DNA of 50,534 nucleotides, from contig JAJRQB010000100.1 of NCBI GenBank assembly GCA_024280485.1, positions 1 through 50,534 on the forward strand, read 5' to 3'. Positions 1-50,534 of the stretch are shown here, in pieces. The notes beneath the pieces were generated by a model. That model saw only the letters and a list, made by a program, of their open reading frames with translations. It was not told the DNA's origin and did no database searches. Source of the DNA: Deltaproteobacteria bacterium. GTDB lineage: Bacteria; Desulfobacterota; Desulfuromonadia; Desulfuromonadales; Geopsychrobacteraceae. The position numbers were made by a program, and so were the translations under genes. The stretch's first letter is position 1; every line of letters begins with the position of its first letter.

Positions 1-2078
1 AGCAGCTCAAAAAACTTATCCTTCACCACGCCGAGCCGATGCTCAAACAGGGACGTCTCAGTACTCTCCTTCACTGGTTAAAGGCAATCCCTGAGGAAAA
101 CCTCCAAAATGACCCCTGGCCGAACTTCTGGTTTGGACAATGTCAACTAGCCATCAATCCGTTTCAGGCCCGTGAATATTTCTGTAATTCATTCAGGCTT
201 TTTTCTGTTGCCGAAGACAGGGTGTCTAGCCTGATGGCTTGGACCGGAATCATCGATTCCTACGTGTTTGCCTGGAGCAGCTTTCTGGACGTCGACCCCT
301 GGATCGAAAAATTTGATGATTTGATGGTCAATCCTCCTGATTTACCTCCGCAAATCGAAGCCCGGGTGGTGCTCGGTATTTTCAAAATCCTCCTGTGGCG
401 AAAACCGGACCGCTCTGACCTGCCGGATTGGTCGGATCGACTTAAGCAGATGGTTTTCTTAAGCAACGATAAGATATTTCGCCTGTTCGCAGGCGGTGAC
501 CTGCTTTACTACCATAGTTTTTTGGGCGACTTTCAGCTGGCCGGGCTGATTTTGGAGAATATCGCCGCCGACTGCGATGACACCGACCTGCCGCCGATGG
601 CCAGAATCTACTGGTTGTGTATGCAATCGATCTATGAGTACCTGCTTGGCGACCATCAGGCCTGTCTGAGAACCGTGGAACAAGCGACAGAGATTCAGAA
701 TCAAAGCGGTGTCACTATTTTTGACCAGCGCATTTACGCGCAGGGGCTAGCCAGTGCCTTGTGTCATAATGACAACTCGTCAATTGCGCACTATCGAGCA
801 AAAACAAAAGGCTTTGACACCGCTTCGATTTTGGAAAAATCGTTTCAAAATTACTTACACTCCCTCTTCCACTCCCATCAGAAGGATTATTCAGCCGCTA
901 GAGAACATGCCCAGCTATCCTGGCAACTGGCTGAGAAAGCCGGCAGTCCATTTTTTAGCGCCATTATCAGTCTGCATCGAGCCCGGATTGAATTTGAGCT
1001 GGGCGCAGTTGACCAGTTCCGGGACTGGTTGGAAAAAGCGAGAAGTCATACCTTCGGGATTGAAAGCATGACGTTTTTGGCGGACCTCTTTCAAGCCTGG
1101 AATGATCTGACAAATGGAGATGAAACTGCGGCTGACCACGTCTTGAGCAAAGCTTTGAAGAGGGCGGCGCGGCATCAGTACGGGAACTTTCCGGGCTGGA
1201 ACAATGAAATGATGCAGACGATTTGCGCCCGGGCGCTGGAGCAGGAGATTGAAGTTGACTATGTCCAGTCTCTGATAAGAAAGCGCGACCTTGCCCCACC
1301 AGATGCTGCATCCACCCCTCTCAACTGGCCCTGGCCGATCAGAATACATACTCTGGGCCGGTTTAAAATCGAGATCGATGGCGCCGATATTCCTCGTTCA
1401 CGTAAACAGGAGAATCGGCCCTGGGACCTCTTGAAGCTTTTGATCGCTGCTGGCCCTAAAGGTCTGAAAATCGATCAGGCCGTCGAAGCACTCGCGCCTG
1501 AGCGTGAAAGAAAAAGTGCTTATAACGTTTATTCCATCGCACTCCATCGCCTGCGCCAACGGCTGGGCGAGGACAAATCCCTGACGACAAAACAAGGAAA
1601 GCTACACCTCAACCGGGATGTCTGTTGGGTTGATGCATGGAATTTTATGGAACTATCAAAATCTGCATCCAGGAAGAATTCTTCGCTTAACAACTCCGAA
1701 CATCAACATGCTGCTCTGGATAAGGCCATTACCCTTTATCAGGGACCATTCGGTGGTGGCCACGTTGACGATCCGTCCCTGCTGTCATACACAGAACAAC
1801 TCTCAAGACGATACATCCTGACAATTATAGCTCGGGCTAAATTGGCTGAAGAGATCCTTGATTGGGACAAGGCAATTGAAATTTTTGAACGAGGCCTCGA
1901 ACGACTGCCCGTGCACGAACCTTTTTATCGCAACCAGATGTATTGTTATGGACAAATTGGCTATACAGATGGCGTTCGCGATACCTTCAAGCGTTGTCAA
2001 GATCAACTTGAGCGCTTGGTTGAAACCGTGCCCACAGCTGAAACAAAACACCTATTCAAGAAGCTCTGCCCATCCTGA
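1..2078 (+). CDS. BTAD-domain transcriptional regulator with TPR-like helical region (5' end outside window)
   Basis: Partial gene. The first ATG is at base 39, but the frame stays open to the window edge and the residues before it read as the same helical-repeat protein, so the true start lies upstream. About the first 400 visible residues are helical, TPR/MalT-like sequence. From about residue 430 comes an OmpR/SARP-type winged helix (starting near IRIHTLGRFKIEIDG), followed by a bacterial transcriptional activator domain to the C-terminus. Proteins of this family often carry an N-terminal STAND-type ATPase, which would lie outside the window. The role is therefore inferred to be ATP-dependent, signal-responsive transcription control in the cytoplasm. 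It precedes, in the same orientation, a run of exported-protein genes that it could regulate, but no direct evidence for that is visible. Confidence 0.8.
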   Translation, partial: QLKKLILHHAEPMLKQGRLSTLLHWLKAIPEENLQNDPWPNFWFGQCQLAINPFQAREYFCNSFRLFSVAEDRVSSLMAWTGIIDSYVFAWSSFLDVDPWIEKFDDLMVNPPDLPPQIEARVVLGIFKILLWRKPDRSDLPDWSDRLKQMVFLSNDKIFRLFAGGDLLYYHSFLGDFQLAGLILENIAADCDDTDLPPMARIYWLCMQSIYEYLLGDHQACLRTVEQATEIQNQSGVTIFDQRIYAQGLASALCHNDNSSIAHYRAKTKGFDTASILEKSFQNYLHSLFHSHQKDYSAAREHAQLSWQLAEKAGSPFFSAIISLHRARIEFELGAVDQFRDWLEKARSHTFGIESMTFLADLFQAWNDLTNGDETAADHVLSKALKRAARHQYGNFPGWNNEMMQTICARALEQEIEVDYVQSLIRKRDLAPPDAASTPLNWPWPIRIHTLGRFKIEIDGADIPRSRKQENRPWDLLKLLIAAGPKGLKIDQAVEALAPERERKSAYNVYSIALHRLRQRLGEDKSLTTKQGKLHLNRDVCWVDAWNFMELSKSASRKNSSLNNSEHQHAALDKAITLYQGPFGGGHVDDPSLLSYTEQLSRRYILTIIARAKLAEEILDWDKAIEIFERGLERLPVHEPFYRNQMYCYGQIGYTDGVRDTFKRCQDQLERLVETVPTAETKHLFKKLCPS

Positions 2079-2160
2079 ATCACCACTTTCTTGCCATGTA
2101 TTTTGTTAAATTCCACTTACTTAGCCCAATTGGAAAGTAATCCGTAAGTTGTCTCTGGTC

Positions 2161-2188
2161 TACTCAGTGTAGAAGCAACAACTGAGTA
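2161..2188 (+). promoter_or_regulatory. Hairpin just upstream of the ribosome binding site
   Basis: The 8-base arms TACTCAGT (2161-2168) and ACTGAGTA (2181-2188) are perfectly complementary, with a 12-base loop. They end two bases before the strong GGAGG site (2191-2195) of the following lipoprotein gene. This may influence translation or mRNA stability. It could also be chance, since the stem is short. Confidence 0.3.
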
Positions 2189-2201
2189 AAGGAGGCTTGC
2201 C

Positions 2202-4652
2202 ATGCGCTTTAAATCTATTTGTTGGATAACTTCACTTTTAATTTTTCTGGCCCTGGCTGGTTGTGGAGGTGGAGGTGGAGGTGGTGGGGATGCTGGAGGG
2301 TCATCGACAACTCCAGTTTCAACATCATGTGTCAACGCTGCCGGTGACTGGAGTACACAGGAAACCGTAAATGGCACAGATTGTGGCACTGGTGTTTTTG
2401 ATGAATATTTTAATTATACAGTTAGTCAAAATAGCTGTGCAATCACTGTTGTTGACGATGTCGGCAATCCGTTTATCGGCAACATTTCTGGTGACGGAAT
2501 CTCTTGGACCGGTAGCTTTCCTAAAGACGGTGGCACAATTACCATCACGGACATGAGTTTGACCATTGCGCCAAATGGCGGATCTTTGTCTGGCCCAGCC
2601 TCATGGACTTGGAGTGATGGTACCAGAAGTTGCAGTGGTGTTACCAATATCGCTGGCACCCGAGTTAACCAGCCACCGGTTGCCAATGCTGGTCCAGATC
2701 AGACAAGCGTTGAAACGGGAACCTTAGTAACTCTGAATGGCGGCGGGTCCAGTGATCCTGAAGGTGGAGCAATTGATTATTCGTGGGTAATGACGCAAAG
2801 ACCAACAGGCAGTTCGGCTGTGCTCCAGAATGGCAGCAGCTCATCTCCCTCATTCACCCCGGATGAAGACGGAACCTATGTCCTCCGCCTCACGGTAAAA
2901 GACAATCAGGGAACACACTCGCTAACAGACGAAGTGAGCATCACTTCCTCAACACTCAGTGTTCCGACAGTACCTGCGGCACCAACGAACTTGGTTGTAA
3001 GCAATATTACCATAGACAGTGCACGGCTGAGCTGGGCAGACAATTCGACCAACGAGACGGGTTATAAAATAGGGACTTGTGCGGGGAGTATTTCATCGTC
3101 GCCTGATTCCTGTGACAATGGTTTTATAACGATCACGCAATTGCCACCCAATTTGACTTCGTACACCTTTAGCCGTTTGAACCCGGCAACGGACTATCAT
3201 TACTTCCTTCTGGCATATAATGCTGTTGGAAATTCCAATAACATCGGCGTTGCGTTTACAACCCTCTCGAATCAACCGGTTCCGGCGGCGCCAACGGCAC
3301 TGAGTATTTCTTCCTTAACAAGTTCAACTGTCAATCTTGCCTGGACGGTCAACTCCAACAATGAGACCGGGTTCAACATTTATAAGTCGACCAGTGTGTC
3401 AGGCCCCTTTACCCTGGATAGTCAGGTCGGGATAACGACATCCAGTGCCTCGGTCACTGACTTGTCACCGAGTACCACATATTATTTCAAGGTTGCGGCG
3501 TATAACGCGAACGGAGCGTCAGGGTTCACCAATACGGCGAATGCCACAACTGACTCGTTACCCATGACACCAACAGCACCGACTTCACTGGTAATTTCCA
3601 GCAAGACCAGCACCAGTATTACCTTGAGCTGGACAGACAATTCCAGTAATGAAACTGGGTTTAATATTTATCAATCAACCAGCGCAGTCGGTACTTTCAC
3701 TTTGGCGACTCAGGTTTCAACTCCAGGGACTAGTGGGGCCGCCACAGGCCTGACTCCGAACACAACTTACTATTTCAAGATCAATGCATATAATGCTAAT
3801 GGGGTTTCAGGATTTTCCAATATGTCTAGCGGGACAACAGATGCGCTGCTAGCAGTTCCTGCTGATCCAACCAATGTATCAATCCAGAATATTACCAGTC
3901 AGAGTGCACTTCTTGTCTGGACTGACAGTACTGACGAAACCAGCTATCAGGTTGGTACCTGTCGGAGCCCAACTGTAGACAGGGCGACTGGAAGATTGGT
4001 CTGCGCTAGTCTTAGCTTCACATTAACAGCAACACTCAGTGCCAACAGCACAGGTTATATCTTCAGTGGCCTGTCACCTGGAACTTCATATAGTCGCTTT
4101 GTTCGCGCCGTAAACAACAATGGGGTTTCTGGGGCAATAGGAGCTTCTTTCACCACTACAGCCACTGCACCAATTCTGCGGGTCGTCAACGATCTGGACC
4201 ACCAAACTTACACTGGTCCTTATGGCCCTGCCGATTGGGGCAAAATGAACAAGATCATTCGGGTCCGTATTGGTGCGACCCAGGCATCGGTGGTAAATTC
4301 TACAGTTAACGAAAAACTTTGGCCCGTTGACACGGCATCGACAAGCTCGAACGCTGTATCGTATGTAATCGATCCTCTTTTAAACCAGACAACAAATTTC
4401 TGGGAGTTTGATGTAAGTACCTTTTCTTCTGGCGATTATTACGTTTATCTGCAAAATGGCTGGTGGGAATATGATGCTTTTAATGACGAATGGACCAAAC
4501 GAATGACACAAGTTTCAGCTTGTGATGGGGTGAGTACGGCGTATAAGTGGCGCGCAATTATAATTGCAGGTCACACTAGTGGAACTTTTACAGTGATGGC
4601 CAGCGATTACCTGCCCCAAGGGAATTGGGCCGGTTCCCCCTTCTGCCCATGA
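2202..4652 (+). CDS. Lipoprotein with PKD and fibronectin type III domains
   Basis: An 816-residue exported lipoprotein. The signal peptide ends in the lipobox LALAGC (Cys21), directly followed by a run of eight glycines acting as a linker. Residues about 155-245 form a PKD-like domain (it opens NQPPVANAGPDQTS and contains DPEGG and GTYVLRLTV). Four fibronectin-III-like modules follow at roughly 255-355, 360-450, 455-545 and 550-650. Each has the typical PxAPTxL opening and a conserved tyrosine/NxxG ending. The last 160 residues are an unrecognised, Trp/Tyr-rich domain. A GGAGG site at 2191-2195 supports the start. Such multidomain lipoproteins usually sit on the outer membrane and bind polymers or other surface proteins. 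No catalytic motif was seen. Confidence 0.85.
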   Translation: MRFKSICWITSLLIFLALAGCGGGGGGGGDAGGSSTTPVSTSCVNAAGDWSTQETVNGTDCGTGVFDEYFNYTVSQNSCAITVVDDVGNPFIGNISGDGISWTGSFPKDGGTITITDMSLTIAPNGGSLSGPASWTWSDGTRSCSGVTNIAGTRVNQPPVANAGPDQTSVETGTLVTLNGGGSSDPEGGAIDYSWVMTQRPTGSSAVLQNGSSSSPSFTPDEDGTYVLRLTVKDNQGTHSLTDEVSITSSTLSVPTVPAAPTNLVVSNITIDSARLSWADNSTNETGYKIGTCAGSISSSPDSCDNGFITITQLPPNLTSYTFSRLNPATDYHYFLLAYNAVGNSNNIGVAFTTLSNQPVPAAPTALSISSLTSSTVNLAWTVNSNNETGFNIYKSTSVSGPFTLDSQVGITTSSASVTDLSPSTTYYFKVAAYNANGASGFTNTANATTDSLPMTPTAPTSLVISSKTSTSITLSWTDNSSNETGFNIYQSTSAVGTFTLATQVSTPGTSGAATGLTPNTTYYFKINAYNANGVSGFSNMSSGTTDALLAVPADPTNVSIQNITSQSALLVWTDSTDETSYQVGTCRSPTVDRATGRLVCASLSFTLTATLSANSTGYIFSGLSPGTSYSRFVRAVNNNGVSGAIGASFTTTATAPILRVVNDLDHQTYTGPYGPADWGKMNKIIRVRIGATQASVVNSTVNEKLWPVDTASTSSNAVSYVIDPLLNQTTNFWEFDVSTFSSGDYYVYLQNGWWEYDAFNDEWTKRMTQVSACDGVSTAYKWRAIIIAGHTSGTFTVMASDYLPQGNWAGSPFCP

Positions 4653-4667
4653 TTTAGATACCAAGTA

Positions 4668-4708
4668 TTGCGACGGGTCGCCCATGCGGCAAGTGCGACC
4701 CGTCGCAA
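4668..4708. terminator. Long perfect hairpin after the FN3 lipoprotein gene
   Basis: Arms TTGCGACGGGTCGC (4668-4681) and its exact complement (4695-4708) enclose a 13-base loop, 15 bases after the stop codon. The stem is GC-rich and 14 bp long. There is no T tract on the + side, so it is either an atypical terminator, an mRNA 3'-end stabiliser or a small palindromic repeat. Confidence 0.5.
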
Positions 4709-4760
4709 AACCGAAAAGTGAATGTGGATCAATTAATCTGAGTCGCAGGAGAATTCAACC

Positions 4761-4794
4761 TGTTCGTTGCTAATTCCTCATAATTGAACGAACA
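4761..4794. promoter_or_regulatory. Operator-like inverted repeat
   Basis: TGTTCGTT (4761-4768) and AACGAACA (4787-4794) are perfect inverted arms 18 bases apart. Pairing resumes in the spacer with TAATT/AATT. The palindrome sits 81 bases before the start codon of the ZU5-like lipoprotein gene, a typical place for a dimeric regulator to bind. No cognate regulator can be assigned from the sequence. Confidence 0.3.
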
Positions 4795-4874
4795 TTAATC
4801 TTTCACTCCAGGTATCCTGCAGACTGAAATAGCATCCCTTAAGTTTGATAAAACGGCATCAAGGGAGATCTGTT

Positions 4875-7520
4875 ATGAAATTTTATTTCAACCAATCGAT
4901 GTTTCTGTTTATTTCATTCTTGTTCATGGCAGGTTGTGGCGGAGGCGGTGGTGGTGACGGTCAACAAGCAGGCCCGTCGGTGCTTGACCCTGCTTTTGTG
5001 CAAAACGTTAACGGCCGTATGGCCGGTTCCGAGTTTTCTTTTTCTGCCGGTACTTTGCTGTTCGATACAGCTGACCCACGTCGGGGACAAGGTGCAGTGC
5101 TGAAGGTCGGGCGTTTCGACCTCGTAGGACAGACTTCAGCCTTTAGCCTCGTCAGTGATGATGGTTCACTGGAGGGTGGACAGTTGGTCGCCGTCGATTC
5201 TACATGCTCCTTCTACGTGACCTACCGTGCTCTGGCGGGGCGGACAGAAGAAAAGGCGGGGGGACTTGTCACCACCCTTGGTGGCTATTTCTTTGATCAG
5301 TGTGGGGTCGATAATTTTGGCCGCCTGGGTCTACTGGATATTGCCGAGGGGGCTTCTCTCATATCCCAAGTCGGGACACAGACCACAGTTGATTATTCAG
5401 CAGCATTCACACTGTCTCCGGGCGAGGTAGTGTTGCCACCTATATCTCTGGTTGGGCGGCTGGAACACGGCGCGGCCGAAATTCGGTTAGCGGGCAACCT
5501 GCTCACCTATTCCGTGTTGGTTGAAGGGCTCACGTCCGGTGGGGTGAGTGATCTGGTGGAGGAGATCAAGCTTCAGCGTGGTGAATTCGGTGTGGCCGGT
5601 AATCCCTCCCATATCACGCTGCAAGGGATCACCCTCGACCCAATGCGTGGTTTTACGGCGAGTAGTCAACGAGGCAGCATCCATTTCGGCTCAATATTTG
5701 TGACAGACGCTGAAGCGGACGCTTTACGGGCCGGAACCGGTGGTTTTTTTCTGAATTTTGCGACCACCGAGGTACCCACCGGTTTGCTGCGTGGGCAAAT
5801 GGCTCCGCTTGTCAACCCCATTGCAGGAGTCACTGAAGGGCGCGATACCCTAAATTCTACCGGGGTGCTCGTGGGAACCAACGGAGGAGAAGTCACTGCA
5901 AAAGGCGCGGATGGAACCAGTTATCGTCTGGTCATCCCACCAGAGGCACACTCCGCCCAGTCTCCCCTGTCTGTGACTGTCACACCGGTGAACGAAATGC
6001 TTGGATTGCCGGTCAGTGGTCGCCTGGTGGCCGCCGCCAAGGTGGGTCCGGATGCCACCCAATTCGACAACCCGTTGACTTTGACCTTTGATGTGCCTGA
6101 AGGATTCAATCGAAAACAATTGCTGGCTTTTACCTTCAGTGGCGATGGCTCCAATCTGACCTTTTTACCCTTGCTTCCCTCTGACGTGGTCGGTAATCAG
6201 GTGACCCTGCGGTTGAATCATTTCAGTACTGCCGGGATCGCTACGGGGAGTTCTGCCGATATCCCAACATCAACCGGACTTTCAGGCTCATTGGACAACC
6301 TTGCTGAGCAGTCTGCGGGAATTCTTACAGAGGCTGAAGCCGGGCAATGGTTGGGAGACGATCAGATTTCCCAGGAAATAATGAATCGGATCGCCGCGCT
6401 TTATTTTAACTTTTACGATCAGGTCCTGCGCCCACGGTTGCTGTTAGCGACAACGCTTGCTCAATTGGACCAAGCCTTCCCTGAACTGATGAACTGGTAT
6501 GCAGCTTTACAGTGGTTTTTTGACGATATAACTCCATTCGATAGTCGCCGAATGGACGGATTGAATATTATGGCGACAGCGATTGAAACTGCAATAAATC
6601 AACTCGACCAGGAATGTGTCAACGCTACGGATGCATGTATCAAGATTGAAAAAATGAAGATCTATTTCCAATGGCTCAAACGCGCAACACGAATAGAGAC
6701 CTACCGAGGGGCACCCTTAGCCATTCCTGCCTATAATGAGTTCTGTGGCGGTTTCGCACTTTTGTCTCCGGGTGAACCGGTACGCCTGGAGGTGAGTCCC
6801 GGCAACATCACCGCGCTGTCTGGAGCACCCTTTCAGTTTCAAGTTCAGGGGTATGACGCGAATAACGTGCCGGTAGACGTGCCAGCTCCTCAGTGGGCCA
6901 TCACTTCTGTTGCCAGTTCAATCGGCCCGCAAAGTGGAGGTGGCACAATTTCAGTTGCAGGTACATATCTGGTCAAGGTTAAAGACACTACTCATTGCGT
7001 AGATGACGGACAGGCGATATTAAACGTGCGCGATCTATCCGGCAACTGGTTTGTGAATCTACAACGGACAGTCACCTGTACTGAGGATAACCGCCCCGCC
7101 ATGTTCAGTGTGCTCCCGGTGACTCAGATAGGTGATACATTGTCGGTTTACGACTCGAACTACGGACAGGTGAACTGGTCCATCACTAACTTTCACACGG
7201 TACGTAACGCTAGCAACCAACTCCCTTATCAGATCGACAGCGGTACGATCACCTCTTCAACTGGGCAATACTGTACTGACTTTTTTAACGATATTGTGAA
7301 TACGCTGAACGATCGTAGCTGTCTTCCTCCCAACAGTTGTGAACCGATCAGTTGCACCCAGAGTGACGCCACAACCGGTACGCTCACGTCGGACGCTTTA
7401 AAATTTACTGGCGAAACCATCTGGTCGGACCAGCTGAGTTGGAACTTGATCTCATCTGGTGTCTCGCGCAGGGTAAACAGCTATTGCGAGGGCCGTGACG
7501 TCATCTCCGCGAACAAGTGA
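4875..7520 (+). CDS. Large lipoprotein with ZU5-like and Ig-like regions
   Basis: An 881-residue protein. I chose the ATG at 4875, preceded by AAGGGAGA, over the TTG 30 bases upstream because it gives a clean signal peptide ending in the lipobox FMAGC (Cys21), again followed by a glycine run. The N-terminal 300 residues are unassigned beta-rich sequence. Residues around 335-430 resemble a ZU5 domain (GGEVTAKGADGTSYRLVIP, then repeated PLxVTVTPV / PLTLTFDVP strands). A helical segment covers about 480-620, an Ig-like stretch about 650-725, and a Cys-rich lipocalin-like beta region opens at DLSGNWFVNL. These assignments are by eye. The lipobox and glycine tail match the neighbouring upstream gene, suggesting the same sorting route. 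Confidence 0.8.
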   Translation: MKFYFNQSMFLFISFLFMAGCGGGGGGDGQQAGPSVLDPAFVQNVNGRMAGSEFSFSAGTLLFDTADPRRGQGAVLKVGRFDLVGQTSAFSLVSDDGSLEGGQLVAVDSTCSFYVTYRALAGRTEEKAGGLVTTLGGYFFDQCGVDNFGRLGLLDIAEGASLISQVGTQTTVDYSAAFTLSPGEVVLPPISLVGRLEHGAAEIRLAGNLLTYSVLVEGLTSGGVSDLVEEIKLQRGEFGVAGNPSHITLQGITLDPMRGFTASSQRGSIHFGSIFVTDAEADALRAGTGGFFLNFATTEVPTGLLRGQMAPLVNPIAGVTEGRDTLNSTGVLVGTNGGEVTAKGADGTSYRLVIPPEAHSAQSPLSVTVTPVNEMLGLPVSGRLVAAAKVGPDATQFDNPLTLTFDVPEGFNRKQLLAFTFSGDGSNLTFLPLLPSDVVGNQVTLRLNHFSTAGIATGSSADIPTSTGLSGSLDNLAEQSAGILTEAEAGQWLGDDQISQEIMNRIAALYFNFYDQVLRPRLLLATTLAQLDQAFPELMNWYAALQWFFDDITPFDSRRMDGLNIMATAIETAINQLDQECVNATDACIKIEKMKIYFQWLKRATRIETYRGAPLAIPAYNEFCGGFALLSPGEPVRLEVSPGNITALSGAPFQFQVQGYDANNVPVDVPAPQWAITSVASSIGPQSGGGTISVAGTYLVKVKDTTHCVDDGQAILNVRDLSGNWFVNLQRTVTCTEDNRPAMFSVLPVTQIGDTLSVYDSNYGQVNWSITNFHTVRNASNQLPYQIDSGTITSSTGQYCTDFFNDIVNTLNDRSCLPPNSCEPISCTQSDATTGTLTSDALKFTGETIWSDQLSWNLISSGVSRRVNSYCEGRDVISANK

Positions 7521-7578
7521 GAGTGTGGAGCATCAAACAGTGAGATCGGAACATACGCCATAATAAAAAGGTGATGTG

Positions 7579-8256
7579 ATGTGTCAAATGAGTTACGTAT
7601 TTGCCAGACTTCTGTTTCTTGTGTTGATCGTTACAGGCGTCGGTATTGTTACTGAGGGTCGTGTAGCGGGACAGAAACAGGCTCAGTGGAATTCAACTGC
7701 TCTGCAAGCGCTTTTCCCCAAGCCGCTAAAAGGGTTTGAAGTTTCCGCAATGAAGTTGAAAGAGCTAAAAACCTTTGCACAGAAAAGTGGTCTGGAGCAG
7801 ATGGAGAGGCTCAGTTCTTCTCTCAATGGGCAAGCCCCGTTGCCTCCTGAAGTTCGCTATTACCTGTCACGCACCTATCAAGGAACCTTAGGCAAGATTG
7901 ATATGTCGATCGATTCAGAAGATATTGAATCAGTCGGTCTGGTCTGGATGACTCATGGCTATAGTGAAATCAAAGATGGAAAACCAATCCCCTTAAAAGA
8001 AAAACAAAAAGCCAGCCAGAAACAAATACTCGACAACGGAATACGGCCTTTTACCCATGCTGGGTATATGGGTGTGCGGGCGGCCAAGAGCGAAAAGGCG
8101 TTCATGCTCATAGTTGCTGGTCGGTATGGCGTGGTCAGTTTTTCCTGCGAATACTCAGGTTGCGATGCGGATCAGAATGAGTTGCTGGAGAGATTGCGAT
8201 TTGAGGCTCTTGATGGTTTCGCAAATTACTTGCATCGCAAACCTGTCAAAAACTAA
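7579..8256 (+). CDS. Exported protein of unknown function
   Basis: A 225-residue product with a hydrophobic N-terminal segment (ARLLFLVLIVTGVGIV) that looks like a signal peptide without a lipobox cysteine. GTG at 7576 and ATG at 7579 and 7588 are possible starts. AAGGTG at 7569-7574 best fits 7579 or slightly downstream. The mature part begins WNSTALQALFPKPLKGFEVS, mixes helices and strands, and has two cysteines near residues 190-195 that could form a disulfide. I do not recognise a family. It lies 58 bases after the ZU5-like lipoprotein gene and 50 bases before another envelope protein, so it probably belongs to the same transcription unit. Confidence 0.7.
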   Translation: MCQMSYVFARLLFLVLIVTGVGIVTEGRVAGQKQAQWNSTALQALFPKPLKGFEVSAMKLKELKTFAQKSGLEQMERLSSSLNGQAPLPPEVRYYLSRTYQGTLGKIDMSIDSEDIESVGLVWMTHGYSEIKDGKPIPLKEKQKASQKQILDNGIRPFTHAGYMGVRAAKSEKAFMLIVAGRYGVVSFSCEYSGCDADQNELLERLRFEALDGFANYLHRKPVKN

Positions 8257-8306
8257 AAAGTTCCGTCTCATAAAATTTCTACTTCACAAGGAAGAGGAGG
8301 CAACCA

Positions 8307-8948
8307 ATGCAAGTCAACACACCTGGAAAGCTAATCAGTAAATTGTTAAATCGCGGGATTCTATTTCTTGCCAGCACGATATTTTTGTTCTCCAGCGGTT
8401 GTACCATGTCCAAATACCCCGCCTACACAGGAACCGAAGGGTACCAGGTTGTGGGATCTCAAGCCTATGAAAAAGATGGGATGAAATTCATGCTGCCACC
8501 TGGGTGGACGTTGAAAAAAGATTTTGAGCTAGACGAAAACAGCACCTTATTGAAGCTTATGGCGAACGGATCTAAAATCGCCGTGTTTGAGCGAGAGGGT
8601 GGCGCTGTCATGCTGATTACAAGCCTCAAAGGGATGGTGGGCGGAGGTACCAATGGCCTGAAATTTCTGGAAGAGAGTACCGAAAATTCGATTGATGATA
8701 TGTGGCCGGACAGTGAGGCCGTCACCACACCGAAGGAGCTGACGGATGTTCCCGGCACCCTCAAACCAGCCTTCCGAAAATACAAAGGACAAACGATAGT
8801 TGAAGGCAAACCAATCGATTGGAACATTTATGGGGGTTGGAAAGGTGGGATGGGTTTCAATACCAAGTATGAGATCGTAGCGGCCAATCCTATCTGGACA
8901 ATGAACGTGTTTGGGGATTTTTTATATATTCTCCGTACTTTTGAATAG
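8307..8948 (+). CDS. Lipoprotein of unknown function
   Basis: A 213-residue lipoprotein. A basic N-terminus and hydrophobic core lead to the lipobox FSSGC (Cys32). A strong AGGAGG site lies just upstream of the ATG. The mature domain starts like small envelope proteins that hold a 'GMKFMLPPGWTLKKD' beta motif, followed by alternating strands and glycine-rich turns. No catalytic motif or known family was recognised. The next gene begins 9 bases later, which implies co-transcription. Confidence 0.75.
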   Translation: MQVNTPGKLISKLLNRGILFLASTIFLFSSGCTMSKYPAYTGTEGYQVVGSQAYEKDGMKFMLPPGWTLKKDFELDENSTLLKLMANGSKIAVFEREGGAVMLITSLKGMVGGGTNGLKFLEESTENSIDDMWPDSEAVTTPKELTDVPGTLKPAFRKYKGQTIVEGKPIDWNIYGGWKGGMGFNTKYEIVAANPIWTMNVFGDFLYILRTFE

Positions 8949-8957
8949 GACAGTCTT

Positions 8958-10784
8958 ATGCATCTGGCTTCGTGGTTAGCGACACTGATCCTGATTCTAG
9001 GGACATGCATTTTTTCTTTCGCTGCTGAACCAGAACTCTTTGTCACCAACGATGAGATCCGCGTTCAGGCCAAGAAGACTGTCGAGCCGCTTTGGCAGAC
9101 CGGTGTGGGGCCTGGACTGCCCGATGAAATGCGATTACTGACTGATGATCGTTTACTGGTTGGTCTGCGCAAGTATGATCGGGATTTTACAAATATGGAC
9201 TTAACTCTGCTCGATACCCGTACCGGGCAGGTTGTCTGGCGTTATGAGCGGAAGAAACACCGAGGCAAATACTCTTTTCTGGCGAACGACAGGGGATATT
9301 TGCTCTACAAAATTACTCAGAAACAAAAAGGTAAAGTTGGAATTCTGGCCTTGAAACAAAGTTCGGGAAAAGAGGTTTGGTTTTTGCCTTTGAAAGGTCA
9401 TCTGGTTGATCTTAAAGTGGAAGCATCACGGGGAGTGCTTGTCGCGACTACCCAGCATAAAAAAGGTAAAATCACCATTCGTTCGATCAATATCGAATCG
9501 GGACAATCTCTTTGGGAGCGAAGCTGGAAGTCAGATCAAAAGAATCTGTGGATGCTTGCTCCTCTCATCCACAATCAGACCCTCTTCAGCCCCTATCAGG
9601 GGCTTGAATGCCTTTCTTTGGCCGATGGTCGTCCTCTATGGCAACGTAAAGATCTCAAAATTGCACAGGTTTCCCCCACAATGAAAGTTGCGGGCGACAG
9701 ACTTATTCTAATCGATTCAACCAATAGTTTACAGGTCTTGAATCCGGCCTCAGGGGCCACCCTGATAAAACACGGATTAGATGAGACCGTACACTTTTCT
9801 GCAATTATTTCTCTTGGTCAATTTTACATTCTGGGCCAAAAATCTACGGGTGAATCTTCTCTGGTTGCCTTATCGTCTGACCTTGAGAAAATTCTCTGGC
9901 AACGAGCGGGGCTAGCAGTTCCACTTAGTAATATGCTGCTTCAGGGAGACCTAATCTATTATGCCTCTGGCATGATGCTTTTCTCCTTTAACATCCGAAC
10001 TGGTGAGTCTGGTCCTTTTTCCGTGGTTTCTTTGATCGGGAGCAAAGGACCCGCCGGGTTGCGACTTCGGGGGGATAAAATCATCTATCTTGGCGAGTAT
10101 GTCATCTCGGATGTCTCTCTGCCAGACCTCAAGCTTGGCAGCTACAACGGTATCACGCCGATTACCAATGAACTGAGCACCAAGGGACTGGATAAGGTCA
10201 TTAAGCGGGCAAAAAGGAAACTTTCAGCAAGTCAGAAGCAAAAGGTTGATACGTTTAGCAGCCGAATTGCTGATAATCAAATTGCTCTATATCGTTCCCA
10301 GGTCAGGGCGGCAAATCCGGGTAAATATTCAAATTCTGATTCCATCAGCCCGCCAGATTTTATGCTCTACCAGAAAATGACGGCCTCTACCTGGGAAGCG
10401 TCAGAAGCGATTCTTAAGGCGTACAAAGAAAGCGGTCTCGAGCATCAACTGAATGAAGTCACATTTCTCCGCGAGATCGTTGTTGCGCAGTTAGCTCAAG
10501 CCACGGGTAAGGACTATGCGTATCGACCACATTCCGCAGGAAGTTTCAATGGGATCAAATTAGTACATTTGCTCACTGGCAAATCTGTAGTACAGGCTTT
10601 TTCTCCCAGTTATCTGGAATACGGATTTTGGAACCTGGTTGACTTTGATAAAGGTGTTGTTTACCACCACGGACTTGGTCTCAACCCGGATAAGTATGAA
10701 AAGAGTGAAAAGTTCAAAACCTTTACCCTGAAAAAAGAACGACTTTTCAATAGCAGCATAATTGCCTATCCGCTTGATTTATAG
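8958..10784 (+). CDS. Exported PQQ-type beta-propeller protein
   Basis: A 608-residue protein with an N-terminal signal peptide (LATLILILGTCIFSFAAEP). Residues about 40-380 contain at least six propeller blades of the PQQ/BamB type, each carrying the pattern 'xxG xxxW' (for example DTRTGQVVWRYE, ESGQSLWERSW, ADGRPLWQR). BamB-like propellers act as scaffolds rather than enzymes, and no quinone-binding enzyme signature was seen. The last 220 residues are not propeller and lack a recognised domain. It is separated from its neighbours by 9 and 18 bases, so it is probably part of the exported-protein operon. Confidence 0.8.
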   Translation: MHLASWLATLILILGTCIFSFAAEPELFVTNDEIRVQAKKTVEPLWQTGVGPGLPDEMRLLTDDRLLVGLRKYDRDFTNMDLTLLDTRTGQVVWRYERKKHRGKYSFLANDRGYLLYKITQKQKGKVGILALKQSSGKEVWFLPLKGHLVDLKVEASRGVLVATTQHKKGKITIRSINIESGQSLWERSWKSDQKNLWMLAPLIHNQTLFSPYQGLECLSLADGRPLWQRKDLKIAQVSPTMKVAGDRLILIDSTNSLQVLNPASGATLIKHGLDETVHFSAIISLGQFYILGQKSTGESSLVALSSDLEKILWQRAGLAVPLSNMLLQGDLIYYASGMMLFSFNIRTGESGPFSVVSLIGSKGPAGLRLRGDKIIYLGEYVISDVSLPDLKLGSYNGITPITNELSTKGLDKVIKRAKRKLSASQKQKVDTFSSRIADNQIALYRSQVRAANPGKYSNSDSISPPDFMLYQKMTASTWEASEAILKAYKESGLEHQLNEVTFLREIVVAQLAQATGKDYAYRPHSAGSFNGIKLVHLLTGKSVVQAFSPSYLEYGFWNLVDFDKGVVYHHGLGLNPDKYEKSEKFKTFTLKKERLFNSSIIAYPLDL

Positions 10785-10802
10785 GGAAAAAGGGGAGTTT
10801 CC

Positions 10803-12482
10803 ATGAGTCATCATCGAAGGCACATCTTGCCCGCCTGTATTGTCCTCGGCATGTTTTTTATGCTGATTCCTCCCACTTCTTTCTCGGCTGACACCATTCT
10901 GAGAGAGGGTTCCAAAGCTGTGGAATATGTGGAGTGGTTTGGTGGGAAAAAACCGTTGCTTGCGGTCCAACGGGCACAAGATCAAGGGGTTAAAGTCACA
11001 AAAGAAAACGGCTGGCTGGAGCTATCCACAGATAAAGGAGCTTCATATCTTATTAGTAATTTTCTTGATGCAGAGCGCGTTACTGGTGTCGATTTGTCTA
11101 ATGCACAGGAATTCGAAATCAGTACCACGGTCAGAAGCTCGGGGAAATACTCCGGGCGTTATGGAATTTACTGGAATGGGCAAAGTAATAAAAACCTCTC
11201 AGAATTTGTCGTTATCCCACCTTTTGCCAAAATCAATAATGGCAAGATGGAAATCTCAGGATTGTTTTCAGTGGGTCAGGTTACCAATGGGACTTGGCAA
11301 GGTACCGATTGGAAGACCTCACCGATTGATGAGAGTCAAAGGAAGCAGAAGGCAGATATGCTCCTCGCCCTGGTAGGGGAGCAGATGAAAATAATGGCTA
11401 AAAGAAAAAGAGGGCCAAATACCAAAAAAGTGACTGCCATTGGTGCGTTGATGGCACTGGAGAAAGAACATCCAAGTATTTATAAAAATGCAATCTTGTA
11501 CAAAAGTACCCTGACTGTGCGTCAGTCGAAAGGCAAATTGGTTTGTCTGATAGATGACAAAGAGGTTTTTTCAACCACGGACAGGAAATCGCTCGTGACT
11601 CTGGGAGACTTTGGTCTCTTTTTTTCGAGAGGGTCTGATAAAGCCATTAAAAAAATCGACCTGGCTATTCGTGACTTCAGTGTGAAAGTTGCCGCTGAAC
11701 CTGCCAGTATTGAACGTGGAGAAGAGGCGTTTCAAAGGGGGCAGTACAAGGTTGCACTCAGCCATTTTCGACCTCTTGCCGAGCAGGGCAATCATACAAC
11801 TGCCCAGATGAGTTTGGCGCAGATGTACTGGCAAGGAATTGGCGTCGAGAAAAACTTTAAGCAGGCTGTGCATTGGTTTAAACAAGCCTCGGATCTGGGC
11901 GATATCCGTGCGGATGGATATTTGGGCGAAGCGTATCTCACCGGGCCGGAAGGTATCCGCGATTATGGCAAGGCGAAAGCTCTCTTCAAAAAGTTAACTG
12001 CCAAACCGAATGCCATGTATAACGAGGCTGCGTTTAAACTCGGTTCAATGGCGGGAATGGGTCTGGGCGGGCCTAAAGACATTCAAGAGGCCAAAACATG
12101 GTTTAACCTTGCTACCTATAGCGGGATTCCTCATCCTGGCGCTCTGCATTCTCTTGGAGTGATTCATTATCAGGGTCTTGATGGGGGGCAGGATTTCAAA
12201 AAAGCCCGAAAATATTTTAAACAAGCTGCCGAACGTGGAGCTGTCATGTCTCTGGTCGTACTGGGTCATATCGATGGTCGTGGCCAGGGAGTACAAATCG
12301 ATCTGGTTAAATCCTATAACTGGTTTTATTCAGCCGCACAGAAAATGCCACCGGGACCGCAAAAGAACGAAGTGGAGGTTTCTATGGAGCAATTGGCAGC
12401 AGGCATGACGCCAGTACAAAAGAAACAGGCTGAAGAGATGTCACGTGCCTGGCTGAATAAATGGGGACATAACTATCGCTAG
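10803..12482 (+). CDS. Exported jelly-roll plus Sel1-repeat protein
   Basis: A 559-residue protein. A signal peptide (residues 1-29) is followed by a beta-rich domain of about 250 residues with features of concanavalin-like folds (FEISTTVRSSGKYSGRYGIY near the start, VCLIDDKEVFSTTDRK and FGLFFSRGSDK near the end). From about residue 305, five or six Sel1/TPR-like repeats follow, with the characteristic A-x-x-x-L-G-x-x-Y and G-V-x-x-(D/N)-x-x-x-A patterns. Sel1 arrays are protein-interaction scaffolds. The combination of a carbohydrate-binding-like fold with Sel1 repeats suggests a periplasmic adaptor, which is inference. GGGGAG precedes the ATG. Confidence 0.8.
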   Translation: MSHHRRHILPACIVLGMFFMLIPPTSFSADTILREGSKAVEYVEWFGGKKPLLAVQRAQDQGVKVTKENGWLELSTDKGASYLISNFLDAERVTGVDLSNAQEFEISTTVRSSGKYSGRYGIYWNGQSNKNLSEFVVIPPFAKINNGKMEISGLFSVGQVTNGTWQGTDWKTSPIDESQRKQKADMLLALVGEQMKIMAKRKRGPNTKKVTAIGALMALEKEHPSIYKNAILYKSTLTVRQSKGKLVCLIDDKEVFSTTDRKSLVTLGDFGLFFSRGSDKAIKKIDLAIRDFSVKVAAEPASIERGEEAFQRGQYKVALSHFRPLAEQGNHTTAQMSLAQMYWQGIGVEKNFKQAVHWFKQASDLGDIRADGYLGEAYLTGPEGIRDYGKAKALFKKLTAKPNAMYNEAAFKLGSMAGMGLGGPKDIQEAKTWFNLATYSGIPHPGALHSLGVIHYQGLDGGQDFKKARKYFKQAAERGAVMSLVVLGHIDGRGQGVQIDLVKSYNWFYSAAQKMPPGPQKNEVEVSMEQLAAGMTPVQKKQAEEMSRAWLNKWGHNYR

Positions 12483-12495
12483 GAGGTGGCATGAG

Positions 12496-13122
12496 ATGGT
12501 AGCCAGAGTGTGTAAGCCTATAATTGCCATAACTATAACGACTTTATTGTTGGGTGGTTGCGTGACAGGTAAGTGCATCAGGTATAAGCAACGCTTTAAC
12601 CCAACAAAATCGCATTATGAAAAGTATTGTGTTGAGTGGAAGGACGGGATCAAGAGTTTCAGTGATCATTTTATAAAAAAAGGCTCTTCTCGTTACGTGA
12701 AGAAAGAGAAGTCAATATTCATTAGCGAAAATTCCGGATTGCAAATGATTGTAAATATCGTTCGCCGAAAAAGTGGTTTGTTGCCAACAGCGGATAGAAG
12801 CCCTGCCGTTATTGAATTGAGAATTTATGTGATGAACCTAAACTCGTCTTTGCTCTCAATTCGTGCCAATGAGTTCGAATTTGTACGTACTGATGGAAGA
12901 GTAATTAAACCCTATGGGGGGGATGATTGGGGCGATGGATATTTTTGGCTTGATCCACAAATAATTGCAATAAATGGCCGGGATGTAAGTGCGGCAAATA
13001 AGAGGTCTGCCGATATGTTGAAGGGAGACTCTTCGGAGTTTGAAGTTTCTTTCCCTCTGGAGAAAAGGTTTTCAGAAAAAGAGGCACTAGGGTTCTTGCG
13101 AGAAATCCGCTTGAATAAATGA
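12496..13122 (+). CDS. Lipoprotein of unknown function
   Basis: A 208-residue lipoprotein with lipobox LLGGC (Cys22). Two ATGs occur 5 bases apart. The first (12491) hits a stop after three codons, so 12496 is the start, with AGGAGGT at 12481-12487 ideally spaced. The mature part is basic at first and then beta-rich, including an acidic glycine/tryptophan loop (YGGDDWGDGYFW). No family is recognised. It begins 13 bases after the Sel1 gene and appears co-transcribed. The local sequence is AT-rich. Confidence 0.75.
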   Translation: MVARVCKPIIAITITTLLLGGCVTGKCIRYKQRFNPTKSHYEKYCVEWKDGIKSFSDHFIKKGSSRYVKKEKSIFISENSGLQMIVNIVRRKSGLLPTADRSPAVIELRIYVMNLNSSLLSIRANEFEFVRTDGRVIKPYGGDDWGDGYFWLDPQIIAINGRDVSAANKRSADMLKGDSSEFEVSFPLEKRFSEKEALGFLREIRLNK

Positions 13123-13221
13123 TTTTTTACATCGTTGATTTAATTTCGCTTGATTAGCAAAGAAGTCTGAATTTGATTAGCGTGAAGATAAACTTTGAAA
13201 ATGAATTACTGGGGAAGCGCA

Positions 13222-14142
13222 ATGAGTGCGATGAAAATTTCAGGGAATTACGCAATCCTACTTTTCACTCTGATCATGTGTGTATTGTCGTGTGCAATAG
13301 CTACCGCAGGTCCGTTTGAGGATGGTTTGTCTCTTTATAAAAAAGGGGACTACCTTGCCGCCCAAAGAGTCTGGCGCCCTCTAGCGGACCGGGGCAATAT
13401 TGATGCTCAATACTATTTGGGCTTTATGTATGCTTCTGGCCAAGGTGTTATTCAGAACTACGACGTGGCCGCAAAATGGTTTGAAAAGGCTGCTCGCCAG
13501 GGCGATGCCGAAGCACAATACAACCTGGGGATGGTCCATGAAGATGCCTGGGGCGATTATGCCACGGCAGTCAAATGGTACGCCAAAGCCGCGAAACAAG
13601 GATATGCCAGCGCACAATACTATCTTGGAATACTGCACGAAGAGGGCAAGGGTGTCCCGCAGGACTATGTTGCCTCGATGCAATATTACCGTTTAGCTGC
13701 TGATCAGGGGCATGTCGAAGCACATCACAACATCGGGGTGTTGTATCTGAATGGTCTGGGTGTCCCGGCAGATTTTGTTGAGGCGGAGAAGTGGACGCGT
13801 ATTGCCGCTGCGCAGGGGCATGCCCCTGCGCAGCATAACCTTGGTCTCATGTATTTTAATGGCAATGGCCTTGATAAAGATCAGAGGCAGGCCGCGCACT
13901 GGTACTCCCAAGCGGCCGCTCAGGGGCATCTGGAATCCCAGATAAACCTGGGGATTCTTTATACAAAAGGTCTGGGTGTTTCCAAAGACAGTGTCCATGC
14001 ATACATGTGGTTCAAACTTGCATCTCAACAAGGAGCTGCTGATGCAAATAGATACCTCGGCCTTATTTCAAGAAACATGAGTAAAACTCAACTCATAGAG
14101 GCAAAGGACAGGGTTAAACGAAGAAATTCTAAACTTAAATAA
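13222..14142 (+). CDS. Exported Sel1-repeat protein
   Basis: A 306-residue product. The frame is open from TTG 13195, but GGGGA at 13211-13215 points to ATG 13222 (ATG 13231 is a further option). A signal peptide with a hydrophobic core (ILLFTLIMCVLSC) ends near ATA-GPFED. The whole mature protein is built of six to seven Sel1 repeats of about 36 residues, each with AQYxLG and GVxxD/NxxxAxxW signatures. These repeats form superhelical scaffolds for protein contacts, and secreted members often regulate envelope processes. No enzymatic domain is present. It follows a 99-base gap that may contain its own promoter. Confidence 0.87.
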   Translation: MSAMKISGNYAILLFTLIMCVLSCAIATAGPFEDGLSLYKKGDYLAAQRVWRPLADRGNIDAQYYLGFMYASGQGVIQNYDVAAKWFEKAARQGDAEAQYNLGMVHEDAWGDYATAVKWYAKAAKQGYASAQYYLGILHEEGKGVPQDYVASMQYYRLAADQGHVEAHHNIGVLYLNGLGVPADFVEAEKWTRIAAAQGHAPAQHNLGLMYFNGNGLDKDQRQAAHWYSQAAAQGHLESQINLGILYTKGLGVSKDSVHAYMWFKLASQQGAADANRYLGLISRNMSKTQLIEAKDRVKRRNSKLK

Positions 14143-14186
14143 TATCACGGCTTCTGCGCTGGGCTAACCAAGATAAAGGAGGAAAC

Positions 14187-14555
14187 ATGGATTATCTACT
14201 CAGATTTATAATGGTCGCGATCTTAACTTTCACCCTAATAGCCTGTGCCAGCACTCGAGGTGAAAAAATTATTTACAAAAGTGACAAGCGTTTTTCACCC
14301 TATAAGGGGAAAGTAAAAGTCTATTGGAAGGATCACGGTATTCCTGGAAATCCTAACAGTTATACGTTCATTGCAACCATAAAGGCACAGTCCTTTTGGG
14401 CAGGCATAAGACCAGGGAAGTTCAATGAAAAGCTCCACGAGCTGATCATTAATAAAACTGCCGAAGTTGGGGGCAATGCAGTCCTTCTTTATTGCCCTGA
14501 AATCGGAACCGTCGGGCAGGAGTACTGCTACGGAGATGCGATAAAAATCAGGTGA
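14187..14555 (+). CDS. Small lipoprotein
   Basis: A 122-residue lipoprotein with lipobox LIAC (Cys20) and a strong AAAGGAGG site just upstream. The mature part has a C-terminal segment (KTAEVGGNAVLLYCPE) resembling small envelope lipoproteins of the RcsF/DUF4156 kind, in which two cysteines pair. Here two cysteines flank the last 20 residues. That resemblance is weak and functional transfer is not justified. It lies 44 bases after the Sel1 gene and 34 before the ankyrin gene. Confidence 0.75.
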   Translation: MDYLLRFIMVAILTFTLIACASTRGEKIIYKSDKRFSPYKGKVKVYWKDHGIPGNPNSYTFIATIKAQSFWAGIRPGKFNEKLHELIINKTAEVGGNAVLLYCPEIGTVGQEYCYGDAIKIR

Positions 14556-14589
14556 TGACGAAAATATTCAATTTAACAAGGGGTCCGTT

Positions 14590-16044
14590 GTGAATACCGT
14601 TGTGAATAGAATTGTTAAGGGAATTTTTCTGTTAGCAGCAGTGGCTGTTTCTTTCGGGTGTGCGGCAATGAATGTTGTGTCGCCTCAAGTCGAGCAACTT
14701 CATGACGCTGTTGAAAAAAATGACAAGGCTCAAGTTCAGCAAATTCTTGCCAGTGGAGTCGCCATAAATGCACTCATTGAACATAAAGTTACACCACTAC
14801 ATACGGCAGCAAAATCTGGCAGATATGAGATAGCCGAGTACTTACTTGACCATGGAGCAAACCTTCATGCAACGGATGCTTTGGGTGATACTCCGCTCCA
14901 CTCTGCCGCAACGAGTGGCTCTAAAGAAATTGCAGAGTTGTTGATTAATAAAGGCGCAATGGTGAATGGCTCAGGGACGACGCCACTCCATTATGCATCT
15001 GGTTACAGCTGGTCTGTACCTGGCGGTAGCGTTGATGTCGTAAAGCTGCTACTCACGCATGGTGCCAACGTAAATGCGACAGATGGGCTTAAAAAAACAC
15101 CGCTTCACAATGCCGCCGAGTATGGAAGTAGCGAAATTGCCAGGGCATTGCTTGAGAATGGTGCCAATATCATGGCCGTAAGCAATTACGGCATTAAGAC
15201 CCCCTTGGCCCTTGCGCTTGAGCGTCAAGCCAAAAGAATGGAAACTGATAACTGGCTCCAGAATGCATTGCTCAAAAAAGACAGGGCGTTTAGTGAGGGG
15301 ATAGTCGAGCTGTTTTTGTCTCATATCGAAAAGAAAAATGCAGCAAGTTTGACACCATTGATGCTGGCAACCGGGAAGAGTGAGATCAAAACCATCTCCG
15401 CACTTATTGCAAAAGGGTCAGACATTAACGCAAAGTCGTTAAATGGTGAGACGGCGTTGTTCATCGCAGCGCGCAATAATGACTTTAAAACGCTGAATTT
15501 ACTTCTGACTAATGGCTCAGAAGTAAACGTTACGAATGTTTTTGGCTTGACGCCCCTGATTGAGAGTGCTGATAAGGGGTTCAGTCAGATCGTTAAAATA
15601 CTCTTGTCTCGTGGTGCCGCTGTCGATGTTGCTGATACCTATGGTTATTCTGCTCTGATGACCAGCTCTGAAACAGGGCGTATCGAGATTGTTGAAATAC
15701 TCTTGTCGAGTGGTGCCGACGTCAATGTGCAAAGTAATTTGGGCTGGACGGCCATTATGCTGGCTGCAAAATCTGGTCACTATGAAATAGCAAGGGAACT
15801 CCTAGCAAAAGACGCGATTGTTAACTTTTCAACAGATCAGGGGATGACAGCACTGATGTTTGCTGCCGGTAAGGGGCATGCGAAAATTGTTAAAGCACTC
15901 ATTTCAAAAGGGGCGGCTGTAAATTCGCGGGGGAAGGAAAATGTGACGGCTCTAGTTCTTGCGGAAATCAATGATCACGCTGAGGTCGCTTCCATTTTAC
16001 GCGAGCATGGGGCTAAGGATATACTGACATTGCTAGGACTTTAG
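14590..16044 (+). CDS. Ankyrin-repeat lipoprotein
   Basis: A 484-residue protein starting with GTG at 14590, preceded by AAGGGG. The signal peptide ends at a probable lipobox SFGC (Cys24). Residues 30-480 are about a dozen ankyrin repeats with the usual TPLHxAAxxG, IxxxLLxxGAxxN signature. Repeats at about residues 70-200 and 320-470 are near consensus, and the middle (about 205-250) is irregular. Exported ankyrin proteins in proteobacteria bind partner proteins, sometimes as immunity or anti-toxin partners or catalase stabilisers. None of those partners is visible here. It is the last gene of the + strand exported-protein run. Confidence 0.87.
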   Translation: MNTVVNRIVKGIFLLAAVAVSFGCAAMNVVSPQVEQLHDAVEKNDKAQVQQILASGVAINALIEHKVTPLHTAAKSGRYEIAEYLLDHGANLHATDALGDTPLHSAATSGSKEIAELLINKGAMVNGSGTTPLHYASGYSWSVPGGSVDVVKLLLTHGANVNATDGLKKTPLHNAAEYGSSEIARALLENGANIMAVSNYGIKTPLALALERQAKRMETDNWLQNALLKKDRAFSEGIVELFLSHIEKKNAASLTPLMLATGKSEIKTISALIAKGSDINAKSLNGETALFIAARNNDFKTLNLLLTNGSEVNVTNVFGLTPLIESADKGFSQIVKILLSRGAAVDVADTYGYSALMTSSETGRIEIVEILLSSGADVNVQSNLGWTAIMLAAKSGHYEIARELLAKDAIVNFSTDQGMTALMFAAGKGHAKIVKALISKGAAVNSRGKENVTALVLAEINDHAEVASILREHGAKDILTLLGL

Positions 16045-16128
16045 GAACCGGACGGGGCAAATTTGTAACTGTTCAAAGCGGCCATGATGGCGCTTAACAA
16101 CAAGTCGTGAACAATCCCGGAGAATGCT

Positions 16129-16320
16129 ATGATCGTCATGTACAAGAAGAAGGGTTTCAATCCCGACGGTGACGACTGGTTCTGGCTGAAGTACGGTACG
16201 AACGGCAAGGTAGGCGGTTGTGTCAACTGCCACGCCAGTGTCAAGGAGAATGACTGGTTGTTTACCGGGGCGGTTAAATATGTCCCTTTGTCTATAGCGG
16301 GAAACTGGGGGAAGGCTTAG
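16129..16320 (+). pseudogene. Cytochrome P460 C-terminal remnant
   Basis: A 63-residue frame matches only the C-terminal part of cytochrome P460-family proteins: DGDDWFWLKYGTNG, then the heme-binding motif CVNCH (Cys31, Cys34, His35), then KENDWLF. The family normally has a signal peptide and about 100 more residues upstream. Here the frame is closed by TGA at 16108-16110 and TAA 36 bases before that, and no signal peptide is encoded, so heme could not be attached in the periplasm. A GGAG at 16119-16122 could permit translation of the short product. I regard it as a decayed gene. A functional small protein is less likely. Confidence 0.6.
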
Positions 16321-16383
16321 GCCATCCCCCAGTGCGTTGTTGCACTTTCTACTTCTTTTTATGTCTTGCAAACGGGTAAGCCG

Positions 16384-17208
16384 ATGGCAAACCGGATTGT
16401 TCTTCATGCATACCGCTATGAGCTGCCCAGGCTACTGCTTTGGGTGTTGCTGGCTGGCCTGGGATTGACGCAGGTTGCCTGTTCACAGGCCTCTCCTGCC
16501 CTGGCAAGCGGACCCGCCCCCAGGCCGCTGAGCAGTCTGGAGCCCCATTACCGGCAGACTGTCTTAAACGGTTGGCGCAGCTTTCAGACCAGTTTCGCCC
16601 GCGACGGACTGGCCTGCGTGGATTGTCATCTGGATCACGACGCGCTAAGCCTTTGGGCCGCGGCCTATCCCAAGGTTGTGGTCTTCGATCAGTCTCCCTA
16701 TCGCGTCAAGGGGCTTGCAGAAGTGATTGGCGAAACCCTGACCACTCACACCGACCTCTCCGTCAGGCGCCGCCAGTCGTTGGTCGACGATATACAGGCC
16801 TACATCTCCTGGCGGGGTGAGGGACAGATTGTCACTCCGGGGTATTCTAAAAGACTGTCGCCACCTCAAGAGGATCTTGACCAGTTGCAGAAAGCTGTCG
16901 AACGCGGCAGAGGTTTGACTCGGCAAACGCTCAGCGGCCCTTGCCTGAAATGTCATACCCCTGGCCAGGCGGAAGAAGGGCTGCACCCCCTGTTCCGGGC
17001 GACGAGCTCGTTTCCGCGTTATGTCGAAAAGGCGCGACGGGTGATGTCGCTGGAAGCCTTCCTCGTATGGCATCTGGCGAGCAACGGTAGCGAAGGTTTC
17101 GCCCCCCAAGGCCGTAATGTTACGGATCTTAGCGCATATCTTGCCGAGCTCGCCAAAGGGCAAAGATACTCACCCGGTACCCCGCTTCATGGAGGCAACA
17201 ATGATTGA
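16384..17208 (+). CDS. Diheme c-type cytochrome lipoprotein
   Basis: A 274-residue product from ATG 16384. A TTG start 18 bases upstream is possible, but the ATG sits better before the signal sequence. The signal peptide ends at lipobox QVAC (Cys33). Two covalent heme sites are present, CVDCH (residues 78-82) and CLKCH (187-191), separated by about 105 residues, as in two-domain cytochromes of the diheme or SoxX/DHC type. It should sit in the periplasm, anchored to a membrane, and pass electrons. Its exact partner is not known. The next cytochrome gene overlaps its end by 8 bases, so the two are translationally coupled. GC content and codon use look higher than in the genes upstream. Confidence 0.85.
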   Translation: MANRIVLHAYRYELPRLLLWVLLAGLGLTQVACSQASPALASGPAPRPLSSLEPHYRQTVLNGWRSFQTSFARDGLACVDCHLDHDALSLWAAAYPKVVVFDQSPYRVKGLAEVIGETLTTHTDLSVRRRQSLVDDIQAYISWRGEGQIVTPGYSKRLSPPQEDLDQLQKAVERGRGLTRQTLSGPCLKCHTPGQAEEGLHPLFRATSSFPRYVEKARRVMSLEAFLVWHLASNGSEGFAPQGRNVTDLSAYLAELAKGQRYSPGTPLHGGNND

Positions 17209-18250
17209 GAGAGGCGTGAAACCCTGGATACCCGCCCGAACCATGGTCTTCTCCTGCCTGTTTTTGTTAGTGTTTGGCGGAGTGCACTCTTCTTCATTGT
17301 TGGCTGCAGGCTTGTCTGAACAAAAGACCCTGATCAGCGGCACGGCCCTGGCGGCCGACGGTGGCCCGTTACAGGGGGTGGTTGTGATTGAGGTCGGGCG
17401 CCTCTACGGTAAGGATTTCCGCTATGGCGGCAAGACCGATGAGTTGGGGCGGTTTTCGATTGAGGTGCCCAAGGGCGGCGACTACGGCCTGCATCTCTAT
17501 GCCAGCGGTTATATCTATTTTCCCATCGGGGTCGAGGTAAAAACCGGTCAGGATAACCAGTTCAGACTGACTGCACCGCCGAATCCAGCAGCAGAGGAAG
17601 CGCCGGTCATATCCCGGGTGCAATTCTCCCCGGATTCTGAAAATCCGCCGCAGGTCTTGATCAGCCTGACTGTCGATGATCCTAACGAAAATCTGTCCCA
17701 CCAGGTTCTGGGGATAAATATCCGCACCCAGGAAGGGCTGCGCCTGCGTCCTTCGAAGATGGTCTTCCCCTGGACTCGCGATTACCCCAATGGAACCTAT
17801 AGCTTCAGCTATGCAAATCAGCAGGAGACCTTCGATCCTGCGGACTGGTTGTTTGTCGCGGCCGACAACCGCTGCTACACCTCGGCGGTACTGGGTCAGC
17901 CCTTTACCGCGGATGGGGTCCTCGCGGCCAAGAACGCTGAGCTGGCGGTGTTGAGCGATTCTGCCGAATTGACCCCCGCGCCGGCTGATGAGCAGGCGAG
18001 TCGGGAACTGGGAAAGCAGGTTTATGCTGAAAACTGTGCCGTTTGTCACTATGCTGATAAAACCATCACCAGGGTCGGGCCCGGCCTTAAAGGGCTGTTC
18101 AAGCGTTCGTTGACCCCGATAGAGAAGATTCCGGTTACCATCGAGAATATCCGCCGCCGTATTCAACAGGGTGGAGAAAATATGCCGCCCTATGGGCATA
18201 TCAAGGAACCGAAATTATCAGCGCTGCTGAGTTATCTGCAATCTCTCTAG
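17201..18250 (+). CDS. Exported protein with carboxypeptidase-regulatory-like domain and C-terminal cytochrome c
   Basis: A 349-residue product. The frame is open from 17117, but GGAGG at 17191-17195 and overlap with the preceding stop select ATG 17201. A signal peptide ends near LLAAG (about residue 37). Residues about 46-125 resemble a carboxypeptidase regulatory-like beta-sandwich (ISGTALAADGGPLQGVVV, then DELGRFSIEVPKGGDY). A middle beta-rich region follows. The C-terminal 80 residues are a class I cytochrome c with CAVCH (279-283) and a likely axial Met328 in NMPPYG. It probably works with the diheme lipoprotein as a periplasmic electron-transfer pair. The stop codon lies inside the terminal repeat of the adjacent element. 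Confidence 0.85.
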   Translation: MIERGVKPWIPARTMVFSCLFLLVFGGVHSSSLLAAGLSEQKTLISGTALAADGGPLQGVVVIEVGRLYGKDFRYGGKTDELGRFSIEVPKGGDYGLHLYASGYIYFPIGVEVKTGQDNQFRLTAPPNPAAEEAPVISRVQFSPDSENPPQVLISLTVDDPNENLSHQVLGINIRTQEGLRLRPSKMVFPWTRDYPNGTYSFSYANQQETFDPADWLFVAADNRCYTSAVLGQPFTADGVLAAKNAELAVLSDSAELTPAPADEQASRELGKQVYAENCAVCHYADKTITRVGPGLKGLFKRSLTPIEKIPVTIENIRRRIQQGGENMPPYGHIKEPKLSALLSYLQSL

Positions 18251-18416
18251 GAAGCTGTCGGACTATACAAGCTGAAGCGAAAATTTGGATGGTTGAAAAC
18301 AGATTTTCGCTCGTTTGCAGGCTCATAGCCATAGCTATGGGGTAAAAAAGAGCTGAGATATGGGCCAATCATCCGGATTTGCAGCCAGTTTATGGATAGT
18401 CCGACAGCCTCCTAGA
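18246..18416. repeat. MITE-like inverted-repeat element
   Basis: Terminal arms at 18246-18268 and 18394-18416 are inverted copies matching at 21 of 23 bases, with the shared core GCTGTCGGACTAT. Weaker pairing continues inward (GGATGGTTG against the complement of CAATCATCC), and a central CATAGCCATAGCTATGG palindrome caps the fold. CTAG flanks both ends (18247-18250 and 18412-18415), possibly a target-site duplication. There is no coding capacity. It behaves as a non-autonomous transposon or large REP-like hairpin placed between convergent genes, where it could also terminate transcription from both sides. Confidence 0.75.
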
Positions 18417-18463
18417 CCATGATTGCGCTAGCGACCCGTTGCTAGCCGTTCACTCAGAGCCGT

Positions 18464-19666
18464 TTAGAAATACCAGCGCAGCAGCAGACCACCGCTATCA
18501 CCTGCCGTGCCGAATTCGGATTGTGGAATTGAAACCGTTGGCGTCAGAGTCTGTGGCTTCTTGCCGAAATTGAGACTGTAAAAGAGATCCAGGCTTAGAT
18601 TGTCGCCGAGCGAAAAAAGAATCTGCGGGCGTAACAGGGTCGAGTCATCCTCCAGGTTTCTGATCAGCAGGCCGGTGAGGGTCACAAGGGGGTGAAGCTC
18701 CCAAGAGGGGCCGAGCAGAAGGTACTGTTGACCCAGCAGGAAGGAGAGCCCTTCAGCGAGAGGTGCTGACGAGATTGCGGCAAGATAGTCGGCCGGGTCC
18801 TCAGCGCCGGCGCCGTTATGCAGATATTCTGCAAGCATGATAATTCCGCTGTCGAAACGGTACCATAGCTCCAGGGCGCCGATAGCGAAGTTGTCATGCA
18901 GATCCCCGCCGGGAAGCCCACTGTTTTTGCCGTTGTAATGACTGATCTCCCCCTTGACACCAAGCGGGCCGAGACTGCCAGCTAAACCTAGCCCTATCAT
19001 TTCCCGATCACGTAGAACTCCACCAATCCCGAGCAGATCGATACCATTATGGTTGTCCGAGAAGGTCAGCAGGTAGCTGTTGTTGTCGGATTCATCACCG
19101 AAAACCAGTGTCCCGCCGATCTGACCACCGAGGCCGAAATAGTGCACTCCATGCAAGGCATCGACGCCCGGTCGGGTATCGGTATCGAGCGCCGAAGGTG
19201 AAAAGGGAGCGACGATGTCGAGGGGTGAGAAAATTGCGATGCGGCCGAAACCGACCGCCTGCCTGCCGATTTTCCAGTCGAAACTATTGATCGTCCCTTT
19301 CAGCGAAAGACGATCGATACCGACCTGGTTTGACCAGCGGTGGCCGCGTTTCCAGCTCTGCTCAAGGTCGCCTCTGCGGTTCGGTGAGTCGGTCGGCAGG
19401 GCAACCTGTCCCGGCGGGTCGCTGTAGAGCAGCAGGTTGTCGAGCGCAAAATCGAATTCAAACGCATCGTTTATCCGGGTTTTTAGATTAATTCTCAGGC
19501 TGTTGGCCGAGAAAAACCCACTCTTCAAGGATGAATCGGGGGACTTGTCGTAAGCAAGATCGAGGGTCTTCAGGTGCCCACTGACAACTGCCTCCTGCAA
19601 CGGACTTGAAAAAACCGGCAAGGCAGTTGCGAGGAGCAGGGTAGGGATGAGGAGCAGTCGGATCAT
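18464..19666 (-). CDS. Outer-membrane beta-barrel protein
   Basis: A 400-residue product with a cleavable signal peptide (LLLIPTLLLATALPVFS). It has many alternating-hydrophobicity strands and ends in WYF, the usual outer-membrane barrel C-terminus recognised by the BAM complex. It resembles alginate/DUF1302-type porins in length and in strand motifs such as DWKIGRQAVGFGR. Its start codon overlaps the stop of the ATPase gene by four bases (ATGA), with AGGAGA upstream, so it is translated with an ABC transporter. That context suggests an outer-membrane exit or acceptor for the transported cargo rather than a general pore, which is inference. Confidence 0.85.
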   Translation of the reverse strand: MIRLLLIPTLLLATALPVFSSPLQEAVVSGHLKTLDLAYDKSPDSSLKSGFFSANSLRINLKTRINDAFEFDFALDNLLLYSDPPGQVALPTDSPNRRGDLEQSWKRGHRWSNQVGIDRLSLKGTINSFDWKIGRQAVGFGRIAIFSPLDIVAPFSPSALDTDTRPGVDALHGVHYFGLGGQIGGTLVFGDESDNNSYLLTFSDNHNGIDLLGIGGVLRDREMIGLGLAGSLGPLGVKGEISHYNGKNSGLPGGDLHDNFAIGALELWYRFDSGIIMLAEYLHNGAGAEDPADYLAAISSAPLAEGLSFLLGQQYLLLGPSWELHPLVTLTGLLIRNLEDDSTLLRPQILFSLGDNLSLDLFYSLNFGKKPQTLTPTVSIPQSEFGTAGDSGGLLLRWYF

Positions 19667-20355
19667 CCGATCTCCTGCTGAATATCGCTCTCAAGCCGAC
19701 CATCACGCAGGCTGATCACCCGTTCGGCATGGGCGATCACCAGCGGGTCGTGTGAGCTGAAGAGGAAGGTCGTGCCCTTATCCCGGTTCAGTCTGCGCAT
19801 CAGTTGCAGCAGGTCCTCGGCGGTGCTTGAGTCAAGATTGGCGGTCGGTTCGTCAGCCAGCACCACTGCCGGTTGCGGTGCAATGGCGCGGGCGATGGCG
19901 ACCCGTTGCTGCTGGCCGCCGGAGAGATCATTCGGCCGCCGGTCTTCGAGGCCGTCGATACCGAGCTCGGCAAAGATGGCGGAGATTCTCGTTCTGCGCT
20001 CCTTGGGCGCTATTCCCTGGAGCATCAGGGTGAATTCGGCATTCTCGGCGGCGGTTAAAACCGGGATCAGGTTGTAGGACTGAAAGATGAAGCCGATTCG
20101 CCTGAGACGGAAATCAGCCAGCCCCTTGGGGTTCATTTCACTGTAATCGTTGCCGTCGACCCTGACCAACCCTGCGGTGGGTGTATCGAGGGCACCGACG
20201 AGGTTCAGTACGGTCGTTTTGCCGCTACCGGACGGCCCGGCGAGGACGGCAAACTCACCGGCCTGGATCTCAAGGGTCAAGCCCTGAACCGCCGCGATCT
20301 TCTGACTGCCGAGTGGGTAGGTCTTGTTCAGGTTGTTCAGGCTGATCAGGGACAT
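19663..20355 (-). CDS. ABC transporter ATP-binding protein, LolD/MacB type
   Basis: A 230-residue cytoplasmic ATPase. Walker A GPSGSGKT (40-47), Q-loop FQSYN, signature LSGGQ (144-148), Walker B VVLADEP with catalytic Glu169 and the H-loop SSHD are intact. The family powers mechanotransmission transporters such as LolCDE and MacB. The two permeases needed lie upstream in the same operon. It differs in sequence from the LolD at 34729-35406, so it probably serves a separate transporter. Confidence 0.93.
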   Translation of the reverse strand: MSLISLNNLNKTYPLGSQKIAAVQGLTLEIQAGEFAVLAGPSGSGKTTVLNLVGALDTPTAGLVRVDGNDYSEMNPKGLADFRLRRIGFIFQSYNLIPVLTAAENAEFTLMLQGIAPKERRTRISAIFAELGIDGLEDRRPNDLSGGQQQRVAIARAIAPQPAVVLADEPTANLDSSTAEDLLQLMRRLNRDKGTTFLFSSHDPLVIAHAERVISLRDGRLESDIQQEIG

Positions 20356-20388
20356 GGCAAATTCTTTCTTGCTGGTTTCATGTTATTT

Positions 20389-20484
20389 CCCTCTCCCTGA
20401 GGGAGAGGGTCAGGGTGAGGGGGGTGACTTGGTCCAATAATCCCCTCATCTGGTCTGCAGCCACCTTCTCCCTGAGGGAGAAGG
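20389..20484. repeat. REP-type palindrome doublet
   Basis: Two palindromes lie head to head: CCCTCTCCC-TGA-GGGAGAGGG (20389-20409) and CCTTCTCCC-TGA-GGGAGAAGG (20464-20484), with GGTGAGGGG and CCCCTCAT forming inner complementary flanks. This G/C-rich 'ctctccctgagggagag' pattern is a widespread extragenic palindrome type. It fills most of the 153-base gap between the second permease and the ATPase, splitting an otherwise tightly packed operon, and may modulate relative expression. Confidence 0.8.
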
Positions 20485-20508
20485 GTTTCATGGGAGGAGA
20501 GTACGATA

Positions 20509-21759
20509 TCAATGATGGCGCATCGCTACCGCCGGTGCGATCCGCGCCGCCTTGGCGGCAGGGTAAAGGGATGCGACAACCGACAACAGCAGAACATAAA
20601 TGGATATCTGTAGCATGTAAACGGTATCCCAGGCCGCGCGCATGACCGGGTTGAAGACTACACCACCGAATTCCATGGTCTCTGGAATGAAGTCGCGCAG
20701 GTCGATCCCGATTTCTACCAGATACCAGGTCGCGAGGGCGCCGAGAATGTTGCCGAACAGCATCGAAACCGAACCGAGTAGAAAGGCTTCAGTCATCACA
20801 GTTGCTCTCAATCTTCCCGGGGTGGCGCCGACCGCCAGGATAACCCCGAATTCCCGAATCCGTTCCATGACCGACATCAGCAGGGTGTTAACCACCCCGA
20901 TCGTCACGATGAGGACGATAATCAGGAAAATGAACTTCTGGCTGGCGTAATCGAGCTTGATGGCATTAGCCAAGTTGGCCATGGCCAGCTCCCAGCTGAC
21001 AGCATTGAGTTCTGATCCCGGTGGGAGCATGTCGGCGATGAGGGGGATCAATCTCTGTTCCAGATCCGGATTCTCGAGGATGATCGCCAATTCGTGGATC
21101 GCATCGATCTGACCGGTTATCGCCGCCGCACGCTGGCGGCCAACCATAACCAGGGAACTGTCGACCTCGCGGATGCCAGATTTGACGACTCCACGGATCC
21201 GCAACAGCTCACTGACCAACTGGCCTTCAGGCCCTTGAGCGGTAAAGACAAACTTGTTACCGACCTTCAGTTTGAGTTCGGTCAGCAGGCGGCTACCGAC
21301 CAGCGCGTCGCGACCATCGAGGGTTTTGATTAGAGCTGGCGCGTCGATATTCTTCAGCAGGGGGTTGATGGCGTTTTCGGCGACCGGATCGATACCGGTC
21401 AGCATGACGCCGCGGCTCTCACGGCTCGATTGGGCCAGCCCTGGCAGATAGAGACGCGGCAGCACCGCTTTTACCCCGTCGAGTGCGGCAATCCTGTGTT
21501 TCAGATCGACCATCGCCCCCATCTTCTCCAGGTCCCAGAACAGACGGTCATCGCGTGAGGTAACATAATCACCCCGGTAGACCGCAATATGGCCCGAACC
21601 GGAACGCACCCCGCTGTCGACCATCTGGGCATAGACCCCGAAAGAGAGGTTGTGAAAGGCCTGAACCAGCATCAGGCTGAAGCTCATAGCGACGATCGTG
21701 ATCAGGGTGCGGCGTCGGTTGCGCCAGACATTGCGCCAGGCCAGGGTCAGGATCTCCAT
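20509..21759 (-). CDS. ABC transporter permease, FtsX/MacB family
   Basis: A 416-residue inner-membrane protein. It has an N-terminal transmembrane helix after the typical WRNVWRNRRRTLITI motif, a periplasmic domain of about 220 residues, and three C-terminal helices forming the FtsX core (about 270-405). The EFGVILAVGATPGRL coupling helix contacts the ATPase. Such permeases move substrates from the outer leaflet of the inner membrane by mechanotransmission (LolC/E, MacB). It begins two bases after the first permease's stop, with AGGGAGG upstream. Paired with the next-door permease it should form a heterodimer. Confidence 0.9.
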   Translation of the reverse strand: MEILTLAWRNVWRNRRRTLITIVAMSFSLMLVQAFHNLSFGVYAQMVDSGVRSGSGHIAVYRGDYVTSRDDRLFWDLEKMGAMVDLKHRIAALDGVKAVLPRLYLPGLAQSSRESRGVMLTGIDPVAENAINPLLKNIDAPALIKTLDGRDALVGSRLLTELKLKVGNKFVFTAQGPEGQLVSELLRIRGVVKSGIREVDSSLVMVGRQRAAAITGQIDAIHELAIILENPDLEQRLIPLIADMLPPGSELNAVSWELAMANLANAIKLDYASQKFIFLIIVLIVTIGVVNTLLMSVMERIREFGVILAVGATPGRLRATVMTEAFLLGSVSMLFGNILGALATWYLVEIGIDLRDFIPETMEFGGVVFNPVMRAAWDTVYMLQISIYVLLLSVVASLYPAAKAARIAPAVAMRHH

Positions 21760-21761
21760 CT

Positions 21762-22991
21762 TTAATCCTCCCTGATCGCTGCGACCGGTTGCAGTTTGGC
21801 AGCTCGTCGCGCCGGCAGGAAACCGGCCAGCAGCGAAACCAGCAACAGCATGTAGGCCGGGTCGATGAAATTACGTTGCTCGAAAATCGCCCTGAGGTGC
21901 GGTTGGATGGTCCCTCCGGCATAGGTCACCGGGGTGATCCAGGAGGAGAGATCGAAACCGACCAGCGACATGTAAAGGCTCAGCAGCAGGCCGACAACCA
22001 AACCGAGGGCGGTGCCGAGCAGGCCGAGGAGAAATGATTCGAGCAGAACCACCAGCCTGACCTGTTGCGGGCGCAGGCCGAGCGCCATCAAAATACCGAA
22101 TTCGCGGGTGCGCTCCATCACCGACATGAACACGGTATTGAGGATACCCAGGCCGGTCGCGAAGTAGAGGATGATTACAAAGATAAAACGGCTGACATCA
22201 AAGGAGGCGATCGCCTCGCGCATCTCCGGCAGCAGTTCCCCCCAGTCGGTAGCGATCAGTCCGTCTGGCAGATAGGAGTTAAGTCTTTGCGCATCTTCTG
22301 CCGCCATCAAGGGATCTTTGACTGATAGAGCGATTTCATGGATCTTTCCCTTAAGCACCATGACCTCTTGCAGCCACTGCTGCGGGACCAGAACCAGGCC
22401 GTTGTCATGCCCCGCATGACCGGTGCGGAAGATGGCACGAACGGTCAGCAGATCATTGCCGATGGAGCCATCGGCTGCCTGGGTGACGAAAATCAGCTCA
22501 TCACCTGGAGAGACCCCGAGTTTTTGCGCCAGAGAGGACCCGAGGACTGCACCAGTGTTATCCGTATCTGTTGGAAAGGCTCCGGCAATTAATTGTGAAT
22601 GCAGTTTGGTGACGCTCTTTTCATGCTCAGGCCTTATGCCGAGCAATTCGGCTGGATAGCTGCTCTCTGCATGCGAAACCAGCCCGAAGCCGCGCAATCT
22701 TTCGCTGACACCGCGGACCGCCTTGTCCTGTTGCAAGGCTTGTAGAAGTTCGGGGTCAGCCGTAAAGTTTTTATACATGTCCCGATCATCAAGGTAGCCG
22801 CTGGCGTTGATGACCAGATGGCCATGATACTGCTCGGTTGTCGAAGAGAGAATGTCGACCAGCATGCCGGAGAAGACACCGAGGGAGAGAATCAACAGGG
22901 AGAGAGAGACCACCATCGCCGACAGGGTCAGCAGGGTGCGGCGCCGGTTGCGCCACAGGTTACGGGATGCAAGTCGCAGCAGCATGGTCAT
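21762..22991 (-). CDS. ABC transporter permease, FtsX/MacB family
   Basis: A 409-residue paralogue of the adjacent permease, with the same RNLWRNRRRTLLTL start, large periplasmic domain and EFGILMALGLRPQQV coupling helix. Four membrane segments are expected. The start overlaps the stop of the LolA-like gene in an ATGA arrangement, so translation is coupled to that carrier. Two different permeases plus a LolD-like ATPase and a LolA-like protein imitate the LolCDE-A layout. The periplasmic domain lacks any catalytic signature. Confidence 0.9.
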   Translation of the reverse strand: MTMLLRLASRNLWRNRRRTLLTLSAMVVSLSLLILSLGVFSGMLVDILSSTTEQYHGHLVINASGYLDDRDMYKNFTADPELLQALQQDKAVRGVSERLRGFGLVSHAESSYPAELLGIRPEHEKSVTKLHSQLIAGAFPTDTDNTGAVLGSSLAQKLGVSPGDELIFVTQAADGSIGNDLLTVRAIFRTGHAGHDNGLVLVPQQWLQEVMVLKGKIHEIALSVKDPLMAAEDAQRLNSYLPDGLIATDWGELLPEMREAIASFDVSRFIFVIILYFATGLGILNTVFMSVMERTREFGILMALGLRPQQVRLVVLLESFLLGLLGTALGLVVGLLLSLYMSLVGFDLSSWITPVTYAGGTIQPHLRAIFEQRNFIDPAYMLLLVSLLAGFLPARRAAKLQPVAAIRED

Positions 22992-23719
22992 CGTTTTAAG
23001 TTACGCAAGGAGAAGAAACTCTTTTCGATTCCGATATTAAAGTCGAGTTCGGAATAACGGATGATAGTTCTTTCCTCTGGATTGTCGGTCGGCTGAATCG
23101 TCAAGCGCAGCGGGATAACGCGCTCATCAATCCGTTTGACCTCATCGAAAATCAACTCGCGAACCTTGACCATCTCCTCGTCGAAATAGGCGACCGTCCC
23201 CGGCACTTCCAGCGGCAGCAGGATTTCATAAACGATTTTTCCCCAGACCACCGCAGCCTCAGGGTTGGGTATGCATTCGATCAACAGATGTTCTTTGGTC
23301 TCTTCCAGCAGAGAAAAGCTGTATTATTCATCGATCTTGTTCGCCTTGACCAGGTCATTATTGGTGATGTGGCTCCCCATCCAGGCCCCACCCATCATCG
23401 ACGGCGGCACCTTGATCACCCGATCGACCTTCGGCAGGTAGTTCCAGACCTGCTTGTCGACCTTCAGGGTTGTGACATCCCGCTCTTTAGCCGGTTCAAT
23501 GATCCGAATCAGAAAATGATCCCGTCCCAGCGACCAGGAATCCATCACCAGCGAACGCTCCCAATGCTCGGAGCGGATGCTCATCTCCATGCGAGATTTG
23601 GATGAGAGTCCCATGTACTGTTGTTCAACCTTGCGCACCAGAGCCTGAAGGTCTGTTGCCCAGAGTGAATGGGGAAATAATATCAGTGAAAAAAACAAGA
23701 ATACAGAGAGTTTAATCAT
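22988..23719 (-). pseudogene. LolA-like outer-membrane lipoprotein-sorting protein, interrupted by an in-frame TAA
   Basis: The full frame encodes a periplasmic carrier of the LolA-like type (about 243 residues): a signal peptide (FLFFSLILFPHSLWA), then the family motifs KVPPSMMGGAWMGSHITNNDLVK and a C-terminal beta-sheet region. Codon 132 is TAA (23326-23324), directly after KANKIDE. The same frame continues past it without shift (YSFSLLEETKEHL) to the natural stop overlapping the permease start. I take ATG 23719, preceded by AAGGA, as the start. Either the carrier is inactivated by a nonsense mutation, the base is a sequencing error, or there is readthrough. TAA excludes selenocysteine and pyrrolysine. 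Expression of the coupled permease could be reduced. Confidence 0.85.
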
Positions 23720-23848
23720 CAGGATCCTTAAGGAGGAGAGGTGTCGCCTCATTATACAAAATTTCATTGGTAACGGGACAACTCATGTCGCTTAGTTTCA
23801 GCAATTCGAGGTAGACTGCCGTTGTGAACACTTGATTGAGGAGTACGC

Positions 23849-24751
23849 ATGGCAAATTGGTTCGGTAAAAAGCGTTTGGGATTAGCATTGGGCGGCGGCG
23901 CCGCTCGAGGATTGGCCCATATCGGGGTCCTGCAAGCTTTTGAAGAAGCTGGCATCCCAATTGACGTACTCACTGGTACCAGCATGGGGGCAATTATTGC
24001 TGGGATGTATGCTGCTCGCCCACAGGCCGATCTGTTACGCAAACAATTCGAATCTTACCTGGAGAGTGATCTCTTTCGTAAGTCTCGTCTCGATTTTGCC
24101 ATCGACCGGGAACAGGTCGAAGGAGACGGTCTCTTTTACCGTTACTCACAATTTGCGCGTAAAAAGATATTTCTTACCCTGTCGATGACCAAGTTGGCCT
24201 TTGTTTCTCAAGAGACTGCTGATAAGAGTTTTGCCTTTTTGCTGCCAGATATCGATATAGAACAGATGACACTCCCCTTTGCCGTCAGCGCTCTCGATCT
24301 ACATAGCTGTCGCGAGGTGGTGCTGAACCGCGGATCACTGCGCCTTGCCGTCGCTGCTACCAGCGCCCTGCCGGGCGTGTTGCCGCCAGTCGAGTGGAAC
24401 GGTCATCTGCTGGTTGACGGCGGCTGGATCAACGCGGTACCGATCACCCCGGCGCGCCAGTTAGGTGCCGACCTGGTGATTGCCATTGATGTCGGTTGCG
24501 AACTCGGCGAGTCCGATGCCACCAGTGGGCTTGGGATCGTTTTCAGGGCGGATGTCGCGGCGCGGAATGCCCTGTCGAAATTACAATTAACTCAGGCTGA
24601 CCTGGTGATCCGTCCTGATGTGGGCGACAATCATTGGGCCGATTTTAGTCGGGCAGAGGTGCTGATCGCCGAAGGTTATCAGGCTGCCAAAGAGAAAGTG
24701 CCAAAGATCCGCAGCCTGTTACGCGGCCACACTTTTCGATTATCACGTTGA
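23849..24751 (+). CDS. Patatin-like phospholipase
   Basis: A 300-residue cytoplasmic hydrolase of the patatin/RssA family. The oxyanion-hole motif GGGAARG (15-21), nucleophile elbow GTSMG with Ser45, and the catalytic-dyad DGG with Asp190 are all present, so it should cleave acyl esters of phospholipids. GAGG before ATG 23849 supports the start. No signal peptide is present. It stands alone between oppositely oriented genes and has no obvious partner. It diverges from the LolA-like operon, with about 130 bases between them that must hold both promoters. Confidence 0.9.
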   Translation: MANWFGKKRLGLALGGGAARGLAHIGVLQAFEEAGIPIDVLTGTSMGAIIAGMYAARPQADLLRKQFESYLESDLFRKSRLDFAIDREQVEGDGLFYRYSQFARKKIFLTLSMTKLAFVSQETADKSFAFLLPDIDIEQMTLPFAVSALDLHSCREVVLNRGSLRLAVAATSALPGVLPPVEWNGHLLVDGGWINAVPITPARQLGADLVIAIDVGCELGESDATSGLGIVFRADVAARNALSKLQLTQADLVIRPDVGDNHWADFSRAEVLIAEGYQAAKEKVPKIRSLLRGHTFRLSR

Positions 24752-24830
24752 TGAATCTGTTTTTGATTCAGAGCAGGGAGTTGAATCTGGATTGAGAAAA
24801 TCGTATTCAATTGACCTGAAAAGATCAGAG

Positions 24831-26180
24831 CTATTTTTGTGGTTTGTTTTGGCTCATCGCTAGCAGTTTGTTTTTGCGCTGATCAGCCCTGAAATCGATT
24901 AGCAGCATTCCAGTGAATTTGTTGTCACGGTAAACTTCAACGCGAAAAACTTTGCCCCCCTTGTCGATAGAATATTGGGAAGCAATATCCTTCTTTCGAA
25001 CCCTGAGACCCTTTTCATTGCGTAAGCCTTTTCTGGTGTAGCCGATAATATTGACGCGGTAGCCGGGCGGGGTATCGACCATAAAACTCTTATTCACCGG
25101 CACAATGGAACCGATCTTAAATTCTTTAGTCAGCCCATCCACAATGACTTGAACCGAGTTCAGGCTATTGTCATATTCGAAATACTCCGGGCGTAAAAAG
25201 CTCATGCGATTGTTGCCGTAGTGAATGCGGTATTTATTCTTGTAAGGGAGCACTGCGACCAGAGGATTCTCTGAATCAAACTGCAGCTTGGCCCCTTTTT
25301 TAAGGGGGACGTAGTTGAGTTGATTGCGGATATTAGAGATATCCAGTTGAATCTTATGGTCATTCAGGGCGACAAAAATGTCTTTGTTAAGAACCTCTTT
25401 CACCCCCTGCGGGCTCAGATCAAAGTCTCTGCTGAATGCAATCCCCATTTCCTGCATATAAGCTTCTATGAATAACAGGTGATAATAAACCCGGACATTG
25501 GTTCGAAAACTCTTGCTTGCTTCGATACCGAATGCTGGCTTGTTGTGTTCAATGGCAAAAAAGGTCAAGGACTGTTTCATCTCAGGATCATCAAGGCGTG
25601 TGCGGGTATTCTTGAGGCTGAAACGATGGCTCGGGTCGATCAGATTCTGATTGGTCTTCACGATGGCCTTTTGGCCAATCTCTGCAAGGCTACCGAAGGG
25701 AACCCCTGTCAACAGTTTCTGATCGACGATACAACTTTGCCCCCAGCGTTCAGGGTTATGAAGTCGATCGATATATTGAGTTCTGTAGAAACCGCTACCG
25801 TCGTGCAGGTTGAGAACCAGATCTACTTCTGGCGCAGTGATGATAGTTTTAATCTCTTCAACCAGGTGATATTCAGGATCAGATTTTGGCAGGAAGTCAA
25901 ATTTGCGATTCATGTCTCCGTGAAGCCCTCGGGAGCGCTTGATAATGCTGGCAAAATTCAGATTCGGGACAATCCACAGAGCTCCCTGATCAATTTTGTA
26001 ACGCGTGACCAGCAGGGTCGCGGCATTGAACCCACCTGGCTCATCTCCCTGGATACCGCCGATCACAAGCAGGGTGTTTCCGTCCTTCTTTCCCTGTTTT
26101 TTCAGTAGGTCGAATTCAGTGCCGAACGCTCCACTGGGGAGTAAAATCAGCAGCAGCAGGAAAAAGAGAGATGTTTTCAT
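24831..26180 (-). CDS. M99-family murein carboxypeptidase (Csd4/Pgp1-like)
   Basis: A 449-residue exported zinc carboxypeptidase. Start at ATG 26180 (a TTG lies one codon upstream), with a signal peptide ending near GAFG-TEF. The catalytic domain shows IGGIQGDEPGGFNAA with putative zinc ligands Gln44 and Glu47, and NLHDGSG with His125. The unusual Gln ligand is the hallmark of Csd4/Pgp1, the DL-carboxypeptidases that trim murein tripeptides to dipeptides and set helical cell shape in Helicobacter and Campylobacter. MNRKF and GIEASK motifs also fit. The C-terminal half matches the extra domains of that family. It acts in the periplasm. Its presence hints at a curved or shape-regulated cell, which is inference. 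Confidence 0.9.
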   Translation of the reverse strand: MKTSLFFLLLLILLPSGAFGTEFDLLKKQGKKDGNTLLVIGGIQGDEPGGFNAATLLVTRYKIDQGALWIVPNLNFASIIKRSRGLHGDMNRKFDFLPKSDPEYHLVEEIKTIITAPEVDLVLNLHDGSGFYRTQYIDRLHNPERWGQSCIVDQKLLTGVPFGSLAEIGQKAIVKTNQNLIDPSHRFSLKNTRTRLDDPEMKQSLTFFAIEHNKPAFGIEASKSFRTNVRVYYHLLFIEAYMQEMGIAFSRDFDLSPQGVKEVLNKDIFVALNDHKIQLDISNIRNQLNYVPLKKGAKLQFDSENPLVAVLPYKNKYRIHYGNNRMSFLRPEYFEYDNSLNSVQVIVDGLTKEFKIGSIVPVNKSFMVDTPPGYRVNIIGYTRKGLRNEKGLRVRKKDIASQYSIDKGGKVFRVEVYRDNKFTGMLLIDFRADQRKNKLLAMSQNKPQK

Positions 26181-26218
26181 CAAATGATTCCGGTTAAGAA
26201 AGAAGTCTAAGTAACAAA

Positions 26219-26310
26219 GGGTCAGACATTGTTGTCTTTAGAATAAACAGAGCTTCAATATACCTCAGCTCAGACCTGTGTGGTTGAAAAATAACGTCTT
26301 TGCCTGACCC
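26219..26310. repeat. Short inverted-repeat element, GGGTCAGRCA ends
   Basis: GGGTCAGACA at 26219-26228 and the complement of GGGTCAGGCA at 26301-26310 bound a 92-base non-coding segment. The ends match at 9 of 10 bases. It could be a small REP-like or IS-derived relic. The weak internal pairing keeps confidence low. Confidence 0.35.
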
Positions 26311-26327
26311 CGGTTTTAGTCTAAGAT
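26300..26327 (+). promoter_or_regulatory. Sigma-70-like promoter for the 2-oxoacid oxidoreductase operon
   Basis: TTGCCT (26300-26305) and TAAGAT (26322-26327) are 16 bases apart and would start RNA near 26334, about 40 bases before the gamma-subunit ATG at 26374. This supports 26374 over the in-frame ATG at 26326, which overlaps the -10 box. The -35 lies in the right arm of the inverted-repeat element. Confidence 0.4.
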
Positions 26328-26373
26328 GCCACCTCTTAGAACATCGTTGGAATTCATCTTTGCGGGAGCATAT

Positions 26374-26967
26374 ATGCAGACCCCTTCTCAACAAATGATT
26401 CAGATCCGCTGGCACGGTCGTGGTGGCCAGGGGGCGATTACCGCCGCCAAGGTGGTCGCGGAAGCAACATTTAAATCAGGGTATGGTGGTGTCGTGATGG
26501 CGCCAACCTTCGGTACTGAGCGGCGTGGCGCTCCGGTGAGCACCTCACTGAAGGTCTCGCGCGAGAAGATTTACGATCTGTCTCCCATTCAGTTTCCAGA
26601 TATTGTCGTGGTGCTCGATTATCTGATCCTCAATGAAGTTGATGTTACGGTCGGGTTGAAACCGGGAGGTCTATTGATTCTCAATTCTCCCCGGCCATTA
26701 AGTGACCATCCGTTCCCGGATTTTCGCGTCGCTGTCGCAAACGTGACCAAGTTCGGGATTGAAGCCGGGTTGCGCAAGGGGATCGTCAATAGCGGGATTA
26801 TCGGTGCTCTTGGCAAGGCCAGCGGACTGGTCGATATCGAGGTGTTGTCGCAGTGTATCGCTAACGAGTTTGTCGGGCGGAAACCGGCCGAAAATGCTCG
26901 GGCCGCCGAGTTGGTCTATGCCGCCACCGAAATCCGCGAGCCGAGTAGAGGAGGTTCTCATGCCTGA
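26374..26967 (+). CDS. porG: 2-oxoacid:ferredoxin oxidoreductase, gamma subunit
   Basis: A 197-residue subunit of a pyruvate-type 2-oxoacid:ferredoxin oxidoreductase, which interconverts pyruvate plus CoA and acetyl-CoA plus CO2 with reduced ferredoxin. The start is ATG 26374, with GGGAG just upstream. The gamma-domain signatures HGRGGQGAITAAK near the N-terminus and PTFGTERRGAP are clear. The order gamma-delta-alpha-beta with 8-base or ATGA overlaps identifies a four-subunit enzyme. Substrate (pyruvate versus 2-ketoisovalerate) cannot be fixed by sequence reading alone, but pyruvate is most likely. Confidence 0.92.
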   Translation: MQTPSQQMIQIRWHGRGGQGAITAAKVVAEATFKSGYGGVVMAPTFGTERRGAPVSTSLKVSREKIYDLSPIQFPDIVVVLDYLILNEVDVTVGLKPGGLLILNSPRPLSDHPFPDFRVAVANVTKFGIEAGLRKGIVNSGIIGALGKASGLVDIEVLSQCIANEFVGRKPAENARAAELVYAATEIREPSRGGSHA

Positions 26968-27271
26968 TCCCCGTTTTAAAGTATTGACCTCGGCCAGCAC
27001 GTCGGGTCCTGGCGATGCCGGACGCACCGGTTCCTGGCGGGTCGAGCGGCCTGTTCTCGATTATAGCCGCTGCATCCCGGCGAAAACCGGCAAATCTGCC
27101 TGTCATCTCTGTTGGCTCTATTGTCCCGATAATGTGGTCAGCAAAGCCATCGAGCCGCAAATTGACCTGGAATATTGCAAAGGCTGTGGTATCTGTGCTG
27201 AAGAGTGTCCGGCCCAGGCGATCGAAATGGTTTCGGAAGAGAACTTTGTCGCAGGGGGCGAAAATGAGTGA
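26960..27271 (+). CDS. porD: 2-oxoacid:ferredoxin oxidoreductase, delta (ferredoxin) subunit
   Basis: A 103-residue electron-transfer subunit. Eight cysteines bind two [4Fe-4S] clusters: Cys38, 48, 51 and 55 (…ACHLCWLYCP) and Cys73, 76, 79 and 83 (CKGCGICAEECP). The first cluster's wider C-x9-C spacing is normal for PorD-type subunits. ATG 26960 has GAGGAGG upstream and overlaps the gamma gene by 8 bases. It accepts electrons from the TPP-bound intermediate through the beta subunit and hands them to ferredoxin. Confidence 0.93.
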   Translation: MPDPRFKVLTSASTSGPGDAGRTGSWRVERPVLDYSRCIPAKTGKSACHLCWLYCPDNVVSKAIEPQIDLEYCKGCGICAEECPAQAIEMVSEENFVAGGENE

Positions 27272-28478
27272 AAAGCTGATCGACTCAGGAAACAATGCCG
27301 CGGCGATGGCCGTTCAACTGGCTGCTGCTGAAGTTATTGCGGCTTATCCGATCACCCCGCAGACGCCGTTAACCGAAAAGCTCTCCGAATTGATCGCCGC
27401 CGGTGAGATGGACGCCGAGTATGTCGCGGTCGAAAGCGAGCACAGCGCTCTTGGTGTCTGTATCGGTGCGGCCAGCGCCGGAGTTCGTGCCTTTACCGCC
27501 ACATCCTCTAATGGTCTGCTCTATATGAGTGAACAGTTGCACTGGGCAGCGGGAGCCCGTTTGCCGATGGTCATGTGCGTGGTTAACCGTGGCATCGGTG
27601 CCCCCTGGTCGGTCTGGAATGATCATCAGGATGCCATGAGTCAGCGCGATGCCGGTTGGATTCAACTCTTTGCCAAGGATCACCAGGAGATCGTCGATAT
27701 TACGCTGAAGGCGTTTCGTCTGGCCGAACTGGTGCATATCCCGGTGATGGTCAATTACGACGGTTATTATCTGTCGCACACCTATATGCCGTTTGAGCTT
27801 CCGGATGCGGCGGCGGTCAAAGAGTTTTTGCCCGCCTATGAATATGCGCACGCTCTCGATCCGCAAAAACCCGAAAGCCTGAATACTGTGACCCTGCCCG
27901 ATTCACGCAATGATACCAACGGCGTCAAACAACCCGGCTACATGGATATTCGTCACAACCTGCATCAGGAGATGCGTCTGGCTATGGACGTGCTGGAAGA
28001 GATCGATGCCGATTACCAGCAACGTTTCGGTCGCGGGGGTGCTCCGATTCTTGATCCTTACTGCTGTGAGGATGCCGAATATATCGTGGTCGCGATGGGG
28101 ACTATTGCCAACCAGTTTCGCGATGTCGTTGATCGCTTGCGTCAGGAGGATGGCCTCAAGGTTGGTGTGCTGGCATTGCAAGTCTATCGCCCTTTCCCCA
28201 CGGCCAAGATCGCAGAAACCTTGCAATCAGCCAAAGGGGTTATGGTCTACGAAAAGGGTTTGAGCTACGGTAACCAGGGGGCACTTTATGCCGACCTCAA
28301 GTCTGCGCTTTATCCATATCCGGCGCGGCCACAGTTGCATAATTTCATTGTTGGACTGGGTGGTCGAGATATCCGTACCGAAGATCTGTGCCAGACCCTG
28401 AAAACCGCCTGCCAGCAAGATGATTTAAGCGCGCCGGAGCAAACTGATGCACCGCAATGGATCGGACTACAGCTATGA
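27264..28478 (+). CDS. porA: 2-oxoacid:ferredoxin oxidoreductase, alpha subunit
   Basis: A 404-residue catalytic subunit. Domain I carries the AYPITPQTPLTE motif for substrate binding near residue 28 and EHSALGVCIGAASAGVRAFT, typical of PorA. Domain II (about 265-385) contains the transketolase C-terminal-like segment (VAMGTIANQFRDVVDRL…GVLALQVYRPFP). ATG 27264 overlaps the delta gene by 8 bases, with AGGGGG upstream. Length agrees with the roughly 400-residue family norm. Confidence 0.94.
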   Translation: MSEKLIDSGNNAAAMAVQLAAAEVIAAYPITPQTPLTEKLSELIAAGEMDAEYVAVESEHSALGVCIGAASAGVRAFTATSSNGLLYMSEQLHWAAGARLPMVMCVVNRGIGAPWSVWNDHQDAMSQRDAGWIQLFAKDHQEIVDITLKAFRLAELVHIPVMVNYDGYYLSHTYMPFELPDAAAVKEFLPAYEYAHALDPQKPESLNTVTLPDSRNDTNGVKQPGYMDIRHNLHQEMRLAMDVLEEIDADYQQRFGRGGAPILDPYCCEDAEYIVVAMGTIANQFRDVVDRLRQEDGLKVGVLALQVYRPFPTAKIAETLQSAKGVMVYEKGLSYGNQGALYADLKSALYPYPARPQLHNFIVGLGGRDIRTEDLCQTLKTACQQDDLSAPEQTDAPQWIGLQL

Positions 28479-29386
28479 ATATTGCTGCAAAAACCAACGT
28501 TCTCAATCTCTCTGAAGAAGAGTTTGTCTACCCGGGCAACCGCGCATGTTCCGGTTGCGGGCTGAGTATTCTCTACCGGATTGGTCTCAAGGCTCTGGGG
28601 CGAGATTGTATCTTCGTCGTACCCCCCAGCTGTCTGACGGTCATGCAGGGGCTCTATCCGATCGCCGCTTCGCAGATGCCGATCTTGAATGGCACCTTTG
28701 CCTCTACCGCTGCGATTGCGACCGGGGTACGTGCGGCCATGAAACGTCTGGGCAAGAAGACTCAAGTCGTTGCCTGGGCCGGGGACGGCGGGACCGCAGA
28801 TATCGGGATTCAAGCCCTCTCCGGGGCGCTGGAGCGTAACGAAGATATCATCTATATCTGTTATGACAATGAAGCCTATATGAACACCGGTGTGCAACGC
28901 TCGGGAACGACTCCACAGGGCGGTTTGACCACCACCACCCCTTACACAGGGAAGAAGGAGCAGGGGAAGAATATGCCTGATATCGTCGCCGCTCACAACC
29001 CGGCCTATATTGCGACCTGTTCGGCCAGCTACCCGCTCGACTTTCACGATAAACTCATCAAAGCCAAAGAAATCAGTGGTTTGAAATATATCCATATTCA
29101 GACACCTTGTCCTCCCGGATGGGGCTGTGAAGAACAGATGACTGTCAAAATCGGCAAGGCTGCTATTGACTGCGGGCTGTTTGACCTTTTTGAAATTGAG
29201 AACGGTAAAAAACAACTTTCTGAACCCTCAAAAAAGCTTCTAAAAAAAGAGAAGTTGGATTCAGTGCGGCATTATTTGAGCATGCAGACTCGCTTCAAGG
29301 CGCTTTCTGAAGAGCAGATTGTTGTCATGCAGGAGCGGATCGATAAAAAGTGGGATGGGTATCGGCAGGAGTTTGGTGCAGGGTAA
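28475..29386 (+). CDS. porB: 2-oxoacid:ferredoxin oxidoreductase, beta subunit
   Basis: A 303-residue TPP-binding subunit. RACSGCG gives two conserved cluster cysteines, PPSCLTVMQG follows, and WAGDGGTADIGIQALSGALERN leading to NEAYMNTG is the Mg-TPP motif. GGTADI matches the pyruvate synthase family more than the 2-oxoglutarate one. ATGA overlap with the alpha gene implies coupled translation and equal stoichiometry. The last 50 residues are a lysine/glutamate-rich helical tail. A strong terminator follows. Confidence 0.93.
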   Translation: MNIAAKTNVLNLSEEEFVYPGNRACSGCGLSILYRIGLKALGRDCIFVVPPSCLTVMQGLYPIAASQMPILNGTFASTAAIATGVRAAMKRLGKKTQVVAWAGDGGTADIGIQALSGALERNEDIIYICYDNEAYMNTGVQRSGTTPQGGLTTTTPYTGKKEQGKNMPDIVAAHNPAYIATCSASYPLDFHDKLIKAKEISGLKYIHIQTPCPPGWGCEEQMTVKIGKAAIDCGLFDLFEIENGKKQLSEPSKKLLKKEKLDSVRHYLSMQTRFKALSEEQIVVMQERIDKKWDGYRQEFGAG

Positions 29387-29419
29387 GATATTGCTCTTGC
29401 GTATATCTTCGGGAAAAGA

Positions 29420-29463
29420 GGCAATGCCGTCTTCTTGTATAAGGAAGACGGCATTGCCATTTT
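29420..29463 (+). terminator. Rho-independent terminator of the por operon
   Basis: The arms GGCAATGCCGTCTTC (29420-29434) and its exact complement (29444-29458) form a 15-bp stem with a 9-base loop, followed by ATTTTT. It lies 34 bases after the beta subunit stop and before the convergent yceH gene. Confidence 0.85.
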
Positions 29464-29500
29464 TGGCTGTGACAAGGAATGAAGATATAGGGGATTGGAC

Positions 29501-30154
29501 TTACTCAAATTGCCGGCGGAACGCCTCAAAGGTCTCTTTCAGCTCTGCCATCTCGGCTTTAAGTTCAAGCATCTCCTGTTCCAGCCCTTCTATCCGCTCG
29601 TTACCCGCACGCACCTGCAAAATAGCAGTCGGAGCTTTCAACTCCAACTCTTCAATCTCCGGCTCACCGGCTAATAATTGCGCATAGCGGTGTTCCTTGC
29701 GTCCGGCTTGACGTGGTAATTTCGTAACCAGAGGTTCTTCCTGATCCATCAACTCGCTCAGAACTTCTTCAACCTGTTCCAGAGAATCGAGCTGGTGCAT
29801 ACGACTGGCCCGTTGACGCAATTCCCCGCCGGTTTGTGGACCGCGCAGTAGCAGTTCGGCCATAACTGCCATTTCGGCATTGTCGAGCCGATACTTACCG
29901 TAGAGGTTGTGGCAGAATTTGGCGGCTCTACCTCTTTCGGCTGATTGAGTCGCCAGCCCTAATGGGCGCAGACTTTCGAGCGCTTCTGCAACAATCGTGT
30001 CGTCGAACTCAACCACCGGGGCACGATTCGATTTCTGATTGCAGGCGTTAACCAGAGCATTAATGGTCATCGGGTAGTATTCGGGGGTTGCCAATTCCTT
30101 CTCGACCAGGCAGCCAAGAACACGGATTTCTACAACAGTTAAAGTACGGGTCAC
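29501..30154 (-). CDS. yceH: YceH/DUF480 family protein
   Basis: A 217-residue protein of the YceH family. It begins with GTG 30154 after AAGGAGAAG. Two winged-helix domains are recognisable: residues about 5-85 (VEIRVLGCLVEKELATPEYYP, NQKSNRAPVVEFD) and about 95-160 (MAVMAELLLRGPQTGGELR). The final 40 residues are a leucine/glutamate heptad coiled coil (QEMLELKAEMAELKETFEAF). The function is unknown, though the winged helices suggest DNA or partner binding. It is divergent from the MFS gene, sharing a 99-base gap, and convergent with the por operon. Confidence 0.88.
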   Translation of the reverse strand: MTRTLTVVEIRVLGCLVEKELATPEYYPMTINALVNACNQKSNRAPVVEFDDTIVAEALESLRPLGLATQSAERGRAAKFCHNLYGKYRLDNAEMAVMAELLLRGPQTGGELRQRASRMHQLDSLEQVEEVLSELMDQEEPLVTKLPRQAGRKEHRYAQLLAGEPEIEELELKAPTAILQVRAGNERIEGLEQEMLELKAEMAELKETFEAFRRQFE

Positions 30155-30253
30155 GATTCTTCTCCTTGGATCGGTATTGGATGTTCAATTCTAACGGATT
30201 CACTGCTAAACTGGTGAACTTTTTTATATATCTGATCTGAAAGTTCCTTTTGT

Positions 30254-31435
30254 ATGTACCGAACGATATCCTCAAAATTAGCGCAACGACCGGACCTGTT
30301 GCTGATGTTGATGGCAGCAGCGGTACCGTTAAGTTTTGCCGCCTGGCAGGCATTGCTCAATAACTTTGCAATTGAACGTGCCGCTTTTACCGGACGCGAA
30401 ATGGGGATTTTGCAGAGTTTACGTGAAATTCCCGGGTTTTTGGCTTTCGGGGTAGTCTTTTTGCTGGCGGTCGTGCGTGAACAGAGCCTCGCTTTGCTCG
30501 CTCTGTGTCTGCTTGGTATCGGTACGGCCTTGACCGGGTTCTTTCCCAGCATCATCGGGCTCTACCTGACGACTCTGCTGATGTCGCTCGGGTTTCATTA
30601 CTTTGAAACCCTGCAAACATCCTTGACCCTGCAATGGATCGACAAGCAGAGGACCGCTGAAACCCTGGGACGCCTGATGGCGACCGGATCTCTGGCGGCG
30701 ATTCTGACCTTTGCCCTGATCTGGTGCGGCAACAGTTTTCTACAGATCGATTATCGTTGGCTATATCTGTTCTTCGGTGGCCTGACCCTCGCTCTGACTT
30801 TGATTGCCTGGCTCTCCTTTCCAGCGTTTACCTCGAGCGTTGTTCAGCATCGGCATATGCTGATGCGCAAGAGGTATTGGCTCTACTATGCCCTGACCTT
30901 TATGTCGGGTGCCCGTCGGCAAATTTTCATGGTCTTCGCCGGTTTTTTGATGGTGGAAAAATTTGAATATTCTGTCAGTGGCATCGCCCTGCTGTTTCTA
31001 ATCAATGCCTCTATTAATGTGCTGTTCGCGCCCAAGATCGCCCGCCTGATCAATCGAATCGGTGAACGGCGATCACTGATGATTGAGTATATCGGTCTGA
31101 TCCTGATTTTTTGCGGCTATGCCCTGGTTGAGCAAGCCTGGATTGCAGTGGGACTCTACCTGGCGGATCATTTTTTCTTCGGGCTGACGATTGCTCAGAA
31201 AACCTATTTTCAAAAGATCGCCGACCCGGCCGATATTGCCTCTACGGCTGGGGTCAGTTTTTCGATTAATCATGTCGCTGCGGTGGTGATTCCGGTCCTG
31301 TTCGGTCTGTTGTGGCTCAGCTCTCCGGCCCTGGTTTTTTACGCTGGTGCAGGGATGGCGTTGCTCTCCTTTTTACTGGCTCTGTTGATTCCTCGTCACC
31401 CGGCACGGGGTTGTGAAACCCTGTTGACCCGTTAG
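30254..31435 (+). CDS. Major facilitator superfamily transporter
   Basis: A 393-residue inner-membrane protein with about 12 transmembrane helices and few charged loops. The central loop carries basic residues (HRHMLMRKRYW) as usual between the two six-helix bundles. GREMGILQSLREIPGF after helix 1 and SGARRQIFMVFAGF at helix 7 are typical of uncharacterised bacterial MFS drug/metabolite exporters. No clear Shine-Dalgarno precedes ATG 30254, so the start is less certain. Substrate unknown. The next gene starts 12 bases later, so a shared transcript is expected. Confidence 0.85.
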   Translation: MYRTISSKLAQRPDLLLMLMAAAVPLSFAAWQALLNNFAIERAAFTGREMGILQSLREIPGFLAFGVVFLLAVVREQSLALLALCLLGIGTALTGFFPSIIGLYLTTLLMSLGFHYFETLQTSLTLQWIDKQRTAETLGRLMATGSLAAILTFALIWCGNSFLQIDYRWLYLFFGGLTLALTLIAWLSFPAFTSSVVQHRHMLMRKRYWLYYALTFMSGARRQIFMVFAGFLMVEKFEYSVSGIALLFLINASINVLFAPKIARLINRIGERRSLMIEYIGLILIFCGYALVEQAWIAVGLYLADHFFFGLTIAQKTYFQKIADPADIASTAGVSFSINHVAAVVIPVLFGLLWLSSPALVFYAGAGMALLSFLLALLIPRHPARGCETLLTR

Positions 31436-31447
31436 GGAGTTCCTCTG

Positions 31448-31858
31448 ATGAATAAATTTCGCTTTTCAATGCCCTATCTGGTGCGGGTCGCTGATATCAA
31501 TTATGGCGGACATGTCGCTAACTCTGCGGTGTTGAACATTATGCAGGATGGTCGTATCGGATACCTTGCCAGGCTCGGCCCTTATTCTGAGCTCGATCTG
31601 GGCGGCTGTGGCATCATCCTGACCGAGGCCCATGTCTTCTTTCGAGCCGAAATGTTTCTGCATGATGAGTTAATGATCGGTGTGCGGTGCAGTGAGATCA
31701 AGCGTTCGAGTTTTCAGCTTGAGTACCGCATTGAAAGGGGGGGGGACCTCATGGCTGAAGGATCCACAGTTGTTATATGTTTTGATTACCAGACACGTAA
31801 AGCGGTCAGGATTCCTGTCCCTTTTCGTGAAAAACTCGCGTCCTTTGAAAATCTCTGA
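31448..31858 (+). CDS. Acyl-CoA thioesterase, hotdog fold (YbgC/4HBT-like)
   Basis: A 136-residue cytoplasmic hotdog-fold protein. The segment VRVADINYGGHVANSAVLNIM replaces the usual D-x-[YFM]-GH-x-N-N catalytic loop of 4-hydroxybenzoyl-CoA-type thioesterases. Asp and the GH-x-N are kept, with an extra glycine. AGGGA before ATG 31448 supports the start and overlaps the MFS stop codon. The substrate cannot be told. Linkage with an MFS exporter may mean a shared role in removing or recycling an acyl compound, but this is speculative. Confidence 0.85.
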   Translation: MNKFRFSMPYLVRVADINYGGHVANSAVLNIMQDGRIGYLARLGPYSELDLGGCGIILTEAHVFFRAEMFLHDELMIGVRCSEIKRSSFQLEYRIERGGDLMAEGSTVVICFDYQTRKAVRIPVPFREKLASFENL

Positions 31859-31896
31859 TCTCTCTTCTCAATAGGGCCGATTTCAGGGCTTTCTCC

Positions 31897-31926
31897 TTGA
31901 CGAAATGCGCTGTCTAGGGGTAATGT
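31897..31926 (+). promoter_or_regulatory. Candidate sigma-70 promoter for lysS
   Basis: TTGACG (31897-31902) and TAATGT (31921-31926) are 18 bases apart, about 40 bases before the lysS ATG. The -35 is near consensus, while the -10 matches at three of six positions. It is the only recognisable promoter ahead of the envelope operon. Confidence 0.4.
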
Positions 31927-31965
31927 TCGGCACTTGAGCCAACGGGAAAAGGATAGAGAAGAATC

Positions 31966-33453
31966 ATGGAAGAACTAAACGAACTACTGCTGCAACGCCG
32001 CGAGAAGGTGCAAACTTTCCGAGATGCAGGGATCAATCCCTTCGCAAATAATTTCGTACCAAGCCATCGGGCCAATGAAGTCGCTGAACTGCATGCTGAT
32101 AAGGATGCAGAGTATCTGCAGGACTGTCAGGAGAGCTATGCTATCGCCGGGCGGATTATGGCTCGTCGCGATTTTGGCAAAGCCGCCTTTATTCAACTGC
32201 AGGATGGTAGTGGCCGTCTGCAAGTCTATGTGGCACGTGATCAGGTCGGTGAAGAGACCTTCGGGCATTTTCGCAAGTTCGATATTGGCGACATTATCGG
32301 TGTAACTGGTGTGCCTTTTCGGACCAAAACCAACGAGCTTTCGTTGCGTGCATCTAGTATCCAGCTCCTGACCAAGTCATTGCTGCCACTGCCGGAGAAA
32401 TGGCATGGTCTGACCGATGTCGAGACCCGCTATCGGCAACGCTACCTCGATCTGATCTCTAACGACGAAGTCAGAGAGATGTTTTACAAGCGGAGCCGTA
32501 TTGTCAGTTTGATCCGCAATCACATGCTTGAGAATGGCTATCTCGAAGTTGAGACCCCGATGATGCACCCGGTCGCTGGCGGAGCCACCGCGCGACCCTT
32601 TGTTACCCACCATAATACCTTGAAGATGGATCTCTTCCTGCGCATTGCGCCTGAGCTCTATTTGAAGCGCCTGGTGGTTGGTGGTTTCGATCGCGTCTTT
32701 GAGATTAACCGCAACTTTCGTAATGAGGGAATTTCGATTCAGCATAATCCCGAGTTCACCATGATGGAGTTTTACCGCGCCTACGCGACCTATCTGGATT
32801 TGATGGATTATACCGAAGAGTTGATCTGCAGTTTGGCGAGTGATGTCTGCGGCAGCCTGAAGATCAGCTATGGTGGCAAAGAGGTCGATCTGACCCCGCC
32901 CTGGGATCGTCTCACAATGAAAGAGTCGATCGTCAAGTATGGTGAAGTTGAGATGGCGGTACTCGAGAATGTCGAACAGCTGCGGAATTATGCAGACAAG
33001 CTTGGTCTTGAACCAGACAAGGCGATGGGACCAGGCAAGCTGCTGGCTGAAATTTTCGATGTTGTAGTTGAACCCAACCTATGGCAACCGACCTTTATTA
33101 CCGAATATCCAACAGAGATATCACCCTTATCGCGTAAGAATGATGAAAACCCCGAGGTTGTTGATCGCTTCGAACTCTTCATCGTTGGTCGTGAGCTGGC
33201 CAATGCATTCTCCGAGTTGAACGATCCGATCGATCAGAAGGAACGTTTTCTTCAGCAACTCGAGGAGAAGGCTGCCGGTGACGATGAGGCTCACGCGATG
33301 GACGCCGATTACATCCGCGCGCTGGAACATGGCCTGCCACCAACCGCCGGTGAAGGGATAGGTATCGATCGTCTTGTCATGTTGTTAACTGATGCCGCTT
33401 CAATTCGTGACGTGATCCTTTTTCCGCAGCTTAAAGCTGAAGCTGACAGATAG
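31966..33453 (+). CDS. lysS: Lysyl-tRNA synthetase, class II
   Basis: A 495-residue enzyme that charges tRNA-Lys in the cytosol. An N-terminal OB-fold (about 55-145) precedes the catalytic core with class II motif 1 (YLEVETPMMHP), motif 2 (FEINRNFRNEGIS followed by HNPEFTMMEFY) and motif 3 (GEGIGIDRLVML). Length and motifs are typical. In relatives, lysS heads the same run of lol, bamA and lpx genes. Here it is 17 bases from the permease gene, so it probably shares the transcript. An AAAAGGA site lies upstream of ATG 31966. Confidence 0.97.
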   Translation: MEELNELLLQRREKVQTFRDAGINPFANNFVPSHRANEVAELHADKDAEYLQDCQESYAIAGRIMARRDFGKAAFIQLQDGSGRLQVYVARDQVGEETFGHFRKFDIGDIIGVTGVPFRTKTNELSLRASSIQLLTKSLLPLPEKWHGLTDVETRYRQRYLDLISNDEVREMFYKRSRIVSLIRNHMLENGYLEVETPMMHPVAGGATARPFVTHHNTLKMDLFLRIAPELYLKRLVVGGFDRVFEINRNFRNEGISIQHNPEFTMMEFYRAYATYLDLMDYTEELICSLASDVCGSLKISYGGKEVDLTPPWDRLTMKESIVKYGEVEMAVLENVEQLRNYADKLGLEPDKAMGPGKLLAEIFDVVVEPNLWQPTFITEYPTEISPLSRKNDENPEVVDRFELFIVGRELANAFSELNDPIDQKERFLQQLEEKAAGDDEAHAMDADYIRALEHGLPPTAGEGIGIDRLVMLLTDAASIRDVILFPQLKAEADR

Positions 33454-33470
33454 GAACAGGTCTGAATTCG

Positions 33471-34721
33471 ATGTCATTTGAATGGTTCGTGAGTCTGCGC
33501 TACTTGCGCGCAAAGCGTAAACAAACCTTTATCTCGGTGATCTCCTTCATATCAATCTTTGGGGTGATGTTGGGTGTTGCAGCACTTATCCTGGTATTGG
33601 CTGTGATGACCGGGTTCACCAACGGTGTCCGGCAACAGATTCTTGGCAACGTTCCTCACGTCCTGGTGCAGCGCTTTGGTGAGGGGATCAGCGAGCGCCA
33701 GGAACTGATCGATGCCGCCCTTAAGATTCCTGATGTTGTTTCGGTGACTCCGTTTGTTTCGCGTGAAGCAATGCTGTTGTCACACGGCAATGTTGCGGCA
33801 GTCAGTGTCAAGGGGGTCGAAATTGGGCATAAAGTCTTCGGCCAGAAGTTGTTGAAAAGGGCAGAGATTGATCCCCTCAACGGTGTCTTCGGCGACAATC
33901 TTGAGCGTCCCGGCATTATCATTGGCCTCGATACTGCGACCAGCCTTGGAGTTGCCGTCGGCGACAATATCAATGTAATCCCCCCACTGTTCAACATTAC
34001 CCCTTTCGGTATGATCCCCAAGATGAAGCCGTTTCGGATTGTCGGTATTTTTGAAAAACCGAGTAGCCTGATCGATAGCTTCTTCGCTTACATAAATCTT
34101 GAAACAGCACAGAAATTCTTTGAATCTCCTGGGGAAGTCACAGGCATTGAGATCGAAGTGAAACGCTTTGATCAGGCTCCGGAGATCTCTGCTGAGTTGA
34201 GCCGTCAGTTCAGCTTCCCTTATATCATCCGTCCCTGGCAGAGTCTGTATGGCTCATTTTTGAGTGCGCTTAAGTTGGAAAAGCTTGGATTGTTCATCGT
34301 GCTGGCAATCATTGTATTGGTCGCGGCATTTAATATCGCCACGACCCTGATCATGGTTGTCATGGAGAAGAATCGCGACATCGCAATTTTACGAGCCTTG
34401 GGAGCAAATGCCCGCAGTATCATGAAGATCTTTATTTTCGAAGGGGCGATCATCGGCGTATTAGGGACATCTCTCGGAACAGTCTTTGGTGTAGGTTTGG
34501 CCCATTATGCCGACTCACTGATCAAGTTTCTTGAAGCGACTTTTGGTATTCAAATTTTCGATCAAGCAGTCTACGGTATGGAGCGTTTTCCCTCTGAAAT
34601 TGTCATTTCTGATGTACTTGCTGTCATTTTAATTGCGCTTGCCATTTCTCTGGCCGCGACTGTTTACCCAGCTTGGCGGGCCTCACGCATGGACCCGGCC
34701 GAAGCGCTGCGTTACGAATAG
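33471..34721 (+). CDS. lolC: Lipoprotein-releasing ABC transporter permease (LolC/LolE family)
   Basis: A 416-residue inner-membrane permease with a first transmembrane helix after RYLRAKRKQTFISVIS, a periplasmic domain of about 210 residues and three C-terminal helices with the NRDIAILRALGANARS coupling motif. It extracts outer-membrane lipoproteins from the inner membrane and delivers them to LolA. Only one permease precedes LolD here, where gamma-proteobacteria have lolC and lolE. Such single-permease systems are called LolF. The periplasmic segment PPLFNITPFGMIPKMKPFRI sits where a LolA-binding 'hook' would be. Annotation as LolF-like would also be defensible. Confidence 0.92.
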   Translation: MSFEWFVSLRYLRAKRKQTFISVISFISIFGVMLGVAALILVLAVMTGFTNGVRQQILGNVPHVLVQRFGEGISERQELIDAALKIPDVVSVTPFVSREAMLLSHGNVAAVSVKGVEIGHKVFGQKLLKRAEIDPLNGVFGDNLERPGIIIGLDTATSLGVAVGDNINVIPPLFNITPFGMIPKMKPFRIVGIFEKPSSLIDSFFAYINLETAQKFFESPGEVTGIEIEVKRFDQAPEISAELSRQFSFPYIIRPWQSLYGSFLSALKLEKLGLFIVLAIIVLVAAFNIATTLIMVVMEKNRDIAILRALGANARSIMKIFIFEGAIIGVLGTSLGTVFGVGLAHYADSLIKFLEATFGIQIFDQAVYGMERFPSEIVISDVLAVILIALAISLAATVYPAWRASRMDPAEALRYE

Positions 34722-34728
34722 GAAAACC

Positions 34729-35406
34729 ATGATTCGGATCAGCGGGTTAAATAAGTTGTTCTCTACGGTCAATGGCCAGTTGCAGGTTTTGCACGATATT
34801 GATCTGCATGTTGAGGTTGGCCAGCGGATTGCGGTGGTTGGCAGTTCTGGGGCAGGCAAGACAACTTTGATGCATATTATGGGTGGTCTTGATCATCCGA
34901 GTGATGGTGAAGTCCTGTTTGAAGGGAAAAACCTGTTTTCATTAAAGGGTTCAGAACTCGATGCTTTTCGAAATCGTGCTATCGGTTTTGTTTTTCAGTT
35001 TCATCAGCTCCTGCCGGAATTTTCAGCACTGGAAAATGTGATGATGCCATTGTTGATTGCCGGTCAATCACGTAAACAGGCACGAATTCCAGCGACTGAA
35101 ATTCTAACTGAGGTTGGTCTGAAAGAACGTCTTGACCATAAGCCTGGCGCCTTGTCAGGCGGGGAACAACAGCGAGTAGCCATCGCGCGGGCCCTGATTC
35201 AAAAGCCACGGCTACTATTGGCTGATGAACCGACCGGAAATCTTGATCGTTGCACCTCTGAAGAAATATTTGGTTTGCTCGATAAATTGCATTGTAGCCA
35301 TAATCTGACGATGGTTATCGTAACGCACAACGACCAGATTGCGGCACAGATGGACCGGGTATTACGGATCGAGGATGGCCGGATCACGGCCGATGATCTG
35401 AATTGA
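34729..35406 (+). CDS. lolD: Lipoprotein-releasing ABC transporter ATPase
   Basis: A 225-residue ATPase that drives LolC/E or LolF. Walker A GSSGAGKT (38-45), Q-loop [10 protein letters not shown], signature LSGGEQQR and Walker B LLLADEP are intact. ATG 34729 follows the permease stop by 7 bases with AGGA overlapping that stop, and is the only start that excludes the extended frame upstream. The [19 protein letters not shown] sequence is the characteristic LolD motif, supporting the housekeeping role. Confidence 0.96.
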
Positions 35407-35480
35407 AGTTGAACTACCCGGTGCAAATCCCTATAATCGCTCTTTTGCCGCCTATTTCGTTAAAAGGAAATCTAGCTTTG

Positions 35481-37796
35481 ATGATTCGCCACCTCTTTCT
35501 GACCTGCCTGATCGTACTTCTGATTGTGCCTCTGGCATATGCCGATAGCATAAAAGTGACTGACATCCAGTTGGAAGGGAATGAGCGTGTTGATGGTGCC
35601 AGGGTGCGTGCTGTCATGACTGTTCGCCCTGACAGAGAGATGACATATGATGATATAGACCGCGATCTTCAGGCGATCTTCAAACTTGGTCATTTCGATG
35701 ATATTTCAGCTGAGCTTCGAGGTGAGGGGAGCGAGAAAGTTTTAGTTTTTATCGTCCACGAGCGTCCACTGGTGCGAGAGATCCGTTTTGAAGGCGCAAA
35801 AAAGCTGACTGAAGAGAAACTGCGCCCTCTGGTAACCCAACGGGCACCGGAAATCTACGATCCCGTCCAGGTAAAAAAGAGTGTCGCTGCTCTTGAGGAG
35901 AACTATCACGTTGAAGGCTATTATGCGGTCAAGATCACGCCTCAGTTGAAAACCGACGAGCAAAATGAAAGTTTGCTGACCTTCAATATTGAGGAGGGAT
36001 CAAAAATCCTGATTGATGAAATTTCTTTTGAGGGCAATCAGGCTCTGAATGCGAAAACTTTGGCAGCAGCAATGGTGACCAAAAAACGTTGGATCTGGTC
36101 ATGGATCACCGGTCGAGGCACCTATAAGGCTGATCAGATTCAGTATGATCTGGACTTGCTGACGGCGCTTTATTACGATCGTGGCTATATGGATATCAAG
36201 ATCAAGCAACCACAGATCAGCATGGTTGACAATGATACGCTGATGAAGCTGCTGATAGAAATCGACGAAGGTCAACAGTATCGGACCGGCGAGCTGCGGA
36301 TCACTGGTGATCTGATTAAGCCGCGCAAGGAGCTTAACACCCTGTTAACACTCAAAGAGGGTGAGATTTTCAGCCGCTCTGAACTTCGCAGTTCTGTGCT
36401 TGCTTTGACCGATCTTTACGCCGATAAGGGTTATGCAAATGCCAACGTGGTTCCTTTTACCAGCAAAGACCCTGATGAACTTAAGATTTCACTGAAATTA
36501 AATATTGAACAGGGTGAACTGATTCATATTGAAAAGATCAACATAAGCGGTAACACCATTACTCGTGACAAGGTCCTGCGCCGTGAACTGACTTTAATCG
36601 AGGGTGACCTTTATAGCGCGACAAAGATAAAGACAAGTCGTAATCGTTTACGTAATCTCGGTTTCTTTGAAGAGGTCAACGTTTCGACAAGTGCGGGGAG
36701 CAGCAGCGATAAGAACGAACTTAATATCGAGGTCTCTGAAAAACCAACGGGCAGTTTCACTATCGGTGCCGGCTATTCGTCAGTCGACCAGCTCATAGCC
36801 CAGGGATCGATATCGCAGGGTAATTTTATGGGTTATGGCCTTAACCTGAAGGCCTCGGCAACGCTCGGCGGAGCCTCACAACTATATAGTGTTGGTCTGA
36901 CCGATCCTTACTTCCTTGATACTCGTTGGACGGCTGGCTTTGATCTTTATAAGACTGAGCGGGATTGGACTGATTTTACCGAGAAAGCGACTGGTGGAGC
37001 TCTCAAACTAGGTCATCCGTTGGGACGCTTTTCCCGTGGTCTTGTAACCTATCGTTATGAAGAAAAAGAGATTTTAGATGTTAGCGATGCCGCCAGCTTT
37101 GAAATTAAACAGCAGGCTGGAACTTCCATTCTTTCATCCCTGACCGGGTCCTTACAGCGCAATACAACCGATTATCATATGGATCCTTCCCGGGGTGGTA
37201 TTACCTCTTTCTCTGCAGAATACGCAGGCCTTGGTGGCACGGATAAGTTTGCCAAGTTTGAGTTCAGCCACCGTCATTTCTTTCCACTGTTCTGGAGTAC
37301 TGTCCTCTCTATCAACGGGAATCTTGGTTATATCATCAAAACGAGCGATGATGAGATACCGATCAGCGAAAAAATCTTTCTGGGTGGATTACGTTCAATT
37401 CGTGGTTTCGATACACGTGAAGTCGGCCCTATGGATCCAGCAATCCCCGCGATTCCTGCGGATCTTGATCCTGTGGATCCGACGGTTATCTTGGTCCCCG
37501 CAGTTCCTGGGGTTGATGCTTCATTTGTCGGTGGTGAAAAAGCTGCTTTCTTCAATCTTGAGTACTTTTTCCCGATCAATAGACAATACAAACTTAAAGG
37601 TCTGTTTTTTGTTGATGTCGGCAATGCCTGGCGTGAGACTGAAGCCTATCTTTCTGATATGCGCTACAGTGCCGGTTACGGTATTCGTTGGGCGAGCCCT
37701 TTGGGCCCACTCAGGTTTGAGTGGGGGTATAACCTTTTCCCCCGTGATGGCGAGAAGCCTTCGGTCTTCGAATTTAGTATTGGTTCCTTCTTTTAA
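35481..37796 (+). CDS. bamA: Outer-membrane protein assembly factor BamA
   Basis: A 771-residue Omp85 protein inserting beta-barrels into the outer membrane. I chose ATG 35481 because the signal peptide starts there (MIRHLFLTCLIVLLIVPLAYA). The TTG 78 bases upstream is unlikely. Five POTRA domains occupy roughly residues 22-418 and the 16-strand barrel 420-771. The L6 lock motif is present as IRGF near residue 640. Just after it is an unusual Pro/Asp/Val-rich insert of about 30 residues (starting GPMDPAIPAIPADLD) before the GGEK segment. The protein ends in an aromatic residue (SFF). Confidence 0.95.
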   Translation: MIRHLFLTCLIVLLIVPLAYADSIKVTDIQLEGNERVDGARVRAVMTVRPDREMTYDDIDRDLQAIFKLGHFDDISAELRGEGSEKVLVFIVHERPLVREIRFEGAKKLTEEKLRPLVTQRAPEIYDPVQVKKSVAALEENYHVEGYYAVKITPQLKTDEQNESLLTFNIEEGSKILIDEISFEGNQALNAKTLAAAMVTKKRWIWSWITGRGTYKADQIQYDLDLLTALYYDRGYMDIKIKQPQISMVDNDTLMKLLIEIDEGQQYRTGELRITGDLIKPRKELNTLLTLKEGEIFSRSELRSSVLALTDLYADKGYANANVVPFTSKDPDELKISLKLNIEQGELIHIEKINISGNTITRDKVLRRELTLIEGDLYSATKIKTSRNRLRNLGFFEEVNVSTSAGSSSDKNELNIEVSEKPTGSFTIGAGYSSVDQLIAQGSISQGNFMGYGLNLKASATLGGASQLYSVGLTDPYFLDTRWTAGFDLYKTERDWTDFTEKATGGALKLGHPLGRFSRGLVTYRYEEKEILDVSDAASFEIKQQAGTSILSSLTGSLQRNTTDYHMDPSRGGITSFSAEYAGLGGTDKFAKFEFSHRHFFPLFWSTVLSINGNLGYIIKTSDDEIPISEKIFLGGLRSIRGFDTREVGPMDPAIPAIPADLDPVDPTVILVPAVPGVDASFVGGEKAAFFNLEYFFPINRQYKLKGLFFVDVGNAWRETEAYLSDMRYSAGYGIRWASPLGPLRFEWGYNLFPRDGEKPSVFEFSIGSFF

Positions 37797-37822
37797 CTTT
37801 AACGATTATGGAGAAACTTAAG

Positions 37823-38326
37823 ATGAAACAACTTATTTTTGCTGTTCTACTGGTATTCATAGCTTCAACAGCTTTTGCTACCGGTGGCGTTGCATTTATA
37901 GATCTGCAAAAAGCCCTGAATCTGAGCAATGCCGGGGTTAAGGCGAAGGCCGAAATCGGCCAGCAGGTTAAAAAATATGAAGCAAAAGTTGCGGCAGAAC
38001 AAGACGCGCTCAAGGATATGAAAAGGGAATTAGAGAAGCAGGCCGTTCTGCTCTCGGATGAGGCCCGTGGTAAAAAAGAACGTGAATTTCAAAAGCGCGC
38101 CAAAGAATTTCAGCGCTTTACCAAAGATATTCAAGAAGAATTGCAGCAGAAAGACGCTGATTTTACCAAGCGTATTATTGATGCAATCCTAAAAGAGACC
38201 CGCAAAATCGGCAAAGAAAAAGGTTACGGGGTTGTGCTTGAGAAGAGTGAAAGCTCCATTATCTATGGTGATTCCAGCGTTGATCTGACTGATGATGTTA
38301 TCAAGGCTTATAATGCCAGTAACTGA
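37823..38326 (+). CDS. skp: Periplasmic chaperone Skp/OmpH
   Basis: A 167-residue chaperone that holds unfolded outer-membrane proteins in the periplasm. The start is ATG 37823, with GGAG upstream; the frame extends 15 bases further. Signal peptide to about residue 20 ([13 protein letters not shown]). A long charged helical hairpin (about 45-130) forms the tentacles typical of Skp trimers, and the C-terminal strand [15 protein letters not shown] completes the body. Placement between bamA and lpxD is the conserved order. Confidence 0.93.
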
Positions 38327-39371
38327 TCGGGTTCTAGCAGTGGTTAAGCTTAAAACATTAGCTGAATTGGTTGGTGGTCAGGTTGTCGGTGATGCGCAGG
38401 TTGAAATCCGTCGGGTCAGTACAATAGACCAGGCGTCTGAGGGTGATCTGACTTTTCTGACCAACCCGAAGTATCTGCCATATCTTGCCAAGTGTGAGGC
38501 CTCCGCGATTATCGTTGCGACCGGAGTTGAGCACGCCGGGAAGAACCTGTTGGTTTGCAGTAACCCTTATCTGGCATTTGCGAAAATCCAGACTCTATTG
38601 CAGGGCGAGACATACCCTGCGGTCGGCATTATGTCAGGGGCGTATATTGCTGAATCTGCACAGCTTGGGCGTAATGTTAGTATTTATCCCGGTTGTGTCA
38701 TCGGTGAAAACGTTGTAATCGGCGCTAACAGCATGCTTTTTCCCAATACTGTCATCTACGATGATGTGACAATTGGGTCTGATTGTCTGATCCACGCGGG
38801 TTGTTTGGTTCGTGAGCAGACACAGTTAGGTGACCGGGTGATTTTACAGCCCGGTGCTGTTATCGGCTCTGATGGTTTTGGTTTCGCCCCCGATGGTGGC
38901 TCTTATTATAAGATTCCTCAGGTCGGAATTGTTGTGCTTGAGGATGATGTCGAAATAGGATCATGCTGCTGCATCGACCGTGCAGCACTCGGTGAAACAC
39001 GGATAAAAAAAGGCTGTAAGCTCGACAATATGGTGCAGGTCGCTCATAACGTTGAATTAGGTGAAGATTCTGTCATCGCAGCCCAAACCGGTTTCTCTGG
39101 CAGTTGTAAAATAGGGCGTCATGCGACCTTTGGCGGACAGTCTGCCGTTACCGGGCATGTCAAGTTGGGTGATAATATTACGATTGCAGGTAAGGGCGGC
39201 GCGACGGGGTCTCTAGATGGAGACCAGGTCTACTCCGGGACGCCAGCCATCCCGCACAAACAATGGCTTAAATCATCGCTTATTTTCGGGAAATTGCCCG
39301 AAATGCGTCGTGAAATGTCGGCTCTGCGCAGGCGTCTGCTAGAGCTTGAAGAACAAATCAAGGAGCAGTAG
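38313..39371 (+). CDS. lpxD: UDP-3-O-(3-hydroxyacyl)glucosamine N-acyltransferase
   Basis: A 352-residue cytosolic enzyme that adds the second acyl chain in lipid A synthesis. An N-terminal uridine-binding domain (about 10-110, with [16 protein letters not shown]) is followed by a left-handed beta-helix of hexapeptide repeats. [13 protein letters not shown] carries the catalytic His. ATG 38313 overlaps the skp gene by 14 bases, with AAGG upstream; a GTG at 38343 is a weaker alternative. Three bases separate it from fabZ. Confidence 0.95.
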
Positions 39372-39374
39372 AAA

Positions 39375-39812
39375 ATGATCAATCTCGATATCATGGATAT
39401 ATTGAAATTGCTTCCCCACCGTTACCCTTTTCTTCTTATCGACCGGATTGAGGAGGTCGAAGAGGGGACAAAGTGCAATGGGTACAAGAATGTAACTATT
39501 AATGAGCCTTTTTTTCAGGGCCATTTCCCAGATCATCCGATTATGCCTGGGGTGTTGATCCTCGAAGCCATGGCTCAAGTTGGTGGTGCCTATATCAGGG
39601 CAATCGGCGGCGCTGGTGATGATACTGTTACCTATTTTGTCGGGATCGATAAAGCGCGTTTCCGCAAACCGGTCCGCCCAGGTGATCAGTTGCGCATGGA
39701 GATTGAGATGCTCTCCTCGCGACGCGGCATTCACGTTTTTCGGGGCAAGGCCTATGTCGGGGACAGCTTGGTTGCAGAAGCTGAGCTCAAAGCCACCTTT
39801 GTTGAAAAATAA
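39375..39812 (+). CDS. fabZ: 3-hydroxyacyl-ACP dehydratase FabZ
   Basis: A 145-residue hotdog-fold dehydratase for the fatty-acid elongation cycle, supplying acyl chains and competing with LpxA for 3-hydroxyacyl-ACP. The catalytic pair is His50 ([12 protein letters not shown]) and Glu64 (LILEAMAQ). The start is supported by AAGGA 10 bases upstream. Its co-location with lpxD and lpxA fits balanced control of lipid A and phospholipid synthesis. Confidence 0.96.
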
Positions 39813-39829
39813 CCAGAACGGAACCGAGT

Positions 39830-40600
39830 ATGATTCATTCGACCGCAATTATTGACCCTGGTGCTAAACTCGCAGCTGATGTCAGCGTTGGACCCTATGC
39901 TGTCATCGGGGAAAATGTCGAAATAGGTGCCGGAACCAGCATTGGCCCACATACGGTTATTGAAGGGCGGACGACCATCGGTTGCGATAATCAGATCTTC
40001 CAGTTTGCCTCGATCGGCGCTGTGCCTCAGGATCTTAAGTTTCACGGTGAAGAGACGACATTGGTTATCGGTGATCGTAACAAAATCCGTGAATTTACGA
40101 CCTTGCATTTAGGTACTGAAGACGGCGGGGGAATCACCACTGTAGGAAGTGACAACCTTTTCATGGCTTACTCTCATGTTGCGCATGATTGTGTCGTCGG
40201 TAACCACGTCATTCTGGCTAATGGAGCGACTCTGGCTGGTCATGTTGAGATTGATGACTATGCAATTATGGGAGGCTTGTCAGCGGTGCACCAGTTCGGA
40301 AGGGTTGGTGCTCACGTAATGGCGAGTGGAGGTTCGATGATTGCTCAGGACATCCCTCCATATACCATCGTTCAGGGTGATCGGGCCAAGGTTGTCGGGC
40401 TGAATCTGATCGGGCTCAAGCGTCGTGGTTTTTCTGCAGACGTTTTGAAAACAATCAAGCAGGCGTATAAACTTGTTTTTCGCTCCGGGATGAAACTTGA
40501 AGATGCGATCTCCGAGATAGAATCGTCACTTGAGACATCTGCTGAGCTTGATCTGTTTGTCAGCTTTATAAAAAAGAGTGAGCGTGGTCTGGCGCGTTAG
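39830..40600 (+). CDS. lpxA: UDP-N-acetylglucosamine acyltransferase
   Basis: A 256-residue cytosolic trimer that catalyses the first step of lipid A synthesis. Hexapeptide repeats (for example NVEIGAGTSIGPHTVI) build the beta-helix to about residue 185, with YSHVAHDCVVGNH holding the catalytic His, and the C-terminal helical domain finishes the fold. Length equals the family norm (about 260). In many relatives lpxI and a small oxidoreductase gene follow; here lpxB comes next after an 80-base gap containing a hairpin. Confidence 0.96.
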   Translation: MIHSTAIIDPGAKLAADVSVGPYAVIGENVEIGAGTSIGPHTVIEGRTTIGCDNQIFQFASIGAVPQDLKFHGEETTLVIGDRNKIREFTTLHLGTEDGGGITTVGSDNLFMAYSHVAHDCVVGNHVILANGATLAGHVEIDDYAIMGGLSAVHQFGRVGAHVMASGGSMIAQDIPPYTIVQGDRAKVVGLNLIGLKRRGFSADVLKTIKQAYKLVFRSGMKLEDAISEIESSLETSAELDLFVSFIKKSERGLAR

Positions 40601-40628
40601 AGCACAGGCATTCGCAACGCTGTTTGGC

Positions 40629-40664
40629 GAAGGCGAAAACTGGAAGTTTACAGTTTTCGCCTTC
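40629..40664. other. Long hairpin between lpxA and lpxB
   Basis: GAAGGCGAAAACTG (40629-40642) and its exact complement (40651-40664) form a 14-bp stem with an 8-base loop. Only TGTATTT follows, so it is a poor intrinsic terminator. It ends 7 bases before the lpxB GAGG site and could attenuate transcription, protect mRNA or mark a deletion. Confidence 0.55.
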
Positions 40665-40680
40665 TGTATTTGAGGCCCTG

Positions 40681-41847
40681 ATGCAAAAAAAAACCAATAC
40701 CATGCAAAGAGTCTTGATTGTCGCCGGAGAATCCTCTGGCGATCTGCACGGCGGCAATCTGATCAAGGCTGCCAGAGATTTGCACCTTCCTCTTGAATTT
40801 TATGGGGTCGGTGGCTGTCGGATGCGTGATGCTGGCTGTGAAATTCTTTTCCCCGCCGAAGATCTGGCTGTCATGGGCCTAACCGAGGTGCTCGGACATC
40901 TCCCGACCATTTATAATCGCTTTAAGCGTCTGGAACGACAGCTAAGGGCGGCAGACAAACCCGATTTACTGTTGTTGATCGATTATCCCGGCTTTAATTT
41001 AAAGCTGGCTAAAGTTGCCAGGGCTGTTGGTGTCCCGGTTCTCTATTATATCGCTCCAAAGGTGTGGGCCTGGAAGAAGGGTCGAATCAAGACGATTGGC
41101 GAAAGGGTCGATCGGTTGGCTCTGATTTTTCCCTTTGAGCCAGTACTCTATGCGGCTGAAAAACTGCAGGCACGTTATGTTGGAAATCCGCTGCTCGATG
41201 AATATGCTGCTGCTCTGCCGGTGAGCGATCTGCGGGAGAAATTCCCGATCAGTGCAGGAGCTCCTCTGATCGGGATCTTCCCCGGAAGCCGGCGTAGTGA
41301 ACTGAAATATTGCTTCGAAACCCTGCTCGAATCAGCAGCGTTGATTCTTCAGCAAAAGCCGACAGCCCGCTTTGTTCTGCCTGTTGCACCGTCTCTCGAC
41401 CCTGATCTGATCAAGTCTAAAATTGATGAAAGCCAGCTACCAATAACCCTGTGTCAGGAATCGATCTACACCGTCGCCTCTGCCTGTGATGCGGTCCTCT
41501 GTGTTTCGGGCACAGTCACTCTGCAGACGGCACTGTGTCGCACCCCTATGGCAGTGCTTTACAAGGCTGCACAGCTCAGTTACCTTGTCGGCAGTTGGCT
41601 GGTCAAAATCCCCCACTTCAGTTTGGTCAATATCGTTGCAGGCGGTGAAGTGGTGCGTGAATTTTTACAACAGCGCGCAAACCCGCAAAACTTGTCTGAA
41701 GAGATTCTCCGGCTGCTTGATGATCATGAATACAGGCAGCAGGTTATTGATGGTCTGGAGACTGTCTGTGAGCAACTCGGAAAGCCGGGATGTTCAGAGC
41801 GTGTTGCCCGAATGGCAGCTGAAATGGTTATTAATGAAAGAGGATAA
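40681..41847 (+). CDS. lpxB: Lipid-A-disaccharide synthase
   Basis: A 388-residue GT19 glycosyltransferase joining UDP-2,3-diacylglucosamine and lipid X. ATG 40681 has GAGG at 40672-40675; ATG 40702 is an alternative that leaves the core intact. The signatures GESSGDLHGG (residues 16-25), YYIAPKVWAWKKGR and SGTVTLQTALCRTPMAVLYK are present. Its substrate lipid X must be produced by LpxH or LpxI encoded elsewhere. The msbA frame begins just before or after its stop. Confidence 0.95.
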   Translation: MQKKTNTMQRVLIVAGESSGDLHGGNLIKAARDLHLPLEFYGVGGCRMRDAGCEILFPAEDLAVMGLTEVLGHLPTIYNRFKRLERQLRAADKPDLLLLIDYPGFNLKLAKVARAVGVPVLYYIAPKVWAWKKGRIKTIGERVDRLALIFPFEPVLYAAEKLQARYVGNPLLDEYAAALPVSDLREKFPISAGAPLIGIFPGSRRSELKYCFETLLESAALILQQKPTARFVLPVAPSLDPDLIKSKIDESQLPITLCQESIYTVASACDAVLCVSGTVTLQTALCRTPMAVLYKAAQLSYLVGSWLVKIPHFSLVNIVAGGEVVREFLQQRANPQNLSEEILRLLDDHEYRQQVIDGLETVCEQLGKPGCSERVARMAAEMVINERG

Positions 41848-41848
41848 G

Positions 41849-43582
41849 GTGCCGCAGGAGAAAAAAAACATTTATCGCCGTTTGGTCACATATGCCGCCC
41901 CATACAAAGGTCGAATTGCCTTATCAATGTTGGCTTCGATTGGCATTGCTGGGTCGGACGCGGTGATCGCCAAGTTGGTCGAGCCCTTTATTGATCGATT
42001 GATTATTGCGGGAGATATGGGACTGGCCAAGATGGTGCCGATTTTCGTCATCGCTCTGGCTGCCTTCAAGGGGCTTTCACGCTACATCCAGGAATATTAT
42101 ATCCGTACTTCCGGTCAGTTGGCCATACAGGACATCCGAAACCAGGCGTTCGGTCATGCGATTAAGCTGCCGATGCGTTTTTTCACAAACACCTCATCTG
42201 GCTCCCTGTTGTCGCGCCTGCTCAATGATATCAATATGCTGCAAGCAGCCCTCTCTGATGTGTTGGTTCTGCTTTTTCGTGAAATCCTGACCTTAATCGC
42301 CTTGATGGGCGTTGCTTGTTATACCGACTGGAAAATGGCCTTGATGGCGATCATAGTGATTCCTGCGGCGGCTGGGCCCGCTTCTGCGATCGGCCGCAAA
42401 ATCAAGAAGTTTTCGCGACGCGGTCAGGATGCCATGGCGAATGTAACCTCTGTCATGGAGCAGAGCTTCTCCGGGATCAAAGTCATCAAGGCGTTCGGTA
42501 CCGAAGACTTGGAAAATAGCAAGTTTCAGAAGGAGAACCGGGAGTTCTACAATTTTCTGCGCAAAACCATCAAATACGGTGCCGTATCTTCGCCGATGAT
42601 AGAATTGTTGACTTCATTCGGTGTCGCTGCAGTTCTTTGGTACGGTTTGAACCGGGTCATTGAGGGCGGAATGACACAAGGGCAGCTGTTCTCGGTGCTG
42701 ACTGCCATCTTGCTGATGTATACACCCCTCAAGCGCCTGACCCGCGTTAATAATGTAATTCAGCAAGCCGTTGGTGCTGCAGAGCGGGTCTTCGAAATTC
42801 TTGATGAAAAAGCAGAGATCCGTGACGCTCCAGATGCTGTAGAGTTGCCGCGCAGCAAGGGGGAGGTCATTTTCGAAAATGTCAATTTTGCTTATGATAA
42901 AGATCCTGTTCTGCGGAATTTTTCATTGCACGTAAAGCCTGGTGAGGTCATAGCTTTGGTTGGGCCGAGTGGCGCAGGAAAGACGACGCTAGTCGGTTTG
43001 CTCAATCGTTTCTACGATCCAGTTTCAGGGCGCATTCTTATTGATGGGCATGACATTCGCAACCTGACCCAGGTGAGCCTGCATAACAATCTGGCCCTGG
43101 TTGACCAGGAAACCTTTCTCTTTAATGAAAGTATCAGTGACAACATCCGTTATGGACGTCAGGATGCTGGCGATGAGATGGTTGCGACAGCGGCGCGACA
43201 AGCCTATGCCGATGAGTTTATCCGCCAACTTCCTGAGGGCTACGATACCCTGATCGGCGACCGCGGCCTGCGCCTCTCTGGTGGCCAGCGGCAACGTCTG
43301 TGTATCGCCCGAGCCATATTGCGCTATGCTCCGATTCTTATGCTGGATGAAGCGACCAGCGCGCTCGATACCGAGAGCGAGGCGATGGTACAACAGGCGC
43401 TTGGGAATTTGATGCGCAATCGCACCACTTTTGTGATTGCTCACCGGCTGTCGACGGTGATGCACGCTGACCGAATTCTTGTCTTGGAAGACGGACGACT
43501 TAAAGAATCTGGGACCCACCAACAACTGCTTGAACAAGGCGGTCTTTATCAGCGTCTCTATGATATTCAATTCAGGGAGTAG
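41849..43582 (+). CDS. msbA: Lipid A export ABC transporter (MsbA)
   Basis: A 577-residue half-transporter flipping lipid A-core across the inner membrane. The open frame begins far upstream inside lpxB, but the real start is GTG 41849, with AGAGG at 41839-41843 (ATG 41834 is possible). Six transmembrane helices lie in residues about 20-305. The nucleotide-binding domain has Walker A GPSGAGKT (about 372-379), signature LSGGQRQR and Walker B ILMLDEATSALD. Length matches the family (about 580). Confidence 0.95.
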   Translation: MPQEKKNIYRRLVTYAAPYKGRIALSMLASIGIAGSDAVIAKLVEPFIDRLIIAGDMGLAKMVPIFVIALAAFKGLSRYIQEYYIRTSGQLAIQDIRNQAFGHAIKLPMRFFTNTSSGSLLSRLLNDINMLQAALSDVLVLLFREILTLIALMGVACYTDWKMALMAIIVIPAAAGPASAIGRKIKKFSRRGQDAMANVTSVMEQSFSGIKVIKAFGTEDLENSKFQKENREFYNFLRKTIKYGAVSSPMIELLTSFGVAAVLWYGLNRVIEGGMTQGQLFSVLTAILLMYTPLKRLTRVNNVIQQAVGAAERVFEILDEKAEIRDAPDAVELPRSKGEVIFENVNFAYDKDPVLRNFSLHVKPGEVIALVGPSGAGKTTLVGLLNRFYDPVSGRILIDGHDIRNLTQVSLHNNLALVDQETFLFNESISDNIRYGRQDAGDEMVATAARQAYADEFIRQLPEGYDTLIGDRGLRLSGGQRQRLCIARAILRYAPILMLDEATSALDTESEAMVQQALGNLMRNRTTFVIAHRLSTVMHADRILVLEDGRLKESGTHQQLLEQGGLYQRLYDIQFRE

Positions 43583-43591
43583 TTTGTTGCC

Positions 43592-44257
43592 ATGCGCTTG
43601 AAAGATCGTCTTCTGCAGATTCTCGCACCGCCGCTAGCCGCAGCGGTGATCCGTTTACTGCACCTGTCGATTAGAACCGAATTTATCGGAGAGGAGTCTC
43701 CGCGTGCGCTCTGGCAATCAGATGAGCAGGTGATCCTCTCCTTTTGGCACGATCAACTGTTGCTGATGGTCCTCGGCTACCGTGGACCCAAGGCTAAAAT
43801 TTTAATCAGCCCCTCCAATGATGGTGAATTGATTGCTCGGACTATGCGTTGGTTTGGTCAGGATGCAGTCCGCGGTTCCTCCTCACGCGGGGGGCGTTCG
43901 GCATTTAAATCCTTGATTACATTGGGCAAAGAGAAAGTCGATCTGGTGATTACTCCCGATGGGCCAAAGGGTCCGCGCCACGAATTGAAAGAGGGCGTTT
44001 TGCAGTTAGCCCGACTGACCGGCAGGCCGGTGATTCCTATGGCATTTGTTTGCAGCAAGGGCCACCGTTTTGCGTCTTGGGATCGATTTTTACTTCCATT
44101 CCCTTTTTGTCGTGGGGTATATGCTTTCGGTGCGCCGCTCCGATTTGATAAGGCAGAAGGAATGGAGCATTTTAAAGTGCGCTTGGAGCAGGCCATGGCA
44201 ACGAATCAGGAACGGGCAGTGGCCCGCTTGGAGGACCACGGTGTATCTGCTGTATGA
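43592..44257 (+). CDS. Lysophospholipid acyltransferase-family protein (DUF374)
   Basis: A 221-residue membrane-associated protein of the DUF374 family. An N-terminal hydrophobic segment leads to SFWHDQLLLMVL (the HxxxxD-like site), SPSNDGELIARTM, RGSSSRGGRSA and ITPDGPKGPRHELKEGVL, all family hallmarks. Neighbours in lipid A genes and the family suggest acyl transfer to lipid A or a related lipid, acting where LpxL/LpxM would. That is inference. The waaA gene begins inside its last 17 bases. Confidence 0.9.
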   Translation: MRLKDRLLQILAPPLAAAVIRLLHLSIRTEFIGEESPRALWQSDEQVILSFWHDQLLLMVLGYRGPKAKILISPSNDGELIARTMRWFGQDAVRGSSSRGGRSAFKSLITLGKEKVDLVITPDGPKGPRHELKEGVLQLARLTGRPVIPMAFVCSKGHRFASWDRFLLPFPFCRGVYAFGAPLRFDKAEGMEHFKVRLEQAMATNQERAVARLEDHGVSAV

Positions 44258-45539
44258 CCTGATACTGCTTGTAGTTGCAGCCATGCTGATTCCTTTTTAT
44301 CTGGTTCGTAGCCTGCGCTATGGCAAGAGCCGTCGAGGGATCAGGGAAAGATTTGGTTTTTTTGCTCCGGGGCGTCTGGATCTGTTGCGCGGGAAGCAGG
44401 TTATCTGGATCCATGCCGTGTCTGTAGGGGAGACCCGGGCTGCGCTTCCTTTATTGAAGGGCTTGCGTAAGCAATATCCGGATGCGTTGCTGCTGCTGAG
44501 TAATGTAACTGAAACGGGTCATGCCGTAGCCGAAGAAATCCCTGAACTTGATCTTTGTTTCTTCTTTCCATTTGATCTCTCCTGGGCGGTTAGAAGGGTG
44601 CTGAAGCAGATACGACCTGACTTGATTGTGATCGTCGAGACGGAAATCTGGCCAAATTTTGTACGTGCTGCACGCCAACAACAGATTCCTCTGTCACTGG
44701 TGAATGGTCGACTATCAGATCGTTCCTTTCCGCGCTATCGCATGGTTCGAGCGCTGTTGCGACCTATCCTGGGCTCTTTTTCTGCATTTTGTATGCAGTC
44801 GGAAACCGATGTAGAACGGGTTAAAATTCTCGGGGCGGCTGAAGAAATGGTGACCAACTCCGGGAATCTCAAGTTCGATCTGCAGGTGCGGAATGTCTCT
44901 GATGAAGATGTTTCTGAGTTAAAATATCGCTACCGACTCTCCCCAAAACTGCCTGTGATCGCCGCAGGCAGTACTCATGCTGGCGAAGAAGAGATGGTGG
45001 CCCGAACCTTTCAACGACTATTGACTGAAGGGTGTGATGTCCTACTGGTCCTGGTCCCCAGACACCCTGAACGCTGTCGCCACGTTGCTGAAATGTTAGG
45101 CCGAATGGGTATTTCCTGTCGACTGCGCAGCCAAAGTTCGGAGACTGATCCGGTTTTGCTCTCCGGTGAAGTGTTGTTAGTAGACACCCTGGGTGAGATG
45201 TTGAATATTTACGCTCTTTCTGATGTGGTTTTTGTCGGGGGGAGTCTGGTGCCGGTTGGTGGTCACAATCTGTTGGAGGCTTCTTTGGTCGGCAAGCCGG
45301 TATTGTTCGGTCCGCATATGCAAAATTTTCGAGAGATCTCCCGGCTCTTATTGGAGGTCGGGGCAGGTTCACAAATTTCAGATGAGTTGGAATTGGGACT
45401 ATCTCTGCAACGCCTGCTCGCTGATCGCGCACTCTGTTCGAAGATGGGTCAGGCAGGGCGTGCACTGATCGAACAAAATGTCGGGGCTACGGACCGAACT
45501 CTTGAGGTGCTCGGCCGGCATCTTCCTGTAGAATCATGA
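44241..45539 (+). CDS. waaA: 3-deoxy-D-manno-octulosonic acid transferase
   Basis: A 432-residue GT30 enzyme that attaches Kdo to lipid IV-A. The start is GTG 44241, with GGAGG at 44230-44234; the longer upstream frame is an artefact of the overlap. One N-terminal membrane anchor (LLYDLILLVVAAMLIPFYLV) is followed by HAVSVGETRAALPLL, VIVETEIWPNF and GGSLVPVGGHNLLEASLVGKPV, the classic WaaA motifs. It overlaps lpxK by four bases. Confidence 0.96.
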   Translation: MYLLYDLILLVVAAMLIPFYLVRSLRYGKSRRGIRERFGFFAPGRLDLLRGKQVIWIHAVSVGETRAALPLLKGLRKQYPDALLLLSNVTETGHAVAEEIPELDLCFFFPFDLSWAVRRVLKQIRPDLIVIVETEIWPNFVRAARQQQIPLSLVNGRLSDRSFPRYRMVRALLRPILGSFSAFCMQSETDVERVKILGAAEEMVTNSGNLKFDLQVRNVSDEDVSELKYRYRLSPKLPVIAAGSTHAGEEEMVARTFQRLLTEGCDVLLVLVPRHPERCRHVAEMLGRMGISCRLRSQSSETDPVLLSGEVLLVDTLGEMLNIYALSDVVFVGGSLVPVGGHNLLEASLVGKPVLFGPHMQNFREISRLLLEVGAGSQISDELELGLSLQRLLADRALCSKMGQAGRALIEQNVGATDRTLEVLGRHLPVES

Positions 45540-46609
45540 TTACTCTTGAATCTTGGCACCGCAGACTGGTGATCAAGGGACCCTCCTCAGTATTAGAACG
45601 ACTGCTGTTGTTGTTACTCTGCCCTTTAGGATGGATTTATGGTCTGATCTCTCTGTTACGCGTTGCCTGTTATCGCAGGGGACTGTTCAGCAGCTACCGC
45701 GCTGCAGTTCCGGTTGTTTCTGTCGGCAATATAGCTGTAGGAGGAACCGGAAAGACTCCAGTTGTCGACCTACTGGTTAAATATTTCCAGCAGCAGGGGT
45801 TAAAACCAGCCGTGGTTAGCCGAGGCTATGGTGGCAACAGCAAAGCAGTTGTTGGAATCGTCTGTAATGGGAAAGGCCCCTTATTGCAAGCGACCGCTTG
45901 TGGTGATGAACCATTCTTACTGGCACGTCGTAATCCAGAGGCTTTAATTTTAGTGGCCCGTAAGCGGGCACTAGGGGTCAAGTGCGCGGTAGAAGAGTTA
46001 GGCGCTGACATTGGCATCCTCGATGATGGCTTTCAACATCTAGCCGTTGTTCGAGATCTTGATCTGGTCTTGCTAGATTCCCGGGCTCCTTTCGGCAATG
46101 GACGTCCGCTCCCGGCAGGATTGTTGCGCGAGTTTCCTGCTGGGCTTAAAAGGGGGAACCTTTTTGTGTTAACCCGTTGTCGGCAGCATGATGATGAGGC
46201 TCCTTTGCCTGTCAGCCCTGTTTGGCGTTGTCGGCACCGTCTGGCCAATTATGGTCTGACCCTCGACAATGAACAGGTTGCACTTGACACCCTGAAAGAC
46301 AAGCGCCTGGCTGCTTTTGCCGGGATTGCTGATCCCGATTGTTTTTTTAGAGATTTAGAGGCTGCCGGGCTGACCTTGTCAGAGACTCTCGCTTTGAGTG
46401 ATCATGTAGAATATGATGCTTCCCTGCTCGCGCAGCTTCGACATTTAGCTGGTGATGTCGATTTTTTGCTGACCACTGAGAAGGATGGCGTTAAACTAGC
46501 TGCCGAGATATTCCCAACTATTTGTCTGCAGGTTCCAGTTGCTGTTAATTTTGAAAATGAAGGCGGCTTTCAGCGAACGCTGCAAGCTTTTCTCAAGGGG
46601 GTTAAATGA
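45536..46609 (+). CDS. lpxK: Tetraacyldisaccharide 4'-kinase
   Basis: A 357-residue membrane-associated kinase phosphorylating lipid A disaccharide at the 4' position. Residues 60-74 (VVSVGNIAVGGTGKT) contain its P-loop, and ILDDGFQHLAVVRDLDLVLLD is the second signature. An N-terminal hydrophobic segment (residues 21-46) anchors it. ATG 45536 overlaps the waaA stop (ATGA), and its own stop overlaps the next ATG, so the block is translationally coupled. Confidence 0.95.
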   Translation: MITLESWHRRLVIKGPSSVLERLLLLLLCPLGWIYGLISLLRVACYRRGLFSSYRAAVPVVSVGNIAVGGTGKTPVVDLLVKYFQQQGLKPAVVSRGYGGNSKAVVGIVCNGKGPLLQATACGDEPFLLARRNPEALILVARKRALGVKCAVEELGADIGILDDGFQHLAVVRDLDLVLLDSRAPFGNGRPLPAGLLREFPAGLKRGNLFVLTRCRQHDDEAPLPVSPVWRCRHRLANYGLTLDNEQVALDTLKDKRLAAFAGIADPDCFFRDLEAAGLTLSETLALSDHVEYDASLLAQLRHLAGDVDFLLTTEKDGVKLAAEIFPTICLQVPVAVNFENEGGFQRTLQAFLKGVK

Positions 46610-46770
46610 AGATCAGTGCAGAACTTCTCAACATTCTTGCCTGTCCAAAGTGCAAGAACCCGGTTGAGCCGCACGAAAACAGCGCACTGCGATGTGAGCA
46701 TTGCCACTTGGAGTATCCTGTACGTGATGGCATCCCTGTAATGCTGCTTGATGAAGCCGAGTCGTATTGA
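46606..46770 (+). CDS. Trm112-like zinc-ribbon protein
   Basis: A 54-residue protein, easily overlooked. It starts MKISAELLNILACPKCKN, ends YPVRDGIPVMLLDEAESY and fits the Trm112/YcaR family at every usual position. Cys13 and Cys16 (CPKC) plus Cys30 and Cys33 (CEHC) form a full zinc-ribbon pair that many YcaR proteins have lost. ATG 46606 overlaps the lpxK stop by four bases. Trm112-type proteins activate partner methyltransferases; in lpxK-linked bacterial forms the partner is unknown. A methyltransferase is encoded about 2 kb downstream. Confidence 0.88.
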   Translation: MKISAELLNILACPKCKNPVEPHENSALRCEHCHLEYPVRDGIPVMLLDEAESY

Positions 46771-47689
46771 CTTGGTTGATGTAGAAAAAAAACGTCTGCT
46801 GATCCTCAGCGACGGTAAGCCGGGGCACCTGAATCAGTCTTTGGCTTTTGCGCGCTATTTGGGATGTGACTTTAACGTCTGCGCTGTGTCTTTCCGCAGT
46901 CGAATTGCCAAAGCATTCTCCTACCTGATAGATCGTTGTGGTTTGCGAATGAACAGCCTATTTCGTGTCGATCGTATTGAGGGTGAGTTTGACGCTGTTG
47001 TTTCGGCGGGATCTGAAACATATTTTGCTAATAAAGTCCTTGCTCAGCAGATTGGTGCCAAGTCTGTTGCCATTATGTTGCCGCGCGGCTATCGCTACAA
47101 TTTTGATCTGATTGTCGCTCAGGAGCACGATAGTCCACCCGTTAGGCCGAACATTACAAGCCTGCCGATCAACCTCTCTTATGTTGAGCCGCAAGGCCTG
47201 GTTGTTGGAACATCCGGTGAACGTTATGTGTCGCTTTTAGTTGGTGGCAACAGTAAGCATGTCGTCCTAGATGAGGATCGGTTGCGGCAACAGGTGGCGA
47301 CGATCTTCACCCTGTTCCCCGAGCATAAAATTCTGGTCACAAGCTCTCGGCGTACGCCTCTCGCACTGGAAAAGGTTTTGGACGAATTCCCGTTTACACG
47401 CGCGATTCTCTATTCTCGCGAACCGATCAATCCGATTCCCGATTTTCTCCAGCTCAGTGATTACGTATTTTTAACAGCAGATTCCAGCTCCATGATCAGC
47501 GAAGCGGTAAGCTACGGATGCTCAAATATTGAAATTCTCGCGCCGCATCCTATAAAGGGACAAAACAAATTCTCACGATTCTTACAGCATCTTATTGACG
47601 AGGGATGTGTTCATCTGTTTGATGGCGAAACGGCAGAATGTCATCAAAAAATCGACTTGGGTAAACGGCTTCGTGAGGTGGCGTTGTGA
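46751..47689 (+). CDS. ELM1/DUF1022-family glycosyltransferase-like protein
   Basis: A 312-residue protein. The N-terminus has LILSDGKPGHLNQSLAFA, then VVSAGSETYFANKVLA and LTADSSSMISEAVSYG near the C-terminus, the pattern of the mitochondrial-fission ELM1-like family, which has a GT-B fold. Function is not established in bacteria, but an activity in LPS-core or surface polysaccharide synthesis is suggested by its place between lpxK and a GT4 gene. ATG 46751 overlaps the zinc-ribbon gene by 20 bases, with no clear Shine-Dalgarno, so reinitiation is likely. Confidence 0.8.
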   Translation: MKPSRIDLVDVEKKRLLILSDGKPGHLNQSLAFARYLGCDFNVCAVSFRSRIAKAFSYLIDRCGLRMNSLFRVDRIEGEFDAVVSAGSETYFANKVLAQQIGAKSVAIMLPRGYRYNFDLIVAQEHDSPPVRPNITSLPINLSYVEPQGLVVGTSGERYVSLLVGGNSKHVVLDEDRLRQQVATIFTLFPEHKILVTSSRRTPLALEKVLDEFPFTRAILYSREPINPIPDFLQLSDYVFLTADSSSMISEAVSYGCSNIEILAPHPIKGQNKFSRFLQHLIDEGCVHLFDGETAECHQKIDLGKRLREVAL

Positions 47690-48789
47690 GGGTTGTCCAG
47701 TTATTGCCTGAACTGAATGAGGGCGGGGTTGAGAGGGGTGTGGTTGAACTCAATCGTGAACTTGTCAGCCTCGGAATAGAGAGTGTCGTCATCAGTGCAG
47801 GCGGCCGTCAGGCGGACCAGATCGGTTTGGATGGTGGGCAACATGTTGTTTTCGACGTCGTCAGCAAGAATCTACTTACGGCTCCAAGCCGGATGATTCA
47901 ACTTAGAAAACTGCTGCGACAACTAAACCCTGACATTCTGCATGCCCGCAGTCGTGTGCCGGCCTGGTTGACCTTTCTCGCAAACCGTTCCATGTGCCTC
48001 CCCTTTGTGACCACTGTTCATGGATTTAACAGTGTGAACGCCTACAGTCGGGTGATGACCTTTGGCGACCGGGTTATTTGTGTCAGTCGCTCGATCAAGG
48101 AATATGTTCAGAAACACTACTCGGTTCCCGAAGAAAAGACAGTTGTTATCCCGCGAGGAGTGGATCTGGAGTTGTTTAATCCAGATAACATTGATCGAGA
48201 GTTTATGCAGGATTTTAAACAGAGATATCAACTGGACGGACAGTTGGTCATATCTTCAGTTGGGCGTATTACCCAGTTGAAAGATTATGAAACATTTATT
48301 CGTGGTGTCGTTCTAGCGAAGGAGAAGCTGCCCACTGTCGTCGGTTTGATAGTTGGCGGGGTGAGGGTGGATAAGGAGAGTTACCGACAAAGTTTGCAGG
48401 CTTTGGTGGCTGAACTTGGTGCCGAGAATTACATCCACTTCGCTGGAAATCAGGTCAAAATTGCTGAAATTTATGCATTGAGCGATTTGGTTATCTCCGC
48501 GTCCCGTAAGCCGGAAAGCTTTGGGCGCAGCGTTGCTGAAGCAATTGCGATGAATTCTCCTGTGATTGCCACTAACCATGGTGGAGTACTGGATATCATT
48601 GTAGAGGGTCACACCGGGGATTTTTTTGAGGTTGGTGATTATGTGGGCTTGGCGGGTAAAATTATAGACGTGTGTCGTTGCAAAACAGGCTCTATTCGAG
48701 GGCATATAGAGGAGAACTTTACACTCTCATCTATGGTAGTGAAAACAATTCAAGTGTACGAATCTCTCTTAGCTGATCGAAAGAATTAA
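47686..48789 (+). CDS. GT4-family glycosyltransferase
   Basis: A 367-residue retaining glycosyltransferase of GT-B fold. GTG 47686 overlaps the preceding stop. The N-terminal domain has LNEGGVERGVVELNREL, and the C-terminal domain has SVGRITQLKDYETFIRG and the E-x7-E motif in KPESFGRSVAEAIAMNSPVIA. This agrees with LPS-core or O-polysaccharide enzymes that use activated sugars on the inner-membrane inner face. The sugar cannot be inferred. Confidence 0.92.
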   Translation: MRVVQLLPELNEGGVERGVVELNRELVSLGIESVVISAGGRQADQIGLDGGQHVVFDVVSKNLLTAPSRMIQLRKLLRQLNPDILHARSRVPAWLTFLANRSMCLPFVTTVHGFNSVNAYSRVMTFGDRVICVSRSIKEYVQKHYSVPEEKTVVIPRGVDLELFNPDNIDREFMQDFKQRYQLDGQLVISSVGRITQLKDYETFIRGVVLAKEKLPTVVGLIVGGVRVDKESYRQSLQALVAELGAENYIHFAGNQVKIAEIYALSDLVISASRKPESFGRSVAEAIAMNSPVIATNHGGVLDIIVEGHTGDFFEVGDYVGLAGKIIDVCRCKTGSIRGHIEENFTLSSMVVKTIQVYESLLADRKN

Positions 48790-48878
48790 ATTTCTGTTTA
48801 GACTTCGTCTTCGTGACCAATAAGTGCATCAGTTTACTTTGTTACTTTGTTACTTTATTTGCAGTGGAGAAGTTAAAG

Positions 48879-49826
48879 ATGAGTAACCTGTGCCGGATTT
48901 GCGGAATCGAAGGCGACCACCAAGCTTATACCGTTAAGGAGATGATGTTCGGAACACGGGAAGAATTTGAATATTTTCAATGCTCATTCTGTGGTTGTTT
49001 GCAGATCAAACAGGTTCCAGAGGATCTCGGCCGTTACTACCCTGAAAATTATTACTCGTTTCAATCATACGATAAGCTAGCTGTTTCCAGGTGGCGCAGT
49101 TTTCGTTATGCGCTGCGAAACAAGCGCGGCCAGTGGCTGGAACGAATGGCTGGAGCTTTTGTTCGTCCTCCAAAACACCTTGCATGGGTCAGAAATGCGG
49201 GAGCAGATTTAGATTCAAAAATTTTAGATATTGGCTGCGGTAATGGTAAAACACTTTTAAAAATGCATTTGGGTGGTTTCAGGCATTGCATCGGCTTGGA
49301 TCCATTTATTCAGGAAACACTCCGCTATCACAATGGAGTAGTCATCCACAAACAAAGTCTGCAGGAATTCCGTGAGAATACGCAGGAAAATTTCGACCTT
49401 ATTATGTTCCACCACTCTTTGGAGCATATGGGAGATCCTCAAGAGATGATCAATGCTGCCGCTGCGCTGCTTACTGAGCGTGGGCGAATTCTGGTCCGTG
49501 TTCCTGTCGCAGATTCCTATGCCTGGGAGCATTACCGTGAAAACTGGCTGCAGATTGATGCTCCTCGTCATCTGTACTTGTTGACCCGAAAAAGTATGAG
49601 CATCCTTGCAGAGAATTCAGGGCTCAAGGTCGAGCGGATCGATTATGATTCCACGAAAGGTCAGTTCATTGGTTCCGAACTTTATCAGCGAGATATTCCG
49701 GGCAATTCAAGTTCTCGCAATAAACCGGTATTTAATCGCTCGCAACTGCGTTCCTTTAAACAAAAAACTCGCGAGTTAAACCAGCAAGAGCAGGGCGACC
49801 AGGCTGTTTTTTACTTTTGTAGGTAA
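48879..49826 (+). CDS. Class I SAM methyltransferase with N-terminal zinc-binding motif
   Basis: A 315-residue protein. The frame is open to 48813, but GGAG near 48866 and the family start favour ATG 48879. Cys5, Cys8, Cys35 and Cys38 form a zinc-binding knuckle as in sugar-modifying methyltransferases. The SAM motif is LDIGCGNGK (116-124), followed by LIMFHHSLEHMGDP. Presence in a glycan gene run points to methylation of a sugar or its nucleotide precursor. The last 50 residues are basic and charged. It could be a partner of the Trm112-like protein, but no evidence supports this yet. Confidence 0.85.
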   Translation: MSNLCRICGIEGDHQAYTVKEMMFGTREEFEYFQCSFCGCLQIKQVPEDLGRYYPENYYSFQSYDKLAVSRWRSFRYALRNKRGQWLERMAGAFVRPPKHLAWVRNAGADLDSKILDIGCGNGKTLLKMHLGGFRHCIGLDPFIQETLRYHNGVVIHKQSLQEFRENTQENFDLIMFHHSLEHMGDPQEMINAAAALLTERGRILVRVPVADSYAWEHYRENWLQIDAPRHLYLLTRKSMSILAENSGLKVERIDYDSTKGQFIGSELYQRDIPGNSSSRNKPVFNRSQLRSFKQKTRELNQQEQGDQAVFYFCR

Positions 49827-49924
49827 GGTGGTCCTTGCGTTTAAATAGTGTATTCCCTCACGTCTCAAAAATGATTTGATTTTGGTTATGACATGTTCTT
49901 AAGCGAAGGCGATGATTGTCTAAA

Positions 49925-50534
49925 ATGAAGATAAAGATGGATAAATTTTTGAGCCTGCTGTTACTGCTGTGTGTTTTCTTGACTCCACTTGCCCGTTCTG
50001 CAGAGATCCCACTCATATTAATGGCAATATTTGGACTTATTCTTGTTGTCAAGCAGGGGTCTGATGTCTTGGGGCTGGATAAAATCAGGAAGTTCTCGGT
50101 ACTGTTTCTGCTACTTTGGTTACCGATCATCTTTTCTGCGGTTGGCTCGATTAACCAATGGGATGTCGTCAGGTTCTCTGCAGGGTATCTCAGATACTAT
50201 TTCTTCGGTGTGTTTGTTATTTACCACCTTGATGCCCTGAAGTTAAGAGATCGTGTTGTCTTCTGGGTTTCGTTAGTTCTTCTTTTCTGGCTCGGAGATG
50301 CATTGATTCAGGTTTTGTTTGGAGTGGATCTGTTCGGATTTCCCCTGCTTGATCGAGTGAGCGGTGTGTTCGGCAAGCATGTGAAGTTGGGAGTGTATTT
50401 GGCTGTGTACTCACCCATTTTGATGGTTTTTATCGATCGCTTGAAAAATAAGTACATCAAAGTTATGTTGTTCGTTGCACTTGTTTTGGTAGTGCTTTTG
50501 GCTGGAAGTCGCGGCGGTTGGATCATGCTGGCTG
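49925..50534 (+). CDS. O-antigen ligase-like membrane protein (3' end outside window)
   Basis: Partial gene, 203 residues visible. It begins MKIKMDKFLSLLLLLCVFL and contains at least five hydrophobic helices with short loops (for example FSVLFLLLWLPIIFSAVGS, YYFFGVFVIYH, RVVFWVSLVLLFWLG). GSRGGWIML near the end matches the conserved motif of WaaL/Wzy-type proteins. The charged long periplasmic loop lies outside. A second ATG at 49937 is possible and neither has a strong Shine-Dalgarno. The product probably ligates O-antigen to lipid A-core. Confidence 0.8.
   Translation, partial: MKIKMDKFLSLLLLLCVFLTPLARSAEIPLILMAIFGLILVVKQGSDVLGLDKIRKFSVLFLLLWLPIIFSAVGSINQWDVVRFSAGYLRYYFFGVFVIYHLDALKLRDRVVFWVSLVLLFWLGDALIQVLFGVDLFGFPLLDRVSGVFGKHVKLGVYLAVYSPILMVFIDRLKNKYIKVMLFVALVLVVLLAGSRGGWIMLA

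Follow-up and report, generated by a model that had tools for sequence, protein, structure and literature searches.

A conserved five-gene operon combines a two-permease ABC engine, a LolA/LolB-type carrier and a predicted porin-type barrel in a candidate envelope exporter

LPS and lipoproteins apart, little is known of how greasy molecules reach and cross the outer membrane. AmeABCD from Castellaniella defragrans is described as an efflux set for apolar monoterpenes, comprising an RND pump, a DUF1302 protein, a DUF1329 protein and a fourth protein (PMC6394551), and DUF1302/DUF1329 genes of P. putida are reported as required for Tween 20 metabolism (PMC10866462). In Bacteroidota, operons for MMPL, outer membrane lipoprotein-sorting and hypothetical proteins reportedly respond to hemin or iron limitation with strong induction (PMC10470040, PMC10434189), and LolA3 of P. 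gingivalis is described as interacting weakly with LolB (PMC13103446). A literature search, whose scope took in a minority of subscription papers and no bioRxiv preprints, found no description of the five-gene ABC version analysed here.

The DNA analysed is a 50,534-nucleotide stretch from a Deltaproteobacteria bacterium (contig JAJRQB010000100.1), referred to below as the window. Five genes lie on its minus strand in the order carrier, permease 1, permease 2, ATPase and barrel, running from position 23719 to 18464, with the following features.

22988..23719, minus strand: periplasmic carrier, PF17131 (LolA_like), interrupted here; Pfam matches on both halves
23324-23326, minus strand: in-frame TAA in the carrier gene; from translation and whole-genome searches ("1 TAA")
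21762..22991, minus strand: permease 1, FtsX C-terminal domain and MacB_PCD periplasmic domain; Pfam
20509..21759, minus strand: permease 2, FtsX domain, no MacB_PCD match; Pfam
20464..20484, no strand: REP-like palindrome, copy 2, in the permease 2-ATPase gap
20389..20409, no strand: REP-like 21-nt palindrome, copy 1, in the permease 2-ATPase gap
19663..20355, minus strand: ABC ATPase; PF00005 (ABC_tran), 113.6 bits
18464..19666, minus strand: predicted outer-membrane beta-barrel; AlphaFold2 model
19166..19258, minus strand: long loop between barrel strands 5 and 6, residues 137-167; conservation over 52 sequences
Junctions, gene to gene: ATGA; 2 bases; a 153-base gap; ATGA

The first-pass annotation had placed five same-strand genes here, and all were found, together with the junctions it had given (REP-bearing gap included), the WYF end it had read for the barrel protein (the C-terminus is ...LLLRWYF) and its two FtsX permeases, of which only permease 1 adds MacB_PCD by Pfam. 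The housekeeping lol pair that it had set apart is also present, with the LolC/E gene at 33471-34721 scoring 401.8 bits and so passing the 362.45-bit cut-off for lolCE. Scans for promoters (5 vs a shuffle mean of 2.9, sd 1.7) and terminators (6 vs 5.4, sd 2.1) returned counts near those of shuffles. The two palindromic repeats lie 75 nt apart within the gap, which measures about 27 bases in the same-genus relative L097; the 15-nt core of the palindrome occurs at 31 genome sites, against 0 for a reversed control.

The five genes are a conserved unit, more than chance would give. Retention of the barrel beside the transporter in other genomes, on which the first-pass annotation had made its proposal depend, was borne out: of the 31 loci in relatives whose carrier is at least 50% identical, 28 show the complete five-gene order, and the other three comprise two contig ends and one rearrangement. 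Barrel and carrier are also coupled phyletically: of 194 class genomes, 58 match the barrel, and exactly these match the carrier as well. By simple counting, this 58-of-58 coincidence comes to about 1e-50, a figure that takes no account of common ancestry and should not be read as a significance. The two genes share a contig in 49 of the 58, in 48 of those at 2,978-4,833 bases from each other, and sit on separate contigs in nine, eight of which fit contig-end breaks and one of which (G076) looks split. In G162, carrier and barrel adjoin each other; the permease-permease-ATPase trio sits on a different contig. Both the G076 and G162 splits could be misassemblies. Two permeases with an ATPase were found in 63 of 80 named loci, 54 of which keep at least 1.3 kb past the ATPase; the barrel comes next in 49 of these 54, lies further along on the other strand in two (L168, L179) and was not seen in three (L150, L166, L177). 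In G081, G092 and G174, a permease-1-like gene was found but, at the thresholds applied, neither a carrier nor a barrel. Among the named loci, bins of Acidobacteria and Myxococcota also show the five-gene order. No Gemmatimonadetes bin has the barrel next to the ATPase; there it is either displaced or not seen. The cultured strains Malonomonas rubra DSM 5091 (L127) and Geothermobacter hydrogeniphilus HR-1 (L112) carry the operon too. Compared with L097, dN/dS is low in all five operon genes (0.085-0.165).

For the engine, the nearest solved structures to permease 1 were LolF (E 4.2e-35) and LolE, then LolC, with MacB weaker, and those to permease 2 were LolF (8.8e-28) and LolE; both permeases align collinearly with LolF/LolE. 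Each missed the NCBIfam lolCE cut-off of 362.45 bits (144.1 and 120.2), and the ATPase reached 199 bits against NCBIfam LolD (cut-off 307.75), below which the window's housekeeping LolD also falls (285.5). The MacB equivalog cut-off (966 bits) was missed by the ATPase (208.9), permease 2 (31.7) and permease 1 (48.2), and the single-chain ATPase and permease of MacB is replaced here by separate genes. The permease tree, in which 14 of 30 inner branches are open, long branches are flagged and the two L040 permeases were left out, places the Lol trio on its own starred branch (100/99) and the MacB-type rows apart on a weak one (71/70), with the operon permeases outside. The permeases are more like LolF/LolE than MacB and group with neither; the clustering with MacB that the first-pass annotation had named as contrary to its proposal was not found, the MacB-type branch being weakly placed. 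In the LolF alignments, the hairpin ahead of the conserved VxG strand, which we take to be the LolA-binding Hook, looks 3-5 residues shorter in both permeases.

The carrier halves score 59.0 and 54.0 bits against PF17131 (cut-off 30), rising to 129.6 bits when read through the stop. In the Pfam search at E <=0.1 they match PF17131 only, and PF07044, which we take to be DUF1329, is absent among their matches; the genome's one match to LolA (PF03548) sits on contig C12, not at the operon. The N-terminus, MIKLSVFLFFSLILFPHSLWA, is signal-peptide-like as judged by eye. The predicted carrier fold is closest to 4z48 (titled DUF1329 family protein; Z 26.0) and P. gingivalis LolA3 (9tp6; Z 25.7), against Z 15.2 for LolB and 13.1 or less for LolA proteins. 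The earlier label "Lol/Mac-like" stands for the kind of engine only, since the permeases fall below the lolCE and MacB cut-offs and the carrier fold is nearer to a DUF1329 protein than to LolA. These data also bear on a specialised Lol pathway, in which the engine would extract some of the lipoproteins for the barrel to flip to the cell surface. An engine nearest LolF/LolE and a carrier of the LolA/LolB fold class agree with it, but housekeeping LolA and LolC/E exist separately from the operon, the Z scores place the carrier nearer the DUF1329 protein than LolB or LolA, its structural relative LolA3 is described as a weak partner of LolB (PMC13103446), and RND loci hold barrels of the same distant family; we consider this pathway unlikely.

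The in-frame TAA, overlooked by the first-pass annotation, sits about midway along the carrier gene. The carrier is intact in L097, and none of the other 57 carriers from the 58 carrier-bearing class genomes has an in-frame stop. Against L097, carrier dN/dS is 0.085 before the TAA and 0.096 after it; with values this low on both sides, the stop either is recent or arose in assembly. With its carrier split, the system may not be working in the genome of the window. That it is dead or dying there, as a broken carrier with intact followers, seems to us somewhat doubtful, and would be compatible with the best explanation holding elsewhere: the TAA and the REP pair in the permease 2-ATPase gap fit such decay, but dN/dS is low across the five genes and similar on either side of the TAA, which could be a sequencing or assembly error, and single breaks are seen in other genomes of the set: permease 1 of G164 contains a TAG, and the ATPase of G196 lies in two frames.

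The AlphaFold2 model of the barrel (mean pLDDT 93.7, pTM 0.88) has about 18 strands by hand count from the DSSP string. VIA-align gave Z 24.5 to chitoporin and 20-24 to OprD/Occ, AlgE and maltoporin, with about 22-24 to Occ/OprD chains at an rmsd of about 3 Å over 291-325 residues; on this model, we are confident of a porin-type fold of the OprD/AlgE type. The barrel matched no Pfam family at E 0.1 or less, hence neither DUF1302 (PF06980) nor OprD/Occ, and did not match Omp85, to which the window gene at 35403-37796 does match. A search with its profile matched DUF1302 barrels and those of RND type at values from about 1e-6 to 1e-2, with the first match of another kind at 0.018. In hhalign comparisons made without a negative control, one DUF1302 member scored 81% and RND-type barrels 57%. 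The sole match of the profile among solved structures was a transcription factor chain (E 1.3). Profile evidence makes the barrel distantly DUF1302-like. Its best-conserved long segment is the loop of residues 137-167 (mean information 3.07 vs 2.14 overall; 52 sequences).

This distant relationship, the description of AmeABCD as a monoterpene efflux set (PMC6394551) and a TetR-family gene upstream in six Acidobacteria-type loci (clustered; one member identified) would suit an ABC counterpart of AmeABCD that expels apolar small molecules or confers tolerance to them. Such a role appears improbable, as no Pfam match makes any of the five genes an AmeC, and we judge a gene order held across families and phyla to mark a standing trait over a tolerance island. 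An importer that scavenges extracellular lipids inward through the barrel would draw on the Tween 20 requirement in P. putida (PMC10866462) and on porins as the top-ranked solved barrels. Against this, LolCDE, MacB and RND engines work outward, and import is very improbable.

A further observation that the first-pass annotation had overlooked is the presence of RND engines beside related carrier-barrel pairs. Sixty LolA_like loci were taken from 64 PF17131 matches of at least 119 bits, excluding the window itself, G018:C163, G058:C61 and G027:C221. The engine is of the ABC type at 42 loci (barrel seen in 38) and of the RND type at 16 (barrel in 15); no engine was seen at two (barrel in one). 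The barrel was not seen in L042 (RND) and L085 (ABC), with no contig end explaining its absence. In the window's genome, each of six DUF1302 matches adjoins, on the same strand, one of six long LolA_like frames. The similar pairs beside RND engines tie the operon to the published DUF1302-DUF1329-RND exporters. Tentatively, and at less than even odds, a LolA/LolB-fold carrier and a porin-type (DUF1302-superfamily) barrel might form a general, engine-independent export module able to plug into either type VII ABC pumps or RND pumps and to send lipids out to the cell surface by way of the barrel, as a trans-envelope lipid route apart from Lol, Lpt and Mce. Two engine kinds around a similar pair yield a specific prediction, namely that carrier and barrel dock.

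Over the 80 loci, the commonest neighbour families overall are the operon's own genes and opposite-strand shadow frames. The annotated neighbours include DUF6178 (20), methyltransferase (12), OmpA-family protein (10) and TetR (6), with several frames recurring in 10-13 loci outside the annotated set; no clear cargo gene was found among the annotated DUF6178, methyltransferase and OmpA-family neighbours. Two obligate cargoes were considered and rejected: hopanoids, for which squalene-hopene cyclase is present in 97 of 194 class genomes yet in just two of the 58 operon genomes, and type III polyketide lipids, for which PF02797 is present in 58 of 194 genomes and 22 of the 58, the window's own not included. 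PF02797 is locally linked to the operon in two genomes, G023 (L052) and G162 (L135/L181).

The reading that we favour, at a probability of about 0.62, is an ATP-driven, dedicated exporter of an amphiphilic or lipidic molecule from the inner to the outer membrane, whose direction, hand-overs, barrel passage and cargo class we infer. It draws on the five-gene order in 28 of 31 loci, the shared 58 genomes, the barrel next in 49 of 54 loci, the carrier and barrel folds, the ABC or RND engines beside pairs (42 and 16 of 60), the G162 pair apart from its trio, the six DUF1302-LolA_like adjacencies and the conserved barrel loop. Counted against it are the five of 54 loci without the barrel next, G081, G092 and G174, L042 and L085, the interrupted carrier and the neighbour survey. 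The two permeases, probably as a heterodimer, would form a LolCDE-like engine with an ATPase dimer and lift the cargo out of the inner membrane's outer leaflet. The LolA/LolB-fold carrier would ferry it over the periplasm to the porin-type barrel, which would stand in for a LolB lipoprotein as the receiver at the outer membrane, and then set the cargo into the outer leaflet or release it. The carrier-barrel pair may be the constant module, served in related loci by an RND pump. There is good support for the first-pass claim that engine, carrier and outer-membrane barrel make up a self-contained set. The lipid or lipoprotein cargo that it put forward, and the path of that cargo to or across the outer membrane, are inferred. 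The operon offers, genetically linked and compact, all parts required along with an ATP engine. It joins families studied separately: Lol-type ABC engines, P. gingivalis LolA3 and the DUF1302/DUF1329/RND exporters.

Among known systems, MacAB-TolC shares an FtsX-type permease with a MacB_PCD domain (permease 1), whereas the operon encodes ATPase and permeases as separate genes, has no MacA or TolC among the five, scores far below the MacB cut-off and lies outside the MacB-type tree branch (branches here are long and weakly placed). LolCDE, or LolF-D, with LolA has a common type VII ABC architecture and a carrier of the LolA/LolB fold class; unlike LolCDE, the operon lacks LolB, has its own barrel and falls below the lolCE cut-off, and its two different permeases coexist with a separate single LolC/E-type gene. 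The Borrelia BBJ23-29 cluster (PMC13078400, 2026) also groups a LolA-like carrier, a MacB/Lol-like ABC engine and an outer-membrane barrel, but with an Omp85-type barrel, a single permease as homodimer and TPR proteins, in contrast to the predicted porin-type barrel and two permeases of the operon. P. gingivalis LolA3 (9tp6) is among the nearest solved structures to the carrier, and the Bacteroidota MMPL and LolA_like operons use an MMPL (RND-type) engine, unlike the ABC engine here. As described, the DUF1302-DUF1329-RND exporters (AmeABCD; P. putida PP_0765/PP_0766 with PP_2018/PP_2019) likewise combine a LolA-superfamily periplasmic protein, an outer-membrane barrel and an inner-membrane engine (PMC6394551, PMC10866462). 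The operon's barrel bears a distant sequence likeness to theirs, including a GRQ..G motif, but misses the DUF1302 model, and its carrier has the predicted fold nearest a DUF1329 protein but halves that match PF17131 only; the engine is a two-permease ABC where theirs is RND.

The operon is real and conserved, and the architecture proposed for it in the first-pass annotation stands. Its five genes were all found on the minus strand where that annotation had placed them, with the junctions between them as first described:

23719..22988 (-), carrier
22991..21762 (-), permease 1
21759..20509 (-), permease 2
20355..19663 (-), ATPase
19666..18464 (-), barrel

Pfam searches assigned the carrier to PF17131 (LolA_like), both permeases to FtsX, with permease 1 additionally matching MacB_PCD, and the ATPase to ABC_tran, and returned no family for the barrel. 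Two 21-nt palindromes spaced 75 nt apart lie inside the gap between permease 2 and the ATPase, and their 15-nt core was located at 31 places genome-wide, compared with none for the reversed control. As the same gap spans only ~27 bases (from coordinates) in the same-genus relative L097, the palindromic repeats look inserted. A patatin-like phospholipase gene (PF01734; 23849-24751, +) has its divergent start just upstream of the operon.

The earlier five-gene account was correct as to layout but overlooked an in-frame TAA at 23324-23326, which splits the window's carrier about midway. The dN/dS value against L097 was 0.085 ahead of the stop and 0.096 beyond it, and ranged between 0.11 and 0.17 for the remaining four genes. 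The similarly low values on both sides of the stop argue that the TAA is a recent event or an assembly error. No internal stop was present in the other 57 carriers matched by the carrier profile across 194 genomes of the class. Single breaks were found in permease 1 of G164 (a TAG; contig C26) and in the ATPase of G196 (locus L194), which was matched in two frames.

PF17131 was present in 49 of 60 genomes, own genome counted, and loci were fetched for 60 of the 64 matches of at least 119 bits, one of them from the own genome. Conservation of gene order, set as a check on the operon, was borne out: 31 of the 60 loci encoded a carrier with at least 50% identity (tblastn), and all five genes followed in the same order in 28 of these, the exceptions being L068 and L071, which run off the contig, and L083, which is rearranged. 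This rearranged copy (L083/L142) has an uninterrupted carrier adjoining a permease 1 fragment, then a barrel fragment. In an even draw of 194 class genomes, the barrel (E ≤1e-10) and carrier (E ≤1e-30) profiles matched the identical 58 genomes, and the permease-1 profile (E ≤1e-50) matched these 58 plus G081, G092 and G174, which lacked carrier and barrel matches at the above thresholds. Carrier and barrel shared contig and strand in 49 of the 58, spaced by 2,978-4,833 bases in 48 and by 97 bases in G162. They were on separate contigs in the other nine, eight of which fit contig-end breaks. In G076, the operon looks split, with carrier-permease-permease apart from ATPase-barrel; the carrier of this genome occupies the last part of an open frame of 694 residues (L183:3066-5150, +) that has no other Pfam domain and is either a fusion or a chance open frame.

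A scan of named genomes confirmed 185 places, of which the best 80 were used. These were mostly from Desulfuromonadales (Malonomonas rubra and Geothermobacter hydrogeniphilus among them), with further bins labelled Acidobacteria, Vicinamibacteria, Gemmatimonadetes, Myxococcota and others (depositors' labels, possibly wrong). Two permeases and the ATPase were found in 63 of these 80 loci; at least 1.3 kb remained past the ATPase in 54 of the 63, and a barrel homologue came next in 49 of the 54. The barrel was on the opposite strand and further along in L168 and L179, and none was seen in L150, L166 and L177 despite at least 1.3 kb past the ATPase. Among the best 80, the barrel came next in none of the five Gemmatimonadetes-type bins (L166, L168, L170, L177 and L179), of which L170 ends early.

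The 60 fetched LolA_like loci comprised 42 with an ABC engine, 16 with an RND engine and two with no engine seen, and a barrel was found in 38, 15 and one of these, respectively. Of the six loci without a barrel, L051, L068 and L071 run off the contig and L083 is rearranged, while L042 and L085 show neither reason. When run on the non-overlapping ORFs of these loci, the barrel profile (E <0.01) matched one protein apiece in 51, every one already barrel-positive by classification; the set having been picked by carrier, this result tells which neighbour matches, not that lone barrels never occur. Barrels of RND loci and true DUF1302 proteins scored E values of ~1e-6 to 1e-2, with the first other match at 0.018. 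Profile comparison, performed with no negative control, gave 81% against DUF1302, 57% against RND-type barrels and, as closer links, 94-97% against barrels from other ABC-carrier loci, which points to a distant link of the barrel with the DUF1302 and RND-type families. In the own genome, six DUF1302 matches pair off with six long LolA_like frames, the members of each pair being adjacent and co-oriented. This genome also holds a second, different ABC-carrier-barrel set with a single permease (L098, contig C33). In G162, the carrier-barrel pair is separated from its ABC trio, possibly through misassembly, and neighbours a type III polyketide synthase, an FAD monooxygenase, a UbiE-type methyltransferase and an MMPL pump. 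Two genomes (loci L181, from G162, and L052) have carrier-barrel genes next to those for a type III polyketide synthase, FAD monooxygenase, YceI-like protein and MMPL pump, which are possible phenolic-lipid clusters.

Permease profiles ranked LolF top, followed by LolE and LolC, with MacB weaker, and the operon permeases reached neither the lolCE nor the MacB cut-off. A tree of 33 permeases grouped the window's housekeeping gene with Escherichia coli LolC and LolE (100/99) and placed the operon permeases outside this group; MacB-type rows stood apart on long, weakly placed branches. At 33471-37796 (+), one LolC/E-type gene precedes a LolD-like ATPase gene and then an Omp85/BamA-type gene, a housekeeping set that is LolF-like and linked to BamA.

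The barrel was modelled with a mean pLDDT of 93.7 and a pTM of 0.88, with ~18 barrel strands counted from its DSSP string. Its best solved matches, at ~10% identity, were chitoporins (Z 24.5), OprD/Occ porins (~22-24), AlgE (~22) and maltoporin (20.6). The best-conserved long segment is a loop of 31 residues that joins strand 5 to strand 6 (3.07 versus a mean of 2.14; 52 sequences), which we infer to lie on the outer side and fold into the lumen, because alternate turns are short. The carrier model, built from the uninterrupted L100 copy (pLDDT 88.6), matched 4z48 (titled DUF1329 family; Z 26.0), 3bk5 (25.7), 9tp6 (Porphyromonas gingivalis LolA3; 25.7) and 3buu (23.4), and far more poorly P. 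gingivalis LolB (15.2) and LolA proteins (≤13.1). The best-conserved stretch of the carrier is PPSMMGGAWMGSHITNDDLV.

Lol-kind ABC engines of type VII extract lipidic cargo from the inner membrane's outer leaflet and pass it to a LolA-fold carrier. Since the set comes without LolB, the operon's own barrel would be the natural acceptor of cargo from the carrier, and the cargo may then either move sideways into the outer membrane or go through the barrel lumen. Hopanoids are not the cargo as a rule, squalene-hopene cyclase occurring in just 2 of the 58 operon genomes, and type III polyketides were rejected as obligate cargo (22 of 58). According to excerpts of two reports, Bacteroidota operons of MMPL and lipoprotein-sorting-protein genes are strongly upregulated when iron or hemin is limiting (PMC10470040, PMC10434189), which offers a lead confined to the RND version.

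None of the literature excerpts retrieved, those on the five nearest systems included, describes an ABC version in which these five genes, porin-type barrel among them, stand together. Judging from these excerpts, the nearest published systems are AmeABCD (PMC6394551), Pseudomonas putida DUF1302/DUF1329 (PMC10866462), Borrelia BBJ23-29 (PMC13078400), the LolA paralogues of F. johnsoniae (PMC11885536) and P. gingivalis LolA3 (PMC13103446).
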